Source: [Leptolyngbya] sp. PCC 7376
GTDB lineage: Bacteria; Cyanobacteriota; Cyanobacteriia; Cyanobacteriales; MRBY01
Length of the DNA: 64,000 bases
Assembly: GCF_000316605.1 (NCBI RefSeq)
Contig: NC_019683.1
Location: 2,650,036-2,714,035, forward strand
Direction: 5' to 3'
Shown: positions 1 through 64,000 of the stretch, piece after piece
Numbering within the stretch: the stretch's first letter is position 1
Layout: each line of letters begins with the position of its first letter
Made by a program: the position numbers and the translations under genes
Notes under the pieces: model-generated
What the model was told of the DNA's origin: nothing
What the model saw: only the letters and a program-made list of their open reading frames with translations
Databases searched by the model: none

Positions 1-2
1 CT

Positions 3-83
3 GAAGATATTAATATCAATGATTATTCTGTGACATATTTTATTTTTGAGAAATTAAGTAATCTGTTTGATAAAAGATTATAA
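3..83 (+). CDS. Possible 3' end of a gene entering from the left
   Basis: An open frame runs from the window edge to a TAA at 81-83. It encodes 26 residues ending in FEKLSNLFDKRL, and a hairpin with terminator shape follows 26 bases later. Too little is present to name a family. The pairing of an open frame with a terminator is the only support. Confidence 0.35.
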   Translation, partial: EDININDYSVTYFIFEKLSNLFDKRL

Positions 84-107
84 TATAGTCACACCAGTGA
101 ATTTTTT

Positions 108-141
108 TGCGAGGGTTAACTATGCTTAATCCTCGCATTTT
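108..141 (+). terminator. Putative intrinsic terminator
   Basis: GCGAGG at 109-114 pairs with CCTCGC at 131-136, with TTAA/TTAA extending the stem, and ATTTTC follows. The T-tract lies on the plus strand, so it would end the gene entering from the left rather than the flavodoxin gene on the other strand. Confidence 0.5.
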
Positions 142-190
142 CATGGAGTTTTAACAAGAACTCGAAATTACTTGATAGACTGATCTTTTT

Positions 191-703
191 CTATAAATTA
201 AATAATGGTTTAAGTTGAATACACCAAATTTCGATACGTTCTCCACTCTTCTCAAACTCGTTGTCATCATCTAGAGCTAAACCACAAAACTGACTACCAC
301 GTATGGCTTTTGAGTCTGTATGACTATAACCATCTGCTGGCCAATATCCAACAGTTTTACCGCCTAGACTGGAAATCTTTGCTTCAAGTTGACCCATTGC
401 ATCTTGAAAGTTATCTGCATAACTAATTTGATCACCGGTACCAAAATAAGCAATTGTTTTGCCATTAAAGCTGAGATCATCTAAATCTTCAAAAACTTCA
501 TTCTAATCATCTTGGATATCACCAATATTCCATGTGGGACATCCAATAATCAAGAAGTCATATTCTAATAAGTCAGATGCATTTTTCTCACTGATATCAT
601 GAAGGTCTATGATCCCTTCTCCACCTAAAACCTCCTGTATTTGTTCTGCAATATCTGCTGTTTTGCCTGTTGTTGAACCAAAAAATAATCCAATCTTTGA
701 CAT
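191..703 (-). pseudogene. isiB: Flavodoxin, interrupted by an in-frame amber codon
   Basis: Flavodoxin is the small FMN electron carrier that replaces ferredoxin under iron limitation. The frame starts MSKIGLFFGSTTGKT (phosphate-binding loop) and has PTWNIG (flavin-stacking Trp) and the second FMN loop YFGTGDQ. It ends at 170 codons, the normal length of cyanobacterial long-chain flavodoxin. Codon 67, at 503-505, is TAG. Family members have Trp here (pattern SDWEGLYDDLDD), so a single TGG to TAG change explains it. Everything on both sides is intact and in one frame, which suggests a recent lesion, a sequencing error, or readthrough. It lies downstream of, and in the same direction as, the aldolase gene, separated from it by a terminator. 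Confidence 0.85.
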
Positions 704-740
704 GATTTTAATATTTGAATGAGTGGCTGATTTAGAGCTC

Positions 741-775
741 AAATTGAGTATTTAATACGATTAAATACTCAATTT
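741..775. repeat. Perfect 16-bp AT-rich inverted repeat upstream of flavodoxin
   Basis: AAATTGAGTATTTAAT is followed after 3 bases (ACG) by its exact reverse complement. It lies 38 bases upstream of the flavodoxin start. It may be an operator or a transcript hairpin. It does not match the classical Fur box. Confidence 0.6.
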
Positions 776-782
776 GATAATT

Positions 783-817
783 AAAAAAACTCCCAAAATA
801 TCGGGCTATTTTGAGAG
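783..817 (-). terminator. Intrinsic terminator of the aldolase gene
   Basis: Read on the minus strand, an 11-bp stem (CTCTCAAAATA/TATTTTGGGAG, one mismatch) is followed by seven Ts. It begins 25 bases after the aldolase stop. Confidence 0.8.
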
Positions 818-841
818 CACTAGGCACAACTTAAAAGCTTT

Positions 842-1882
842 TTAGGCGATCGCCAGTTCTTTTTCCATCTCGGCAGAGTATTCACCGCGGCTGGCTGCGC
901 TATTGCATTGAGCACGCTTAAGCAGACGAGATTGCGCTTCTGCAATATTCGCTTTATGACCAGACCAATGATCTAGAGCGGGCTGCTGGATGGCGCGTGC
1001 ATAGGAGAAGGTTACCGGCCATGGACATTGATCACCAAAGCGTTTGTTCATCTCATTCAGATGGGCAGATGATTGCTGCATTGATTGCCCGCCAGAAAGG
1101 AACGCAATCCCGGCTACAGTTGCAGGAACATTCTTGAGTAAACAGCTGATTGTTGCCTCAGCCACATCTTCAACACTTGTTTGTTGCGGACAATCTTTGC
1201 CTGCAATGACCATACTGGGCTTGAGGATCATCTGATCATAGGCAACGCTCTGGGCATGGAGCTGCTTAAACACTTCATGGAGTGTTGCGTCAGTCACATC
1301 CCAACACTTCTGTAAGGTGTGGTCGCCATCAATTAAGACTTCAGGCTCAACAATTGGGACAAGGCCACATTCTTGGCATAGTGCAGCATAACGCGCCAAA
1401 CTATGGGCATTTGCTTCGATACACCCCTTGCTAGGAATATTGTTGCCAATGGTGATAACCGCACGCCATTTCGCAAACCGCGCACCCATTTTGTAGTATT
1501 CAGCCAGGCGATCGCGCAAATCATCAAGACCTTCAGTTACTTTTTCATCAGTGTGACCAGCTAGCTCTTTCGCGCCAGTATCAACCTTAATGCCAGGAAT
1601 CATACCAGCCTCTTTAATGACAGCTAGTAAAGACACACCTTCAGGAGTTGTTTGACGAATGGTCTCATCATAGAGAATGGGCCCACTGACGTAGTCTGCA
1701 AGATTAGGAGTGGTCAAGATTAGCGTGCGATACATCTGACGATATTCCTCAGTTGCTGGAATACCAAGCTTTTGAAAGCGCTTGTTACAAGTACCGTTAC
1801 TCTCGTCCATCGCAAGAATACCCTTGCCTTTAGCAACCATTGCTTTTGCTGTTGCTCGTAATTCTTCTGAATATTTACTCAT
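842..1882 (-). CDS. fda: Fructose-bisphosphate aldolase, class I
   Basis: This enzyme cleaves or forms fructose-1,6-bisphosphate (and sedoheptulose-1,7-bisphosphate) through a Schiff base. It serves glycolysis and the Calvin cycle in the cytosol. The 346-residue protein has the class I features: LAMDESNGTCNKRF near the N terminus, GIKVDTGAK, FAKWRAV, VEPEVL, the Schiff-base lysine in MILKPSMV, and FLSGGQS. Length matches the family. ATG at 1882 is preferred over the TTG one codon upstream, and a weak AGGA lies in front of it. The gene is monocistronic, with its own terminator downstream. Confidence 0.95.
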   Translation of the reverse strand: MSKYSEELRATAKAMVAKGKGILAMDESNGTCNKRFQKLGIPATEEYRQMYRTLILTTPNLADYVSGPILYDETIRQTTPEGVSLLAVIKEAGMIPGIKVDTGAKELAGHTDEKVTEGLDDLRDRLAEYYKMGARFAKWRAVITIGNNIPSKGCIEANAHSLARYAALCQECGLVPIVEPEVLIDGDHTLQKCWDVTDATLHEVFKQLHAQSVAYDQMILKPSMVIAGKDCPQQTSVEDVAEATISCLLKNVPATVAGIAFLSGGQSMQQSSAHLNEMNKRFGDQCPWPVTFSYARAIQQPALDHWSGHKANIAEAQSRLLKRAQCNSAASRGEYSAEMEKELAIA

Positions 1883-2148
1883 CAAGAGGTCCTAAATTTT
1901 TTGCTTGCAGTTGCTTATTGACATATACTCTCAATAAGATTTATTTGTCAAGCTCTATATTCTCAATATTTTCCTTTTCTTCTTTGCCGAGATGAATGCC
2001 TTAAGATTTCTTGGATCTGCTTCTATTACTTCTGTAGACTGATTTTTGGAGGCTTTTCCCGTTGGATATATTTTGGATTTTTGTGGCGGAATTTAATTGA
2101 GATATTTTTTATTAAGAAAAACTATAAATAAAAGTCCGTTTAAAGCCT

Positions 2149-2598
2149 ATGAATGCAGTCAGTCAGTCTTTCACCCTTAAGCTAACCAGTAAGATTGCCT
2201 ACTTAGGCGTTCTATTTCGAGCAGAATTTTTGGGTACTCATGTCGATCTCAGGCCATGGTTGGAGGATCGGAAAACTCAAAGTCACTTAGACCCTAATTC
2301 CATTGATCTAAGTTTTCACTCCTTTCATCAGAGTACTGGGTTAAATGTCAATTGTGTTCTAATGCAGCTGAAGTTCTCGACAGATCTTCGGGAGCCGACT
2401 TGCCGGTTAAGTCGGATAGATGCCAATGGTTTTGAGCGTGGCGATGAAAAGTGGCAATTTTCGACGAATACTGATGAGTTTTTGGGGATTTCTCCGCCCA
2501 CCTTGGAAGCTCAGATGCATTTCATGAAGATAGTCAATCACGCACTGCTGTTGTTTAAAGATCCACATAAAGAAGATTCTCTCCAGTTAAATTCTTGA
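2149..2598 (+). CDS. Hypothetical protein, 149 aa
   Basis: I do not recognise this soluble protein. It begins MNAVSQSFTLKLTSKIAYLG and has no signal peptide, membrane segment or familiar motif. Its middle has short alternating polar and hydrophobic stretches (VNCVLMQLKFST) consistent with beta structure. It sits alone between the aldolase and the OmpA-like gene, both on the other strand. No opposing gene overlaps it, so the frame is probably real. Confidence 0.55.
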   Translation: MNAVSQSFTLKLTSKIAYLGVLFRAEFLGTHVDLRPWLEDRKTQSHLDPNSIDLSFHSFHQSTGLNVNCVLMQLKFSTDLREPTCRLSRIDANGFERGDEKWQFSTNTDEFLGISPPTLEAQMHFMKIVNHALLLFKDPHKEDSLQLNS

Positions 2599-2736
2599 TC
2601 TGAGAATTGTTGGGGTTCTTTTTGATTAGTCTTTGGTTGTGAGTAGAATTCAGAGGCGATCGCCTCTCTCTGTCATGAACTTCATGAACTTAAAAGCTCA
2701 CATCATTTCTAGTAACAATGATTTTTTCGCTAATAG

Positions 2737-4320
2737 TTAGTTGAGACGCACAAGCCGAATTTCTGTACGCTGTTGTTTGGGATCTTCAGGGGCAATGCCA
2801 GATAGGGGTAAATAGAAACCTTTTCCTTCAGCGATGATATTGTGTTGCAAACCCCGCTGTCGGAGTCCATCGACGACAACTTGGGCACGTTGCTGGGATA
2901 GGGTTTGGTTTAATTTTGGGTCGCCTGTTTTGGAAGTATGGCCAATGACTCGGATGCCAACTGTTTGGGGATTAAACTCTTTGATCTGATTGACGAGTTG
3001 TTCGAGGGTAGTTTGGCTTTGTTGGCTGAGTGTTGCGGAACCTGTGGCGAAGTTGACTTCACCGCGCACTTGCAAGTTACCGATATCTGATGCTTGGGCC
3101 ACCTCACTCGCCGCAACTTGAGGGACAGCCTGAATGGTTGTGCCTTTACCCGCGAGGCGATCAGCGAGTTCAGGATTATCCACTTTAATCAAATCGATCA
3201 AGGTTTGGGTATTTAGGGCAGCTTTATTGACGTATTCGTCAGTAAAGAGGCTATTGATATCTGTGGGCACTTGATTGAGTTTGCCAGATAAGACCAACAC
3301 GGCAGCTGTTGAGCCGATACGCTGTTCAAGAGTGCCTGCTTGGATCCAGTTTTTGGCTTCGATAGAGGTAAAAAAGTCGATACCCTCTAGGATTGAATCG
3401 GCTTCACTTGGGGTCAGTTCACCATCAGTGGCAATTTGGGCTCTCAATTGGGATGGTTCTCGGATGTTTGCATCAATGTGGCGGTAATAAGCTTCGAGAA
3501 AATCACTCACTAAATCGGGACGGGCAGTCAGAAGGCGATCGCTTGCCACAATAACATCGAGGATGGCAGTGGGAGCATCATTGCTGGAGAGAACAACGGT
3601 GTAGCCTGCATTGCGCGCTTGACTAACGAAAGGTTCCCAGAGGACAGCAACTGCAACGTTTTCAGCAGGATTTTGGAGAGCTTGCCAAGCTTCGGATGCA
3701 TCTACGACTTCTTTCACGTCGAAGTCACTGAGATTAAACCCATCAAAAGCAGTGCTCAAGACAAGGGCAAGATATTCGCTGGGGGTATCAACGGCATAGG
3801 TGATGCTGAGGGATTCGCCTTGGGCGGATTGTTGCAAGGTTTGTAAACTGTTGAGGGAGTTGAGATCCGGATATTGCTTGTTGTTAAGAACCACCGCATC
3901 CGCCCCAATAGTCCGGTCGATCAAACCGACAATTTTGCCTTCGGGATTTTGCTTGAGGAATTGGTCTAGGGTTGTGACATAAAGATCAGCTTTACCTTCG
4001 TTAAGGAGATTCGCTCGGGCCGTTTGGTCAAACTCATTGCCATAGGAGAGAGTAATACCGACTTCTTGGAGAGCTTCCTGAAATTCGGCATTTCGGAAAG
4101 TGCTATACCCACTGAATGTGTCTCCCAACAAGGTTATGTTTCCTTGCTCAAGGTTTCGCGTGCTTTTAGTCGGAGAATCTTTAGAACTTGGGTCGTTACC
4201 AAAGATTTCCTCTAAAAAACCAGGAGATCTGTTCCCCAGAAACCATAGCCCGCCGCCAAGAATCCCCATCGTGACGAGTAATGCAGCAACAAGGGTAAGG
4301 GGATTTTCTTTTTGGCTCAT
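2737..4320 (-). CDS. Membrane-anchored substrate-binding/OmpA-like fusion protein
   Basis: The protein has 527 residues. An N-terminal membrane anchor lies at about residues 8-29 (LVAALLVTMGILGGGLWFLG). A periplasmic NMT1/SsuA-type substrate-binding domain follows at about 60-400, with the hinge-like segments GDTFSGYSTFRN and VVLNNKQYPDLNSLN. The C terminus (about 420-527) is an OmpA/MotB-type peptidoglycan-binding domain, with VNFATGSATL and IRVIGHTSKTGDPKLNQTLSQQRA. No permease or ATPase gene is adjacent, so transport is unlikely. A periplasmic ligand sensor or a wall-tethered scaffold is my inference. Closest family names are 'phosphate ABC substrate-binding/OmpA family protein'. Confidence 0.8.
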   Translation of the reverse strand: MSQKENPLTLVAALLVTMGILGGGLWFLGNRSPGFLEEIFGNDPSSKDSPTKSTRNLEQGNITLLGDTFSGYSTFRNAEFQEALQEVGITLSYGNEFDQTARANLLNEGKADLYVTTLDQFLKQNPEGKIVGLIDRTIGADAVVLNNKQYPDLNSLNSLQTLQQSAQGESLSITYAVDTPSEYLALVLSTAFDGFNLSDFDVKEVVDASEAWQALQNPAENVAVAVLWEPFVSQARNAGYTVVLSSNDAPTAILDVIVASDRLLTARPDLVSDFLEAYYRHIDANIREPSQLRAQIATDGELTPSEADSILEGIDFFTSIEAKNWIQAGTLEQRIGSTAAVLVLSGKLNQVPTDINSLFTDEYVNKAALNTQTLIDLIKVDNPELADRLAGKGTTIQAVPQVAASEVAQASDIGNLQVRGEVNFATGSATLSQQSQTTLEQLVNQIKEFNPQTVGIRVIGHTSKTGDPKLNQTLSQQRAQVVVDGLRQRGLQHNIIAEGKGFYLPLSGIAPEDPKQQRTEIRLVRLN

Positions 4321-4495
4321 AGCGGAGGGTTAACCATGATAGATGTATGTGTCGTTATTCTAAAAACTGACTTTTCTTTTTTCAATCTTGACTTGATTTA
4401 AAAGGAGAATACTGGGCGATCGCCTATTCCTATATATTTATGATTCGGCATTGCAGAATAGAGGTATGAATGGAGGATGCTGACCCATAATCTTG

Positions 4496-5040
4496 CTATA
4501 GAAATGGATACAAGGCTTAAGAAGTAGCTGTTACTGCACCCTGAGTCTTATTCCTTACTATGATTCTGTATCTATCCGGCCATCGCTATAGTTTTTGCCT
4601 CAATGCTTCTCGCTTCTGTTCATCCCTTTCCTGATACCCATAGGTCTTTTTTGCGAGTAAAACCTATCTTCTTCAACATTCTCGATATGGTGCGACGACT
4701 CACATCACCCGGCTACAACTCTACCATTTCTGCCTGGGTTTTATCTGGATGCTGTTGTACAAAGCTTTTGAATGCTTCCTAGTCTGTGATTTTGTGACCC
4801 GAGCCTTTCTGATACCCTGTTTTGGCGCTGTAAAACTTCCTGTTTGCTCTAGTCGTTGTATCCAGAGATAAAGGCTATTAAGGCCAAGACCGAACATTTC
4901 ACAGACATCTTTTTTCGGGATACCTAGTGCTACCGCATCAAGGACTTGACATCGTAGGTCATTACTATAAGCAGCTGGCATTTTTTACTTCACGCAACAA
5001 CTCCCATAATACTTCCTAAACCATTTGGCTATTGCTATAG
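4496..5040 (-). mobile_element. Internally deleted IS630-family remnant
   Basis: Imperfect terminal inverted repeats of about 29 bp both begin CTATAG, at 4496 and at 5040. Between them is only 545 bp, against roughly 1 kb for an intact copy. The minus strand holds the N-terminal helix-turn-helix part of a transposase (frame 4721-4981: MPAAYSNDLRCQVLDAVA, then MFGLGLNSLYLWIQRLE), followed by frameshifted traces of the linker (TRKKTYGYQERDE-like) and no DDE catalytic domain. It cannot transpose by itself. It could be mobilised in trans if a related copy is active. Confidence 0.75.
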
Positions 5041-5180
5041 ATAAAACTCCAAGCAAACTCTTGATTTATGGGAATTTCAGCCCAATTCCTTATCCAAAAC
5101 TGACGTTGTTTTAATACTGCTTGAAGTTTTCAAAAAAATCCTGTTACTTTGAGAAGATCATTTTAATACTTTACTAAATT

Positions 5181-6773
5181 TCAAGCTTTCTTAGCTGAAA
5201 ATTTGAATGTTTCTCCTTGTTCGCTACCCAAGCGGATATGGCTATTGGAAAGTAATAAAATTTCTTCTTGGTGGATGTTTTGCCAGTCTTGATTTGGTAG
5301 ACTAATTAATGTGCCAAACCGGGAGCGATCGCGGATAAAAAAGCCTTCTTCTCGTTGAATAATTTCGGCATGTTCTTTACTAACCCAGGGTTCCTCGATG
5401 GTGACATCATTTTCGGAGCGGCGACCAATGCGGATCAGTTTGCTACTGAATGTCCATTCTCGTTCTGGGTCATCACAGGAACTAAGAGTAAATGTTTGCG
5501 TTTTAATCGGTGTTGGTAAGCGCGTTGGCAATTCGGTAATGGATGACAACTTTGACAAAATCTGACCATCGAACTCTGGATGCATATAGAGGATAGGTAA
5601 TGTCCAAGCTGGCGAGTTGAATTTGAATTGCGCTAATAAATTCTGGCGGGCGATCGCCACAGATTCATCTACTGGTTTATGTTTGCAAAATGCTTGACTG
5701 AGACTCGTAATAAAGGCGATCGCTTCATCATCACTAATGGGGTCGCGCATCGCTAAAACTGACGGTAAACCATGATGAATCAGTACTTCCGTTAGGCTAC
5801 TGGTGGCGATCGCCTGATGATTTTGTTGGAGGGATTTGGCACCCCAACAGGAATTAAACACCGTTAACCGAATGCCGCTTTGGGTGAGGATTTGCGCCAA
5901 TTCTTTGCCGTTGAGTTTATCAGCATCGTTGAGAAAAATCTGGCCGCCATCCGCTGCGGGCTCGCCATGACCACTATAAAAAAAGAGCTGGTAATTTTTG
6001 CTAGAGAGAGTTTCCGCTAATTCGCTGGGAGTTGGCTGAATCAGAATATCGCCTTGCACTTGCCCAAAACTTTTTGTCTGCCAAATGTTTTGCAATCGTT
6101 CTGCTTCTGTTTTGAGATCGAGGCTATCATTGCCATTTTCGGGCGCACCTAAAACCAACAAAATATTTAGCGATCGCCCGGTGGATTGTAGATTTAAAGG
6201 CGCAACATCACCGATCGTGCGACTAAAGAAAACCTGAGGGTTAAGAGAAACTGCTTGCTTGCCCATTTCCTGCTGCATAATTTCCCACGGCAATGGCAAC
6301 AGATTTGGGTCACGCACATCAATCCGTAACCGCAACGCCTCTTTTTGACCCAATGCAACCCCTTCAGCCCGTGCAAAACTTTCGGCGATCGCCCCTTGAA
6401 ATAACCATTGCCACATCTGCACACCCAACCCTTGCATTAATCGTCCACTGATCGAAGCATTCGGATCTGGCACTAATTCTACAGACTGGACTTCACCAGT
6501 AATCGGATAGTGGGGCGTTTGATGAGGCGTAAAAATTGCCTGCCATGCCAACCAAATCCGACTTAATTCTTCATCCCATAAAATATCTTCTTTTTCCACA
6601 CCTCGCACAAATGGTGTTGCCGCAGCCCAAATCACAAAATGATGTTCTTCCGGCGAATTATTTAGGCGATCGCACACCACTTGTAGAGACGGGAAATCAG
6701 GAGGTTGAGACATCGACAATGAAAATTGAGACTGGGCGCTCTTCCAATTTATGTCGTTTAACAGCAGATTCAT
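5181..6773 (-). CDS. CHAT-domain (caspase-like) protein with C-terminal FHA domain
   Basis: Residues numbered from ATG 6773 (530 aa). The CHAT domain spans about 150-390. The caspase-like dyad is visible as His269 in FFYSGHGEP and Cys309 in LTVFNSCWGAK. After a short linker comes an FHA domain (about 430-530) with IRIGRRSENDV, VSKEHAEI and the following RDRSRFGT strand, which binds phosphothreonine peptides. This suggests a protease whose targeting depends on Ser/Thr phosphorylation. An upstream ATG at 6785 is possible, but GGAG six bases ahead of ATG 6773 favours the latter. The gene is divergent from groEL. No effector or target gene is adjacent. Confidence 0.85.
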   Translation of the reverse strand: MNLLLNDINWKSAQSQFSLSMSQPPDFPSLQVVCDRLNNSPEEHHFVIWAAATPFVRGVEKEDILWDEELSRIWLAWQAIFTPHQTPHYPITGEVQSVELVPDPNASISGRLMQGLGVQMWQWLFQGAIAESFARAEGVALGQKEALRLRIDVRDPNLLPLPWEIMQQEMGKQAVSLNPQVFFSRTIGDVAPLNLQSTGRSLNILLVLGAPENGNDSLDLKTEAERLQNIWQTKSFGQVQGDILIQPTPSELAETLSSKNYQLFFYSGHGEPAADGGQIFLNDADKLNGKELAQILTQSGIRLTVFNSCWGAKSLQQNHQAIATSSLTEVLIHHGLPSVLAMRDPISDDEAIAFITSLSQAFCKHKPVDESVAIARQNLLAQFKFNSPAWTLPILYMHPEFDGQILSKLSSITELPTRLPTPIKTQTFTLSSCDDPEREWTFSSKLIRIGRRSENDVTIEEPWVSKEHAEIIQREEGFFIRDRSRFGTLISLPNQDWQNIHQEEILLLSNSHIRLGSEQGETFKFSAKKA

Positions 6774-6886
6774 ACACTGCTCCATGAATCTTTTCTGTAG
6801 AACCGACCCTTCTATGGCGAGAAATGACCATAAATCTTAAGAAAATATGGGGTTGGATAGGTTCGGGAATGCACACCTCTAAGCAA

Positions 6887-6913
6887 TTAGCAGTCGCCCC
6901 CTATGAGTGCTAA
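6887..6913 (+). promoter_or_regulatory. CIRCE operator (HrcA binding site)
   Basis: TTAGCAGTC, nine bases, then GAGTGCTAA. This is the CIRCE consensus with one mismatch in the left arm. It lies 39 bases upstream of the groEL start, the expected place for HrcA repression. Confidence 0.92.
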
Positions 6914-6952
6914 ATTTGCTAGTGAAGTTAAATCCTATAACTCAAAATTTTT

Positions 6953-8632
6953 ATGTCTAAGATTGTCTCTTTTAAGGATGAATCCAGACGGTCTCTTGAA
7001 GCGGGTATTAATGCCCTCGCCGATGCCGTCAAAATTACATTAGGTCCTAAGGGTCGTAACGTATTACTCGAGAAGTCTTACGGCGCACCCCAAATTGTTA
7101 ATGATGGTATTACCGTTGCGAAGGAAATCGAGCTAGCAGATCCCCTCAGAAATACTGGTGCTCGTCTCATCCGTGAAGTTGCAGCCAAGACAAATGACAG
7201 TGCAGGTGATGGTACAACCACTGCAACTGTAATGGCTCAGGCTTTAATTCACGAAGGCTTGAAGAATGTTACTGCGGGTTCAAATCCGATTGAGTTGCGT
7301 CGTGGTATTGATGCAGCGGTGAAATTCCTCGTTGATGAGATTGCAAGTATTGCTAAGCCTGTGGAAGGTGAGGCGATCGCCCAGGTTGCTGCGGTATCTG
7401 CAGGTAACGATGATGAAGTCGGTAACATGATCTCCGAGGCGATGGCTAAGGTGACTAAAGATGGTGTAATCACTGTTGAAGAGTCCAAGTCTCTTGCTAC
7501 TGAGCTTGATGTTGTAGAAGGTATGCAGCTCGACCGTGGCTACATGTCTCCTTACTTCGTCACTGACCAAGAGCGTCAAATCGTTGAGTTTGATAATCCT
7601 CTTGTGCTTATCACGGACAAGAAAATTTCGGCGATCGCCGACCTCGTGCCTGTGCTTGAGCAAGTGGCGCGTTCCAGTCAGCCTCTTCTCATCATCGCTG
7701 AAGATATTGAAGGTGAAGCCCTCGCAACTCTCGTTGTGAATAAGGCTCGCGGTGTGCTTAATGCCGCTGCGATTAAAGCACCTAGCTTTGGCGATCGCCG
7801 TAAGCAAATGCTTCAGGACATTGCAGTACTCACTGGTGGCCGTGTCATTTCCGAAGAAGTTGGTCTTGCTCTCGAAACTGTCGAATTAGACATGCTCGGT
7901 AAAGCAGAAAAGATCACCTTAACGAAGGAGACTACAACCGTTGTTTCCGGTGGCGGTAGCAAAAGTGATATCGATGCTCGCGTTGCCCAAATCCGTAAGC
8001 AATTGGCTGAAACTGATTCTGAGTATGACGCAGAGAAGCTCCAAGAGCGTATTGCTAAGCTCGCTGGTGGTGTTGCAGTCATCAAAGTTGGTGCAGCAAC
8101 TGAAACTGAACTTAAGGATCGTAAGCTCCGCATCGAAGACGCTCTCAACGCAACTAAAGCAGCTGTTGATGAAGGTATCGTTCCCGGTGGTGGCACAACT
8201 CTCATTCACCTTGCAGCAAAAGTTGCTGACGTAAAAACATCCCTCACAACTGACGAAGAAAAGCTCGGTGTCGACATTGTTGCTCGCGCCCTTGAAGCTC
8301 CCCTCCGTCAACTCGCTGACAATGCTGGCGAAGAAGGTTCTGTCGTTGTTGAGCGTGTTCGTGAAAGCGAATTCAACGTTGGTTACAATGCAGCAACTGG
8401 TGAGTACGTTGACATGATTGCGGCTGGTATTATCGACCCTGCAAAAGTTGTCCGCTCCGTTCTTCAGAATGCTGGTTCTATTGCTGGGATGGTGATCACC
8501 ACTGAAGCACTCGTTGTTGAAAAGCCTGAACCTGAAGCTGCAGCTCCCGACATGGGCGGTGGCATGGGTGGCATGGGCGGCGGCATGCCCGGTATGGGTG
8601 GCATGGGAATGCCCGGCATGGGAATGATGTAA
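6953..8632 (+). CDS. groL2: Chaperonin GroEL (stand-alone GroEL2 type)
   Basis: This is the 60-kDa chaperonin subunit, 559 aa, which folds cytosolic proteins in an ATP-dependent double ring. Hallmarks are [39 protein letters not shown]-type [10 protein letters not shown], and the C-terminal Gly-Gly-Met tail. No groES precedes it. The 180 bases upstream hold only a CIRCE element, so this matches the monocistronic second groEL of cyanobacteria. Heat-inducible HrcA control is inferred from CIRCE. An intrinsic terminator follows. Confidence 0.97.
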
Positions 8633-8669
8633 TTTCCCCAGACCCTGAATAAACAACAGTTTTTATCTT

Positions 8670-8693
8670 GAGCATCCTTCGGGGTGCTTTTTT
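8670..8693 (+). terminator. Intrinsic terminator of groEL
   Basis: Stem AGCATCC/GGGTGCT with a TTCG tetraloop, followed by six or seven Ts, 38 bases after the groEL stop. Confidence 0.9.
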
Positions 8694-8733
8694 ATTGAGT
8701 AAAAAAGTATTCGTGATGTAATTTTCTTGAAAA

Positions 8734-11700
8734 CTACGGACAAGGTACAGACGTGTCTGGTGTACCGGAGATATCAACAAATCCCGTATTATTTGCCATC
8801 ACATCTGCAAAATCAACAAAATTAATATTGCCAGCAGCACCAATTAGCAAATCATCACCACCATTGCCCGCAAAATCCGCTGTGCCGCTAGTATTGTTCG
8901 TGAATGCAGTAATACAAATACCGAGTGGAGGAGCTGCATCTTGAAGGCGAACACTATTTGCCCCGGCTTGCTGGAAGTTATTGTTTAAAACGCTCACATC
9001 ATTAGTTAGTCCACCGTTATTGGAGCGAACAAAAAGACCATTTGAATTATTTCCACTCGTCGTAATCACATTGTTGGAAACAGTGATTTCATCTATCGTT
9101 CCATCATTAAAGGCTCGGATAAATAGACCTTCTGCAGCAGTTCCACTGGTCATTAAGGTATTATCGGAAAGCATTAACCTAGTTGTTGTTGTTCCGATAT
9201 TTGAAGTGCCAACAAAGAGGCTATGTGCTCCATTTCCTGTTGTTATCACATTATTAGCAGAAACTTCTGCGTTATCTACATTGGAACCATTTAGAGTGCG
9301 AACTGAAATGCCGTGATTCGTTGTACCACTAGTTGTAATGGTATTGCTAGCAAGGTTCACGCCATCTGTCGTTGAACCGTTTAAAGTACGAACAGAAATA
9401 CCTCGTCCACCATCTCCATTTGCCGCGATTGTGTTACCTGAGATTTGTGTGCTCGTCATCATTGAGCCATTTAAGGTGCGAGTGATGATGCCACGATTGT
9501 TTTGGCCATCGACCGTAATATTGTTGTCAGAAACTGTCAGGTTCTCGAGGGTTGATCCATTGCGTGTCCGGGTTGAAAATCCTCGACTTTCATCTCCATT
9601 GGCTGTGATTGTATTTGTGGCAATAGTAACGCCGTTTATTATTGACATGACGTCACTATAAACAGAAATGTTATCGGCATAGGTTCCATTACTAGAAACA
9701 GTGTTGCCAGAAATAGTTGAGCTATTGATTGTTGTGCCGCGATCACCGTAGAGACCAATACCGGTCGTATAATTCCCTCCGCTGGAGACAGTATTGCCAG
9801 AAATAGTAGAATCACTGACTGTTGTGTCGCGATCGCCGTAGATACCAATACCGGAAGTATAATCTCCCGAATTGGAAACAGTATTGCCAGAAATAGTAGA
9901 ACCACTGACTGTTGTGCCGCGATCGCCATAGATACTAATACTAGTCAGATAATTTCCTGTTGTAGAAACAGTGTTGTCAGAAATAGTTGAGCTAGTTATT
10001 GCGGTTAAGTCATTCCCGAAGATACCAATACCATTCGTATAGTAGTTTCCTGTTGTAGAAACGGTATTGCCAGAAATAGTAGAGCTATTTATTATTGTTG
10101 AGTCATTGCCGAAGATACCAATGCCAGTCGTGTAATTTCCAGCAGTGGAAACAGTATTGCCAGAGATAATGGTGTTCGTGATTTGTGCTGAGTAGTCTCC
10201 GGAGACATCAATATTAGCTAGATAGTTTCCAGTGCTAGAAACAATATTGCCAGAAATTGTTGTGTTACTAATCGTGGAATTGTAACTATCAACATCAATT
10301 CCTTCAGAATAGAATCCTGACGTAGACACAGTGTTGCCAGAGATAGTGGTATCGGAGATTGTGGAGTTATAACCCTCAATATCAATACCTTCAGAGCGAT
10401 CGCCTTGAGTCGTGATTGTATTACCAGAAATAGTAGTATCACTGGTTGTTGTTGAGTTGTAAGACCCGACATCAAGACCTTCAGAACCCTCTCCTGTTGT
10501 TGAGATTGTATTGCCAGAAATGATGGTGTTGCTAATCGTCGAGGCATTGCCTTCTATGTCAATTCCTTCAGCCGAATCCCCCATTGTTGAAATTGTATTG
10601 GCTGAAAGAAGGACATTACTAATCGTTGCGCCATCACCAAGAATTTCAATACCATCAGCATCATTTCCCGTCGTTGAGATTGTGTTGCGATCAATTGTGA
10701 AGTCACTTACATTGCTGGCATAGACACTAGGATTATTACCCGACTGAATGTCAAAACCTGAAAGCCTTGATCCATTCCCCATCGTCACGGTGTCTTGTAC
10801 TAGAGGTGATGTGCCAGTTCCAGACCCCGGCAACTGAGTGATGCCTACATCTACAATATCGAGTTCCTGGGTGACCCCCGTGGAGAGAGCTTGGACATTA
10901 TCGGGAACTGTGAAGCCTGCCATTCCAGAGCGATCGCCTGACTCGACATAAATCACATCATTGCCCGCTGTCATGGCGATCGCCGACGCATCAGTCACTT
11001 CGCCAAACGGATTTTCGAAGGTCCCATCACCAGTTGTTACCCCGTCTGTGACATGGAGAAAACGCCATTCATCACCTGTCACTGGATTCCTCGCCACCAC
11101 ATCGTTACTTTGTTCGATCTGTGTTTCAAGTTCTTGTTGGCGATCGATCGGGATAATATCCTGTCGCTGCACACTCTGACCTAGACGAGCAATAACTGAT
11201 TCTTCTGGTGTTTCTGAACGCTTACGAATATTTTCTCCGCCTAACTTGAGACCCAGAGAAAACTGTAAATTCGTGCCAAAATTACTGTCTGATTGTAATG
11301 AAATTCCGGCTAGGAGACTTTCCGTTTCTGCCTGCAAACGACTGCGTACACCGATAATGGAAGTTCCCTCACCATCAAGGAAATAAAGACCTGCATAAGC
11401 ATATAAATTACCCGTATCCCACTTACTGAGCTGGTAACCTCCCTCCAGATCAATGCCTGTCATCGCGTTTTCCGATAACGTGGAAATAAGTTGCTGGCTT
11501 TGGCTATCAAATAGCAAACGATTATCAAGGAACCGAAAGTTTGAGGTCGTTGTGTTTGTCGTTGTATCGCTGCTGATTGTTCGACTAGCGTCACCAAGGG
11601 GAATATAGCCGTTCAGCCGTGCTTCCCATTTATCTCCTAAGACTTCTGCTCCTAAACCTAGTTGATGAAAGGTTTCTTTTGATTCTGTATGGCGTAAGTC

Positions 11701-12063
11701 CCAACCTGCATAGCCACCAATAACCAGATTGTTCTCAGATAAAAAACGACGATATCCAGCCCTCAGATTTCCGCCTTGTCCACCGCCATCGGTAAAGCCA
11801 TTAAACCGACCTTCACCATAAAAAGTACTAACGCCTGGTGTTTGACTGAAAGGCACAAATCCATAAAAGCTACCAAAAGACGCTTCATAGCCAGCACCTT
11901 CTCCTGTCTGAAATGTACCGCTAAAACGAGGGGAGACAAGCTGCTTTTTTGTGGTGTTGCTTACAGGGTTTTCTTGAGCTCTGACAGGAAAAACATACAG
12001 CCCTATGCCTAGAATTGACGAGAGAATAATGATTTGGCGAGAAAGAAATCTTTGGGTAAACAT
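8734..12063 (-). CDS. Inverse-autotransporter adhesin with beta-helix passenger
   Basis: The protein has 1109 residues. A signal peptide ends at VRAQ (about residue 29). A beta-barrel domain of the inverse autotransporter (type Ve) kind follows at about 40-290, with alternating strands such as SFYGFVPF, GGNLRAGYRRFL, VIGGYAGWDLRHT, GLGAEVLG and WEARLNGYIPLGD. The passenger lies C-terminal to the barrel. From about 400 to 1060 it is a right-handed parallel beta-helix built of roughly 24-30-residue turns carrying TISGNTVSTTGNY-like cores. The repeats are visible as near-identical DNA units, densest at about 9.65-10.65 kb. It is expected to be displayed on the cell surface for adhesion. Start ATG 12063 gives a typical signal peptide. 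Confidence 0.85.
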   Translation of the reverse strand: MFTQRFLSRQIIILSSILGIGLYVFPVRAQENPVSNTTKKQLVSPRFSGTFQTGEGAGYEASFGSFYGFVPFSQTPGVSTFYGEGRFNGFTDGGGQGGNLRAGYRRFLSENNLVIGGYAGWDLRHTESKETFHQLGLGAEVLGDKWEARLNGYIPLGDASRTISSDTTTNTTTSNFRFLDNRLLFDSQSQQLISTLSENAMTGIDLEGGYQLSKWDTGNLYAYAGLYFLDGEGTSIIGVRSRLQAETESLLAGISLQSDSNFGTNLQFSLGLKLGGENIRKRSETPEESVIARLGQSVQRQDIIPIDRQQELETQIEQSNDVVARNPVTGDEWRFLHVTDGVTTGDGTFENPFGEVTDASAIAMTAGNDVIYVESGDRSGMAGFTVPDNVQALSTGVTQELDIVDVGITQLPGSGTGTSPLVQDTVTMGNGSRLSGFDIQSGNNPSVYASNVSDFTIDRNTISTTGNDADGIEILGDGATISNVLLSANTISTMGDSAEGIDIEGNASTISNTIISGNTISTTGEGSEGLDVGSYNSTTTSDTTISGNTITTQGDRSEGIDIEGYNSTISDTTISGNTVSTSGFYSEGIDVDSYNSTISNTTISGNIVSSTGNYLANIDVSGDYSAQITNTIISGNTVSTAGNYTTGIGIFGNDSTIINSSTISGNTVSTTGNYYTNGIGIFGNDLTAITSSTISDNTVSTTGNYLTSISIYGDRGTTVSGSTISGNTVSNSGDYTSGIGIYGDRDTTVSDSTISGNTVSSGGNYTTGIGLYGDRGTTINSSTISGNTVSSNGTYADNISVYSDVMSIINGVTIATNTITANGDESRGFSTRTRNGSTLENLTVSDNNITVDGQNNRGIITRTLNGSMMTSTQISGNTIAANGDGGRGISVRTLNGSTTDGVNLASNTITTSGTTNHGISVRTLNGSNVDNAEVSANNVITTGNGAHSLFVGTSNIGTTTTRLMLSDNTLMTSGTAAEGLFIRAFNDGTIDEITVSNNVITTSGNNSNGLFVRSNNGGLTNDVSVLNNNFQQAGANSVRLQDAAPPLGICITAFTNNTSGTADFAGNGGDDLLIGAAGNINFVDFADVMANNTGFVDISGTPDTSVPCP

Positions 12064-12334
12064 GCGTACTTCCTTGATGAAACGATGGCCGAAAACCTAG
12101 TTCTGGATGGGATAGTATTGAGCGTTTGCAATCACAAACGATCTACGACACGTAAGTATTTAGAACAGGGCATTTTGTTTTGCTTTACAGAAACTATAAA
12201 TTTTAGCTACAAGTTAAGAACTGCAGCTCAATTGACGACAAGATTATCGGCAGAAGTAGCAAAGTGATCACATAAGTAATTCTCTTACTATTTGCTCCAA
12301 TTGAGTAACGCTTCACACAAATAATATTTTTGCT

Positions 12335-13429
12335 ATGTCAACTGTTCCACCAAATTCGTCACCTTTACGTAGTGTCCACACTCAAAATTTCGTTGATATT
12401 TTGCAGCAATGCGGCATTTCTCTAATTGTTTCGACCTATCAGGCCGGCAAACTAATTGTGGTGAGGGCAGAGGAAAAATCGCTCAATACTCACTTTCGAA
12501 TGTTTAAGCAACCGATGGGAGTCGCTGCTGATCGTGAAAAAATTGCCCTTGGTACTGCTTATGAGGTGTGGGAGTTTCGCAATGTCCCTGCGGTTACCAA
12601 GAAGCTTGACCCACCAGATCTTCATGATGCTTGTTATTTACCCCGCGATCGCCACGTTACTGGGGATATTGATATCCATGAGATGGCCTATTGCAACGAT
12701 GAGTTGTGGTTCATCAATACGCGCTTTTCTTGTTTATGCACTCTCGACCGCAAAAATAGTTTTGTGCCCCGCTGGCAACCGCCCTTTGTTTCGGCCTATG
12801 ATCTCGGCGATCGCTGCCATCTAAATGGTTTAGGGGTGAGGGATAATCAACCGCATTATGTGACAGCTTTAGGTGAAACAGATAGTCATCAAGGATGGCG
12901 CGAGAATAAGGCCCACGGTGGCATTTTGATGGACATCACCACCAACGAATTTTTAGCAAAAGGGTTATCGATGCCTCATTCGCCTCGTTGGTATCGTGAT
13001 CAACTGTGGGTGTTAGAGTCTGGTGAAGGGAGTCTTGCAACAGTTGATGTGAAAACCGGGAAATTAAACACCGTTGTGCAATTACCTGGTTTTACAAGGG
13101 GGATTGATTTCTGGGGTCCCTTAGCTTTTGTTGGTTTATCACAAGTGCGCGAAACGGCCGTGTTTAGTGGCATTCCCATCACCGAGAGACTAAATGAACG
13201 TATTTGCGGCGTTTGGGTCGTGAATATTGAAACAGCTCAGATTATCGCGTTTCTGAGGTTTGAGGATGCTGTTCAGGAAATTTTTGCGGTATCGGTGTTG
13301 CCCGGAATTCGTTTTCCTGAGGTGATTGAAGATAATGAAACGCTGCTCAGCAGTTCGTTTGTTTTGCCGGATGAGGCGATCGCCCGAGTGGATTTCAGCA
13401 CGCTTAAATCAAAACCCCAATCGACTTAA
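12335..13429 (+). CDS. TIGR03032 family protein
   Basis: The 364-aa protein matches the TIGR03032 family of beta-propeller-like proteins of unknown function, with the motifs ISLIVSTYQAGKLIVV, FKQPMGVA, IHEMAY, LWFINTRFSCL, HLNGLGV and the SMPHSPRWY signature. Family length and order are as expected. Function is unknown; some members sit beside TPR or glycosylation genes, which is not the case here. The ATG at 12335 lies 271 bases from the divergent adhesin gene. Confidence 0.85.
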   Translation: MSTVPPNSSPLRSVHTQNFVDILQQCGISLIVSTYQAGKLIVVRAEEKSLNTHFRMFKQPMGVAADREKIALGTAYEVWEFRNVPAVTKKLDPPDLHDACYLPRDRHVTGDIDIHEMAYCNDELWFINTRFSCLCTLDRKNSFVPRWQPPFVSAYDLGDRCHLNGLGVRDNQPHYVTALGETDSHQGWRENKAHGGILMDITTNEFLAKGLSMPHSPRWYRDQLWVLESGEGSLATVDVKTGKLNTVVQLPGFTRGIDFWGPLAFVGLSQVRETAVFSGIPITERLNERICGVWVVNIETAQIIAFLRFEDAVQEIFAVSVLPGIRFPEVIEDNETLLSSSFVLPDEAIARVDFSTLKSKPQST

Positions 13430-13529
13430 TTGCTTTTGAAGCGGCTTTATTGAGATACAGCTTTTAAGAGAAGGGCGATCGCCTCTCCACCTGATAATCA
13501 CCCTTACGCTAAGACTCAAAAATTAAACG

Positions 13530-14441
13530 CTATTTGAAAGGTGAAAATGGCGTGGTGTACGCATGATCAGAAGCGACAATCATCGTGCCAATACCATCAT
13601 TCGTGAAAATCTCCAGTAGCAACGCGTGGGGAATACGCCCATCAATAATGTGAGCTGCCTTAACACCTTGCGCTAGCGATCGCACACAACAAGAAACCTT
13701 CGGGATCATTCCGCCACCGACCACGCCAGAGTCGATCAGTTCGCGTGCCTTCTGTAAATTTACTCTGGGGATGAGGGTAGAAGGATCGTGATAGTCTTCC
13801 AAAATACCCGCTGTGTCCGTCAATAAAATTAATTTTTCTGCACCGAGGGCTGCTGCTAATTCTCCGGCCACAGTGTCTGCGTTGATATTGTGAGCTTGGC
13901 CATTTTCATCGGCTGCCACACTAGAAATTACTGGCACATAGCCATTATCGACGAGGGACTGAATCAGTTTGGTGTCGATGGCTGCGACTTCTCCCACAAA
14001 GCCAACGCCTTCTTTGCCAACAGGACGAGCTTGCACCATATTGCCGTCTTTGCCACAGAGACCAACGGCAGACGCACCTTCTTGGTTAATGAGGGAGACA
14101 ATTTCTTTATTGACGCGACCGACTAAGACCATTTCCACCACGTCCATGGTGTCAGCATCGGTGACTCGCAAGCCATCTTTAAATTGGGGTTCGATCTTGA
14201 GTTTACTGAGCCATGTATTGATTTCAGGGCCGCCGCCATGCACCACAACGGGACGGACGCCAATGCATGAGAGAAAGACGATATCGCGAATGACTTTATC
14301 TTTGAGCGTGCTGTCTTTCATCGCCGCGCCGCCGTATTTTACGACAACAGTTCGACCCGAGAATTGCTGCATATAAGGCAGGGCTTCGCTGAGGATACGG
14401 ACACGGGTGGCATCGGCTTCTCTGATGTATTCGCTTTCCAT
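13530..14441 (-). CDS. argB: Acetylglutamate kinase
   Basis: This enzyme phosphorylates N-acetyl-L-glutamate, the second step of arginine synthesis, and in cyanobacteria it is controlled by arginine and PII. The 303-aa protein has [25 protein letters not shown], the NINADTVAG motif and a C-terminal VGGGMIPKV segment. The N-terminal helix ([24 protein letters not shown]) that forms the arginine-sensitive hexamer is present. It lies upstream of aroK on the same strand, 119 bases apart. Confidence 0.97.
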
Positions 14442-14559
14442 GAATGATTGGCTAGTGATCTGTAAATAAAATCGGTTTGTTGCTTGGTATTTTACGGGAT
14501 GGGTGATCGCCGCACATATTAAGGATCTGCAACTTAATCAACTTTTGATGAGATTAGGG

Positions 14560-15120
14560 TCAATTGTTCTCACCAATAATTTGGGGTGGCTTCCGGAGAA
14601 CGGAGGGAATGGTTGCAATGATGTCTTCCGCAACAGCACGGGGAGGACGGGCAGTATTGATTTGAATATGTAGATCAGCCTCGTTATAAAGCGATCGCCG
14701 TTGTTCTAGAAGTTCGTTTAATTTCGTTTCGAGATCAACGTTTTGGAGCAGCGGACGTCGAGTGTCACTCCGGAGACGATCCATCAGCAACGGGGTTGGT
14801 ACATCAAGCCAAATCGTTAATCCTTGCTGCAAGTAATACCAGTTGTCATTTGAGAGAATAATACCGCCGCCAGTAGCCACAACGGTGCGGGTTTGCACTG
14901 CGATTTTACCGAGGACTTGGGTTTCGAGTTTACGGAATTCTTCTTCACCCATCTCTGCAAAAATATTACTGATCGATGTGCCTGCGAGCTGCTCAATAAT
15001 GTCATCAGAATCGAGGACGCGGTAGTTCATGATCTCGGCAATAATCTTTGCAAGGGTACTTTTACCAGTGCCCATCATGCCGATGAGATAAATATTTAAA
15101 CCTTTGAGCAAATCTTCCAT
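14560..15120 (-). CDS. aroK: Shikimate kinase
   Basis: It phosphorylates shikimate in the chorismate pathway. The 186-aa protein has the P-loop GMMGTGKST, the shikimate-binding DSDD motif (VLDSDDIIEQ), FRKLE, the GGGI motif (VATGGGI) and the lid segment RPLL. Family length is normal. It is transcribed toward argB. Confidence 0.96.
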   Translation of the reverse strand: MEDLLKGLNIYLIGMMGTGKSTLAKIIAEIMNYRVLDSDDIIEQLAGTSISNIFAEMGEEEFRKLETQVLGKIAVQTRTVVATGGGIILSNDNWYYLQQGLTIWLDVPTPLLMDRLRSDTRRPLLQNVDLETKLNELLEQRRSLYNEADLHIQINTARPPRAVAEDIIATIPSVLRKPPQIIGENN

Positions 15121-15224
15121 CGATTAACTTGAAATCCGTTGAGACCTATTTATCTTAGGATGCTTCGTGAAATTTCTGATATGGTTTGTGATCTTTATTT
15201 GAGGGGCGATCAGTCGTTTTTTCT

Positions 15225-15656
15225 TTACCTAATGTTTTGCAGTATATTTACCAATCCAAAATATTCTGACCCCGGAGGTGCCCAAATCCTTACCTTTTCA
15301 TGATCTAAGAAGAGAAATCTGAGGTCTTGCTTGAAACTATTGTGAGATCTTTCTTTTATTGATTCGGGAAGAATCATTGTGACTTTGCCTTGGATGCCAG
15401 ATAGTCTTGCTTTAACTAATATGTTTTCATATGTCGAATAGATGAATGTTGAGCCCAGTACTGTCCAATGTCTGGCTGTATCTAGGAAAACTAGAATCGG
15501 GTCGTTTTCTTCTGTGGTGGATTGAGAAATAGCCTTGACCAATTCTGGAGATAAGTCAGAAAAATGATAAGTGTTTTTCTGAGGGGTAAACAGATTATGT
15601 TGCCTCGCTCTTCGCAAGATTTGTCGTTTACGTTTCTCTTTGCTCTTGTTGTCCAT
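15225..15656 (-). CDS. Hypothetical protein, 143 aa
   Basis: I do not recognise it. The N terminus is very basic (MDNKSKEKRKRQILRRARQ). The middle contains the hydrophobic strand pattern DPILVFLDTARHWTVLGS and YENILVKARLSGI. There is no signal peptide or TM segment. It sits alone between aroK and a divergent Coa1-like gene. Confidence 0.6.
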   Translation of the reverse strand: MDNKSKEKRKRQILRRARQHNLFTPQKNTYHFSDLSPELVKAISQSTTEENDPILVFLDTARHWTVLGSTFIYSTYENILVKARLSGIQGKVTMILPESIKERSHNSFKQDLRFLFLDHEKVRIWAPPGSEYFGLVNILQNIR

Positions 15657-15795
15657 GGCAAGCTGAGTTTAAACGATTGTTTAAGATAACTGAATTTTCT
15701 TTGTTTTGAGTTGAGGATGGCATAATAGGCGATCGCCACTTTCAGTTTCATTTTTATGATGGAAAAAAGCATCCGCAATGAACTGGTGATCTTTT

Positions 15796-16227
15796 ATGCC
15801 TAAGAAAAAGCTTCTGTTAATCCCGATTATTGTGTTCTCTTCCATTGGTGGGGTCATTGTTTTTGTCGGGCTAATCGTGTGGCTTGTGATGTCAATCATC
15901 AAATCGAGTCAACCCTTTAAGATGGCGATCGCCGACCTTGAAGCGAGTTCTGAAGTGAGTGCAGTCTTAGGCTCAGATTGGGAAGAAAGCTGGTGGGTTT
16001 CCGGTGAAGTAAATATTAGTGGTGATCAAGGCACCGCTTGCTTAGCGATTCCTGTATCAGGAACGGCTGAGAAAGGCACGGCCTATGTGGATGCGGCCAA
16101 GGTGCAAGGGACTTGGCAGATGAATGAGCTGACAGTTGCAATTACTGATGATGCTTCGTTTGCGCCGAAAGAAACAATTACTTTGGTGACTCCCACTGAA
16201 GAAAACCGAAAAGTGTGTAGCGGTTAA
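15796..16227 (+). CDS. Cytochrome c oxidase assembly factor Coa1-like protein
   Basis: This is a 143-aa membrane protein with one N-terminal TM helix (LLLIPIIVFSSIGGVIVFVGL, then LIVWLVM) and an extracytoplasmic domain. The order of motifs (AIADLEASSEVSAVLG, GEVNISGDQG, AYVDAAKVQGTW) fits the Coa1/Tim21-like family. A role in respiratory oxidase maturation is inferred from the family name only; no oxidase gene is nearby. Confidence 0.65.
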   Translation: MPKKKLLLIPIIVFSSIGGVIVFVGLIVWLVMSIIKSSQPFKMAIADLEASSEVSAVLGSDWEESWWVSGEVNISGDQGTACLAIPVSGTAEKGTAYVDAAKVQGTWQMNELTVAITDDASFAPKETITLVTPTEENRKVCSG

Positions 16228-16236
16228 ACTTTGACT

Positions 16237-16851
16237 TTAAAGACGGCGGTGCAGAAGTTCTAGTTGTCCACCATATTCTTGGATGAGGTTGAGTTGACGA
16301 ATATAAAACCCGCGAAAACTGTTGGCGAAAAGTAATGTGATAATCGCAATGATTAGTCCGGCAGCAGTGGAGATAAGCGCTTCGCTAATTCCTGCGGTTA
16401 CGCCAACAGTTTGAGTGCTGCCTACATCACCAATTTTGAGGGAGCTAAAGGAATTCATTAAGCCCAAAATTGTCCCTAAAAGACCCAATAAAGGTGCAAC
16501 AGCAATAATCGTTTCAAATACGGTATTAAAGCGTTTTAGGATCGGGATTTCGGCTTTGGCAGCAGTTTCTAGTGCAATGGTTAATTCTTCAGATGTAGCG
16601 CTGGGAATGCTCATCGCCTCAAGATAAATGCGGCAAATCGGCAAATGTTGATTTTGCTTCAGGAGGGCGATCGCCTGATTTTGGTCATCACGATAGAGCA
16701 TCAAAACTTTACTGAGGAGAGGCCGTTGACCGCGATTGATCCGGAACCAGAAAAATAACCGTTCGGCGATCAGTGTGACCGAAATAATCGAGCACAAAAA
16801 CAATGGAATTGTGACCCAGCCACCCGTCGTTAAAAGTTCAGTCCACGCCAT
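16237..16851 (-). CDS. MotA/TolQ/ExbB proton-channel family protein
   Basis: The 204-aa protein has three TM segments: one near residues 13-30, then IIAVAPLLGLLGTILGLMNSF and ALISTAAGLIIAIITLLFAN. The last two form the conserved proton-channel core of ExbB/TolQ. It would energise an ExbD/TolR partner, but none is encoded next to it. The LapA-like gene lies 41 bases upstream on the same strand. Confidence 0.88.
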   Translation of the reverse strand: MAWTELLTTGGWVTIPLFLCSIISVTLIAERLFFWFRINRGQRPLLSKVLMLYRDDQNQAIALLKQNQHLPICRIYLEAMSIPSATSEELTIALETAAKAEIPILKRFNTVFETIIAVAPLLGLLGTILGLMNSFSSLKIGDVGSTQTVGVTAGISEALISTAAGLIIAIITLLFANSFRGFYIRQLNLIQEYGGQLELLHRRL

Positions 16852-16892
16852 AGATTGCTCCCGGAAATACCGTCTTTGAGCATAGGTGATTT

Positions 16893-17102
16893 TTAGCGTT
16901 TTTGGCCGACGGGAATAAAACTACCGACGATTAATCCAAATCCAACCGCAAAAGCGAGTAGCACCCCAAATGGCAATTGAATCGATTCCCATAGGAGAAA
17001 TTTAATCGAGACCAACTCAATATTCTGGATGGACATCACTGCAACCAATCCTAGCCAACCTGCCAGAATCGTCATACTGAGTAATAGTCCGAGAGTGCGC
17101 AT
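16893..17102 (-). CDS. LapA-domain (DUF1049) membrane protein
   Basis: The 69-aa protein has two TM helices (LLLSMTILAGWLGLVAVMSIQN and LPFGVLLAFAVGFGLIVGSFI) separated by VSIKFLLWES. This spacing is typical of the LapA/YciS family. It starts two bases after the end of the upstream desaturase/SDR gene, so the two are very likely cotranscribed. Confidence 0.8.
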   Translation of the reverse strand: MRTLGLLLSMTILAGWLGLVAVMSIQNIELVSIKFLLWESIQLPFGVLLAFAVGFGLIVGSFIPVGQKR

Positions 17103-17104
17103 GG

Positions 17105-18349
17105 TTACTTGCCTTTGCCTTTACTAAATAGTTTGAAATAGGTGGAAACGAAAAATTCTTTTAACGGAAATAGTAAATAGGTGATTGGATTAATTGTCAC
17201 GATGATATTGCGAAAATCGCGGCGCGCCAGATTCACAATCATTTTTGCGACAAAGTTTGCAGACATCACCCCAACCGGATTGAGACTACTTTTGAAAGGC
17301 CCCAAAATTAATTTGCGGATAATGATGGGCGAGTCTAAACGCTGCAATGTCACTAAATCGCCCAATGCTCGTTTACTGAGTTCGTAGAGAGGACTAACAG
17401 CCGGATTGACTTCAGCTTCGGAGGTGTTTACCCAAATTTCTTTGCGGACGCGATCCTGGTTTGTCTTGATCGTACTTAAAAATAATTCGATTAGCCGCTG
17501 CTGGGAAAAGGTATTAATTTCGTAGGATTTCTGGATGGCTTCTGGGGTTCGATCGCCGTGCACATTAATACCGTGGTTGAGCACGAGAATATCTACTTTT
17601 TTAAGAGCTTCAAGAATTGCGGCTTCATTACCTGATTGCCACTGAATCGTTTTTAAAGCAACATCTTGGCCTGCAATATCGAGACTAAGTTCTTGGGGTT
17701 TGGAAGTGAGGGCGATCGCCTTGGCTCCTGCTTGATGAAGTTCGGTGAGTAAAGCGGTGCCGAGGGTTCCTGACGCGCCTGTGACTGCAACTCGTTTTCC
17801 TTTCAATGACAATGCCGTCCCCATAACCTTGTCCACAAGAGTGAATGTGCCACAATAATACGCCTCTTGGTTATCAAAATGATGCCGCCAGTGATAGGGA
17901 CGATTTACAAACCAGTTCCCCGGTAATGCTTTAAAGTCACCCGGTTGGTGAGTAATATCCGTTAATTCATCCACCATCGGAATCCCTAACCCACGGGCGA
18001 TCGCCGCCGCCATAAACGAAAGCGTATAGAGGCAGCCTGCCAAACTCAACCAAGCAGTATTCACACCAGCCAGCACTAGTCCAACCCAGAGCAATAACCC
18101 AAACCCCAGCATCACCGAAGCTTCTGGTAAATCGTTATACCAGTGCGCTTTTCTATAAACCTCATCATCAATGACCGTTAAATCACGACGAAAAACCTTG
18201 TGATGCCAAACATGTAGGCGAAAAAGTGGTTCCCAAACATGGGCTAAAGCATGATAAATATCGCGCACAAGTTCTGCCCAAAAGACAGATCCCAAAACCA
18301 TGCCACTGCCGAGGACAAGCTGGCTACTGCTGATCATTAAAGAATCCAA
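17105..18349 (-). CDS. Bifunctional sterol desaturase/short-chain dehydrogenase fusion
   Basis: The protein has 414 residues. The N-terminal half (about 1-185) is membrane-embedded and carries histidine clusters of the fatty-acid hydroxylase superfamily (HALAH, HVWHHKV, HWRHHFD). The C-terminal half is a Rossmann SDR with VTGASGTLGTALL, the strand-4 motif LVLNHGIN and YELSKRA (YxxxK). This fusion is known in cyanobacteria under the same name, with unknown substrate, presumably a lipid or isoprenoid. ATG 18349 or ATG 18337 could be the start. It is followed directly by the LapA-like gene. Confidence 0.85.
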   Translation of the reverse strand: MDSLMISSSQLVLGSGMVLGSVFWAELVRDIYHALAHVWEPLFRLHVWHHKVFRRDLTVIDDEVYRKAHWYNDLPEASVMLGFGLLLWVGLVLAGVNTAWLSLAGCLYTLSFMAAAIARGLGIPMVDELTDITHQPGDFKALPGNWFVNRPYHWRHHFDNQEAYYCGTFTLVDKVMGTALSLKGKRVAVTGASGTLGTALLTELHQAGAKAIALTSKPQELSLDIAGQDVALKTIQWQSGNEAAILEALKKVDILVLNHGINVHGDRTPEAIQKSYEINTFSQQRLIELFLSTIKTNQDRVRKEIWVNTSEAEVNPAVSPLYELSKRALGDLVTLQRLDSPIIIRKLILGPFKSSLNPVGVMSANFVAKMIVNLARRDFRNIIVTINPITYLLFPLKEFFVSTYFKLFSKGKGK

Positions 18350-18485
18350 AGAATGTTAAAGAGATTTTTCTAATCTCAATTGTTGTAACATTCTTTGCTT
18401 GGTCTTGGGAACTTATACCTAAGTGTTTAGCCAAAAACTATTGAAGGCGATCGCCCTTGGTACTTGTCTCGATAACCCACCTAAT

Positions 18486-18917
18486 TTAAGGCCAAAGTGG
18501 TTCTTCATTTTCGTCGTATAGAACGCCAAAGTTAATACATTGCAACCGACCAAACTGCAATTGAAGTTCAAGCCATTGATCATCGTAAAGAATATATTCG
18601 CGGCCTAAATATTCCCAAACTTCTGATGGTTCACCTAATTCTTTGGTGATGGTTTCGAGCATTTTATATTTAGGCTGACCAATTAAATGTTTATCAAAAA
18701 AGATCGCATCGGGATGATATATCTCAATCCAACCCAAACGATTATTGTTTTCGGGTTCAAATGAAAGTTCGAGTTTTGCTTCATAAAACTGAAGTCGATG
18801 GCAGCCAGAATCAGTAAAAAATGCTTTATTTTCCTTGCCACCAATTATTTCTCTGGCTTGTGTTTTAGTACAGCCGAATATCAAATGATTAATGCTAGTG
18901 CCGAGAATTATTTGCAT
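18486..18917 (-). CDS. Hypothetical protein, 143 aa
   Basis: This is an acidic soluble protein with no signal or TM segment. Readable segments include TKTQAREIIGG, GWIEIYHPDAIFFD and YILYDDQWLELQLQFG. Its beta-rich, acidic make-up recalls immunity-type or YokE-like proteins, but I cannot assign it. It is separated from the phosphatase-like gene upstream by 59 bases on the same strand. Confidence 0.6.
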   Translation of the reverse strand: MQIILGTSINHLIFGCTKTQAREIIGGKENKAFFTDSGCHRLQFYEAKLELSFEPENNNRLGWIEIYHPDAIFFDKHLIGQPKYKMLETITKELGEPSEVWEYLGREYILYDDQWLELQLQFGRLQCINFGVLYDENEEPLWP

Positions 18918-18976
18918 ACTAAAGCTCAGGCGATCGCCGCCTGAAATTTCTTCGTACTAGCAGGTCGATTATTCAT

Positions 18977-19303
18977 CTAACTCAAAAGAATATATGGCTC
19001 GACTTTTCTTTTGAGAAGAGAGACTAAATCAGGAGCCATACAGTCATACTTATCAGGAATATCTAGACAAACCAGTTTTTTATCTTTGAGCAGATTTTGA
19101 AACTTCTTAGATACTTTTCTTCTGTGAATTTGTTCCATCACAAAGATGATATCTGCCCATTCAATTAAATCTCCACTTACTGGCGTGAAAGCATCAGCAT
19201 TTGTTCCAGCTCCAATCGCTTCTACTTCTTCGTATTCTGAAAAAACTTCTTCGCCAGTCGGGCTTCTTAGTCTATTTTCACTACAGACAAATAGTAAGTT
19301 CAT
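18977..19303 (-). CDS. Low-molecular-weight protein tyrosine phosphatase family protein
   Basis: The 108-aa protein starts MNLLFVCSENRLRSPT. CSENRLRS is the CX5R(S/T) phosphate loop. The C-terminal aspartate region is DIPDKYDCMAPDLV, and IEWADIIFVME is the usual central strand. It is shorter than classical LMW-PTPs (about 150 aa) and belongs to the short cyanobacterial group. AAGGA five bases before ATG 19303 fixes the start in preference to the upstream in-frame codon at 19321. Confidence 0.85.
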   Translation of the reverse strand: MNLLFVCSENRLRSPTGEEVFSEYEEVEAIGAGTNADAFTPVSGDLIEWADIIFVMEQIHRRKVSKKFQNLLKDKKLVCLDIPDKYDCMAPDLVSLLKRKVEPYILLS

Positions 19304-19485
19304 CTTTTTCCTTAAGCCCAATCGTTAATAACAACTATTGTACGTATGGCACAAATTCACCGTGCTGGAGTTGAGATGGCGATCACCTCAACTCGAATTT
19401 CTCTTGTCTTACCAAGTCATTACTAGGGAGGATAAAAGTCAAAGTGTAAATCTCATACAATTCTGGAAGTCCTTTCTGTTGCTAT

Positions 19486-21138
19486 ATGGTCATTCCGCTA
19501 CATTTAAATCAGCCTGTTGATATTCAGCTAGAAAAACCGCTCTTTATAGCTAGTGATGCTCCTTTACAACAGGCGATCGCCCTGATGACTGGCAAAGAAA
19601 AAGGCTCACCCCAAAGTTGTTTGGTAGTGCAGGAAGATAGCAAAACCATTGGTATCCTCACCGAAAGAGATCTGGTACGTCTTTCCCTTTCCCAAAAAAG
19701 TATTTCAGAGACAATCGTGCGAGAGATCATGACCTCGCCTGTGATTACGATTACCACCAAAGATTTTAGTGATATTTTTGCGGTCTATAGCTTGATGCGT
19801 CGTCACCGCATCCGTCATCTACCTGTGATTAATACCGACGATAGTGTGTCTGGATTGATGACGCTCAGCATGTTGCGTCAAGCCCTTCATCTTAGTTATT
19901 TTTTGCGCTTTCGAGAAGTCCGAGAAGTGATGTCAACAAAAGTTATTACTGCTTTCCCGACAACGCCTCTTATTGATGTTGCTCAGCTCATGGCATGTCA
20001 TCGAATTAGTTGTGTTGTGATTGTGGACGAGACAGCCACCTCAGAAATACCTGTGGGCATCATTACCGAGAGGGATATTGTGCAGCTACAGGGTTTAGGT
20101 GGAGATCTTGCTACTCTAACAACGAGATTTGCGATGAGTTGTCCTGTAATCTCATTACATCCTGAAAACTCTCTCACGTCGGCTCAAGAAATTATGCAGC
20201 GGTATCGAGTCAGACGGATTGTTGCAGTGAATGAGCATGGTGAACTGGAAGGCGTTGTGACGGAAACAAATGTGTCGCAAATTCTTGATCCTCTCGAACT
20301 ATTTGGCATGTTGGAGATTTTGCAGCACCGAGTCCAACAGCTCGTGAAGGATCGCGATCGCCTTTTACCATCAGAAAATCGTCATTTACAGGAAGCTCTT
20401 GATAACAAAGAGTTTCGGCTTCATTATCAACCCCAATTTCATGGCAAGTCTAGAACGATTGTGGGGGCAGAGGTATTAGTGCGTTGGTATTCGAAAAATC
20501 GTGGCATTGTTTCACCCGCTGAATTTATTCCTCTGGCAGAAATGACGGGGTTTATTGTCACCCTCGGTGAATGGATTTTAAAAGATGTTTGCCAACAGGC
20601 TCGACGCTGGCAAGATGCTGGCTATGCACCCATTAAGTTTTCGGTGAATGTTTCGAGTCACCAACTGAAGAACCCACAATTTTCAAAACATTTGGAACAG
20701 ATTTTGGCGGAAAGTAAACTCGATCCCCAATGGCTAACCATCGAGTTGACAGAAAGCTCTCTCGTTGAAAATGTCGATATGACATTGACGCAATTTCAGA
20801 GTCTCAAGGAATTAGGGGTTGATATTGCGATCGATGATTTTGGGACTGGCTATGCTTCCCTCGGTTATCTGCAACATTTTCCGTTTGATATTTTGAAAAT
20901 TGATCGTTGTTTTGTCGAAAATATCCACATCAATCCAAAAAATGCGGCGATCACCTCTGCAATTATTCAAATGGCAGAACAACTCAATTTTTCAGTGGTT
21001 GCCGAAGGTGTTGAACGGCAAGAAGAGTTTGAATTTTTAGGCGATCGCCACTGTGAGATTTTTCAAGGATATTTCTTCTCGCCTCCTTTGTCTGCTGAAG
21101 ATTTTGAGCAACATCTCATATTTAAATCTGAAGAATAA
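19486..21138 (+). CDS. CBS-domain and EAL-domain cyclic-di-GMP phosphodiesterase
   Basis: The protein has 550 residues. Four CBS repeats span about 10-275 (VVQEDSKTIGILTERDLV, LPVINTDDSVSGLMTL, VGIITERDIVQL and VNEHGELEGVVTE). An EAL domain spans about 305-545, with EVLVRW at the EAL position (EVL variant), LTESSLVEN, DDFGTGYASLGYL, LKIDRCFV and VVAEGVERQEE. The metal-binding residues are present, so c-di-GMP hydrolysis is likely, and nucleotide binding to the CBS pairs may regulate it. No GGDEF domain is present. Confidence 0.9.
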   Translation: MVIPLHLNQPVDIQLEKPLFIASDAPLQQAIALMTGKEKGSPQSCLVVQEDSKTIGILTERDLVRLSLSQKSISETIVREIMTSPVITITTKDFSDIFAVYSLMRRHRIRHLPVINTDDSVSGLMTLSMLRQALHLSYFLRFREVREVMSTKVITAFPTTPLIDVAQLMACHRISCVVIVDETATSEIPVGIITERDIVQLQGLGGDLATLTTRFAMSCPVISLHPENSLTSAQEIMQRYRVRRIVAVNEHGELEGVVTETNVSQILDPLELFGMLEILQHRVQQLVKDRDRLLPSENRHLQEALDNKEFRLHYQPQFHGKSRTIVGAEVLVRWYSKNRGIVSPAEFIPLAEMTGFIVTLGEWILKDVCQQARRWQDAGYAPIKFSVNVSSHQLKNPQFSKHLEQILAESKLDPQWLTIELTESSLVENVDMTLTQFQSLKELGVDIAIDDFGTGYASLGYLQHFPFDILKIDRCFVENIHINPKNAAITSAIIQMAEQLNFSVVAEGVERQEEFEFLGDRHCEIFQGYFFSPPLSAEDFEQHLIFKSEE

Positions 21139-21158
21139 GGATTTGAGACGTAGATGCT

Positions 21159-22349
21159 TTATTGCATGAGCCAGATTGAACTGATTGCTGCATGATCATG
21201 GTAATTCCGGGTTTCATGGTAGGAACTATCGCTTTCAGGATAAATCCCAGCAAAATCAGTGATTGTCCATTGGTTGGAACGAATCCAGATACTGGTATTT
21301 GAATCATCGGCAAATAGGCCATCCTCGAAGGTGATCGCCTCACGCAATTCATTTTCTGTGCTGTAACTTAGGGTTGCTGGGCCATGTTGGGCGATCGCCG
21401 CCGTGAGGGGAGTGCCTGCGCCCACGCCATGAATTGTTTTGTAACTAGGATTGCGGATTGCGATTAAATTGATTTTCGAGTCTTCGGTGATCGGAAATGA
21501 GTCAAAGCCGAGGTCATATTGCACATCGCCATACCAAGACAGTTGAAGGCCATCGGGAATATCCACGCCGAGGATCACAGGCTCTAAGGTCATGTTTGAT
21601 TTCATCTGTGCCCGAAATTCAGCTAAGGTCATGCCCAATTTTGCATTGCCAACACTAGTCGAGGTGATTAAAAAATCTTCGGACGGCGATCGCACGCCCA
21701 TGTCATCGCAGCCAAACTCTACGCCATCGACTAATTCCGCAGAAAGGAGTCGCAGTGAATAGCCATCCCAGTAATGGCGCGTTTCTTCAAAACAACTGCC
21801 AGCCCCATTAAATTTGTAACTGTTATGGATAATGTTGCTCTCTGAATCGAAGGTGGGATAGCCGACTAAATTGATATTGCTATGGCGGAAGTCTAAAGAC
21901 TGGGTTTCAAGATTTGGTGTGACGACCACAAATTCATAAACCCCTTGGTATGCGGCATTCCAACAGAGGATTTTGGCTAAAAAAGTCTCGCTATCGCCGT
22001 GGACATAAACGTCTGAAAATTCGAGACTTTCGGCGGATAATTCGGGTTCATCGAGACATAAATTCAAGTCATCTTTCTGGTCGGCGATCGCCTGCAAGAT
22101 GTGTTGTTTGGCTTCGCCTTCGAGTTCATAGGCTAGAAGCTTGGGCTCTGTTTTTTGCTCTAGTTCTGATGGTGGGAGCTGCGGTGTGAGGGAAACTTCT
22201 GATGAATTTTCTGAAGGGAGTTTAACGGAGATTGTCTCAGGATTTGAGGGATAAATTGCTGAGGGGGTTTGGGTGGCGATCGCCGTGCAACCGATCAGAT
22301 TACTACCGAACAAAGCAGCGATTGGCAGTAGAAAATAACGAGTTTTCAT
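21159..22349 (-). CDS. Hypothetical lipoprotein, 396 aa
   Basis: The lipobox LIGC at about residues 18-21 marks a lipoprotein signal peptide. After a Pro/Ser-rich linker there is a soluble periplasmic domain with YVHGDSETFLAKILCWNAAYQGVYEFV and repeated Asp/Gly-rich beta segments. The C-terminal part (STSVGNAKLGMTLAEFRAQ, then IHGVGAGTPL) contains two segments typical of proteins that measure 'LGMTL' repeats. Function is unknown. It converges on the CBS-EAL gene, 20 bases away. Confidence 0.65.
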   Translation of the reverse strand: MKTRYFLLPIAALFGSNLIGCTAIATQTPSAIYPSNPETISVKLPSENSSEVSLTPQLPPSELEQKTEPKLLAYELEGEAKQHILQAIADQKDDLNLCLDEPELSAESLEFSDVYVHGDSETFLAKILCWNAAYQGVYEFVVVTPNLETQSLDFRHSNINLVGYPTFDSESNIIHNSYKFNGAGSCFEETRHYWDGYSLRLLSAELVDGVEFGCDDMGVRSPSEDFLITSTSVGNAKLGMTLAEFRAQMKSNMTLEPVILGVDIPDGLQLSWYGDVQYDLGFDSFPITEDSKINLIAIRNPSYKTIHGVGAGTPLTAAIAQHGPATLSYSTENELREAITFEDGLFADDSNTSIWIRSNQWTITDFAGIYPESDSSYHETRNYHDHAAISSIWLMQ

Positions 22350-22428
22350 AGATTTCAGAACCTTGTGAATGTAGCGAATGAATGAGATGGGAGATGCACG
22401 GATTTGTTAGTGTGAACGATTTGAGAGC

Positions 22429-22878
22429 CTATAAACACAGCCCACTGTCGGACATACCACGGTAGCAAAGCCATTCCTTGTCAATTTCTTCTAGCACCCA
22501 ATTTCCTGCGTTTCCTTTACTCATCTGCACCGTAAATTGGTGTCCTTTTACCGAATCATCTAAAAATCCTGTTTGGGTAATCACCACCGTTGCGCTTGTG
22601 GGACTTTCTGCCGAATCGTGCTGAATATCAATTGTTTCTTTCCAAGTCCCGTCACTAACATAACCATCTTGTTGCGCTGCGCTGAGGGCGATCGCTAGAG
22701 GATGTGCGCCAGAAATTTCCGTTGGTGTTTGGGCGTTGGACTGAGCCATTATTTTTTGATCAGGCAGGATGAGTTCACAAGCTAAAGCCGTTGACATTAT
22801 CCCAAAACCACTAAGGGCGATCGCCCCTATCACGAAGCCCTTTTGTTTACCACTAAGAAAATTGTTGCTCTTAAACAT
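22429..22878 (-). CDS. Hypothetical secreted protein, 149 aa
   Basis: The N-terminal hydrophobic segment KGFVIGAIALSGFGIMSTALA is a signal peptide with a plausible cleavage after ALA. The mature part is a small beta-rich domain containing VVITQTGFLDDSVKGHQFTV. I do not recognise a family. It lies 79 bases upstream of the lipoprotein gene on the same strand. Confidence 0.6.
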   Translation of the reverse strand: MFKSNNFLSGKQKGFVIGAIALSGFGIMSTALACELILPDQKIMAQSNAQTPTEISGAHPLAIALSAAQQDGYVSDGTWKETIDIQHDSAESPTSATVVITQTGFLDDSVKGHQFTVQMSKGNAGNWVLEEIDKEWLCYRGMSDSGLCL

Positions 22879-23053
22879 CGATTTACTCCTCTTTCAAAAC
22901 TTTAAAACCGACAATCAACGCTTCAACCCCAAATCTCGTCATTCCGTTAAAGGCGATCGCCTACCCTCAGATTAGATCTCGAATTTTCAAAATTTAGAGT
23001 CGTCACAGAAACAGAAACAAAACTTTTGGGGTTACTATTCGTGCAAAGGCTTA

Positions 23054-23926
23054 TTGAAATTTGGCATCGCAAAACTCTTGTCAGCATCTCTAAAAGAACG
23101 GCTCACGACACATCTCAAACATATTATTCGGAATCGCGATCCCTATTTTTCGGCGGCAGGACATTTCTATGTGAAAGAGTATGTCCGGCAAACAATGGAA
23201 GAACATGGTGAGCCTGAGAGTTTTCGCTTTGAGGCGCAAGGCAAAACTCACGGAAATATTATTTTGGATCTGTGTGCTGATGATGCAGTACAGACAAAAC
23301 CACCCATTTTAATTGGGGCGCATTACGATGCGGTGATTAGTTGTCCGGGGGCTGATGATAATGGCACTGGCCTTGCTGTGCTGCTGGAAATGGCTAACTT
23401 TTTTAGCCAAAATCCAGCGCGTTATCCGATTCGTTTAGTGGCATTTGATCTTGAAGAATTTGGACTCTGTGGCAGTTTAGAATATGCGGCTCACCTCAAA
23501 AAAAATCAGCAACCCTTGCGATTGATGTTGAGTTTAGAGATGCTGGGTTACTGCTCCCACGCCCCAAATTCTCAGACATATCCGAGCTTTCTGAAATATT
23601 TTTATCCGTCAACGGGAGATTTTATTGCGCTAATCGGTGACATCCAAACGATTCCAGAAATGTGGGGCATGGGGCGATCGCTGAAAAAATCAGTGCCTTG
23701 TGAATGGTTGCCAGCGGGATGGCGAGGATATCCAGTGCCCGATGCGCGACGGAGTGACCATTTGGCATTTTGGGAGCAGGGCTACAAAGCAATGATGGTG
23801 ACCGATACTGCCGATATGCGGAATCCCCACTACCACCAACCTACTGATACTTTTGAAACCCTCGATCTCGATTTCTTGGGTCAGGTTTGTGAGGGATTAT
23901 GCGAGGTGATCGCCCAATTGCGCTAA
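23054..23926 (+). CDS. M28-family zinc peptidase
   Basis: The protein has about 290 residues. M28 metal ligands are visible: GAHYDAV (His, Asp), SCPGADDNGTG (Asp), AFDLEEFGLCGS (Glu-Glu) and the late DHLAFWEQGYKAMMVTD (His). This is an aminopeptidase-type fold, cytosolic as no signal peptide is seen. The start is uncertain. TTG at 23054 gives the frame used here, no nearby ATG is available, and the conserved region begins by about residue 30. Confidence 0.85.
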   Translation: MKFGIAKLLSASLKERLTTHLKHIIRNRDPYFSAAGHFYVKEYVRQTMEEHGEPESFRFEAQGKTHGNIILDLCADDAVQTKPPILIGAHYDAVISCPGADDNGTGLAVLLEMANFFSQNPARYPIRLVAFDLEEFGLCGSLEYAAHLKKNQQPLRLMLSLEMLGYCSHAPNSQTYPSFLKYFYPSTGDFIALIGDIQTIPEMWGMGRSLKKSVPCEWLPAGWRGYPVPDARRSDHLAFWEQGYKAMMVTDTADMRNPHYHQPTDTFETLDLDFLGQVCEGLCEVIAQLR

Positions 23927-24520
23927 CTATTCCAAATCGAGAGAAAGCTGTTTGAGTTCTTTGATTTTGAAAGATTGGCGGTGGTGAGGCGTTAAACCAT
24001 GTTCGAGAATGGCCAAACGATGTTTCTTTGTGCCATAGCCTTTATTGCTCGCCAAATCGTATTCGGGATAGGTGTCTGCCAACTCAACAATTTCTTTATC
24101 CCGTGCCACCTTCGCCAAAATACTCGCGGCAGCGATCGCCACAAATTCGTCGTCCCCTTTCACGATTGCAGTTTGGGAAATATCTATATTCGGAATAGTT
24201 TTATTGCCATCAATCAAGAAGTGCTCTGGCTGACAACTGAGCTGTTCAATGGCACGACGCATTGCTAAAAAAGTAGCCTGAAGAATATTGATTTCGTCAA
24301 TTTCTGCCACTGAAGCTGAGGCGATCGCCCATTCTTCTACCACCTCATAAATTTCGGGGACAAGAGAGTCGCGTTTTTTTGCCGAGAGTTTTTTACTATC
24401 TTTTACGCCCAGTTGCCGTAGCTGTTTTTCCTGACAAGATTTCACAACGACTACCGCTGCAAACACAGGCCCAAATAAACAGCCCCGACCCACCTCATCG
24501 ACTCCCGCGATTAAAGCCAT
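23927..24520 (-). CDS. rnhB: Ribonuclease HII
   Basis: It removes RNA primers and single ribonucleotides from RNA-DNA hybrids. The 197-aa protein has GVDEVGRGCLFGPV (catalytic Asp-Glu), KDSKKLSAKKR, the third Asp in FLIDGNKTI, and AAASILAKVARD. Its ATG overlaps the stop of the TPR gene (TAATG), so translation is coupled. Confidence 0.96.
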   Translation of the reverse strand: MALIAGVDEVGRGCLFGPVFAAVVVVKSCQEKQLRQLGVKDSKKLSAKKRDSLVPEIYEVVEEWAIASASVAEIDEINILQATFLAMRRAIEQLSCQPEHFLIDGNKTIPNIDISQTAIVKGDDEFVAIAAASILAKVARDKEIVELADTYPEYDLASNKGYGTKKHRLAILEHGLTPHHRQSFKIKELKQLSLDLE

Positions 24521-25401
24521 TATTCAGCCATAAACTCATCATAAAGATCATTGAGATCATCCCAACGTGCCATCCGCCACATCTCCGCAAAACACATATC
24601 ATCTTCCGCATCAGGAAAATAGATTTCGGGATCGAGCTGAATGGCTGCTTCTAAACTATTGAATGCTTCTTCAAAATTGCCGATCTTTGCAAAGCAATAG
24701 GCCTGCTCATACCAAGTATCAGCATCTTTCGGAATATCTACGAGTGCTTGCTCAAAAGACTCAATTGCGTTGGTGTAATGCTCTAATTCCTCTAGGGTTT
24801 GCCCCCGTTGGTACCATGCCCAAAAATCACCAGGTTTCACTTCAAGGGCACGATCATAACTAGTTAAAGCCACCTCAGGTTTGTCCCAAGCTAGCAGCGC
24901 ATCACCGCGACGATACCAACTCCAATAGTCATTGGGACGAAACGTTAAAGCCTTGTCGTAATAGGACAAGGCTCGCGCATATTTCTCCAATAGTCGCCAA
25001 CATTCACCCAAACGATAGTTTGACCAATAGTCTTCTGGATGGTCTTCTAAAGCTTTCTCAAAACAGGCGATCGCCCGGTCATATTTCCCGAGCTTTTCCA
25101 TGAAGAGACAGCCCTGATCGTACCAAGACCAATAATTCTTAGGACAAATATTGCAAGCTTGAGCATAACTATCGATCGCCTCGTGGGGAAAGCCAAGTTT
25201 TTCGTAGGCCATCGCCTGTTTGTACCACGTCCAATAATCTTCGGGATGGTACTCAAGCGCTCGATTAAAGCACAATAACGCTTCCTCTACCCGACCAGAT
25301 TGCCAGTGAATATTTCCCTGTCGATACCATCCTTGATAGCTGTCAGGACGGCACTCCAAGGGGCGATAGGTCGTGCGTTCCGCCGTCAATAAGTTATCCA
25401 T
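24520..25401 (-). CDS. Tetratricopeptide repeat protein, 293 aa
   Basis: At least seven TPR units of 34 residues run nearly the full length, each with the unusual signature (D/N)YWxWYxxG followed by ALxxYDKAL. Examples are DYWTWYKQAMAYEKLG, NYWSWYDQGCL and DYWSWYRRGDALL. No signal peptide is seen. It is a protein-protein scaffold of unknown partner, cotranscribed with rnhB. Confidence 0.85.
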   Translation of the reverse strand: MDNLLTAERTTYRPLECRPDSYQGWYRQGNIHWQSGRVEEALLCFNRALEYHPEDYWTWYKQAMAYEKLGFPHEAIDSYAQACNICPKNYWSWYDQGCLFMEKLGKYDRAIACFEKALEDHPEDYWSNYRLGECWRLLEKYARALSYYDKALTFRPNDYWSWYRRGDALLAWDKPEVALTSYDRALEVKPGDFWAWYQRGQTLEELEHYTNAIESFEQALVDIPKDADTWYEQAYCFAKIGNFEEAFNSLEAAIQLDPEIYFPDAEDDMCFAEMWRMARWDDLNDLYDEFMAE

Positions 25402-25575
25402 CGAATGATCTGTTTGAGCTATTGCTCTTATTTAAATTAGTAATGATTATCGTAACGGATTTAATGCATTTGATATAAGTGGCTAATTACCCCTTTAATG
25501 TCAGTAAATCTGCAAAATTTAACGGTATGCTCTCAAATGCTTGGTTCCGCATTTTGGTAACAAAATTTACAATTT

Positions 25576-26793
25576 ATGCTGCCATCTGATCTATTGCTCC
25601 AACGCCGCAAAGGTGAAACCCTTGTCCCAAAACATTTGTCCCTCTCGAAAGCGGCGATCGCCTTAGCGGCAGAATTAATTGAATGTTTTGAAGGCTGTCG
25701 TGGCGAACCGAAAAAAGTATTGCAGGCAGAGCTCCAGGAAATTGAAGGGGAAAGTACGGATTTTAAAGTGAAACGTGGGTTGGCTCATCTGCTGAAAAAT
25801 CACTTTAGTACCTTTGAGATTGTTAGTCCTCTCGAACCACTACTATTGCGGGAAAAAGTATTTGCCGCTTCCTGTGCTGGTGTGCCGATTCCTGATCAAA
25901 AAATGGAAGTGCTAGAGGCGATCGCCACCGAATTAACCCAACTCTATGAGCGCGATATTTTTCCCAATGATATTGCTGCGGGACTCTATGCAGATCTCCC
26001 CGAAAATCATATTTTGACGGAATTTGAGCCGCCTGACCCCAAAGCTTTAATTCACCGCTATAACCTCTCTCAAACCCAAGGGATTTTCTATAAAGCAAAT
26101 TTCTTGATTATCCATGCCCACCGCAATGATCCCGGTGAATATAAGCTACTGTTCCGCTACCTGAAACTGTTTCAGTTGATGACCTATATCGAGGGAGATG
26201 CAGACACCGGTTTTACAATCACTATTGATGGCCCCACCAGTCTTTTTAAACCCAGTACTCGCTACGGTCTGGCGATCGCCAAAATGTTACCCGCCTTGCT
26301 CCACGTCAGTAAATGGCAACTCGAAGCCCAGCTGCATTACAAAGACAATTACACCAATACCATCCGCCACGGTCGTTTTACTCTCGAAGATGATTGTGGG
26401 CTGGTGAGCCATTATCCACCCGGCAAACCCTATGACAGTATGCTCGAAGCTTCTTTTGTGAAAAGTTGGAATAAGCTCAAAACGGATTGGCATCTAGAGC
26501 GGGAAGTGGATTTGATTCCTTTACCCGGCAGCGTCATGATTCCAGACTTTCGGGTGGTGCATCCCGATGGACGAGAGTTTTTATTGGAAATTGTGGGCTA
26601 TTGGCGACCAGAATATCTCCAGAAAAAGTTCTCAAAGATTCGTCGTGCTGCTTATCCAAATCTAATCATCGCCGTCTCTGAACGTCTCAATCTTCAAAAA
26701 GCAGGGGTCGATTTCAAAGAACTGCCGAATCACCTCATCTGGTTTAAACAGAAATTACCAGCTCGCGAAGTGCTCAAGATCCTCGACGCTTGA
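25576..26793 (+). CDS. DUF790 family nuclease (Bax1-like)
   Basis: The 405-aa protein is a DUF790 member, related to archaeal Bax1, the nuclease partner of XPB helicase. N-terminal LLLQRRKGETLVPKHL is characteristic. A PD-(D/E)xK-like nuclease core lies near the C terminus at about 315-350 (VMIPDFRVVHP, then EFLLEIVGYWRPEYL), followed by KFSKIRRA. DNA repair is inferred from the archaeal family. No XPB-like helicase lies beside it. Confidence 0.82.
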   Translation: MLPSDLLLQRRKGETLVPKHLSLSKAAIALAAELIECFEGCRGEPKKVLQAELQEIEGESTDFKVKRGLAHLLKNHFSTFEIVSPLEPLLLREKVFAASCAGVPIPDQKMEVLEAIATELTQLYERDIFPNDIAAGLYADLPENHILTEFEPPDPKALIHRYNLSQTQGIFYKANFLIIHAHRNDPGEYKLLFRYLKLFQLMTYIEGDADTGFTITIDGPTSLFKPSTRYGLAIAKMLPALLHVSKWQLEAQLHYKDNYTNTIRHGRFTLEDDCGLVSHYPPGKPYDSMLEASFVKSWNKLKTDWHLEREVDLIPLPGSVMIPDFRVVHPDGREFLLEIVGYWRPEYLQKKFSKIRRAAYPNLIIAVSERLNLQKAGVDFKELPNHLIWFKQKLPAREVLKILDA

Positions 26794-26822
26794 TGGGCGA
26801 TCGCCAAATCAATGAGCGGCTG

Positions 26823-27344
26823 TTAAATCCAATTAATTTCTTCGTCTGGGGTAGTGATGGTTTGTTTTTGGGGACTGGTCGCGTGATAATTTTGCTCGAT
26901 TGTAATTTTTGAATCTTTGAGACGGGGGTTCACCTGATGATAATCACTGTCTTTCGCCTTGTTGGAACAGAGATGGTGCAGGAAAAAATCGAGGGTGCGC
27001 TGGGAAATATAGCCTTTCAGGACAGCGACGGAACCAAAGCGCAGATGGTTAACCTGTTGTTCGCTGAGAATATTTTGAATTTGTTGGGGGTTGATGAGCT
27101 GTGCTGCTACGAGACATTCCCCAAGGAGCTGAGGTTTATTTGGTTGATAAATACCTTTCTGAAAGACCTCACAGAAAAAGTCAACGGTTTTTTTTGAAAG
27201 CCAACCTCTCGTTTCCAAAATATCTCCGACGCGCAAGTCATCATAAACTTGCTGGTCATAGAGCACTGTTTGTAGTTGCCCTTCAGAAATCAATCCGGCT
27301 GCGGTTAAAAGTTCCCCGATCGGGGTGGCATGGGCTTTAGTCAT
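26823..27344 (-). CDS. Protein with two GspE-N/MshEN-like repeats
   Basis: The 173-aa protein starts at ATG 27344, which is preceded by AGGAG. The longer upstream frame to 27422 has no such site. Two related repeats are visible: IGELLTAAGLISEGQLQTVLYDQQ..FGDILxxxGWLS-type, and LLGECLVAAQLINPQQIQNI with FGSVAVLKGYIS. These resemble the GspE N-terminal (MshEN) fold that can bind c-di-GMP, found in type IV pilus ATPases, but no ATPase domain follows. The tail is low-complexity. Function is unknown; regulatory nucleotide binding is inference. Confidence 0.65.
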   Translation of the reverse strand: MTKAHATPIGELLTAAGLISEGQLQTVLYDQQVYDDLRVGDILETRGWLSKKTVDFFCEVFQKGIYQPNKPQLLGECLVAAQLINPQQIQNILSEQQVNHLRFGSVAVLKGYISQRTLDFFLHHLCSNKAKDSDYHQVNPRLKDSKITIEQNYHATSPQKQTITTPDEEINWI

Positions 27345-27745
27345 AGTCTCTTGCACTCCTGTCGTGAAAAATTGTGCGGATAAATAGATCGCTTGGTAGA
27401 TAGTCAGTCGGGCGATCGCCACACGTTGGTGATGCTAATGCGGTGGTAGATGTGGTCGTGTTGCTTTATTTGCGTTGTGCTTTCGCGAGGAGTCAAACTC
27501 GAAAAGCTGCAGGGTTAAAACCTCCTAATAGCTTGGATACAAAGTGTTCTAAGAAATTCTTGGGTTAATTATGATAAGGCTTACATTTACTATTTTTACC
27601 AAAATTCTAAGTATTTTTACGGAATGGGCTGTCATTTACTTTACAGAAGTTCGTAGAATTGCCCAGTTCGTAATGAAATTAACAGCAGCTGGGGATCCAT
27701 ATTTTTTATGGTGGATGCCATAGAGAAGAATTTGTTGTCTTTGGT

Positions 27746-27779
27746 CTCGTGCCTTATCCGTTCAGGTACGGGATTTTTT
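27746..27779 (+). terminator. Intrinsic terminator in the long menA leader region
   Basis: Stem CTCGTGCC/GGTACGGG (two G-T pairs), an 11-base loop, then ATTTTTT. It lies 119 bases upstream of menA with no protein gene before it on this strand. It therefore ends either a small RNA or an attenuated menA leader transcript. The rest of the 554-base gap (27345-27898) shows a -10-like TATGAT at about 27568 and no convincing open frame. Confidence 0.65.
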
Positions 27780-27898
27780 ATGATGATTTATCGGTAGAGG
27801 AGACGAATACTCTTTTGTAACAGGTAGGTGAAGCTTGCCGTTGTAGGACAGAAAGTTGAGATACACTGCTTTGAAGACTTTGGCACATGTAGGAAAGA

Positions 27899-28846
27899 AT
27901 GCTCACTGATAAACTATCTCCGACCACTGCGTATTCTCACAAGCCTTGGTTGGCAGCGATTAAACCTCCGATCTATACCGTTGCAGTGACCCCGATTATT
28001 GTCGCAACTGCTTCTGCTTACGGCGAATTGGGACTATTCGATGGCTTGCGGTTTGGGCTATTTTTGTTTGCGTCGGTTTGTATGATTGCTTGGATGAATC
28101 TGAGCAATGATGTCTTCGATTCAGACACTGGGATTGATGTTAATAAAGCGTCTTCGCTCGTTAATATCACAGGCGATCGCCAACTCATTTTCTGGCTAGC
28201 AAATGGCTTTCTTGCGTTGGGATTGGGAAATATCGCGCTGATTAGTTATCTACAGCAAGATTGGACAGTACTAGGATTGCTAGTCGTAGCGGCGGCGATC
28301 GCCTATACCTATCAAGGGCCACCTTTTCGTTTGGGCTATCTTGGCATCGGTGAATTTGTCTGTTTTATTGCCTATTTGATCACGGGATTGGGTGTGTTTT
28401 ATAGCCAAGCTAACACCATCACACTAGGAGGATGCTTGGCATCAATGTGGGTGGCGCTTACGACTAGCATCATTTTATTTTGCTCCCATTTCCACCAAGC
28501 TGAAGATGATCTGGCCGCAGGCAAAAAATCACCTATTGTGCGTCTCGGTACAGCACTTGGCGCAGAGGTTTTAACTTATAGTTTGGTCGGCGTACTTGTT
28601 TTAACCTGTGGCTTAATTGCCTTCGGGCTGTGGTCGCCGTGGATGTTAATTACTTTTGGCAGCGCACCCTTTGCACTACAGCTGATTAACCATGTCCGAA
28701 CTAATCACGCAGATCCTGACAAAGTGAAAAACGCAAAATTTTTCGCCGTTAAATTTCACTTCAGCAGCGGCATATTATTGGCGATCGCCTATATCCTGTC
28801 CTATTACGATTTAAGCTTTCTGAGCGTGACAGGCTTAACCTATTAG
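27899..28846 (+). CDS. menA: 1,4-dihydroxy-2-naphthoate phytyltransferase
   Basis: It attaches the phytyl chain to dihydroxynaphthoate in phylloquinone synthesis, in the membrane. The 315-aa UbiA-type protein has about eight TM helices and the prenyl-diphosphate-binding motif [11 protein letters not shown]. The second Asp motif region is [15 protein letters not shown], and [14 protein letters not shown] is typical of MenA. Its stop (TAG) overlaps the end of the convergent yajQ gene by four bases. Confidence 0.94.
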
Positions 28847-29334
28847 CGGTAATTGTTGAACTGAATCGGCATTGGGAAATCGAGATCTCGAATAGCCTGC
28901 ATCACCCCTTGGAGATCATCCTTCGATTTACTCGAAACCCGTACCGAATCCCCTTGAATAGAGGCTTGTACCTTTTTAAAATCTGTTTTAACCATTTTGG
29001 TGATTTTCTTGGCATCATCTTTTGAAATGCCTCGCCGTAACGTAATTACTTGGCGAGTTCGACCACCACTGGCAGACTCAGGATCACCATAATCAAAAAG
29101 TTTAGGCGATAAATTACGCTTGACAGCTTTCGTCACCAAAATGGTTTGCACTGCATCCAACGTAAAATCACTTGATGTATTAATGGTGATCGTATCTTCC
29201 CCTAGGTCAATGGTTGTCTTCGTATCTTTCAGGTCATAGCGATTTTTGATATCTCGCATCGCCTGATCAACCGTATTGACTAATTCTTGGCGGTCGAAGT
29301 CACTCACAACATCAAAGGAATTAGTAGAAGCCAT
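28843..29334 (-). CDS. yajQ: YajQ family nucleotide-binding protein
   Basis: The 163-aa protein starts [24 protein letters not shown] and has the family core [22 protein letters not shown] and [12 protein letters not shown]. YajQ proteins bind nucleotides, and in some bacteria c-di-GMP, and partner transcription factors. The family is highly conserved in length. It converges on menA. Confidence 0.95.
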
Positions 29335-29378
29335 AGACAGATAAAAAGGGTACTAGAATTTACGCTGAGGTTATAAGT

Positions 29379-29813
29379 TTACAGGCTTTGGACAGCGGCA
29401 ATGCTCAAACTAAATAAAATGATATTGCAGATATTTGCGACACCAAACATCATCGAACGCAACGGCGCAATGTTGGCAATATAAAATACTGAATATAATG
29501 CCCGCGCAATCAGAAAGGCGATCGCCGCATAAATTGCATTTTGGGATTCAACCCCAGTCACCACAGCCGATAGTGCTGCAATTGTGTAAACTAGCAATGC
29601 TTCAAAACCGTTTTGGTGTGCCCAATAAGCCCGTTTCGCAAAATCTGGCAGCGTATCAAAAAGCGCTCGAGGCTTCTGAAACATTTCCATTTTGTTTTCG
29701 CTCTTTGATGCCACTGTTACCCGAGCATATGCAGACACCGCATAGGGGGCATAAGCGAGTACAATCGCACCAACTAACGAGTAAATTAAGACAGCAGAAA
29801 CAGACAGACTCAT
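29379..29813 (-). CDS. MAPEG family membrane protein
   Basis: This 144-aa integral membrane protein has four TM helices. The MAPEG signatures are FQKPRALFDTLPDFAKRAYWAHQNGFEAL and FLIARALYSVFYIANI. Eukaryotic members are glutathione-dependent lipid enzymes; bacterial members are mostly uncharacterised. ATG 29813 is preferred over the TTG at 29828. Confidence 0.9.
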   Translation of the reverse strand: MSLSVSAVLIYSLVGAIVLAYAPYAVSAYARVTVASKSENKMEMFQKPRALFDTLPDFAKRAYWAHQNGFEALLVYTIAALSAVVTGVESQNAIYAAIAFLIARALYSVFYIANIAPLRSMMFGVANICNIILFSLSIAAVQSL

Positions 29814-29856
29814 AATCGATCTAACCAAACAAACGTTTATCGATTAGAAGCTTAAC

Positions 29857-30360
29857 TTAATCGAAATAGAAAAGGGTGACGAGTTTGCGCTGCTCTTCCG
29901 CTTCTTTGCAAGTCTGGAGGAGAGTATCACTGTCGTGGAAGGCAAAACAAATCAATTGCTGGCAGCGGGAAATTATTTCAGCATTACAAGCTGCACTCGC
30001 TTCACTCAGACTCATAGTATCGTTCTCTGGGTGTTCGACGAGATGCACAACCTGTTCAAGCTGTACTTGTGATTCCCGTGGTTGGCGGTCAAGACTTTGG
30101 GGCAAAATAACTGTTAAAAGACTAGAATCTGCGCGCATAACTCCTTTGATTGCTGCAGAATTAGTTCCTGTGGCCCCAGACGTAATGATTCGGTTCCCAC
30201 CCAGTGCAAGGGCATAACTCATCATCTCGATCAAATGTTGGTGAGTGATCGGCACGTGGCGTGTGCCAATGAGAGCAATGCGTTTAGAGCCGGTCTGCTG
30301 AATGGCTGCTAACTCTTGTGCCAGAGTATCAAGGGTCGGAATATCTAGGGATTGACTCAA
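29857..30360 (-). CDS. DprA-like SLOG-domain protein
   Basis: The 167-aa protein resembles the Rossmann-like core of DprA/Smf: RIALIGTRHVPIT, GGNRIITSGATGTNSAAIKG, a VILPQSLDRQPRE motif and NAEIISRCQQLICF. In cyanobacteria it is annotated as DNA recombination-mediator protein A. It lacks the extra DprA domains and may bind nucleotides rather than load RecA. It lies next to the tRNA-Val insertion site but on the host side. Confidence 0.8.
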   Translation of the reverse strand: MSQSLDIPTLDTLAQELAAIQQTGSKRIALIGTRHVPITHQHLIEMMSYALALGGNRIITSGATGTNSAAIKGVMRADSSLLTVILPQSLDRQPRESQVQLEQVVHLVEHPENDTMSLSEASAACNAEIISRCQQLICFAFHDSDTLLQTCKEAEEQRKLVTLFYFD

Positions 30361-30505
30361 AGATCGTGGGGGACTTGGTAGCCTGAATAGTCGATGCTAT
30401 TCTAAGTCAAACATCATTGATAAAGCAATCCTAAATTTTGTCTCGCAGTAAATCCCTTGCCAACAGACAATAACCACTGTTATATTTAAGTCTTGTTTGT
30501 GACTC

Positions 30506-30579
30506 GGACGTATAGCTCAGTTGGTTAGAGTACATCGTTGACATCGATGGGGTCACTGGTTCGAATCCAGTTACGTCCA
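30506..30579 (+). tRNA. tRNA-Val(GAC)
   Basis: A full cloverleaf can be drawn: acceptor GGACGTA/TACGTCC, D-arm GCTC..GAG, anticodon stem CATCG/CGATG with loop TTGACAT (anticodon GAC) and T-arm ACTGG TTCGAAT CCAGT. A discriminator A follows, but no encoded CCA. Its 3' part is the integration target of the neighbouring element. Confidence 0.95.
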
Positions 30580-30581
30580 TA
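30535..30581 (+). repeat. attL (tRNA-proximal attachment repeat)
   Basis: This 47-base copy, running from the anticodon stem to the tRNA 3' end, completes a functional tRNA gene. It matches 49268-49314 with a single difference (C versus T in the anticodon). Confidence 0.9.
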
Positions 30582-30873
30582 CATATATAGACTAGGTTTC
30601 AGAGGATTCTCTCCATTGACTCTCTAACCAAAAAGTAAAAACAGACCCAAATCAGACACAGGGGTATTTGTAGGTTAGCACTAAATTAGTATGGATGACC
30701 TGTCCGTTATTTTCGTTTCCCCCAATAAAACCAGATAGAAACTTTGAACGCTTTTTTCTGATTCGAGACTTCGTAGTCTATTGAGGTGAAAGGGGAGAAC
30801 CCTAGGCGTATCCTCATATTGCCAATGCAGTCACTAACGATAGCGGCAGCTTTTTCGCAATCAATGTGATTCT
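30582..30873. other. Non-coding left end of the element
   Basis: Nothing convincing is coded in these 292 bases. The sequence directly follows attL and leads to the end of the helicase fragment. It may contain recombinase arm sites, but I see no clear repeats. Confidence 0.4.
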
Positions 30874-31326
30874 TCATGATGCTACCGCCAAATAATTCTT
30901 ACACCGACTCATCCCCACATACCAAAGTCGTGGCTGTACAAATGAATCCTTGAACCGACCGAAGTCATTACGGATAATTACCCGTTCATAGGTGCTTCCT
31001 TGGAGGCTGTGAATAGTACCCGCGTAGACGTGTCGAATATCAGCATTAAGCTCTAACAGCTTGTAGTAGTCACGCCAATATCTACCATCGGTATTAAGTG
31101 CTTTTTCCTTGGCTAACTTAACCGCCTTACGGTACTTGCTCATCTCTGAGTATTTTACTGTGGTTACCCCTACTTTTGACTGTTCGTACCCAATACCTCC
31201 ATAGGGTAATTCTGTATTCGCAAGGGTTAATTTATACCCCTCAAATTGCTCTCTATTGGGAGAATAAAGGATACGTTCTTGATTTTTAACGACATTAGTA
31301 GACTGACAGTTTGGGCAATGGGGCAT
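30874..31326 (-). pseudogene. Superfamily 1 helicase C-terminal fragment fused to an IS1-like start
   Basis: The first 15 or so residues (MPHCPNCQSTNVVKN) are the zinc-finger start of an IS1-family InsA protein. The remainder is the C-terminal UvrD_C_2-type part of a RecD/Dda-like SF1 helicase: GTIHSLQGSTYERVIIR (motif V region) and RLWYVGMSRCKNYLAVAS (motif VI). The helicase lacks its Walker A and B motifs, so the gene is truncated. The chimera probably results from insertion and later deletion. The original helicase may have served replication of the element. Confidence 0.7.
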
Positions 31327-31434
31327 TCTCGTGAGGACTTTTTTCTTGCTCCTTTCTCTCTCATCCTTACATTTTTAGGACTACCCCCAATTATCAGCGC
31401 TACAGAGTAAATCAACCAATGAAGAAAATCACAA

Positions 31435-32477
31435 TATAGCAATTTCTAGTCGAGTGAGGTGCAATAGCAGCAATGTGTAAACCAGCATCGAATATCATCA
31501 AGGGTAATCTTGGAAAAAGCTACCTCAATTGCCTTGTCTAGAGCTAGATAAGTTCTTGCCCCGATACTTTTCAAGGTACTTTTCAACTTTGACCAGCAAT
31601 TTTCAATGGGTGAAAAATCTGGAGAATAGGGAGGAAGGTAAATCAACTTAGCTCCCACGGCCTCAATCATTGTGCGTACTGACTCTCCTAAATGAATCGA
31701 ACAGTTATCCATCACCACACATGCTCCCGCCCATAAGTTTGGTATTAACTTCTGGCTGATGAATGCTTCAAAGGTTAATCCATCCGTACTCCCCAGCAGA
31801 TGATAATTAGCGACCATTCCCTTGAAGCCTAATGCTCCAATCAAAGAAACATTCTTGCCTCGTTTACTGGATTTCGGACTATAAGCTCGTTTCCCTTTCT
31901 CAGAACGTGCCCTCAGTCTTGTCATGGCTAAGTTCACGCCCGATTCATCGATAAAAATCAAGTTTTTCGCTAGAGTCGCTTGCATTTTCTGCCAAAAATC
32001 ATATCTGGCTTGTTGCACTCGTTTTGTCGCCTTAAGGTCTGGATAGAATGTTTTTTTTGAGGCTATATCCCATTCTTCTTAAGGTGCGATGCATGGTGCT
32101 ATTGGCCACACGGAGACCAGTGCGTTTCTCCATCTCATCACATAGTTCCGCTAGCGTCGCATCGTTTTTCTTGGTGAGCAACTGGCGCAATATTGTTTGA
32201 TGCTCTTCGTTTAATTTGGGAGGTGTTTGTTGGCTTCGTTTTTTCGGAGCAATCGACCCTGTCAGTCGTTTTTGGTCGAGGAGCTTTTGTACAAAACTTT
32301 TCGCCACTCCAAATTGTCGGGCAAGACTACTTTGACTCACACCACCCCTTTCGTAGGCATCCACTATTTTCTGTCTTAAGTCTAATGAGTAGGCTTTCGG
32401 CAAGATGCTACTTTCTTCCTCACCAGTCAACTCACCTATACTACTTCATACACCTTGCTAGGCTGAAATTTGCTGTA
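31435..32477 (-). mobile_element. IS630-family insertion sequence
   Basis: Imperfect terminal inverted repeats (left TATAGCAATTTC, right outer end TACAGCAAATTTC when reverse-complemented) enclose 1043 bp with a two-frame transposase. TA is present at both tips, as expected for IS630 target choice. Confidence 0.8.
31446..32430 (-). CDS. IS630-family transposase, two overlapping frames
   Basis: The first frame (32430-32032) carries the helix-turn-helix region (SLDLRQKIVDAYERGG, LARQFGVAKSFVQKLL) and a second one. The second frame (to 31446) carries the DDE domain: FIDESGVNL, VMDNCSIHLGESV and LPPYSPDFSPIENCWSKLK. They join at an A8 tract (CTCAAAAAAAACATTC) and differ by +1, so expression needs frameshifting there or the copy is mutated. 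All three catalytic acids are present. Confidence 0.85.
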
Positions 32478-32508
32478 AATTTTTCAAGTATTGTCTAAGC
32501 AGAATTTT

Positions 32509-33573
32509 TTATAGATTCTTTCTCTCCAAGGCTAAAGTAATAAGTTTATCTATCAAGTCAGGGAACTCTATACCTACTGATTTCCAAAGAAAAGAGAACA
32601 TACTGCTTTCTTTGAAACCAAAAACAGTATTTACCTCATTAATCATCACTGTCTGATTATCTTCCAGTAAAAAGAAATCAATGCGACAGGCATCTAAGCA
32701 AGCAATAGCTTTAAAAGCTAAATTTGCCAACTTTTTAATATCTTGGGTAATACTGTCTGGGAGATCTTGAACTAGTTTAAATTGCCCTTGATTAGCTTTG
32801 TATTTAGTGTCATAACTATTGAAACTATTCTCGTAAACCTTTTCGGCAAGGATGGATATTTGAGGGGCGATATTTCCTAAAACAGCACAGCTTAACTCTC
32901 GTGCTTTGATACCTTGCTCAACAATAATTCGATGGTCATAGCTTGAGGCAAGTTGGAAACCATCTTTTAATTCTTGCCGATTATTGGCCATGGATATACC
33001 AAGAGATGAACCCAACCTAGATGGTTTTACAAAATAAGGATATCGAAAGCTTTTCTCAACTTCATCACAAAAATTATCTAAAGATTTAGAGGAGGAAAAT
33101 AGCTTAGATTTATCAATAGAAATGTATTTCACTTGAGGTATATTCATCTGAGCAAAAACCCTTTTCATTGTGATTTTATCTGCGCCAATTGAAGCCCCTA
33201 ATACTGAAGAGCCGACAAGAGGGATTTGCAGAGTTTCAATAAAACCTTGAATACTGCCATCGCCAGAGCCAACTCCGCACAAGATTGTAGAAAGACAAAC
33301 ATCAATAGTTGTTAGTTCATCAGTAAAGACTAGTGATTCTTTTGGAAGTTCAGATTGGTCAAAAGACCAACCATGATTTTTGTTATCAAGATACGATGTC
33401 GCTATTTTTTTAGGTGCAAAACGACCATCTCTCTGGATATAAAAAGGAATTACATGGTATTTCTTGCTATATTTGCTTGTTTGCAAAGCTTTATAAATAT
33501 CTTGAGCTGCACCAACTGAGACATTGTGTGCTCCGGATCTGCCGCCAAACAACAAACCTAATATTATAGGCAT
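32509..33573 (-). CDS. D-alanine-D-alanine ligase-like ATP-grasp enzyme
   Basis: The 354-aa protein has Ddl family features in order: LLFGGRSGAHNVSV (degenerate form of SGEHEVS), IPLVGSSVLGASIGADKITMKR, FVKPSRLGSSLGIS, the omega-loop segment SFNSYDTKYK, CRIDFF and NEVNTVFGFKESSMF. The last is normally NT(M/L)PGFT, so the substrate-pocket end is altered. It would ligate D-amino acids or similar for peptidoglycan, or a modified dipeptide. It lies inside the mobile element between an IS630 copy and cas6, as cargo, and has no Van-type neighbours. Confidence 0.82.
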   Translation of the reverse strand: MPIILGLLFGGRSGAHNVSVGAAQDIYKALQTSKYSKKYHVIPFYIQRDGRFAPKKIATSYLDNKNHGWSFDQSELPKESLVFTDELTTIDVCLSTILCGVGSGDGSIQGFIETLQIPLVGSSVLGASIGADKITMKRVFAQMNIPQVKYISIDKSKLFSSSKSLDNFCDEVEKSFRYPYFVKPSRLGSSLGISMANNRQELKDGFQLASSYDHRIIVEQGIKARELSCAVLGNIAPQISILAEKVYENSFNSYDTKYKANQGQFKLVQDLPDSITQDIKKLANLAFKAIACLDACRIDFFLLEDNQTVMINEVNTVFGFKESSMFSFLWKSVGIEFPDLIDKLITLALERKNL

Positions 33574-33707
33574 AACAACACCTTGCCTGATTTGTAGTCA
33601 TAAATGCAAAAGTGAATTAATTATATTGGTGAATGGATGGGTATGCTCAAAATCCGATTTCCCTCCCAACACCCGTGATAATCCTTCCAATATGACCACT
33701 ATTCAGT

Positions 33708-33875
33708 TTGGTGGTTAGAGCAACAGGACTATCTCTTGCTAGAGCACTCAATATCTCAACAGATAAGCTCTTCGAGTTGATGGGATATGGGCACGAACCG
33801 ACAATAAGTGTTGCTGAATCAGGTGGTGCAGACTACAAAGTCAAAAAAGATAATCGAAATGACATGCCGTTCTAA
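33708..33875 (+). CDS. Small ORF of 55 aa, possibly a truncated regulator
   Basis: Start TTG 33708 or GTG 33711. The product reads like the end of a small helix-turn-helix protein: GLSLARALNISTDKLFELMGYG, then a polar tail ending NRNDMPF. An ATG at 33692 in another frame (MTTIQFG) would give a continuous protein if one base were removed. It may therefore be a frameshifted gene. Family unknown. Confidence 0.3.
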   Translation: MVVRATGLSLARALNISTDKLFELMGYGHEPTISVAESGGADYKVKKDNRNDMPF

Positions 33876-33963
33876 GTTGTGGGAAACAGAATGACGCTGT
33901 AAACCCTTCATAGTAGACTTTTCAGCGTTTTTCACTATAAGATTGCTTGCACTCACTAGGTCA

Positions 33964-34019
33964 CTATCTTGAATTTAGTACTAAATTGAGTACTAAATTG
34001 AGTACTCGTTTCAGAATAG
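33964..34019. repeat. Framed 12-bp iterated site A
   Basis: CTATCTTGAA and TTTCAGAATAG form the inverted outer frame. Inside are three copies of AGTACT at a 12-base period (unit AGTACTAAATTG). A further GGTCACT/AGTGACC pair (33959-33965, 34028-34034) surrounds it. With its left flank it is an inverted copy of site B at 44773. The rest of the 644-base gap 33574-34217 holds only the small ORF at 33708. Confidence 0.75.
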
Positions 34020-34217
34020 AGACCCAGAGTGACCCTTTTTGCTGAGTTAGAGCCTTAAGGATTTTTGGGAACAACCAACTTTGCTGAACGCTAAAGTCTA
34101 CTCAGTCGATAACAGTAAGCTTTTTTCAGATTTGATCCTCCAGCCCCTTTAACCATATCTTTTGAGCTGTTAATAATTGGCTGACTGCATTACTTCTTAC
34201 ACCTGATTTGACCGTCG

Positions 34218-35090
34218 CTATAGCTGCTTTTCCAAGAACGTACTAGTAGGAGACTCAACTTCACTCAACAGCGTAAAACCTAGTCCATAAGTTGTTTTGC
34301 TGCCTGTTCCACAATAAGGCGCGAAAAACCCCAAAACTGAAAACAGGTGAACATATCCCTCATGAAACAGTCCTTCAGATCTGACTGCAAACTGAACTGA
34401 ACCCAAAAAACCGGTTACTATACTCTTCCTTGCAGTCCCCACTCGTTGCGTTGCAAGTCGATGCTTCCGAATTACAACAAAATCATCAACCCAGTCTAAA
34501 AAGTTTTCCAGATCTACCTCAAATTTTGAGAAAGCATTCCATCGTCGCAAATAACTATGAAACACATTGCGCGGCATCGGTAAAGGTAAATACGCTCCTC
34601 TGACACGAAAAACAGTTGGTGACAAAAAACTCAATATCATGCAGTTCTGTCGTGTTATTTGTAATAAATCCAAATAACAATAGGGTTGTAGGCTGACGCT
34701 TACCCTTTCAATCGCTAATTCGCATGTACCTATCAACACAACTGATGGCCGTACATCCCCCAACCACTCCAAGACAGTATCCGTCACACCCTGAGAGAAG
34801 CAATGCAAAAACCATTTATAACGTTTCCCTGCAATCAACTGAAGATTATCACCTAAACTTTCTCCGTTTAGTCGTGACATCGAGAATGGTCTTGTTGCCG
34901 ACTGATCATGTAAATATGCAGAAAATTCAGGATCATAGTCTCTAATTTGGTTCAAGAACCAAGCATGTAATCCCTTGGCGTAAGTCTCCTCCAAGAAGAA
35001 ATCATATTGAGCGGAGAGATCGAACCTTATTCCCATCAAATCTGTTCTTTTCCGACGGGATAGATTAGCTAACTCAAACTTCGTGACCAT
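34218..35090 (-). CDS. cas6: Cas6-type CRISPR endoribonuclease (stand-alone)
   Basis: The 290-aa RAMP protein matches cyanobacterial type III-associated Cas6. It has KGLHAWFLNQI near residue 42 (candidate catalytic His), YLHDQSATRPFSMSRLNG, and the C-terminal glycine-rich loop FFAPYCGTGSKTTYGLG preceded by IVTGFLGSVQF. Cas6 cuts CRISPR repeat RNA to make crRNA. No repeat-spacer array, cas10, cas1 or cas2 is found in the window. It starts 218 bases from the divergent mCpol gene. An AGTTTA/TAAACT inverted repeat at 35091-35110 abuts its start codon and may be its operator. Confidence 0.85.
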   Translation of the reverse strand: MVTKFELANLSRRKRTDLMGIRFDLSAQYDFFLEETYAKGLHAWFLNQIRDYDPEFSAYLHDQSATRPFSMSRLNGESLGDNLQLIAGKRYKWFLHCFSQGVTDTVLEWLGDVRPSVVLIGTCELAIERVSVSLQPYCYLDLLQITRQNCMILSFLSPTVFRVRGAYLPLPMPRNVFHSYLRRWNAFSKFEVDLENFLDWVDDFVVIRKHRLATQRVGTARKSIVTGFLGSVQFAVRSEGLFHEGYVHLFSVLGFFAPYCGTGSKTTYGLGFTLLSEVESPTSTFLEKQL

Positions 35091-35308
35091 AGTTTAGATT
35101 ATCGTAAACTTATTGTGATAAAAGCTATAAGTCGCAGTATGCTAAATAGCTAATAAATTCAAAAACACCTGATAAATCCTTAACAATAGATCTACCTACC
35201 TACAGCCATTATAAGGATCTGGAATCAGTATCTCTTACTCTAAATATCTCGTTTTTCAATTGTCATATAACTGTGATTTTCAAATAATGTCTTTTTAATG
35301 AATAAAAA
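35091..35308. promoter_or_regulatory. Divergent promoter region between cas6 and mCpol
   Basis: This AT-rich 218-base spacer contains the AGTTTA/TAAACT inverted repeat next to the cas6 start. It must carry both promoters unless cas6 is transcribed from elsewhere. No CRISPR-like repeat is present. Confidence 0.5.
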
Positions 35309-35680
35309 ATGTTTATATCGATAGATGGGGATGATGTAGGTCGAAATCTTGAATTGTATATTTTAGACGAACAAATTGGTGATCTTGAAATCTTTGCAAA
35401 GAAATTGAAAACTCGTTTTGAGTGGCTTGCAAATAATCTTTCCTGTCTTCTTGAAGCACAAGTCCATTTGTTAGGAGGTGATAGTATTCTCGCCTCATGC
35501 CCGCTAAATCCAAAGGTATTTCAAATCTTAGAAGAACTACGAATAGAGTTCCAGAAACAAGGATTGCCAAGTATTTCCATTGGCACTGGAAATACTGCAA
35601 GAGAAGCATACTTAGCTCTTAAATATGCGAAGCTTCGAGGGAAAAATCGACTAGTAACATTTGAGGACATTCAGCAATGA
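35309..35680 (+). CDS. mCpol: minimal CRISPR polymerase-like nucleotidyl cyclase
   Basis: The 123-aa protein is a minimal palm (GGDEF/Cas10-type) domain. Residues 5-11 read IDGDDVG, placing the first metal-binding Asp at the N terminus. Residues 54-60 read LLGGDSI, the GGD(D/E)-like hairpin. The last third (SIGTGNTAREAYLALKYAKLRGKN) matches the final helix of Cas10 and GGDEF palm domains, where Lys and Asn contact the nucleotide. No HD, zinc or sensor domain is attached. Known mCpol proteins make cyclic dinucleotides. Its TGA overlaps the next ATG (ATGA), so the two are translationally coupled. Confidence 0.82.
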   Translation: MFISIDGDDVGRNLELYILDEQIGDLEIFAKKLKTRFEWLANNLSCLLEAQVHLLGGDSILASCPLNPKVFQILEELRIEFQKQGLPSISIGTGNTAREAYLALKYAKLRGKNRLVTFEDIQQ

Positions 35681-36396
35681 TAAGGACAGGAATGATATTA
35701 GTGATGTCTAGTGACACAATTTATACCTATATCAATGTCCTTTGCAATGCGCGTTTTGCCATGGGAATTGAAGATGTTATTTTTTTGCATATCACTGGCA
35801 TATCAACTGGAATCAGAGCCGATCAGGCAGAAGATTTGAAGAAGGACATACAAAATCGAATAGAAGAACTTGCCAAAACTCAAAAAATTTATGCGCAACT
35901 TCAGGATTCAATTAATTTTGGACGTATCATCAAAATCCAAGATAAAAATATTGGCTATGATTTAGCTAAGCTTGTGCGAAAATTAAGCACAAGTAACAAA
36001 TACATAATTGATATTACGCCTACAACAAAAGCTGCTAGCCAATTAGTGTTAGCAGCTTGCTTGGTAAATGGATTGAGAAATCTTTATGAGTTTCATCTTT
36101 ATAAGAGAATAGAGCGAAACAATCCACTTGCTTCTCTATATCACAATCTAAATCAATCGGATTTCAAATATGTCCACCTTAGCGAAGAACCTGCTCTTCG
36201 AGAAGCTTACGATAATGTTAAAAGAAAAAATATTTTGAGTTTATTAGCAATTGTCATTTCAATCATTATTCTTTTGCTCTCTGTAATATTCAATATGTTT
36301 AGTCGTATCTCGATAGCTTCATTGTTGAGTGCTGTTGCCTCATTAGCAACAATAGTTTCACTCGGCCTACAATTCTCTCAAACTCGCCATACATAG
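35677..36396 (+). CDS. CARF-like sensor with two C-terminal TM helices, probable effector
   Basis: The protein has 239 residues. The N-terminal 170 or so form a Rossmann-like domain. Strand 1 is MILVMSSDTIYTYINVL, and IIDITPTTKAASQLVLAACLVNG matches the DxTgGTK segment of CARF and Csm6/Csx1 domains. Helices at about 185-207 (LLAIVISIIILLLSVIF) and 211-233 (ISIASLLSAVASLATIVSLG) are membrane-spanning. The design is a nucleotide-binding domain on a membrane anchor, as in mCpol-linked 2TM effectors. I infer that the mCpol product gates membrane disruption. Confidence 0.8.
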   Translation: MIRTGMILVMSSDTIYTYINVLCNARFAMGIEDVIFLHITGISTGIRADQAEDLKKDIQNRIEELAKTQKIYAQLQDSINFGRIIKIQDKNIGYDLAKLVRKLSTSNKYIIDITPTTKAASQLVLAACLVNGLRNLYEFHLYKRIERNNPLASLYHNLNQSDFKYVHLSEEPALREAYDNVKRKNILSLLAIVISIIILLLSVIFNMFSRISIASLLSAVASLATIVSLGLQFSQTRHT

Positions 36397-36452
36397 AAAA
36401 CGACAAAGTAGAATTACTAGTTTTTGGACAGATTATTTTTTCTTGAAATAAA

Positions 36453-36702
36453 TCAAAACAACCCCAAAAACTCATTCACCACTTCAGCAGTAGCATTCAT
36501 ACATTCCTGAGCAGTAAACCGAGCTGTAGATATCCCTTCTTTCAACATCAACCTATCCCTTGAATAATCCCTATCCCTTGCAGCATCTGCGTTGTGGTGT
36601 TTCCCATCAATCTCAAGGATTACGCACTTACCCCCCTTCAAATACAAGGAAATCTAGTTCTACTCGACATTTGTATATTCGGATTCGTTATATACCTAGA
36701 CC
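36453..36702 (-). pseudogene. DUF559-type endonuclease remnant, truncated and frameshifted
   Basis: The product reads CRVELDFLVFEGG, then in a second frame GGKCVILEIDGKHHNADA..RDRDYSRDRLMLKEGI and ends EVVNEFLGLF. This is the conserved C-terminal nuclease core of DUF559 (Vsr-like) proteins. The frames join at a G6 run with one extra base. The N-terminal half is missing, since a stop of the upstream gene lies immediately before it. Not functional. Confidence 0.65.
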
Positions 36703-37155
36703 TTCAGCAGTACCCATCAGCTTTTCGCCATCTACGTCGAACACCGCACAGACGATTCCACGGTCACCTTCTTCCCAGGTCGCTAAGGTGGGATAGAGCG
36801 TCAAGATATCAAGCTTGGAATCTTCATAAGTCCTGCCAACAAAATTATCAAAGCGTTCAGTACAGGCTTCTACTGCCAACCTAAAGGTCTCATCGTCAGA
36901 CTCATAAGTTGATAGTGGAATGTCGAATACCGCATAAACCTCATTATCATGGGGTTCTGCGCAAGGCACAGCAGGCAGAGTGGTTAGATTTGAGAAATCT
37001 GTATTATTGAAGCAATCACCTTGCTTGATCTCAAAAGAGCCAATTTGCCCTTCGCTGACAATATCGCCGCTGCCATCCCGCCTAGCACTTGTGAAGTGAT
37101 TATAGACACCGAATCCAATGAGGCTGATTATAAAAATAACAAGTCTAAATTTCAT
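36688..37155 (-). CDS. Septum-formation-domain membrane-anchored protein
   Basis: The 155-aa protein has one N-terminal TM helix (LVIFIISLIGFGVYNHF) and an extracytoplasmic domain. That domain contains GDCFNNTD, VPCAEPHDNEVYAVF and two further Cys (ACTERF, GIVCAVF), the pattern of the Septum_form family. AGGAG seven bases upstream supports ATG 37155. A cell-envelope role on a mobile element is unexplained. Its stop directly adjoins the DUF559 remnant. Confidence 0.75.
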   Translation of the reverse strand: MKFRLVIFIISLIGFGVYNHFTSARRDGSGDIVSEGQIGSFEIKQGDCFNNTDFSNLTTLPAVPCAEPHDNEVYAVFDIPLSTYESDDETFRLAVEACTERFDNFVGRTYEDSKLDILTLYPTLATWEEGDRGIVCAVFDVDGEKLMGTAEGLGI

Positions 37156-37268
37156 TTCGGTCTCCTAAATAATTGTGTTGTGTCAATAGTTAAGTTAATG
37201 GATTAACAATAGCTTGAGTGTTCATTTTCTAAATACTTATTGCTCAGTACGCTCATTATTAGCAGCCA

Positions 37269-37775
37269 TTAATCTTGACCTTGTGGAAAATTCCTCACAA
37301 TCTCACAAACCTTGTCGTACTGCTCCTGCGATGGAAAATATTTTCTAGGTAGAAGATAAAAGTTTATTGGCGTGGTGAAAATCAAAAGCATATCAGGGGT
37401 AATGATATGTCGGTCGAACCATCTCATAGTGATGTCATCGATGTCGCTATGTATCGTGATAACTTGGCGGTCAAAGATAAACAGTTGTTCTTGGCTAAAC
37501 TGTTTTCGACATTGGTCAAATGTTTGTTTAGCAGCAAAAGGTATGGTGAGCTGTTCCTTAAATGCAGAACGAAGTGAAAACACGAAGAAAAACAAGGAAA
37601 AAATACAAGTGGGGATGTCATTCAACACGTATGAAATGACGCAAGCAACTGCAAAAAAAATTGCTACTAGTCTAAGAAATATGGCATATAGTTTCTGTAT
37701 TTTGTCCTGTCTATGCCATACGATATTCCCATCAATATAATCCTTAAGAGTGAACTTGATTCGTATTTCTTCCAT
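37269..37775 (-). CDS. YcxB-like membrane protein
   Basis: The 168-aa protein has two adjacent TM helices (LYAIFLRLVAIFFAVACVISYVL, with IPTCIFSLFFFVFSLRSAF) and then a soluble C-terminal domain. That domain contains DRQVITIHSDIDDITMRWFDRHIITPDMLLIF and FYLLPRKYFPSQEQYD, the YcxB-like signature. Function is unknown. It lies 113 bases upstream of the septum-formation-domain gene in the same direction. Confidence 0.72.
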   Translation of the reverse strand: MEEIRIKFTLKDYIDGNIVWHRQDKIQKLYAIFLRLVAIFFAVACVISYVLNDIPTCIFSLFFFVFSLRSAFKEQLTIPFAAKQTFDQCRKQFSQEQLFIFDRQVITIHSDIDDITMRWFDRHIITPDMLLIFTTPINFYLLPRKYFPSQEQYDKVCEIVRNFPQGQD

Positions 37776-38002
37776 CTTGATTCGATAAATAACTGAGACC
37801 TAAGCGTTAGAGATCGCATTAGTAGTACGAATTCATATTAGCTAACACAACACTAATTAGATTCTCGTGACCTTCTATCTCGATTGCCACCATCTCAAGT
37901 TCATCAATGGATGTCGCACCATACATAGAAAACATCTCTAATCTAATCATAGCAAGGATTTTGGCGATTTCTACTCTCTAACCACAGGCATTCACCCCCT
38001 CT

Positions 38003-38058
38003 CTATTCTGAAATGATTAATCAATCTATTAATCAATCGATTAATAGATTCAGAATGG
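38003..38058. repeat. Framed 12-bp iterated site C
   Basis: The outer frame is CTATTCTGAA/TTCAGAATGG. Inside are three ATTAAT cores at 12-base spacing (unit ATTAATCAATCT/G). It lies downstream of the minus-strand operon terminator and upstream of the YcxB-like gene. The rest of the 352-base gap 37776-38127 has no convincing gene. Confidence 0.75.
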
Positions 38059-38072
38059 TGACCCCCTACCCA

Positions 38073-38109
38073 CAAAAAAACGCCCCTCAGAGAGAAGCGA
38101 ATTGGGCGT
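38073..38109 (-). terminator. Intrinsic terminator of the 38.1-40.7 kb operon
   Basis: Read on the minus strand, ACGCCC pairs with GGGCGT and seven Ts follow. It begins 19 bases after the stop of the 129-aa gene. Confidence 0.8.
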
Positions 38110-38127
38110 AAAACTTATTTGTTGGAT

Positions 38128-38517
38128 TTATGCAGCAAGCTTATCTGCCTGTTCATCAACCGTCATAACCTCATTAATCTCATCTGCAATATCAGGGAAC
38201 CATTCACAGAGTTGATTAATATCATCTGCATCAAACCAGCTAGGCTCAATAACCTTAGTGACGACATAGTCATACCCATGATTCTTTAATTTCTCTTCAA
38301 TCCATAAGAAGATTTTACGAGTATTAATCTTAGGCTTTTTGGTACTTTGTGCAGCCTCAATAGGAGCATAAGGGTCTACTACTTTAGTTGTTGGTTTTGC
38401 ATTATTCTTCAAATCTGCATAAGCCAGCAATATGGCAGTAGAACCGACTCGAAAAGTAGTGTTTAAATTTGCGTATTTGTTGCCGTTTGTAGCTTCTGTA
38501 AATTGACGATTAGCCAT
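38128..38517 (-). CDS. Hypothetical element protein, 129 aa
   Basis: I do not recognise it. It starts MANRQFTEATNGNKYANLN and is acidic toward the C terminus (WFDADDINQLCEWFPDIADEINEVM). No TM segment is present. It is the last gene of the minus-strand operon. Confidence 0.65.
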   Translation of the reverse strand: MANRQFTEATNGNKYANLNTTFRVGSTAILLAYADLKNNAKPTTKVVDPYAPIEAAQSTKKPKINTRKIFLWIEEKLKNHGYDYVVTKVIEPSWFDADDINQLCEWFPDIADEINEVMTVDEQADKLAA

Positions 38518-38583
38518 GATGTATAAGTGTGTGTTTCTGTTGGGTGCAAAATTACTATATCCAATAGCTCAATAAGTGGCAAA

Positions 38584-38898
38584 TTAAGCTGACTGATATA
38601 GGGTAATGATTGAACTTCTTGCACCACTAATATCTAGGGCAGTTATGGGTAAAGACACATCTCTTAAATCGATAATTGATGGGTTTTTATTAACTCGATA
38701 AGTCTTGTCATACGCAACGTTTATCCCACCAATGTCTACCACTGGCTGAATAAAAATAGGTGCTATTGTTTTATACCCATCAAAGTGAGAGACATTAGCA
38801 AAAGTTAAAAACTGTACCTGTACATAATCGAACTCAACAGATACAGGTATTCTTTCTCCTGATTTTGCTTGAACTGTTGAAACTGGAATTAAAGTCAT
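38584..38898 (-). CDS. Hypothetical element protein, 104 aa, beta-rich
   Basis: I do not recognise it. The sequence alternates polar and hydrophobic residues throughout (VSVEFDYVQVQFLTFANVS, APIFIQPVVDIGGINVAYD), suggesting a small beta-sandwich. In this context I infer a possible minor structural protein. A hairpin-T terminator separates it from the gene upstream. Confidence 0.6.
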   Translation of the reverse strand: MTLIPVSTVQAKSGERIPVSVEFDYVQVQFLTFANVSHFDGYKTIAPIFIQPVVDIGGINVAYDKTYRVNKNPSIIDLRDVSLPITALDISGARSSIITLYQSA

Positions 38899-38911
38899 TA
38901 TCTTGCAATAG

Positions 38912-38931
38912 AAAAGGGGGCGTTAACCCCC
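38912..38931 (-). terminator. Internal terminator between 110-aa and 104-aa genes
   Basis: On the minus strand GGGGG-TTAACG-CCCCC is followed by TTTT. It lies in the gap between cotranscribed genes, so it probably reduces downstream expression rather than ending the operon. Confidence 0.65.
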
Positions 38932-38965
38932 TAAAAAACGTGGCTATTATCGTCAACAGAAGAAC

Positions 38966-39298
38966 CTAGTCACGGACTACAGTCACAGTCGCGGTATTGA
39001 TACGAATATCAATGTTGGGATTAAGCTCTTGGAATTGAGCTTTTGTTACTCGAACTTGGTCAATGGTAAAGTCTCCAAAGCCAAAGACCTGAGCATTGTT
39101 GTAAGCATCAGTATCTTCTGCCAAGTAACGATCTTCACCATTAGTATCAGGTGTCGTTTGAGAACCATCATCAACCCAAGCAGGATTCGGCACATCAGCC
39201 GAAACGACATCAAGGGTGGAGTTATCGGTATTCAGAACATAGTCGGGAGTTGTAGCCGCTTCGTCGCGGAAACCCTCAACAATCCAAGCATTAGCCAT
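38966..39298 (-). CDS. Hypothetical element protein, 110 aa, acidic
   Basis: The product starts MANAWIVEGFRDEAATTPDYV and is Asp/Thr/Asn-rich with no Cys. Its C-terminal half (FTIDQVRVTKAQFQEL, DIRINTATVTVV) looks like beta-strands. It has no signal peptide and no recognised family. Its position just ahead of a terminator suggests high expression, as for a structural protein, which is inference. Confidence 0.65.
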   Translation of the reverse strand: MANAWIVEGFRDEAATTPDYVLNTDNSTLDVVSADVPNPAWVDDGSQTTPDTNGEDRYLAEDTDAYNNAQVFGFGDFTIDQVRVTKAQFQELNPNIDIRINTATVTVVRD

Positions 39299-39354
39299 TG
39301 ATTAAACCTCAAGAAAAAGATGGGTAAACAGAGAGAAAACAAAGAAGGGAAAAC

Positions 39355-39756
39355 CTATGCGTAACGGTAAGAGCGCTTACGAGGTTGGCCGATTTTGGCA
39401 ATAGGGAAACCATTGTAAGTTTTACCCGCAAGGCCAGTAGCCGGGTCTACAGCTTCTTCTACCTTGTCACGGGGGATAAAGATTGCACCGCTTTGAGTGT
39501 TGGCGTTGCCTGTAACGGGGTGCTTGCCCTTGACATACTTAGCTACGAATACAAGCAACAGCATATTGTCAATTGCGTCGTCAGTGTTTACAGTAATTGC
39601 GCCTTCAGGGATGTCCCCTGTGATTTTGGTGTAACCGACAATCGAAGCCCAAGAATCATAGATTCCTTCTTTAAGAGAAATGAGATATTTTTGACCTTTC
39701 AACGTGAACTCATACAAAGAACGTTGATTTTTTGGGTTAGTACCAGCTTTAGCCAT
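39355..39756 (-). CDS. Hypothetical element protein, 133 aa
   Basis: Starts at ATG 39756 (MAKAGTNPKNQRSLYEFTLKG) rather than the upstream frame opening at 39795. Segments such as QKYLISLKEGIYDSWASIVGYTK and GAIFIPRDKVEEAVD suggest a compact alpha/beta domain. The C terminus is basic (QPRKRSYRYA), so nucleic-acid or membrane contact is possible. I know of no family for it. Confidence 0.65.
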   Translation of the reverse strand: MAKAGTNPKNQRSLYEFTLKGQKYLISLKEGIYDSWASIVGYTKITGDIPEGAITVNTDDAIDNMLLLVFVAKYVKGKHPVTGNANTQSGAIFIPRDKVEEAVDPATGLAGKTYNGFPIAKIGQPRKRSYRYA

Positions 39757-39866
39757 AGTGATTAAATCAGTTGTTTGACAACTACAACCTAGCAATCAAA
39801 AAAGCCTAAAATCACGAGCAATACCTTAAGGTTTAGGTTGAAAGGTTCGAGACTTTTTGAACTAGT

Positions 39867-40700
39867 CTAAATGCTCATTCTAGGGCGGTAAAGTAGTAGC
39901 TCTTCGACACCTGTATCTGCTCCGATAAACGTCGCTGAAACGAGATATACATAACCAATCACCTTCTTCTTTTTCCTACGGGTTGTCTTGCCGATAACCT
40001 TCACAGTTTCATCTTGAGCACGTGGGTTTATTTTTCTGCTCTCGTTTAAGCGCGTATCATCATAATCTCTACTGAAGCAGTAGCAAATATCTTTGACAAA
40101 CTCGATTGCTTGATTCTGGTTTGCTGCCTGTATCTGTGGCATCTGCAAGCCTTGTTCAGGGTCGTAATAAGAGTATTTATTATTGCCACATAGGTACAAG
40201 TCCGTTCTACTTTTTGGTTCTGGAAACCGTTGTTTTAGTCTATTTTTAATCGCCGTAAGCTCGGCTATTGTTACGTCTGTTGCGTCCTTCAATAAAGGGA
40301 CAGATACCTTCATTCTTTTGGGGTGATTTCTTCTGGCTTTTCTTTGTAAGTTACTAGGTTCTTGGAACTTCAGAACGACTTGAGCTTGTAAGTTGTTTCT
40401 ACGCAATTTAAAGTCATCCTTTGGTATTCCATAGAACTTACTCATTAGCTCTTCACTGAGCTTGCCAGTCATTAAGCCATAAAAAATCATCTTGCCTACA
40501 TTGAGCAAAAGACTCTCATCCACATCAATCAAGCAAGCTCTACGAAGTGCTCCTGTAGGAGTAGTGATATCAAGTTCCTCTATCTCACCATTGGGGTCAA
40601 AGAATTCCCTCATTTCGGGGTTTAGAGACTTGGCGGCAACCTGTAAAAAATGCGTTTTAGGATTGTAATTTTCTGGTGCTGGCTGGTTAGTTTCTGGCAT
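39867..40700 (-). CDS. Hypothetical element protein, 277 aa
   Basis: The first and largest gene of the minus-strand operon. It is soluble, with a basic middle (LQRKARRNHPKRMKV) and a second basic patch (GKTTRRKKKKVIGYVYLVS), and no Walker motif is visible. It ends in a hydrophobic beta segment (VYLVSATFIGADTGVEELLLY). DNA or RNA binding is possible. No family is recognised. Its ATG directly abuts framed site D, which probably contains its promoter or operator. Confidence 0.65.
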   Translation of the reverse strand: MPETNQPAPENYNPKTHFLQVAAKSLNPEMREFFDPNGEIEELDITTPTGALRRACLIDVDESLLLNVGKMIFYGLMTGKLSEELMSKFYGIPKDDFKLRRNNLQAQVVLKFQEPSNLQRKARRNHPKRMKVSVPLLKDATDVTIAELTAIKNRLKQRFPEPKSRTDLYLCGNNKYSYYDPEQGLQMPQIQAANQNQAIEFVKDICYCFSRDYDDTRLNESRKINPRAQDETVKVIGKTTRRKKKKVIGYVYLVSATFIGADTGVEELLLYRPRMSI

Positions 40701-40755
40701 GATTCTGAATTACTTAACTAATTACTTAACTGATTACTTAACTGTTTCAAGATAG
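40701..40755. repeat. Framed 12-bp iterated site D, in the divergent promoter
   Basis: The frame is GATTCTGAA/GTTTCAAGATAG. Inside are three copies of ATTACTTAACT(A/G) at a 12-base period. It begins one base before the ATG of the 277-aa gene (minus) and ends 57 bases before the ATG of the plus operon. It is therefore the only control region between the two element operons. Confidence 0.8.
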
Positions 40756-40812
40756 AGGTAGACGTTGTCTTAGAAAGTGGATATCTTTGTACTGATTCTA
40801 TCAGTTTAAATT

Positions 40813-41232
40813 ATGACAATTCAGAACATAGCTTCAGTCTTATTCCCTGCAATCACCTTCACTTACGATGATGTAGACGGCAACATTACAGGGGTTACTT
40901 TAGATACAACCCACGCAAGTATTACCCAATCATGGACAGGGTTAGGGAACTTAGCCCATAACGATGAATCGGTATTGGTAGCACTGATTAGAGAGTTATT
41001 TTCTCAGTTCAAAAATAAGCTTACTAATCTTGATTGCCCTGTGTTCTCTGATGAGAATGCGGAGTTCTTTGATGCACAAGGATTCACTGAAAGAGATAGT
41101 GGAACAACTGATAATGATGGTAATCCTATTACTGAGTTACAGAAGTTCTTGAAACTATCTTTTGTACTCTTCTTCAAGTACGACCCTGCCACTGAATTTA
41201 ATTCCTCTAGTGCGGTGAATGATAATGATTAA
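40813..41232 (+). CDS. Hypothetical element protein, 139 aa
   Basis: First gene of the plus operon. It starts MTIQNIASVLFPAITFTYDD and has Thr/Asp-rich beta-like segments (GNITGVTLDTTHASITQSW) then a helix-rich middle (VLVALIRELFSQFKNKL). Acidic C terminus. Unrecognised. It overlaps the next gene by 14 bases, so coupling is likely. Confidence 0.65.
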   Translation: MTIQNIASVLFPAITFTYDDVDGNITGVTLDTTHASITQSWTGLGNLAHNDESVLVALIRELFSQFKNKLTNLDCPVFSDENAEFFDAQGFTERDSGTTDNDGNPITELQKFLKLSFVLFFKYDPATEFNSSSAVNDND

Positions 41233-41482
41233 TACTGATTTTATTGCATTGTTTGGCAGTAATTCAGGAGTAGAAGTAGGGGTCATTGTTGCTGTAGTGG
41301 CTATCTTTCTACCTTTGGCGTTAAAAGCCTCTAAAGATATGCAAAAAGCTGCACGGGAAATGGGGCGATTCGATGCAGAAGTAGCAGGTATGAAAGAGGA
41401 CTTAAGAGAGATAAAAGAATCACATCAATCGATATTCCAGTTTCTTTTAAATAACTCTCAATCATTCCGTGATAGTAGATGA
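41219..41482 (+). CDS. Small single-TM element protein, 87 aa
   Basis: One TM helix (VEVGVIVAVVAIFLPLALKA) lies near residues 15-36, followed by an amphipathic, probably coiled-coil tail (MGRFDAEVAGMKEDLREIKESHQ). The layout resembles holin-like or phage-membrane proteins and small DUF-type spanins, but I assign none. It overlaps its neighbours by 14 and 4 bases. Confidence 0.7.
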   Translation: MIMINTDFIALFGSNSGVEVGVIVAVVAIFLPLALKASKDMQKAAREMGRFDAEVAGMKEDLREIKESHQSIFQFLLNNSQSFRDSR

Positions 41483-42375
41483 GTAGACGACTATCTATTG
41501 ATGGGGAAACTTTTATGGGGTCAAAAGAGATTGACCCTGTTAATCCTTATTCCCTACAATCCACGAATACCCGTATTCTTTGGGGAACAGGGGAAAATAC
41601 CCAAGGGACGCTTGAAGCTTCCAAGGAAATAGCTAATGCGGAAAAGGTCTGTGGGGTTAGCTATAGGAAACAAACAACTGGAGAGACTCAATCAGTAGAG
41701 GATGCGGTGAGCTTCCAATTGTCCCCAGACAAGACCCTAAAAACGTTCCTGATGCCATCCTCATGTCAAGGCATTGTAGAGGCGGAATCCTATGGCTATG
41801 TCTTAGGCAATAACTACAGCTTTTCCTACACCTATGCAGGGAGTCAGTATGGGACTAATAGATGGTTCACTTTCATTACTGAAGGGGATACAACCAAGGC
41901 TTTTACCATCGACTATGACCGTTTCCTAGGAGCGGCGAACCGTCCGAGTACCTGCCCAGCAAAGCTTAATTTCTACAACGGAACATTCCCCATCGATTTT
42001 GACAAAAGAACTCAGACATTACACTCCCACAATTATGGCAATATGCCAGCCAACCCACAGTATCAAGAGTTCCCTGTGTGGGAGTTCTTTAATGCCAGTG
42101 GTGCAAGAGTCTTGTATGAGCACGACGTACAAGGAACCCCGGTTTCAGAGGCGAAAATCTCAATATCTTATGTGGACGGGACAACAGAAGACTACCCCCT
42201 TAATTCTTGCCCTGAATGGGTTCAAATCGGGGGTTGTGTTGTGAGGGTCAATTATGCGGATGGTACAACCTATGACCTGCCTCCCAATGACACTTGCCCA
42301 ACTGTCGAACTGGTCGAAGAGGAACTATGCCAAAAGGTCTGTAATTTAGCCAATCAAATAATAGGGAAATTATGA
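41479..42375 (+). CDS. Hypothetical element protein, 298 aa, beta-rich with C-terminal repeats
   Basis: A 298-residue protein with beta-rich, aromatic-rich middle (SYTYAGSQYGTNRWFTFI) and two related C-terminal modules: ISYVDGTTEDYPLNSCPEW and VRVNYADGTTYDLPPNDTCP. The repeated V(D/N)YxDGTT(x)DxP(L/P)N pattern with a paired Cys suggests a receptor-binding or surface-exposed domain. No signal peptide. It is cotranslated with genes on both sides through ATGA overlaps. A virion or adhesion role is inference. Confidence 0.68.
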   Translation: MSRRLSIDGETFMGSKEIDPVNPYSLQSTNTRILWGTGENTQGTLEASKEIANAEKVCGVSYRKQTTGETQSVEDAVSFQLSPDKTLKTFLMPSSCQGIVEAESYGYVLGNNYSFSYTYAGSQYGTNRWFTFITEGDTTKAFTIDYDRFLGAANRPSTCPAKLNFYNGTFPIDFDKRTQTLHSHNYGNMPANPQYQEFPVWEFFNASGARVLYEHDVQGTPVSEAKISISYVDGTTEDYPLNSCPEWVQIGGCVVRVNYADGTTYDLPPNDTCPTVELVEEELCQKVCNLANQIIGKL

Positions 42376-43817
42376 GTTGTAATTGTAGTGAATTCTCCGG
42401 AAAACTTACCCTGATCAACAGCAAGATTGATGCCTTATTGAAAGAGAATACAGCGTTAAAAACAAAGCTTAAAAAGAAGGCTGATTTCTCCCAGTTGAAT
42501 AGAGTTGAATCTAACATCAATAGTCGCAACAATCCTTTCTTCGAGAAGGTCGATAATGGGTTAGATATTCTAGGGCAAAGGATTAAAGACCTTGTAATCA
42601 AAGATAATCAAGACTTAGAAAAGCAATTTAAGAGAGAGGCGGCCTATGCAACGAAATCGGATATTGCCCGGCTAGAACGTCGATTGTCGAGTGTTGAAGC
42701 ATTTATTAGAGAGTCGGAAAAGGATAAAGAAAGCGGTCTGTTTGCAACCAAAGCTGAATTAGAAAAGCTAAGAAGAGAAGCAGCAACAAAAGATTATGTC
42801 GACCAAAAAGATAATGCCCTAAAAAGGTCATTAGAGAAACTGATTGACAATGCAGAAGACGATATAAATGGACTACGAAAGGAATTGTCAGCAGAGGTGA
42901 GGGAGAGAAAACGGTTAATAAATCAGATTAAGTCCACTGCTGAATCGGCAAAAACGACGGCTGAAAAAGCCTTAGAGGAAGCAAGAAAGAAGAAGGAAGC
43001 AGTTGATAATTTTGCCAGAACCCAGATAGCGAAACTGGAAGCTAAGGTTAGCGCTTTGGCATTCAAGGTAGCAGCGAATACCGCCAAGATAGCTGGATTA
43101 GCAGCGGCTGTTGCTTTAATCAAGAAAACCCTAGCAGGAGTTAGTCTAGTACTGGCGAAATTAACGCCTCTACTGGCATTAGTTGGAACGATTGTTTCCG
43201 TCTTTGGAGCAGGTTTTTCTATTGCAAGTTTCTATCAAACAAGCAATCGCATCAATAAGCTAGAAGCTAAGGTACTTTCATTAGGTAATGAGATATCCAA
43301 AATACTTGGAAAATTCATCACTCCACTAGTCGCAAGAGTCCGTAGATTAGAGAATCAAGATAATGTTACAGACCAAGAATTATCACGTGGCTTAGCAAGT
43401 TTAGGGGCATCTCTAAATAGTCGATTAAATCAAATTTCTGGTGTTGCGAATTTAGCTCAAGCAAAAGCAGATGCTAATGCTCTAAAAGTAAACATAATCA
43501 ACGGAATTGTAGGGGCAACATCTGCAATATTCACAGCAAAGATAATCAACACTGTTGCAAATAGATTCCCCAACATTGGGAGGCAACCCGTGGTTAATAA
43601 TAACAACACTACTAATATCACCAATGTCACCAATAACTATGACCAAAGAAAGGTAATTAATAACACCACTACTCAGAATACAAACATTGATTATGGTCGT
43701 ATTGAATCTATCAATAGAAAGTATTCAACGAGTTCTACCCAAATGACCCAAGCAGTCACTAATGCAACATCGAAGAATAACAGTAGCAATCACTTGATTA
43801 CAACCGTATTCAAGTGA
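42372..43817 (+). CDS. Long coiled-coil protein with hydrophobic core and Asn-rich tail, 481 aa
   Basis: Coiled coil spans about residues 1-215 (heptads such as LERRLSSVEAFIRESEKDKE and ALKRSLEKLIDNAEDDING). A membrane-like segment lies near residue 265-300 (LAGVSLVLAKLTPLLALVGT, then VSVFGAGFSIASF). A second coiled coil follows, then an Asn/Thr-rich stretch (NNNNTTNITNVTNNYDQ) near 410. It looks like a tail-fibre, tape-measure or membrane-puncturing protein of a virus, but no family can be named. ATGA overlaps on both sides. Confidence 0.68.
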   Translation: MSCNCSEFSGKLTLINSKIDALLKENTALKTKLKKKADFSQLNRVESNINSRNNPFFEKVDNGLDILGQRIKDLVIKDNQDLEKQFKREAAYATKSDIARLERRLSSVEAFIRESEKDKESGLFATKAELEKLRREAATKDYVDQKDNALKRSLEKLIDNAEDDINGLRKELSAEVRERKRLINQIKSTAESAKTTAEKALEEARKKKEAVDNFARTQIAKLEAKVSALAFKVAANTAKIAGLAAAVALIKKTLAGVSLVLAKLTPLLALVGTIVSVFGAGFSIASFYQTSNRINKLEAKVLSLGNEISKILGKFITPLVARVRRLENQDNVTDQELSRGLASLGASLNSRLNQISGVANLAQAKADANALKVNIINGIVGATSAIFTAKIINTVANRFPNIGRQPVVNNNNTTNITNVTNNYDQRKVINNTTTQNTNIDYGRIESINRKYSTSSTQMTQAVTNATSKNNSSNHLITTVFK

Positions 43818-44116
43818 TTGCTAATAGTGCAGTAAAACCTACTCAACAAATTGCCTCATCTACTCAAAGGGATGTTAGAGCAAATGGTAGTAAATTATCA
43901 GGTATTAGAGGCAGTATTGCAGCGGTACAAGCCAACGTTTCAGCCCAAGCAGCATCAACGAGAACATGGATAACAAATGCGACTCAACCACTAAGAGATG
44001 GACAGTTATTTATCCAGAAACAAGCCGCAGCTATTCACCGTAATAGTTTTGTACAGGCAGCATTAAATACGATGAACACAGCTTTCCTTGTACATAATGC
44101 AGCTCGATTAGGTTAG
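43814..44116 (+). CDS. Hypothetical element protein, 100 aa, open to an amber codon
   Basis: Ala/Ser/Thr-rich protein (SSTQRDVRANGSKLSG, AVQANVSAQAASTRTWITNA) with no TM segment. It stops at TAG 44114-44116. The same frame stays open for another 217 codons to 44770, so the two parts may once have been one protein of about 318 residues. Confidence 0.55.
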   Translation: MIANSAVKPTQQIASSTQRDVRANGSKLSGIRGSIAAVQANVSAQAASTRTWITNATQPLRDGQLFIQKQAAAIHRNSFVQAALNTMNTAFLVHNAARLG

Positions 44117-44770
44117 GATGTAGCTCAATTTGCAGGAATAGCATTAGATGAAGTACTTGGTTTAGCTGGGATTGAATTCAAAGACCAAGATGGTAGTCCA
44201 ACGACTATCAATTCGATTATTGGGACAAAGGTCAGAGATATGATTGATGCGGTCATTCCTGAGGATATGCAGAACCGAGCAAAAGAAGAGTGGTTACGAG
44301 GATCTACCATCATTTCTTCTGGTGCTCAAATTTATTGGGGTCTACGCAGTATGGGTGATGAACTCCAATCAGTGACTGAGATTACGAATGACCGTCTAGG
44401 TTTATGGATGAACACAGCTCGAAATGAAGGTCTAGTTAGTGATGAGGGTAAGCATCATCAACCACCGATTAGTACTAGTTCACCTTATGGCAGATACAAT
44501 CAATTCCTTGAGAAGGTTAATCGAGGGTCTGAAACCTTTGAGAACTCAGTAAATAACGCTGATGATGTGTTTTCAGGGGTAAGTTACATTGCCAGTGTTC
44601 CGTTATCAGTTCAAGGTGAGTTAGAGAATATCCAAGCCCACAGAGCTGTGATGGTTAATGCTGTAGCTCCACAACAGGAATCAGTTGCAGAGTTTGAAGC
44701 TGAACAATTATTGGAGAATGAAGCACCTGATAGCTTGGTGACTGCACAAGACCATTTAGGTATTGATTGA
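44117..44770 (+). CDS. Downstream half of the same frame (hypothetical, from ATG 44240)
   Basis: The frame continues after the TAG (DVAQFAGIALDEVLGLAGIEF) without a usable start until ATG 44240, giving 176 aa. It contains RAKEEWLRGSTIISSGAQIYWGL and an acidic tail. Translation could come from amber readthrough, from reinitiation at 44240, or not at all. It converges on the coiled-coil/TM gene at 44880. Confidence 0.5.
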   Translation, partial: DVAQFAGIALDEVLGLAGIEFKDQDGSPTTINSIIGTKVRDMIDAVIPEDMQNRAKEEWLRGSTIISSGAQIYWGLRSMGDELQSVTEITNDRLGLWMNTARNEGLVSDEGKHHQPPISTSSPYGRYNQFLEKVNRGSETFENSVNNADDVFSGVSYIASVPLSVQGELENIQAHRAVMVNAVAPQQESVAEFEAEQLLENEAPDSLVTAQDHLGID

Positions 44771-44772
44771 CG

Positions 44773-44816
44773 CTATTCTGAAATGAGTACTCGATTTAGT
44801 ACTAAATTCAAGATAG
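44773..44816. repeat. Framed 12-bp iterated site B
   Basis: CTATTCTGAA and TTCAAGATAG frame two AGTACT cores 12 bases apart. The sequence that follows (CCTAGTGAGTG, then AAAAACGCTGAAA) is shared with the reverse complement of site A's flank, so A and B are inverted copies of one module of about 105 bp. It lies between two convergent genes. Confidence 0.75.
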
Positions 44817-44879
44817 TAGCCTAGTGAGTGAATCACTCGTATAGCAAAAAACGCTGAAAGTACTGAAATAAAAGGCTTT

Positions 44880-45680
44880 TTATGACTCCAAAAAGATTGA
44901 GACAGAACCCGGAGAGGGCGTATAAACAGTTTGAAGATTAAATCTACGAGAGGAGTAAGATTTCCTCAAAACACTTTGTAAGGCAAAGGCAACATCTCTT
45001 TCGTTTTCAGCAAAATAGCGAATTTGGTCAGAAGAGGCTTTATCTTGCTGGGGAAGAACTTGGATTTCAGTCTCAACACCTGCTTCTTCTAGTGAAAGTT
45101 TGATGTCTTCGGCTTCCACTTTTTGATCTGGTTTACCCTCGTTGTAGAAAATTTGTATTTTATATTCACTGACAATTTTCACCAAAGAAGCTAACTCAGT
45201 ATCTACTCTTGGGTTTAGCAAGGGGGTATTGTCTTCTAATGTAGTTTGTATCTCCGAGTTGACTGATGCTGCTTGCTGAACAGCTTCTTGGTTAGCAGTT
45301 ATCTGAGCTTCAAGAGTTGTGTCTTGACTTTCTCGCAACTTTTTATTTGTATTTTCAAGCTCCTGCTTAAGGGTGTCAATTTGCTCTACTGCTTTAATTA
45401 AATCGTTGTCAGTTTCTTCCAGTTGTTTTTCCCACTTGAAAATACCAAAATCGCCTTCCACTAAGCCAGCTTCTATAAAAATACGATTAAGTGCTTTTGG
45501 TCTCAATAACAGCATGCAGAGAAGAATGAATACAAATCCGTCTCGGATAAAGTTAAGGCAACTCTGACCAAGCTCCAATGTATCTTTGAGCTGAACTTGA
45601 TAACTCTTGTCGTCTTGATTTTCTTTTTCAGTAGGAGTTTCCATGATTTTCAATCTAGATTCAGATGTCAAGCAACTCAT
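44880..45680 (-). CDS. TM/coiled-coil protein with C-terminal LytR_C-like domain, 266 aa
   Basis: A TM helix (GFVFILLCMLLLRP) at about 48-62 is followed by a coiled coil (about 88-125, DLIKAVEQIDTLKQELENTN). The C-terminal alpha/beta domain reads KIQIFYNEGKPDQKVEAEDIK, then QVLPQQ, and resembles small periplasmic LytR_C or SPOR-like modules, which is weak. Start ATG 45680 or ATG 45644. Function unknown. Confidence 0.6.
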   Translation of the reverse strand: MSCLTSESRLKIMETPTEKENQDDKSYQVQLKDTLELGQSCLNFIRDGFVFILLCMLLLRPKALNRIFIEAGLVEGDFGIFKWEKQLEETDNDLIKAVEQIDTLKQELENTNKKLRESQDTTLEAQITANQEAVQQAASVNSEIQTTLEDNTPLLNPRVDTELASLVKIVSEYKIQIFYNEGKPDQKVEAEDIKLSLEEAGVETEIQVLPQQDKASSDQIRYFAENERDVAFALQSVLRKSYSSRRFNLQTVYTPSPGSVSIFLES

Positions 45681-45867
45681 GAGTTAATTAGAGGTTCCAA
45701 TACTAAGTACATCAATGAGTTCTTTTGCTTTAAACCACTTACTCTTAAGTCAGACACCCTTTGATTATATTCATGTAGACACCACAGTAAAACCTTACTT
45801 AACGCTAATACCCATCTCAACATTTGGTTGACACAGTTCCTCTGCTCTAAGCTCAAATCTCTTCTCA

Positions 45868-45923
45868 CTATCCTGAAACAATTAACCAATTAATTAATTA
45901 ATCAATTAAATATTCTGAGATAG
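45868..45923. repeat. Framed 12-bp iterated site E
   Basis: CTATCCTGAA and TTCTGAGATAG frame three AATTAA cores at 12-base spacing. It lies about 190 bases upstream of the 266-aa minus-strand gene and may hold its promoter. The 46245-45924 interval downstream otherwise contains only the terminator at 46160. Confidence 0.7.
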
Positions 45924-46159
45924 AGGGTCAGTGAGGATGAACTACCAACACATCAATTAGTTCATATGTATTGCAAAATCTTCATATATCTATTAGAGTG
46001 TGGTGGCGGGTGGGGACGGAGGTTGAATATATACCTTCAATAATCAACTCACCGAAAGGTGTCCTTATTAAAGCCAAATGGCTACTATTCGCGTTAGCGC
46101 ACTATCATCAGTCACTTTGTAATGACACCTTAGAGAACTTTGTTGACGGCATAATACGC

Positions 46160-46211
46160 AAAAAAAAGAAACAAAAAATGACTCTTTCTACTTACCTTGA
46201 GAGAGTCATTT
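46160..46211 (-). terminator. Intrinsic terminator of the PTPA-CTERM gene
   Basis: On the minus strand a 10-bp perfect stem (AAATGACTCT/AGAGTCATTT) is followed by TTTTTT and a second long T-tract. It starts 34 bases after the gene's stop. Confidence 0.85.
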
Positions 46212-46244
46212 ACTTTAAGAAAAGACTGATGTTATGAGTTAAGG

Positions 46245-46799
46245 TTAAGCGTCTTCTTCTTTACGCTTACGAATAGCTGAACCAAATAATCCAGTGAGAA
46301 CTGGGAGGATTGCTGCGGGTGTGGGAACTGACTCTACTTCAACTGTGCCACCACTAATCCAGTATGAATAAGGCTTTGTCCAATAAATATTATCCGAATA
46401 ACTATAGGTATTTGAAGCTGCATAATTCAATAACTCAGGGAAGTTTATTGCTATAGCTTCAGGTGTGTAGGCAGCCCAAACATCCACCCTCGTGTTATCC
46501 CCACTAGGCTGAGCATAACCGAATAACACTCCTAAATCTGGATCGCCCAAGTCACTGAACAAATTTTGGTCTACTACAGCTTGCGCTAACTCCTCAGCCA
46601 GACTGGAATTGCCCCACCATGAGGTTGATTTTATTTCATCTGCATTCGCATCAAAACTTCCGAGCACAAGTTCAAGCTCATATGTACCACTTGCAGTTGT
46701 AATCTCTAACGCATTAACTGAAGGAGCTGCAACTAGACCTACTCCGATTGCAGCAGATACCACACCTAATTTTGTAACCTTATCAAGTAAACCTTCCAT
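46245..46799 (-). CDS. PTPA-CTERM sorting-domain protein
   Basis: The 184-aa secreted protein has a signal peptide (LGVVSAAIGVGLVAAPSVNALE). The C-terminal sorting signal is VPTPAAILPVLTGLFGSAI followed by RKRKEE, that is the PTPA motif, a TM stretch and a basic end, as in cyanobacterial PEP/PTPA-CTERM exosortase substrates. The mature domain is unknown. It has its own terminator. It is unexpected on a mobile element, as the host must supply the exosortase. Confidence 0.85.
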   Translation of the reverse strand: MEGLLDKVTKLGVVSAAIGVGLVAAPSVNALEITTASGTYELELVLGSFDANADEIKSTSWWGNSSLAEELAQAVVDQNLFSDLGDPDLGVLFGYAQPSGDNTRVDVWAAYTPEAIAINFPELLNYAASNTYSYSDNIYWTKPYSYWISGGTVEVESVPTPAAILPVLTGLFGSAIRKRKEEDA

Positions 46800-47030
46800 T
46801 ATTTGCCACCTGATTGCTTGCAGTAATTGCTACTGACTTTATTACGTCAACGTCACTTTTACTTAAGGTTTCATTGAACCTTCTAATAGAGCTTAATCAG
46901 GACATTTTACTTTCTGATAGCTTCATATTTTTCATCGAAAACCAGTGGTTTTACTTACGTGAAAATAGAGCAATTACTAGAGAGAAAGTACGTAAAAACT
47001 TAGATAACCCACAACAGGTAAATCTAGTGG

Positions 47031-47186
47031 CTACAGAGTAAATTCATCCTGACTAATCACTCCAGCAACACCCACAGGAACAACTACAACGAACAATCTC
47101 TCAAGAGAGAAGTCACCTGTAGTTGATAGGCCAATACCTGCAAGTAAACCTAGGAAAAATAAAACATATTTCTTGTTCTCACTCAT
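47031..47186 (-). CDS. Small membrane protein, 51 aa, overlapping the integrase stop
   Basis: ATG 47186 overlaps the integrase TAA (TAATG), which suggests coupled translation. The product has two short hydrophobic helices (KYVLFFLGLLAGIGLSTTG and LFVVVVPVGVAGVI). No family known. The next 230 bases to the left contain no convincing gene. Confidence 0.55.
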   Translation of the reverse strand: MSENKKYVLFFLGLLAGIGLSTTGDFSLERLFVVVVPVGVAGVISQDEFTL

Positions 47187-47491
47187 TACTTGTACTCCTG
47201 GATAAAGCTGTCGTATTGCTCTAAGTTCAACTCATCATCATCAAGCCACCAATCATTAGAGACAAGGTATGTTTTGGTAATCATCTTGATAGATGTTCCA
47301 CACTGTTGAGCGATGATGTAAATAGGAGTGTTTTTCTTGATTTCATTAGTAATAAATGTATGTCTCATGCAATAGGGCTTAAGGTATCTACGAACCTGCT
47401 TAAGCTCCACAAGTTCATTCAATATAGGTCTCCATAATCGTTTAGTAAGGTTGCCCCAATTGATGAAAATACCTGTAGGAGAAGGGAATAA

Positions 47492-48286
47492 GAGAGTTTC
47501 AAGAGAGTAATGTTAAACGCCAATTGCGCAGTAGCTCAATACTTCCATTCACTCTAAATTTCGCAAACAGTGCCATGCTCAAGTCCACCATGTGTTTTGA
47601 TTTAGAGACGACCTTCGTCCTGCGATGAAACCGAGCAAACCAATGGCGATTGTCTGAGTTGTTTCTCTCAATTGCTATTGTCTCTTTCTTGCTAATGGCA
47701 TGAAAAGCATCTGGGTGATTCTCTAATAGCTGTTGATAGGGTTTCCAATTATCGGTGCAATAGACAGTGATTTGTCATTGCGATAACCGCTCTAGTAAAT
47801 GACCTAAAGTTCGACTATCACGACTTCCCAATTCCCAGTCAATGAGTCGCCCAGTATTACGGTCATATGCTTTCCAGACCCAAAGTTTGTTTTTTTCTCT
47901 TGGATAAAATGCCATAGCTCATCTAGCTCCACCACGACAGCAGACTCAGGAGTGGGCTTTTCATAATTGGCTTCACCGAAATCTCTTACCCAATTGAGCA
48001 CTGATTGAGCTGATACACCGAGAATCTTGGCTGTCGCATTCATGGACATACCACTCATATACATCAATACAGCTTCTAATTTCATCCAGAGAGGCTTGCC
48101 CCGCTCTTTAGAAAAGCTTGTAAATTGATAATTGCACTGCTTACACTTAAATCGTTGACGATTTTTAGCGAATCCACTTTTGATGATGTCTTGAGCATTA
48201 CATTGGGGACAGTGAATTGTCATAGCGAGACTTCCAAGGAAACGACTCACTCCATTTTGCTATAGCATTACTTACTTGAAACTCTC
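47492..48286 (-). mobile_element. IS1-family insertion sequence inside the integrase gene
   Basis: The 795-bp element has inverted ends (GAGAGTTTCAAG at the left, its complement at the right). It is flanked by an 8-base target duplication: GGGAATAA at 47484 and GGGAATAT at 48287, one mismatch. Confidence 0.85.
47499..48223 (-). pseudogene. IS1-family transposase (InsA/InsB frameshift type), nonsense-mutated
   Basis: The first frame starts MTIHCPQCNAQDIIKSG (ATG 48223) with two CxxC pairs. The second frame follows a -1 shift at GAGAAAAAAACAAAC (an A-AAA-AAC slippery heptamer as in IS1) and carries the InsB catalytic part: AYDRNTGRLIDWELGSRD and TDNWKPYQQLL. A TGA at 47775-47777 interrupts the second frame (RLSQ-stop-QITVYC), so this copy is probably inactive. 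Confidence 0.75.
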
Positions 48287-49209
48287 GGGAATATTAATGC
48301 GCTATCTTCACTGACATCCACCCCTTCAGATAGAGAAAAAAGAAAATCCTTTAGTCCTTCATTTACTCTGTATTTTCGAGTGACAATCTTATCCTTCTTT
48401 CCTTGTTTTGTGTTGCGTCTAAGCTGACATGCTGTATAGGTTTTGTTGATATTAATCAGTCCTTTAATGTTGTCAAAATTTCCCCATGTGAGCGGTACTG
48501 CTTCCTCAGGTCTTAAGCCAGTCATGAAAAGAAACTGATATAGGTCACGATAGACGTTGCCGTCTCCTATTCGCCTCAATATTCTGTCTTTCTCAGTTGC
48601 AGTAAATCTTCCTTTGTTCTGCTGTTTCTTTGGCTTAAGCAATCCTCGAATAACAGGGTATGGATTATGAGGGACTTTTCCTAGTTTGACCCAATGATTC
48701 ACGCAAGCACTGATTACCTGTAAATCCCTATCTATAGTACTTTCCGCATATCTACTTCTATAGGCTTCGAGAAACCGATGGGAGTTATCCAGCTTCCGCA
48801 ATTCCTTTGGGAGGGATGCAATAAAGTCCCTTACACGCTTGTGATTTTGTAGGGTTGTATGGGCGTAATCATGCTCTAGTTTTTCCCACTCACAAAACAA
48901 AAAGTTTAAGTCTTTATATTGCTCATCAATAAGTTGTCGTTCAATTGATTTTCTAGGGTCGTAATAATCCCTTGTGTGATAAATACTCTGAGATAAGTCT
49001 CTATTGATTTCTATAGCAATGGATTGAGCGGCAACTAAATCCGTAACAGTGAGTGAGTGTTGTTTGTCGAAAGCACGCCATCGGATTCGATAACTTTGTT
49101 TGTTCGCATCAGATAGATAAACAGAAATGCTACCGATTTTGAATATTGATTTGTCCATTTCAAGATTGTTTGAATTTAGGGATGAATTTCAGCCTCAAAT
49201 CTGACGCAA

Positions 49210-49267
49210 TCTGTTTTTCTTTAGTTAGTTGAAACTATTAATAAATTGATTAATAATTGTTGGTTTC
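49210..49267. repeat. Framed 12-bp iterated site F, next to the integrase and attR
   Basis: GAAAC and GTTTC frame two ATTAAT cores 12 bases apart (ATTAATAAATTG, ATTAATAATTGT). The outer frame is shorter than at sites A-E. It lies upstream of the integrase start and directly adjoins attR, a suitable place for recombinase arm sites or the int promoter. Confidence 0.5.
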
Positions 49268-49314
49268 TCGTTGATATCGATGGGGTCACTGGTTCGAATC
49301 CAGTTACGTCCATA
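49268..49314 (+). repeat. attR: displaced 3' tRNA-Val fragment
   Basis: A 47-base copy of the tRNA-Val 3' part, with one mismatch in the anticodon (GAT for GAC). It lacks the D-arm and acceptor 5' strand, so it is not a tRNA gene. Confidence 0.9.
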
Positions 49315-49743
49315 TTTTTATGGTTGAGCACTTCTCCGACTGGTTAGTTAGCGTGAGTTCGGGATAAGAGGAGAAAAGGAGAAAGTGCATATTGTGGAAG
49401 CTGATAACCAGTCCACCACTTTCTCCCATGACCAGTCTAGAACCTTTGTTTTGTTCCATTGATGATTTCTGCCAAGTCTTTGAACTTCAATGGCAACAAC
49501 AGCTGCTGGCCTCGAAACAACGGCGGCGACGTCGCTCAAGAAGCTTGAGTTTAAGCGAGATAATGACGATACTGATTGCATTTGATCAATCTCACTATCG
49601 TAATTTCAAATATTTCTACCTCATCAATGTGCGTCATCACTGGCGAGGAGCTTTTCCCAGAGCAGTGAGTGACCAACGTTTTGTGGAGTGGATGCCTTCG
49701 ACGTTAGTACCTCTATGTGTCTACCTACAGCACAATGCACAGG

Positions 49744-50694
49744 TATAGCAGCGAAGGAGAAGGTTAGGACATAGAACAGAAGGCTATTCTGATGGCATCG
49801 AACAAATCCTCAGTCTTCTTGATGAGCTTACTTACCTCCTTCTTTAACCTCCCCCAAAACTTCTCTATCTTGTTCAGGTGTGGTGAGTAGGGTGGCAAAA
49901 ATATCACTTCACATCCTGCCTTCGCCACCAATGTTTGTATTCTTTCCTTTGGATGAACACTGGCATTATCCAGAATAATAATTTGACCCGGAATCAACTC
50001 TGGCACTAAGCAATCCTCTACCCATTGGCAAACTAAGGCGCTGTTGGCATAGCCCTCAAATACCATCGGTGCTATCTGCTCTCCCTCTCGCCATCCTCCA
50101 ATCACGCTAACTCGTTCTGTACGATGACCTAACTTCTCTGCGATAAACCTCTCTGACTTATGGCAGTAGCCATACCCATAATCTAAGGTATTATCAAATC
50201 CACTTTCATCGATATATACGAGTCGTTCTTGGCCATACTGCTTCAGTTGTGCCACAAATGCTTTTTCTAATTCTTTATCTCTCTCTTGATATCGATAGGT
50301 CTTTTTTTTCGAGTAAATTCAATTTTCCGTAGAGCTTCACGTCTGGATGCATCACTAATAGACTCTGGCCATTTCTCCGCCATTTCCTTCTGGGTTAGAT
50401 GCCCATATTCCTCTGCAAAAGCACGAAAAGCATCTAGATCATTAATCTTCGGTTGAGGGCCTCGACGGTAATCTGTCTTCGGAGCGACTGAACCGATTTT
50501 CTCTCGTCGTTTCAGCCACAGGTCTAGCGTATTTCGGCTAATACCAAAGAAGCGACAGATATCACTTTTTCGTTCACCTTTATCGAAGGCGGCAACAGCT
50601 TTTAGGCGTAAATCAAGACTATGGGGAGCAGGTATGGCATCTATGTTTATTGCTTCTATCCTATTCTGTCTTAACCCACTCCTTGCCTGCTATA
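49744..50694 (-). mobile_element. IS630-family insertion nested in IS982
   Basis: Terminal repeats TATAGCAGCGAAGGAG and TATAGCAGGCAAGGAG (complement at the right end) enclose 951 bp at a TA dinucleotide target. Confidence 0.88.
49764..50635 (-). pseudogene. IS630-family transposase, two frames, start codon lost
   Basis: The first frame (about 50635-50267) has the helix-turn-helix region (SLDLRLKAVAAFDKGERK, FFGISRNTLDLWL). The second, in the -1 frame after CGAAAAAAAAG, has the DDE domain (YIDESGFD, ILDNASVHPKERI, LPPYSPHLNKIEKFW). Family members begin MPAP. Here the codon is ATA and no other start lies upstream in frame, so the copy is probably silent. Confidence 0.75.
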
Positions 50695-51404
50695 TCAGCT
50701 TCATTGATGCCACCAGTATCAAAGTTTGTCAAAATCGCCGCATCTCTCCACATCGCGTTTTTGATGGCCATGCTGCTCGAGGTAAAACCTCTGTGGGTTG
50801 GTTCTTTGGCTTCAAACTACATCTGGTTATCAATGACCATGGCGAATTACTCAATGTAAAAATCACCCCTGGCAACATTGATGACAGAAAGCCGGTAGTG
50901 GAGCTTTTGAAAGAGTTATCGGGAAAAGTCTTTGCCGATAAAGGTTACGTCTCTCAACCTCTGACACAGTATTTACAAGAAGAATATGATGTGAGGCTTC
51001 TAGCTAAGCCTCGTCGCAATATGAAGAATCACCTGATGCTTTGGCGAGACAAAGTGCTGGCTCGCTTGCGAGCTTTGATTGAGACAGTCATTGACCAACT
51101 GAAGAATATTTCTCAGATTGAGCATTCCCGCCACCGCAGTCCAGCGAATTTTTGTGTCAACTTGCTGTGTGGTCTCATTGCCTATTGTCATCAACCTAAG
51201 AAACCCTCTCTTCAGCTTGATTAGAACCTTTATTCCTTATCCCGAACTCACGTTAGTTAGCTATGGGGTGAGATGATCGCCCCCTATCTCTTTGCTCGAC
51301 TCCAAAAGTTTGATAGTGGAAGTAGGAAGCCGCATTACACGAAAAAAGACGCTGTATCCAAGGCATATAAATCTTCTCGTAGCCGATAAATTGTAGTGAC
51401 CCAA

Positions 51405-52466
51405 TTAGCCCGCAATCTCATTTTCGATAATGCCACCACCAAGGACTTTTTCGCCTTCATATAGTACTGCCGCTTGACCAGGGGTAATGCCAAACTGTGG
51501 TTCATCAAAAGCTAATTTCAAACGACCATTGTCAAGGGGAACCACATTAACAGGAACAGCTTGACTGCGATACCGAACTTTTACTGTGGCGCGAATAGGA
51601 GCAGTAATCGGTGCAATAGAAATCCAGTTCATTCTGTTCACTGTGCATCCATCCTTTCCCGCGCGATCGCGGGTACTCACAATAACGCGGTTCATCACAT
51701 TGTCGAGCTTGACCACATAGAGCGGTTCCGATGCTGCAATACCTAAACCCTTGCGTTGACCAATGGTGTAGTGATGAATGCCAGTATGCTTACCTAAAAC
51801 TTTGCCATCGAGATCGATGATATCTCCTTCTTTTTGATCGATATATTTATCGAGGAAAGTTTTCATGGAACCATGGGCTTCGATTAAACATAAATCTTGG
51901 CTTTCCGGTTTTTTTGCAGTGGAGAGTTCCATTTCCTCTGCAATTTGCCGAGTGTAATCTTTGGTGTATTCTCCGAGCGGGAACAGTGTACCCGCCAACA
52001 TTTCTTGGGTGAGGTCATAGAGAAAATAAGACTGATCTTTGTTGCGATCCACTGCCTGTAATAGTTCGTACCGACCAGTTTCTTCGTTATGGCGAATTTT
52101 GGCGTAATGTCCTGTCGCAATTTTATCGATGCCTAATTCTTCTTTCGCCCATTGCAACATGGGACCAAATTTCACCATGCGGTTGCACTGAGAGCAAGGC
52201 AAAGGTGTGACTCCCGATTCATAGCCTGTGACGAGATAGTCAACGATATATTTTTGGAAGAGATCTCGGCTATCGACGATGTGGTGGTTAATGCCAAGTT
52301 GTTCGCAGATATCGGCTGCATCGACCATTCCTTCTGAGCAGCATTGGCCTTTACCTTTCATCAGCCAGAGAGTAACACCCTCTACTTCATATCCTTGTCG
52401 ATGGAGAATTCCTGCTGTGACGGAGCTATCGACGCCCCCTGATAAACCGACAGCAACTTTACTCAT
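51405..52466 (-). CDS. mnmA: tRNA-specific 2-thiouridylase MnmA
   Basis: It thiolates U34 of tRNA-Lys, Glu and Gln. The 353-aa protein has the PP-loop GLSGGVDSS, the catalytic Cys in [12 protein letters not shown], the second Cys in ESQDLCLIE, and the C-terminal beta-barrel ending [23 protein letters not shown]. First host gene right of the IS cluster. Confidence 0.96.
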
Positions 52467-52546
52467 GGCTTTTTGGTGATGATGTTGGCAAATTTAAATG
52501 CAATTCATCATTGTACCGATGTTTTTGGTTGATTGGATAGCCAATG

Positions 52547-54355
52547 TTATAGTCTTGGCAAAATCTTGGGTAATAAATAGCTCGGGACTTCTGATAGGGC
52601 CTGGTTTTGGGCGACAATACCACCTTGCTCATAGAGGGTTCGGACACCGCCAATAAGATAACTGAGGCTGTCTTCATAGGCAGGGGTGTCTTCGACCTGT
52701 TTACTCAGGCTCAGGCTATGGGCTTTGATAGCATCTTGGAGATGCTGAATTTTATCGTCTGACTCTAAGGGCGAAACGATTTCAGTGGCGAGTTGATAAT
52801 GGATGAGTCCTTTGTTGTTTAGGGTTTCGAGGACGTCAAAATCTACTGCGATCGCCGGTTGCTCTTGGTTGAGAAGATGGTAGAGACTTAGGGCCACTTC
52901 ATAGCTGGCGATCGCCTTGTCTAAGATATTTTGCCATTGACCACTATCTTCGGTGACATAAACGCTGAGCTGCCAATAGCTGGTACCAAGGTTGTTATGA
53001 GTGGAAGCGCAACCAACTGGATTAGTTTCTGGGGTGCGGAACTCCAGAGCAGCATTGTATGCGGCGATCGCCACCTGAAGACAACTCACGGGATCCTGAT
53101 GCTGGGAAAGGTTGAGGTAGGCTGTGCCGAGATTATTCTGCATCATTGCCCAATTGCTTGGTTCATCAGTTTTGGACAGATAACTTAAGGCTGACTTATA
53201 ACAGCTAATAGCACCTTGTAAATGTTGAGCCGCATTTTCTTGCTGCGCTAAATGCCAATAAACCGTTCCAAGATTATTTTGAGTGGAAACATACCGGAGG
53301 GTATCGGTTTCTGGAGAGCGGTGTTGGAGAGCGGCTTCGTATGCTTGAACAGCTTGTTGAAGAGGCGCAACATTACCTTGGGTGTAGGCGAGATCGCTAT
53401 AAACAGCACCGAGGTTGTTCTGCACCATTGCATAAAATTCTGCGTCTGGCGACTCTGTTACCGTTGCTAGAGCCTGCTGATAATACTCGATTGATTGCTG
53501 TAAGTGCTGTTGTTTCGTCGTTCTGTCGGTTTCTTGTCGAGCTAGGAGCCACGTGAAATTACCAATATCGTTGTATAAATCTCCCAATCGGCGATCGCCT
53601 GTGGGTAGATATTCAAATAACTGCTGATAACTCTCAATCGCTAACTCTAGCGTGACGACACTGGTGTCACCTTCGTGGATAGCACTACGATACTGCTGAG
53701 ATAAATTCCAAGCTTCTTCTTCAGAGCCAATATTCGTGGGAGAGGCGAGAATCTGTTGTTCCGAAGTATGGAAATAACGGTCGAAAAATTGTTGATCCTG
53801 CGCCGGGAAAAATCGTTCTGGTTTCGGTAAATCGTAGAGTTTGACAGGGGTTGGTTCTCCCTGAAACTCAAATAGCCCAGTGCGCCACTGCCAAAATGCT
53901 GGCACCGATTCCATAATGCTGTTCATCCAAGGGCGAGGTAGCCACAACAGCAAATTAAAATCCATTTTCGGAACATAGGCATCCGCAATGAATTTGAGGT
54001 GTTTGAGAAATCGGCGTTGTTGTTGGCTGGATTGCAGCGTTAAGTGCTCGATGCCTACCAATGCAAATGTTGGAGGCTTATGGGGATTAACGTTTTGCTG
54101 GTGTGCCTTGAGCCATTGGGAAATTGCCAATAATGGATTGAGCTCTGGGTTGTCTGGATTAAGAGTAATTGTAATCAGAGCATGTTCTTCCGTTGTCGTT
54201 TGAGGATGCTGCTCTGCTAAACGATCAATCAGGCGATCGCGCCAATAGCGATTATCACAAACCGCCACCCAAATTTGTCGCCGTAGCCCCAGGGATAAAG
54301 CCTGAGCTAACTGCTGATAAGTCTGTTGATTTCGATACAGCTCTGGAGGAATCAC
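52547..54355 (-). CDS. Large TPR protein with N-terminal ATPase-like region, 602 aa
   Basis: The N-terminal 200 residues resemble a degenerate P-loop domain (IWVAVCDNRYWRDRLIDRL, then FALVGIEHL and LLWLPRPWM) that lacks Walker A. From about residue 245 there are at least six TPR or Sel1-like units (AIACYKSALSYL, LGTAYLNLSQHQ, YEVALSLYHLL). It is a scaffold or adaptor with no assigned role. It is followed by mnmA and preceded by lptC in the same direction. Confidence 0.75.
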   Translation of the reverse strand: MIPPELYRNQQTYQQLAQALSLGLRRQIWVAVCDNRYWRDRLIDRLAEQHPQTTTEEHALITITLNPDNPELNPLLAISQWLKAHQQNVNPHKPPTFALVGIEHLTLQSSQQQRRFLKHLKFIADAYVPKMDFNLLLWLPRPWMNSIMESVPAFWQWRTGLFEFQGEPTPVKLYDLPKPERFFPAQDQQFFDRYFHTSEQQILASPTNIGSEEEAWNLSQQYRSAIHEGDTSVVTLELAIESYQQLFEYLPTGDRRLGDLYNDIGNFTWLLARQETDRTTKQQHLQQSIEYYQQALATVTESPDAEFYAMVQNNLGAVYSDLAYTQGNVAPLQQAVQAYEAALQHRSPETDTLRYVSTQNNLGTVYWHLAQQENAAQHLQGAISCYKSALSYLSKTDEPSNWAMMQNNLGTAYLNLSQHQDPVSCLQVAIAAYNAALEFRTPETNPVGCASTHNNLGTSYWQLSVYVTEDSGQWQNILDKAIASYEVALSLYHLLNQEQPAIAVDFDVLETLNNKGLIHYQLATEIVSPLESDDKIQHLQDAIKAHSLSLSKQVEDTPAYEDSLSYLIGGVRTLYEQGGIVAQNQALSEVPSYLLPKILPRL

Positions 54356-54369
54356 GCCACTTGTTCTGT

Positions 54370-55551
54370 TTAGGGTCTTACTTTTGTAACCACTGGTTTG
54401 GTCGCCGTTCCGGATATAACGAGTTTACTGTTATTGAGTTGACCCACCGCGCGATCGCCCGTCAAAGTTAACCGAGGATCTGTTTGTTCATACACAATAT
54501 TTCCCTGAGCAACGACTTGTTGTGTGTCTAAATCCCAGTCCACCCGAGCAGCTTGTAACGTTGCTGGCGGCTCTGTTCCCACTCCACGTACTGCTCCTGT
54601 TAACTGGACTTTTTGTTCATTGAGATTAAACTGACCTTCGCTGCCTCGAAACTGGACTTTTTCGTCCTTATGGGTGATCTGCACCGACTCCTTGCCGACT
54701 ATGATGCCTTCCTCAATATCCCAAGCCGCTTCTTCACTCGCAAACTGCACTTCTGGCTCTAGGCTATTGAATAAAATATCCTCAGAAACCGTTACCTCTT
54801 GGTCTGCAATTTTGACCTCTGCTTCTTTCGCTTGCAAGCGTGTGGTAACTTTTTCCTCGGTGTATTGCTGGAGGTCTAACCCCTCTTTTGCGGTCACGAT
54901 CTCTTCTTCAAACTGCCAAATAATTTCTTCGCTTTGGATTCTTAAGGCAGGCTCGACTGTTAAGGCATCGACTTCTTCTTTTAGCTCTAGCTCAAATCGA
55001 TCAATAAAATACTGGGCTTTGGTCGCAGTAAATTGACCATTAGGATATTTCCCTGCCAACTCAGCTTCAATAATCAACAAATTGTTTTCAGGTTGCCATT
55101 CCGCCAAGTCGGTTTCAATGACTGCTCCAGTACGATTATCTGTCACAATAATGCCGGTTTCGAGGATTACCCGTTCACCGTCATTAATGATTTGACCTGC
55201 GTCAGCTTGCAAACTCAAAATAATTTCGCCAGCTTCGTAAAGGTTGCCAATAATCCCCGTCACCGTTGCAACCTTGCGATCTTGGCTATAAATTGCTTCG
55301 TCTGTCTGAAGTTTCCAGAGAAGTTGGCCATCAATATCGGATTGTTCTAAAACAGCATTTGCCACAATCAGTTGATTTTCGTTGCTGACTTCAATGACTT
55401 CTTCTGGTTCTGGTGGTTCGGAATTTCTGCAACTCGTCATTCCGAAGCAGAGACTCCCCAACAAAATAAAACTGACTAATCTCTGAGGCGATCGCCGTTG
55501 ACTTTGCGACCCAACTTTCAAGCAAAATTGTGACAAAAAACGACAGCGCAA
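54370..55551 (-). CDS. lptC: LPS export ABC transporter periplasmic protein LptC
   Basis: The 393-aa lipoprotein or anchored protein has a lipobox-like GMTSC near residue 41, then repeats of beta strands such as LLWKLQTDEAIYSQDRKVA, VATVTGIIGNLYEAGE and WQPENNLLIIEAELAGKYPNGQF. The long C-terminal beta-jellyroll continues to GDRAVGQLNNSKLV. This is the extended cyanobacterial LptC. It carries LPS from LptBFG to LptA in the periplasm. It starts 16 bases before the TPR gene. Confidence 0.85.
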   Translation of the reverse strand: MRCRFLSQFCLKVGSQSQRRSPQRLVSFILLGSLCFGMTSCRNSEPPEPEEVIEVSNENQLIVANAVLEQSDIDGQLLWKLQTDEAIYSQDRKVATVTGIIGNLYEAGEIILSLQADAGQIINDGERVILETGIIVTDNRTGAVIETDLAEWQPENNLLIIEAELAGKYPNGQFTATKAQYFIDRFELELKEEVDALTVEPALRIQSEEIIWQFEEEIVTAKEGLDLQQYTEEKVTTRLQAKEAEVKIADQEVTVSEDILFNSLEPEVQFASEEAAWDIEEGIIVGKESVQITHKDEKVQFRGSEGQFNLNEQKVQLTGAVRGVGTEPPATLQAARVDWDLDTQQVVAQGNIVYEQTDPRLTLTGDRAVGQLNNSKLVISGTATKPVVTKVRP

Positions 55552-55567
55552 TTTTAGTTCGCCTCAC

Positions 55568-56209
55568 TTAATCATGACTGGGTAGCTCGACAGAAGACGA
55601 ACCATTACCATTTTCGCGCTTACGCTCAACGGGTGGAATTTGGGAAGGATGATTTTGCTGCTGTTCCCGATGGAATTTTTGAATATCTGTTTGGATGTGC
55701 TCCAGATCAATATATCGATCAGCCACGTTAATTAAACTGTCACTAGTCATGGAGCGTAGGCTCACAACTTCTACCCTTGCACCACGGTAGCTAACCGCAT
55801 CAACCGCATAAGCTAGATCACCATCACCACTAACCAAAACCGCTGTATCATATGAGCCGACGAGCGCCATCATATCGACTGCGATTTCGACATCTAGGTT
55901 CGCTTTTTTTGAACCGTCAGGAAGTTGTATTAAGTCTTTTGCAATAACTCGATAACCATTACGGCGCATCCATAACAAAAAGCCCTGCTGCTTTTCGTTT
56001 GCCCGATCAACTCCTGTGTAGAAAAAAGATCTTAGAAGTCGGGAGCCACCAGTTAAACGATGTAAAAGTTTGCTGTAGTCGATCTCGATGCCTAGCTGTA
56101 GCGCTGCATAAAACAAATTTGAGCCATCGATGAAGATCGCTACACGACCTCGATTTTCCAATACCTGTTCAGGGGAGAAAACCGGATCGCTACCAAAGTG
56201 ATCCAGCAT
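55568..56209 (-). CDS. LabA-like NYN-domain protein
   Basis: The 213-aa protein has the NYN/PIN-like fold typical of LabA: VAIFIDGSNLFYAALQL, LIQLPDGSKKANLDVEIAVDM, and AVLVSGDGDLAYAVDAV with three conserved Asp. The C-terminal 45 residues are low-complexity (EQQQNHPSQIPPVERKREN). LabA modulates circadian output in Synechococcus, and the fold suggests RNase activity. It lies 16 bases upstream of lptC, so an operon is likely. Confidence 0.87.
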   Translation of the reverse strand: MLDHFGSDPVFSPEQVLENRGRVAIFIDGSNLFYAALQLGIEIDYSKLLHRLTGGSRLLRSFFYTGVDRANEKQQGFLLWMRRNGYRVIAKDLIQLPDGSKKANLDVEIAVDMMALVGSYDTAVLVSGDGDLAYAVDAVSYRGARVEVVSLRSMTSDSLINVADRYIDLEHIQTDIQKFHREQQQNHPSQIPPVERKRENGNGSSSVELPSHD

Positions 56210-56381
56210 TTGTGGTTATGCCTCTCAAGAATTTATTAAAGGGAATATTTTTATAAAATGTTTTTTATTTTAAAAAGCGGGTTACCCCGATAACTAAGCT
56301 TACTGAGAAAGCTGGATTTTCGTCAAAATTTTTATAATTCCCTCGGAGTTGGATAATCGCCTCCCTCTTTTGACAGAAAAT

Positions 56382-57974
56382 TTAATCAGCTTCTTCGGGT
56401 AATTCGAGGCGTGCAAAAATTGGTTTTGCCTTGGAGAGTGTACGTTCTGACCAAGTTAGACCCCATTGACTATGACTGGTAAATGGGTACTTCTTTGCAA
56501 GGGTTGGTAAATCGTTAAAGTCACCTTCAAAGCCGAGTTGACGATAAATTTCGTTACTTAAGTTTGGAATAATCGGCGACAAAAGGTAACCAGCTAAACG
56601 AACAGATTCCATAACGCTGAACAAAACTTCTTCAACCTGTGCTTGTTCTCCTTGCTTAAAGAGTTTCCATGGGGCGCTATCGTCAATGTATTTGTTGCAA
56701 GCTTGGATTAACGCCAAGACATCTGTGCAAGCTTTAGATAAGTGGAGCTCTGTGTAATAGGTATTGACACGATCGCCGAGGTCTTTCCCTAATGCTTTTA
56801 GAGGGTGATCATCTGCAATATCTCCGAGATTCTGTTGCGGCACGACGCTCTTACAGTACTTTTTCAGCATTCCTAACTTTCGGTTGAGGAGGTTGCCGAG
56901 GTCATTGGCAAGGTCCGCATTGACTGTGTTGATGAATCGTATTTCGTTAAAGTCTCCATCTTTACCCAGCTCTACTTCTTTGAGGAAATAGTAACGGAGC
57001 GCATCGGAGCCATATTTATCGACAAGCTCAAAGGGATCAATTGTATTGCCGAGGCTTTTACCCATTTTGAGACCATCTTTTGTGAGGAAGCCGTGGCCAA
57101 AAACACGACCAGGTAAGGGTAAATCGCCAGACATTAGCATTGCAGGCCAATAGACGGCATGAAATCTCAGAATATCTTTGCCGATGAGATGGAGATTAAT
57201 TGGCCAAAATTTGGTGATCGCCTGTTCTAGAGTGACCTCATCATTTTCCTCAAGGAGTGCTGTAACGTAACCGAGGAGCGCATCAAACCAAACATAAATT
57301 GTATGGTCAGCATCGATAGGCACAGGAAAGCCCCAATCGAGATTAACGCGGGAAATTGAAAAATCTTTTAAGCCTTGTTTAATGAAATTTAGGACTTCGT
57401 TGCGACGGCTAGCTGGCTGAATAAAATCAGGATTGGATTCGTACAGTGCTTCTAGTTGATCTTGATATTTAGATAGACGGAAAAAATAGTTTTGTTCGTC
57501 GCGCCACTCGGCTTTTTTATTAGTGTGAATCGCGCAATGATGATCTTCTATTAAATCTTTTTCTTCTTTAAATTCTTCGCAGGCAACGCAATACCAACCC
57601 TGTTGCTGATCGAGATAGATATCGCCTTTGTCCCAAACTTTGCTAAAAAACTCTTCAACAATTTTCGCGTGATTCGATGCAGTGGTACGGCTAAAACGGT
57701 CGTATTGGATATTGTATTTATCCCAGAGATCTTTAAAGCTGCCAATGATTTGATCGCAATGAGTTTGGGGTTCTACGCCAGCTTCCTCAGCAGTGCGCTG
57801 AATTTTTTGACCATGCTCATCCGTTCCTGTAATTAGCAGAACTTCCTCGCCACGCAACCGATGAAACCGGGCGATCGCATCAGCAGCCATCGTTGTATAA
57901 GCACTACCGATATGAGGTAAACCATTAACGTAGTAGAGCGGAGTGGTAATCGAAAAACGTGCTGGAGAGTTCAT
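56382..57974 (-). CDS. metG: Methionyl-tRNA synthetase
   Basis: The 530-aa class I synthetase has HIGH at GLPHIGSAYTT and KMSKS as KMGKS (GLKMGKSLGNTID). A short zinc-ribbon-like insertion contains WYCVACEEFKEEKDL and DHHCAIH (only three Cys/His-rich positions are seen), and the anticodon-binding helices end near NLSNEIYRQLGF. It lacks the C-terminal tRNA-binding domain, which is normal for many cyanobacterial forms. Confidence 0.96.
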   Translation of the reverse strand: MNSPARFSITTPLYYVNGLPHIGSAYTTMAADAIARFHRLRGEEVLLITGTDEHGQKIQRTAEEAGVEPQTHCDQIIGSFKDLWDKYNIQYDRFSRTTASNHAKIVEEFFSKVWDKGDIYLDQQQGWYCVACEEFKEEKDLIEDHHCAIHTNKKAEWRDEQNYFFRLSKYQDQLEALYESNPDFIQPASRRNEVLNFIKQGLKDFSISRVNLDWGFPVPIDADHTIYVWFDALLGYVTALLEENDEVTLEQAITKFWPINLHLIGKDILRFHAVYWPAMLMSGDLPLPGRVFGHGFLTKDGLKMGKSLGNTIDPFELVDKYGSDALRYYFLKEVELGKDGDFNEIRFINTVNADLANDLGNLLNRKLGMLKKYCKSVVPQQNLGDIADDHPLKALGKDLGDRVNTYYTELHLSKACTDVLALIQACNKYIDDSAPWKLFKQGEQAQVEEVLFSVMESVRLAGYLLSPIIPNLSNEIYRQLGFEGDFNDLPTLAKKYPFTSHSQWGLTWSERTLSKAKPIFARLELPEEAD

Positions 57975-58108
57975 AAACTAATGGCGATCGCCTAGCAAAA
58001 CATCAAAAAATATCGAGCCATCAACATACAGCTGATGGAGAGGTACAAGCCGCACATAACTAAGTTTAAAATCTTATCCCACAAAGATTTGTGGCATTTT
58101 CTGAGACT

Positions 58109-58630
58109 TTAAGCTTTTGTGCCAACGGATTTGAGATATTCCGTATTCACTCCAGACTCTCTTACTAGAGCAAGCTTACCTGTGCGAGCCACTTCGATAA
58201 TGCCGAATTTTTCAAGCATTTGGAGGATCGCCACCATCTTACCGGGGTCACCAACCACCTGCACCGTGACAGCTCCTTCGGAAATATCTACGATTCTCGC
58301 ACGGAAGACCTGAACCAACTGCATGACTTCAGAGCGTTGGTTAGCATCAGCATTAACTTTAACCAACATTAATTCCCGCTCAACGCAGGGCTTCACCGTG
58401 ACATCATTCACTTCACGCACGTGAATTAGTTTATTGAGCTGGGCTGAGACTTGTACAATCTCTTTTTCGTCACAGGGAACCACCATCGTGATGCGTGAAA
58501 TGCCCTCTTTCTCCGCTGGGCCGACGGCAAGGCTTTCGATATTAAAACCACGGCGGGCGAACAATCCGGCAATACGTGTCAAAACACCGGATTCATCTTC
58601 TACAAGAACGGAGAGGGTATGCTTCATCAT
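58109..58630 (-). CDS. ilvH: Acetolactate synthase regulatory (small) subunit
   Basis: The 173-aa protein starts [37 protein letters not shown], the ACT domain that binds valine, and has MVKVNADA-type [13 protein letters not shown] and [12 protein letters not shown]. It regulates IlvB in branched-chain amino acid synthesis. Either of the two consecutive ATG codons could be used. Confidence 0.96.
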
Positions 58631-58676
58631 TGGCAGGAACAGTCTTCTTGGGCGAATAAACCAAAGAGATATATTA

Positions 58677-59621
58677 CTACAGGTGGTCTATCTCCCCTAA
58701 CCACTGGGTAAATAATCGATACACGAGGTCGGGATCTTCATCGTGGGGGCAATGGCCAAGGTTCGGCAAAATTTTTAGAGTGATTTTCGGATTGGTCTTT
58801 GCAAGGGTTGGGGCGATCGCCACAGGTACAAATCGATCTTTTTCGCCCCATAGCATCAAGATAGGGCAAGAAATTGCGGGTAAAACTTTCTTCATCGGCG
58901 GACAAAATTCTGGACGACTGACCCGACGGCTGAGGGCAATAAACGCATCAACAACCCCTAAATCCATTGTTGGCTCGGCGATGATATCGATTAATTCTTC
59001 TGACAAAATATTTAGAGAAGGATAGGCCAATTTAAGCCAATTTTTTAGGACACCCCGACGACGCAGAAAATAAAAGATTCGACGAATGAGCCAAGGCTGC
59101 ATTGTGGTCTGCTCAATTTTCCCAACAATTGGACGTAGAGATGTCGGGATCATTTCTTGACGCTGGGCAACATCAGGCACACTCAACAGGGCGATCGCCT
59201 TTACTTTTTCTGGATATCTTTCCGTAAGCACTGCCGTTACCAAAGACCCAATCGAATTTCCCATGATCAACACAGGCTCAGCTACCACCGTCTCTAAAAA
59301 ATAGTGGAGCTGCTCAACCCATAAAGGCACACCAAAATTAAAGTGTCCTTTTTCTGAGCCCCCAAACCCCAGTAAATCAATACTGTATACAGGGCGATCG
59401 CCTGCTACCTTTGGGATGAAACCTCGCCAATGTTCAATTGAAGCCCCAAACCCGTGAATCAGAACTAATGGAGTCTCTGAGGTATTTTCTGATGGAGTCG
59501 AGTGATTGGGCGATCGCCAGAAACAATACCGGACTTGTAAACCCCTCCATAAAAAGCTTCGCTGGTGCCCGATACGATTCTGCCAATGTGCTAATTCCTT
59601 CGCCATATCCCCTTCACCCAT
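58677..59621 (-). CDS. Alpha/beta hydrolase
   Basis: The 314-aa protein has [18 protein letters not shown] (oxyanion loop), the nucleophile elbow MGNSIGSLV, a cap region with several Arg-rich helices ([17 protein letters not shown]), the Asp region [10 protein letters not shown] and the catalytic His in [13 protein letters not shown]. The pattern fits the cyanobacterial family of chlorophyll-related or esterase-like hydrolases, but the substrate is unknown. It lies 46 bases upstream of ilvH in the same direction. Confidence 0.88.
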
Positions 59622-59854
59622 TGCTAACCTTTAGTTCTTACCAAGTCCCATCACCCAATTGCCCGTCATAAAACGTACATTGATTCGTGATCTCTGTAAT
59701 TTAGATTCCTAGAGCAACATAAATTTATACTTTAAATAGCGAAAAGACGACGAATAGGTAGAATAGTTGTAAGTTTTCAATAGTTTTTCAACAACCTATT
59801 GATCCATCTAAAACCCACATACTAAAAACTTTAGCAACCATTAACTCATAGCCT

Positions 59855-60391
59855 GTGAAAGATAGAAGACGCGTAAAGCGCGACCTCCCGAAAATCAACG
59901 AAAGAATCCGTTTCCCCAAGATTCGTGTCATCGGTACCGAAGGCGATCAACTGGGTATCATGACCCCAGCGGAGGCTCTCGAAGTTGCCGAAGAGGAAGA
60001 ACTCGACCTTGTGTTGGTAAGTGAAGGCGCTAAACCCCCTGTCTGTCGAATCATGGACTACGGGAAATATAAATTTGAACAAGAAAAGCGTGCCCGCGAA
60101 GCGAAGAAGAAGCAGCATAATGCTGACTTGAAAGAAGTCAAAATGCGCTATAAAATCGAGGAGCATGACTATCAAGTGCGCGTCAATAATGCACTACGTT
60201 TCCTGAAATCTGGTGACAAAGTTAAAGCCACCATTACTTTCCGGGGCCGTGAAATCCAACACTCTAATCTTGCCTACAAATTGCTTGATCGTATGGCAAA
60301 AGATCTAGAAGAAGTTGGTGAAATCCAGCAGCGCCCTAAACGTGAAGGTCGCAACATGATGATGATTATGGCACCTAAAAAAGTCAATTAA
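59855..60391 (+). CDS. infC: Translation initiation factor IF-3
   Basis: The 178-aa protein has the N-domain [14 protein letters not shown] and the conserved C-domain pieces [17 protein letters not shown] and [15 protein letters not shown]. It starts at GTG 59855, and a TAG lies just upstream in frame. IF-3 prevents premature subunit joining. No rpmI or rplT follows it here, unlike in many bacteria. Confidence 0.96.
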
Positions 60392-60759
60392 TCTTTGTGA
60401 TTTTTCTAATTCAGATTTACTAATGCAAATTTAGTAATGTCTTGGTTCTCTAATGAACTACCGATCAAATGCTGATTGCCCAATGGTGGCGTGGTGTTTA
60501 CATGGAATGGCAGTCAGCTTGATCTTTCTAATTTTCGGTATAAGCTACCCACTCACTTAAAACAAATTTTCCAATATTTCCCAGTACTTACGTCACTGAA
60601 GTTCGTAATGTCCTATCGAAATGAACAAACAGTATGACTCCCTGGACTTAACTTCACAATTTTCCGCAATATAGTGGGTTTATCTGTACTTGCGTTCAGT
60701 AAAATTAAGCTAAGCTTATTTCGTCACCTGAGGTCCTACCGCGTAAGGACAGTTTTCCA
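60392..60759 (+). other. 368-base gap between infC and the PP2C gene
   Basis: I see no gene of convincing length. A 17-codon frame (MLIAQWWRGVYMEWQSA) near 60465 is too short to support. A GTCCT/AGGAC hairpin lies about 20 bases before the PP2C start. It probably holds the PP2C promoter. Confidence 0.35.
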
Positions 60760-62724
60760 ATGATCACTTGCCCAAAGTGCAGTCAGCAAAATCCTCTCGA
60801 AAATCGCTTCTGTCAATATTGTGGTGCGTCACTGCTGGTTCCCTGCCCCCATTGTGAGGCTCAGGTGAAACTCGAAGATATGGAATGTCATAGTTGTGGC
60901 GGTCAGCTTGTCCCGACGCTTATTGGGATTGTCTTGGAAGGTGACCCTGAAGCTTTTGCTACAGCAACTCATCTCGACATGCAGCAACGTTATGCGATCG
61001 CCCCCGTTTCGCCAGAAGCACAATCTGTTCTCGGCGGTATTCCTGTGATGGATGGGCAACCAGAAGAATTTTCTTATTTGGAGCAAGTTTTAGAGCAAGA
61101 GGCAGAAAACCTCCAAATTCTCGTTGCGACAGATAAAGATGGTCTTGCCAATCCTCAACTCTGGTTGCAAATGGGGATTCCGGCGATCGCCCGCCATTAT
61201 TTGAGTCTTCAGGAAATGTCCTTTGGCTTTCCCCTGCTGCGAGATGCATGGATGAGTGCAGATCATCATATTTTATTGTTGGATAAACGCCACGATACGG
61301 TGCTAGTCTCCGATCATCTCGCTCAAGCGACCCCCGAATACAATCAGATTTTGCAGTGGACATACCAAATGGTCAGTATGTGGCGTGAGCTAGAGCCACT
61401 GCGATGCTGCCAATCTCTGTTGAAAGTTAATAATCTATTTATTGATGAAGACCATAACCTTGTCATCGAGCGGTTAATTGAAGATGATCCCCTGCATTTT
61501 CCCAACCTTAAAGATTTGACTGACCTTTGGGAAAATTTATTTCACACCTCAGAAGCTTCAGAATTTGCAGATCTCCAAACTGTGATTGAACAGAGTGTGG
61601 CAACAAATCTCACAAAATCTAATGATTTAATGGGTGCAATTAAATCTCTAGCTACCGGTGGAAGTGCGGGTGTGGCGACCGTTATTCAGTCGCCGAGTGA
61701 TATCGATTTTGATGAAAATGATGACTGGGTAAATCGCGAAGAATTTCAGGAAGAAGATACTGATTCTACTCCAGACTCTGAAACAGCTAATGACGCTGAA
61801 ACGGAAGAAGCCACAATTACGACAGCCGTTGATCTCGATCAGATGAAATATAGCAGTGATGGTGATGAGCAACCGACGGTTGTTTTACCGATGCATCTGC
61901 TGAATTTAGAGGATGCTGGTCTAAGTGATATTGGTAGCCAGCGTGATCATAATGAAGATTATTTTGGTATTCAGACTCAAATTGAAAAGCACGAAAATCT
62001 TTTAGGAAAACAGGTAAAAGCTCGCGGTTTATATGTTGTTTGTGATGGGATGGGAGGTCATGCTGCAGGCGAGGTAGCAAGTGCGCTCTCCGTGGAAAGT
62101 CTACAAAATTATTTCCAGAAACATTGGCAAGATCAATTACCCAATGAGGCGACGATACAAGAAGGTGTTTGGCAAACAAACCAAAAAATTTACGATATTA
62201 ATTTGAATAATGCTCGCTCTGGCAGTGGTCGGATGGGAACAACTCTCGTCATGGTTTTGGTGCAAGATAATCAGGCAGCGATCGCCCATGTAGGAGACAG
62301 TCGTATTTATCGCATCAGTCGTAAATGGGATCTCCAGCAACTCACCGTAGATCATGAAGTGGGACAGCGGGAAATTCAGAAAGGTGTTGAGCCAGATATT
62401 GCCTATGGTCGCGCTGATGCTTACCAATTGACCCAGGCGATCGGCCCTCGCGATAATACGTTTGTGCAACCCGATGTGACGTTTATTGATATCAACGAAG
62501 ACAGTCTATTTTTGCTCTGTTCCGATGGCCTGTCTGATAATGAGTTTTTGGAGCAGTATTGGGAAAAATATTTATTGCCACTACTCAGTTCACGGGCAAA
62601 TCTTGACCAAGGGGTAAAAGAGTTAATTGAGTTGGCCAATGAACATAACGGCCATGACAATATCACTGCGGTATTAGTGCGAGTGAAGGTACGCCCTAAT
62701 CTTTCTGGCAACCCTGTCATGTAA
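60760..62724 (+). CDS. Zinc-ribbon PP2C-type Ser/Thr phosphatase
   Basis: The 654-aa protein opens with two zinc-ribbon pairs (CPKCSQQNPLENRFCQYCG and CPHCEAQVKLEDMECHSCGG). A central region at about 70-310 shows traces of a degenerate protein kinase fold (RHYLSLQEMSF, LKVNNLFIDEDHNLVIERL at the catalytic-loop position). The C-terminal PP2C domain (about 385-654) has DIGSQRDHNED, VVCDGMGGHAAGEVAS, GRMGTTLVMVLV, IAHVGDSRIYRIS, LLCSDGLSDN and GHDNITAVLV. It dephosphorylates Ser/Thr, Mn/Mg-dependent. Confidence 0.92.
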   Translation: MITCPKCSQQNPLENRFCQYCGASLLVPCPHCEAQVKLEDMECHSCGGQLVPTLIGIVLEGDPEAFATATHLDMQQRYAIAPVSPEAQSVLGGIPVMDGQPEEFSYLEQVLEQEAENLQILVATDKDGLANPQLWLQMGIPAIARHYLSLQEMSFGFPLLRDAWMSADHHILLLDKRHDTVLVSDHLAQATPEYNQILQWTYQMVSMWRELEPLRCCQSLLKVNNLFIDEDHNLVIERLIEDDPLHFPNLKDLTDLWENLFHTSEASEFADLQTVIEQSVATNLTKSNDLMGAIKSLATGGSAGVATVIQSPSDIDFDENDDWVNREEFQEEDTDSTPDSETANDAETEEATITTAVDLDQMKYSSDGDEQPTVVLPMHLLNLEDAGLSDIGSQRDHNEDYFGIQTQIEKHENLLGKQVKARGLYVVCDGMGGHAAGEVASALSVESLQNYFQKHWQDQLPNEATIQEGVWQTNQKIYDINLNNARSGSGRMGTTLVMVLVQDNQAAIAHVGDSRIYRISRKWDLQQLTVDHEVGQREIQKGVEPDIAYGRADAYQLTQAIGPRDNTFVQPDVTFIDINEDSLFLLCSDGLSDNEFLEQYWEKYLLPLLSSRANLDQGVKELIELANEHNGHDNITAVLVRVKVRPNLSGNPVM

Positions 62725-62778
62725 CGGTGAGTAAGTTTTGAATTTATATTTTGAGCGCTTGCAAGGTGTGATTAAAGC

Positions 62779-63459
62779 TTGATTAGTGTCATTATTCCAG
62801 TTTTGAATGAGGCTATAGGTATTGCCGCTTGCTTGGACTTACTCATTCCTTGTGGCGATCACCTCGAACTGATTATTGTTGATGGTGGAAGCCATGATGA
62901 GACTCGACAGATAGTACAGAAGTATCCTGTGAAACTTGTGTCATCTACCCTGGGACGAGGTGCACAGATGAATCATGGTGCGGCGATCGCCACAGGAGAT
63001 ATCTTGCTTTTTCTCCATAGCGATACTCGTTTACCTACAGATTTTATTGAGACTATTGAAACAACCCTGACTAACTTTGAAGCCATTGCAGGTGCTTTTC
63101 GATTACAGATTGATGATCCACAACCAAGCTTGCGGTGGATTGAACGAATGGTGCAGTGGCGATCACAATTCTTTTCGTTACCCTATGGCGACCAAGCTAT
63201 TTTTGTGAAAACCTCAGTATTTCGCGAATTAGACGGTTATGTTGAACTGCCAATTATGGAAGACTATGAATTTGTACGCCGCCTCAAAAAACAAGGTCAA
63301 ATACTTCTCGCTCCAACTGCGGTTAAAACATCTGCTCGTCGCTGGCAAAAATTAGGAGTCTGGCGTACCACTGTTATTAATCAAGTCATTATTTTGGGTT
63401 ATCACCTTGGCATTAATCCTGAAACACTCCGCCAATGGTATCGCCAGCAATATCACTAA
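62779..63459 (+). CDS. TIGR04283-family glycosyltransferase
   Basis: The 226-aa GT2-fold protein starts at TTG 62779 (ISVIIPVLNEAIGIA), with a Gly-Gly-Ser motif (VDGGSHDETRQI), HSDTRLP (DxD) and PYGDQAIFV near the acceptor. It ends ETLRQWYRQQY, and YELPIMEDYEFVRRLKK-type residues match the TIGR04283 family, which transfers sugars in poorly defined lipid or polysaccharide pathways. It follows the PP2C gene by 54 bases. Confidence 0.9.
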   Translation: MISVIIPVLNEAIGIAACLDLLIPCGDHLELIIVDGGSHDETRQIVQKYPVKLVSSTLGRGAQMNHGAAIATGDILLFLHSDTRLPTDFIETIETTLTNFEAIAGAFRLQIDDPQPSLRWIERMVQWRSQFFSLPYGDQAIFVKTSVFRELDGYVELPIMEDYEFVRRLKKQGQILLAPTAVKTSARRWQKLGVWRTTVINQVIILGYHLGINPETLRQWYRQQYH

Positions 63460-63629
63460 TCTATAACTTGAAAAATGTTGCGATGAAAAGCGATCACCGG
63501 AACTCTGATAATAAATATCAGGACGGCGATCGCCAAACATTTTTTATTTTTTGTACCGAGAGAATTCTCAGAATTCTTCAGTGGGATGATGCAATAATTG
63601 AGCGATTTTAAGGAAAACAGTGAACCGAA

Positions 63630-63782
63630 CTAAGACGGTCGCGCCGTTTCCGTCGAATCCAGCGGTTTATCATCACGTTGGCTAGAACACGTTCGTTGTA
63701 ACAAACCTAGTCCGAAATAGACCACACAAAGATAAATCGCTGATAACAGCAAAACAACTAGCGGAATGTCAAAATAACTCAT
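63630..63782 (-). CDS. Small membrane protein, 50 aa
   Basis: One TM segment (PLVVLLLSAIYLCVVYFGLGLL) follows a short N terminus (MSYFDI), and the C terminus is polar (SSQRDDKPLDSTETARPS). It is below usual ORF length limits but reads cleanly from ATG 63782 to TAG 63630. No family assigned. The remaining 63783-64000 show nothing coding that I can support. Confidence 0.5.
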   Translation of the reverse strand: MSYFDIPLVVLLLSAIYLCVVYFGLGLLQRTCSSQRDDKPLDSTETARPS

Positions 63783-64000
63783 TGTTATCAGCCCCCCAAG
63801 CTTTCAATAATTGACATTGCTAGGATCGCGTTATTAAATTTTGAGTTAGCTGGGCAACCTCATCTTCTTCTCGCAAATATCAAACAAATTACTCTATATC
63901 TAACGTTATCTAGGTAAACCAAAGTAGGTTACCTGCAATGCAAATAGCCCAAACCGGAAAAGCTTCTAACAATTGCTCAAAACTTTTTACCGAATATTGA

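Follow-up and report, generated by a model that had tools for sequence, protein, structure and literature searches.

The window analysed here, a stretch of 64,000 nucleotides from [Leptolyngbya] sp. PCC 7376, contains two divergent operons that share a single control region, as the initial annotation had stated; genes m1 to m5 are read from the minus strand and p1 to p4 from the plus strand (Table 1). The single-TM protein ascribed to the plus operon is p2, for which one TM segment is predicted in three of three sequences, and the protein with a repeat and paired cysteines is p3. The 4-bp ATGA overlaps attributed to this operon are present between p2 and p3 and between p3 and p4; p1 and p2 overlap by 14 bp instead. 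The acidic character assigned to the minus-strand proteins applies to m1, m2 and m3 (computed pI 4.0–5.6) but not to m4 or m5 (9.3 for the latter); the ORF list starts m4 at an earlier TTG, which gives 146 aa instead of the length adopted here. The internal terminator corresponds to a hairpin between m3 and m2; however, a scan for such structures returned 10 sites versus 5.9 ± 2.8 in shuffled sequences, so that this hairpin is weak evidence. With Rfam at the gathering threshold only tRNA was detected.

Table 1. Features of the gene block and of the associated integrase; percentages refer to the counterparts in loci L015 and L016.
Feature	Positions	Strand	Remarks
m1	38128-38517	minus	129 aa, acidic; relative absent among loci compared
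m2	38584-38898	minus	104 aa; 47% in L015, 35% in L016
Terminator-like hairpin between m3 and m2	38915-38932	minus	weak versus shuffles
m3	38966-39298	minus	110 aa, acidic; 72% in L015, 46% in L016
m4	39355-39756	minus	133 aa, basic, pI 9.5; 49.6% in L015, 34.7% in L016
F1-m4 gap with conserved promoter layout	39757-39866	minus	palindrome ACCTTAAGGT, its centre 33 nt ahead of TGCTAGGTT
m5 (F1), family marker protein	39867-40700	minus	277 aa
Divergent control region, 112 bp	40701-40812		three tandem 12-bp repeats (ATTACTTAACTR)
p1	40813-41232	plus	139 aa, acidic; opens the plus operon; 93.5% in L015
p2	41219-41482	plus	87 aa; one predicted TM followed by a charged, coiled-coil-like tail; 81.6% in L015, 29.8% in L016
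p3	41479-42375	plus	298 aa, exchangeable middle, Cys-paired C-terminus; 97% in L015
F0 fibre-like gene, interrupted	42372-44770	plus	p4 (481 aa) and later frames; last ORF 44240-44770
Element integrase, split	47186-49158 (pieces 48268-49158 and 47186-47368)	minus	the pieces match the two ends of the uninterrupted L016 integrase (50% and 63%)
IS within integrase	47491-48228	minus	99% to the copy beside the L016 element; IS type by eye only

The block was initially bounded at position 44770, but the element extends past this point and includes the split integrase. Likewise, the 481-aa ORF of p4 is present as described, but it is the front part of a longer protein, whose L015 counterpart spans 788 aa in one ORF. 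The window p4 ends at 43817 and the homologous frame resumes from 43814, where a coupled start may occur through the 4-bp GTGA overlap; past this frame change (43814-43817), F0 is further interrupted by an in-frame TAG at 44114-44116. The copy in the window is the remnant of a larger element: its F0 gene is interrupted and its integrase is split by an IS, and this copy is probably no longer able to build or release a particle by itself. The intact integrase of L016 matches XerD (7e-4), the larger piece of the window integrase gave no PDB match on its own, and no replicase was seen beside the window copy. The L015 element lies within a stretch of 12.9 kb that corresponds to 3.5 kb in genome G005, the exact ends of the element not being found; in an equivalent empty-site test for the window, the single flanking protein used as a probe is not conserved in the genus. 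Repeats of 35 nt, candidates for an att role, are located close to the window block.

Conservation of the block among cyanobacteria

Relatives of m5, the marker protein F1, were detected with a profile in 27 of 386 cyanobacterial genomes (its own genome counted), and pairwise matches, independent of the profile, reach 6.7e-13 in other genera; F1 was not found in five other searched genomes of the genus. The alignment of m5 with the F1 family by hhalign (100%, 1.2e-60) is to be read considering that the family alignment includes the three query rows. In element A of the same chromosome a long version of F1 gave no match with the F1 profile itself; it is tied to the family through L027, L051 and L124, in which an extra N-terminal part is fused to the F1 core.

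Co-occurrence in other cyanobacteria, suggested earlier as a check, supports the block as a unit. Its conserved order consists of variable proteins, F0 (about 500–940 aa), F1, an intergenic promoter and small beta proteins; F0 is near F1 in 40 of the 48 loci with room to tell, F3/c10/m4 also in 40 of 48, and F2 in 39 of 45. The chromosome of the window has two further syntenic copies, as well as two related elements (A and B). The gene cluster is therefore beyond chance, given its syntenic copies in the same and in other genomes. Fragments and broken copies also exist, the window copy among them, and within one family 104 of 217 genomes have DNA matches to one Nostoc block, some of these matches being only short fragments. 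The genes m2 to m4 and p1 to p3 match the Nostoc genes in position only: m4 corresponds to F3/c10 in its position and its promoter, and hhalign detected no sequence homology between m4 and F3; m2 is a possible counterpart of F2 by position (hhalign not significant), p1 that of F8, also by position, with no homology detected by hhalign, and none was found with this program between p3 and c6.

The promoter layout shown in Table 1 occurs in 21 of 46 intergenic gaps, a count inflated by related rows, versus at most 2 in shuffles. The spacing window of 33–36 nt was picked after the data were seen, given that the initial one of 38–46 nt scored 0; when the best of any 4-wide spacing window was taken, shuffles gave at most 3 (arms of at least 4) or 6 (arms of 3). 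Gaps outside 60–180 nt, the partial gap L088 and duplicates were excluded, and in 24 of the 46 gaps the pattern is absent even with arms of 3.

Circular carriers, recombinases and replicases

Chromosomal copies of the block frequently lie close to a plasmid-type replicase or a tyrosine recombinase. Relatives of the window copy exist in circular form in five carriers, i.e., CP019638 (15.6 kb), CP019637 (37 kb), L027 (18.5 kb, circular by a 141-bp terminal overlap), CP064893 (20.8 kb) and NC_019743 (20.8 kb). In CP064893 and NC_019743 relatives of F0, F1 and the recombinase were confirmed, together with those of F3 and F2 in NC_019743. ParA and ParB are annotated on CP019638 and ParB on CP019637; the four named plasmid carriers were all typed as non-mobilizable by MOB-suite. 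For the Tolypothrix strains PCC 7601 and PCC 7712, which share 99.98% ANI, a previous report lists genes of CP064893, the carrier present in PCC 7601, among those unique to that strain (PMC9679502).

Site-specific recombinases are found in or beside the element, namely the split integrase of the window, the small recombinase c8, which matches PF00589, and the proteins that recombinase profiles detected in 23 of 49 stretches; of the three clusters used to seed these profiles, INT33 was assigned as a recombinase by eye, and its member-like protein of L120 has no Pfam or PDB match. Profiles for either replicases or tyrosine recombinases match 36 of the 49 stretches, a union that was counted by hand. 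The DUF3854 replicase was recognised in L023 (5.7e-26) and L120 (1e-44), with DUF3854 joined to a VapE-like domain. One of the 22 CRISPR spacers in one stretch matches an F3 gene in 38 of 40 nt; this single spacer is a sign of invasion, not of a virion. A C39 peptidase lies beside one block (L019), and a weak Tlde1-like match (E 0.003, under the cut-off) beside another (L021).

Properties of the encoded proteins

In agreement with the initial annotation, none of the proteins of the block exceeds the Pfam or NCBIfam cut-off. In Pfam, NCBIfam, PHROGs and PDB, the only convincing matches were those of F0 to tail-fibre families of PHROGs, which involve 5 of 18 F0 members and their collagen repeats. 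The C-terminal third of F0 is conserved and its stalk variable (coiled-coil, collagen-like or Pro-Thr), and the coiled coil and hydrophobic stretches make F0 tape-measure-like; nevertheless, collagen and coiled-coil repeats are found in surface proteins too, a point against the particle reading. Elements A and B are 99.8% identical in the long F1 and 96.6% in F0, versus 33% in p3, and the middle of the window p3 is 61% identical over 212 aa to the p3 of element A. By analogy with receptor-binding proteins, in which middles are exchanged in this way, p3 is proposed to be a recognition protein.

The structure search suggested earlier did not reveal a metabolic fold. With Foldseek and VIA the F1 model had no PDB match under E 0.1, and a profile search of PDB sequences gave none for F1 and one chain for F3 (E 0.57). 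Residues 92–260 of F1 weakly resemble 2H phosphoesterases/LigT (Z 5.1, rmsd 3.9, 103 aligned); however, the F1 alignments show no conserved HxT/S pair, and a Z below 8 may reflect only a common arrangement. Among viral structures this model had two matches with E no higher than 1e-3: the unnamed protein A0A510E869 (443 aa, E 1.5e-4, TM 0.35) and a protein of the Gordonia phage GMA6 (E 1e-3). By length and phage only, the latter was equated with a 324-aa protein encoded beside the portal and classified as an RNA ligase by PHROGs; since its direct comparison with F1 by hhalign was nil, a portal neighbourhood is not claimed for F1. The F3 model had no such match among PDB or viral structures (best Z 3.5).

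Apart from the weak minor-tail match given below, no PHROG match to terminase, portal, HK97 capsid or tail genes was found in 10 window proteins, 34 F1 members and 10 proteins of L120, L124 and L125. The 34 F1 members showed weak matches only to PHROGs of unknown function, among them phrog_1254 (6 members, best E 0.0095), and one protein of NC_019743 weakly matched a minor-tail PHROG (E 9e-4). No capsid fold was found with the F1 and F3 models, the two that were made. Related HerA/FtsK-like ATPases are present in four stretches only; therefore, no conserved packaging motor was found. An N-terminal export signal was absent from all 37 F0, 50 F1, 28 F3, 10 c10, 41 F2, 31 F8 and 17 c6 proteins, according to a hydropathy rule that is simple and had a single, marginal positive control (2.41 versus a threshold of 2.2); small one-TM proteins are present despite the lack of such signals in the main families.

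Interpretation and comparison with known systems

Reading the locus as a virion or transfer module was of the right kind, considering that the block is a co-occurring unit present in circular replicons and integrated elements and targeted by CRISPR; its particle part, for which neither a capsid fold among the two models nor a conserved packaging ATPase was found, is what we infer here. We consider it fairly probable that the block represents the particle module of virus-like elements that integrate, can exist as plasmids and belong to an undescribed family. With the same confidence, the window would hold a decayed integrated copy, the complete carriers being circles of 15.6–20.8 kb, and one of 37 kb, whose operons would encode an extracellular particle. 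Many elements carry the domains of a DUF3854/VapE primase-helicase or a DnaB-type helicase, which would replicate them, and of a tyrosine recombinase, which would drive integration or inversion. The block would be read as two units, and because the second would start at the conserved promoter-like site before m4/F3, this is likely the main particle protein. F1 may be an assembly or connector protein and F0 a fibre or spike with a constant C-terminal third and a variable stalk, on which p3/c6 would dock by its Cys-bearing ends, exposing a swappable recognition domain. Given that the main proteins are devoid of export signals, assembly would be cytoplasmic and release would occur by lysis. More tentatively, and with somewhat less confidence than doubt, these elements could form a lineage of cyanobacterial viruses with no recognisable relation to the known ones, i.e., small temperate plasmid-viruses with F3/m4 as coat, F1 as connector, and swappable F0 and p3/c6 from unfamiliar families, lacking a conserved known motor; such a lineage would have been overlooked because it has no recognised hallmark gene.

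The chief rival, itself rather unlikely, is that the block encodes a non-virion structure of the plasmid, for instance an adhesin on the cell surface or an apparatus for transfer between cells, which would aid the spread of the plasmid with no DNA being packaged: the ParA/ParB genes, the plasmid-type DUF3854 replicases and the failure to find a capsid, a terminase or a conserved motor would agree with it, and a fibre with a recognition protein fits cell contact too, but main families without export signals and the non-mobilizable typing of the four carriers speak against it. P4-like satellites are small and have VapE-type replicases, as do these elements; a satellite that makes fibres or tail-like parts and relies on a helper phage for its capsid and packaging could also explain the missing capsid and terminase matches, the tape-measure-like F0 and the minor-tail match in NC_019743. 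Nevertheless, usual satellites have a smaller share of structural-looking genes, and F1 has no significant PHROG relation to tail proteins, so that we regard a satellite as improbable.

The association of the block with different replicases and recombinases, and the swapping of p3 middles between cores, would be expected if unrelated mobile elements carried, as cargo, an operon for host fitness or a tailocin-like weapon; a spacer that targets the block and broken, fragmentary copies, as for parasites, make this very improbable. Finally, the chromosomal location of the window copy and the weak 2H phosphoesterase resemblance could suggest ordinary housekeeping or metabolic genes of the host, a possibility hardly tenable since the distribution is patchy (27/386, not found in the other five searched genomes of the genus), multi-copy and plasmid-borne, with no Pfam or NCBIfam family above the cut-off.

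The particle module of a virus-like family is thus the reading we prefer. The family is widespread yet apparently undescribed: two virus collections returned no relatives of the marker proteins (IMG/VR with F1, as single sequence and profile, and F0; INPHARED by tblastn with two F1 members, the long F1 and F3), and no description of it was found in the open-access PMC literature. If the particle is real, a common cyanobacterial virus-like lineage has been missed by marker-based catalogues; unfamiliar coat and receptor-binding families would be added, many of the "hypothetical" genes that small plasmids of cyanobacteria carry would be explained, and gene transfer in filamentous, nitrogen-fixing species would be opened to experiment. 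The swapping of p3, together with recombinase-flanked inverted copies, would make host-range switching testable.

Among known systems, Inoviridae-type phages are small and integrative, their structural genes are few and one of their small proteins has a single TM, features that are shared by these elements; in contrast, the main structural families are larger here and without export signals, and ATPases occur in four stretches only. Tectivirus- and corticovirus-like membrane phages combine small size and a collagen-like spike stalk with a double-jelly-roll capsid; the size, the stalk and the occasional HerA/FtsK-like ATPase are similar, but no such capsid was recognised among the F1 and F3 models. 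CyRepA-type plasmids of cyanobacteria have a DUF3854-containing replicase as well, which here is joined to a VapE-like domain, and the accessible part of the text on CyRepA does not mention the block (PMC10079941). Phage-plasmids, known from glacial and Microcystis examples, are described in the accessible parts of those reports as carrying genes for terminase, tail or capsid-like proteins, whereas one weak minor-tail match and the fibre matches of the collagen repeats were the only ones among the proteins scanned here; still, both share a circular plasmid state, ParA/ParB in some carriers, an integrase and structural-looking genes of their own (PMC4490671, PMC12510456).

Genes and state of the window block

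As claimed in the initial annotation, the block consists of two opposed operons. The minus strand encodes m5 (277 aa), m4 (133), m3 (110), m2 (104) and m1 (129); the plus strand encodes p1 (139 aa), p2 (87), p3 (298) and p4 (481), after which come two ORFs of 100 and 176 aa. The view that these proteins match no known family also stands: no match of the ten block proteins scanned passed the cut-off in either Pfam or NCBIfam (best E-values 0.0018 and 0.0065), and in a PHROG scan of ten block proteins the best match (E 0.0029) was a family of unknown function. Just outside the block, one per side, lie two of three 35-nt repeats (80%) that are possibly att-like or regulatory. A 266-aa membrane coiled-coil protein, with no relative among the loci compared, is found where L015, another copy of the block, carries its replicase.

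Coordinates of features and sizes of circular carriers
Feature	Location	Size	Remark
Divergent operons	window 38128-44770
35-nt repeats	window 38003-38037, 44773-44807, 45868-45902
p4 stop	window 43817		homologous frame resumes at 43814
In-frame TAG in F0 frame	window 44114-44116
Membrane coiled-coil protein	window 44880-45680	266 aa
Integrase, two pieces	window 48268-49158, 47186-47368		downstream of block
IS splitting integrase	window 47491-48228
Elements A and B	same chromosome, 4.098-4.13 Mb		head to head
Two elements around putative recombinase	L120:9757-16001		head to head
NB-ARC/TPR STAND-type protein	L016:12232-14898
Malectin protein; response regulator-FHA protein	L125:12553-13101; 13103-13879
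F1-F3 gap piece	L072:10842-10891	up to 50 nt
Inverted copies flanking c8	L093:472-1734, 4780-6043
MACPF/perforin-domain protein	L028:9827-14821	1664 aa	plasmid pHT582-2
Related ATPases	L123:9131-10453, L021:6356-7522, L068:497-1747, L124:13323-14513		near four elements; two with weak HerA matches
Circular carrier	CP019638	15.6 kb	ParA/ParB, integrase
Circular carrier	CP019637	37 kb
Circular carrier	L027	18.5 kb	141-bp terminal overlap
Circular carrier	CP064893 (Tolypothrix)	20.8 kb
Circular carrier	NC_019743 (Allocoleopsis)	20.8 kb

The marker protein F1 (m5) has two additional copies in the same closed chromosome, L015 and L016, with the surrounding gene order largely kept in both. L015 and the window share 82-97% identity in p1, p2, p3 and residues 1-417 of p4, versus 55-59% in the end of the fibre-like protein F0 (p4 being its front) and 47-72% in m5-m2; identities this uneven give the block the look of a recombinant mosaic. 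A single 788-aa ORF in L015 is the counterpart of p4 and the two following ORFs, whose common frame is broken in the window. The window integrase is also interrupted; its larger and smaller pieces align at 50% and 63% identity with either end of an intact integrase beside L016, which matches XerD (E 7e-4). Because F0 is interrupted and the integrase is split by an IS, the window copy is most likely a relic, its lesions presumably being real rather than sequencing errors. A STAND-type protein, possibly a defence gene, adjoins L016.

A search with p3 led to two related elements, A and B, each of which holds a replicase, an HNH protein, a long F1 relative (with an extra N-terminal part), an F0 relative, p3 and four small proteins. 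The replicase of A is DUF3854 plus VapE, and that of B is 66% identical to it over 417 residues. Between them lies one putative recombinase, recognised by eye and via relatives in L027 and L018, without Pfam or PDB match. In L120, two head-to-head elements surround one putative 353-aa recombinase and their inverted arms are 84-97% identical. Between A and B, long F1 is 99.8% identical, F0 96.6% and the three small proteins that were compared 85-98%. Their p3 proteins share just 33%, retaining some 36 residues at the start and the Cys-rich end around an exchanged middle. The p3 middle of A is 61% identical to that of the window over 212 residues; F1 and F0 of A gave no BLAST match to those of the window. 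In receptor-binding proteins a single domain is exchanged between cores; since one domain of p3 is likewise exchanged between cores, p3 may have a recognition role of the receptor-binding type.

Distribution, anatomy and promoter-like sites

Across an even sample of 386 genomes of the phylum, a profile search detected F1 in 27, of which five lie outside the order of the host. A single-sequence search found it in 11 genomes from a set of 100 relatives (the host itself is included in both counts) and in none of the five other genomes of the genus. Scanning 84,980 species genomes for the pattern with a Nostoc-type profile gave 35 loci, all cyanobacterial by title. Among 217 genomes from a single family, one Nostoc block had DNA matches at E 0.01 or better, some of them short fragments only, in 104, and two other blocks had matches at E 1e-5 in 58 and 70 of the 217; the family is taken as Nostocaceae because the Nostoc punctiforme query is identical to one of its members.

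Co-occurrence in other cyanobacteria, suggested earlier as a check, was assessed across 49 distinct loci (L084 was dropped as a duplicate of L023, and L029, the same record as L060, was unused). Where the stretch was long enough to judge, F1 had F0 nearby in 40/48 loci, F3, c10 or m4 in 40/48, and F2 in 39/45. Several misses have a large ORF at the expected place, below the clustering threshold. The C-terminal third of F0 is conserved and its front is variable, with coiled coils, collagen-like or Pro-Thr repeats; PHROG tail-fibre families were matched by 5 of 18 members, as far as can be told via these repeats. Several F0 proteins start with a Cys pair and p3/c6 end in one, through which these proteins may dock. 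Small one-TM proteins terminate many blocks. A malectin carbohydrate-binding protein and a response regulator-FHA protein adjoin the pMIC7113.08 block.

The loci kept have a gap of 69-175 nt after F1. A palindrome (arms of at least 4) is centred 33-36 nt before TGYTA in 21 of the 46 distinct gaps, those of the window, L015 and L016 among them; dinucleotide shuffles reached at most 2 (at most 3 for the best of any 4-wide window). This comparison is not a probability, since the spacing was picked after viewing the data and the gaps come from related sequences. Judged from sequence, this would be a conserved promoter-like site, and its shared layout ties m4 by position and regulation to F3, to which m4 showed no sequence homology. 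A second motif, TTTACATAAAAGTGGAACATTTACATAA (with variants), lies at the head of many Nostoc-type blocks, upstream of whatever gene comes first. The F1-F3 gap piece of L072 has matches of 84-94% in six further genomes of the family; from this, the promoter is perhaps better conserved than the genes.

Carriers, replicases and recombinases

Several blocks reside on circular carriers. CP064893 and NC_019743 came from a search with long F1 from element A. When 25 of their proteins (11 and 14, from 30 annotated on each) were compared with the families, relatives of F0, F1 and the small recombinase were confirmed on both replicons, and F3 and F2 on NC_019743; there the extra N-terminal part of long F1 is encoded by a gene of its own. 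For two Tolypothrix strains at 99.98% ANI, CP064893 genes (exonuclease, HAD, integrase) appear in a published list as unique to PCC 7601 (PMC9679502). Replicase profiles match 18 and recombinase profiles 23 of 49 stretches, fragments included, with a union of 36 counted by hand; these may be underestimates, as many stretches stop at contig ends, and some matches may belong to neighbours. One of the DNA matches from the search that reached 104 genomes is a 40-nt stretch in a CRISPR array of G526, a genome of the 217-genome family; it matches F3 of L078 at 38/40 nt and of L079 at 36/40. Searched against the window and 1.18 Mb of loci, one of the 22 spacers there gave a match and the other 21 gave none. 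This spacer shows one past encounter with the block and does not discriminate between virus and plasmid.

In L093, inverted copies (75-96%) of the promoter and first genes flank c8, a small tyrosine recombinase, an arrangement that may be a phase-variation switch; a c8 relative in L066 has a weak match (E 6e-6), short of the cut-off, to a tyrosine-type DNA invertase model of NCBIfam. A 15.6-kb plasmid encodes a MACPF/perforin-domain protein.

Particle or other mobile element

We are nearly certain that the block belongs to a mobile element and that the window copy is a relic; that it builds a virion-like particle is a reading towards which we lean moderately. In favour of a particle, a hydropathy rule backed by one marginal positive host control detected no N-terminal export signal in 37 F0, 50 F1, 28 F3, 10 c10, 41 F2, 31 F8 and 17 c6 proteins; the fibre-like F0, the domain-swapped p3, the small one-TM proteins, a C39 peptidase adjoining one block and a weak Tlde1-like protein adjoining another were counted on the same side. 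Against it, no relative was found in IMG/VR and INPHARED, no capsid, terminase or portal appeared among the proteins scanned, which gave one weak minor-tail match, and mutually related HerA/FtsK-like ATPases were found in just four loci (L021, L068, L123 and L124). AF2 models of F1 (pLDDT 84.1) and F3 (83.8), both from relatives of the window proteins, had no confident match to any solved fold. Residues 92-260 of the F1 model bear a weak resemblance to 2H phosphodiesterases (Z 5.1) and to two viral models, but F1 has no conserved HxT/S pair.

Among known systems, phage-plasmids are the closest kind to the block, although it is without their defining tailed-phage genes in the proteins scanned; if particles are found, it would represent a new lineage.
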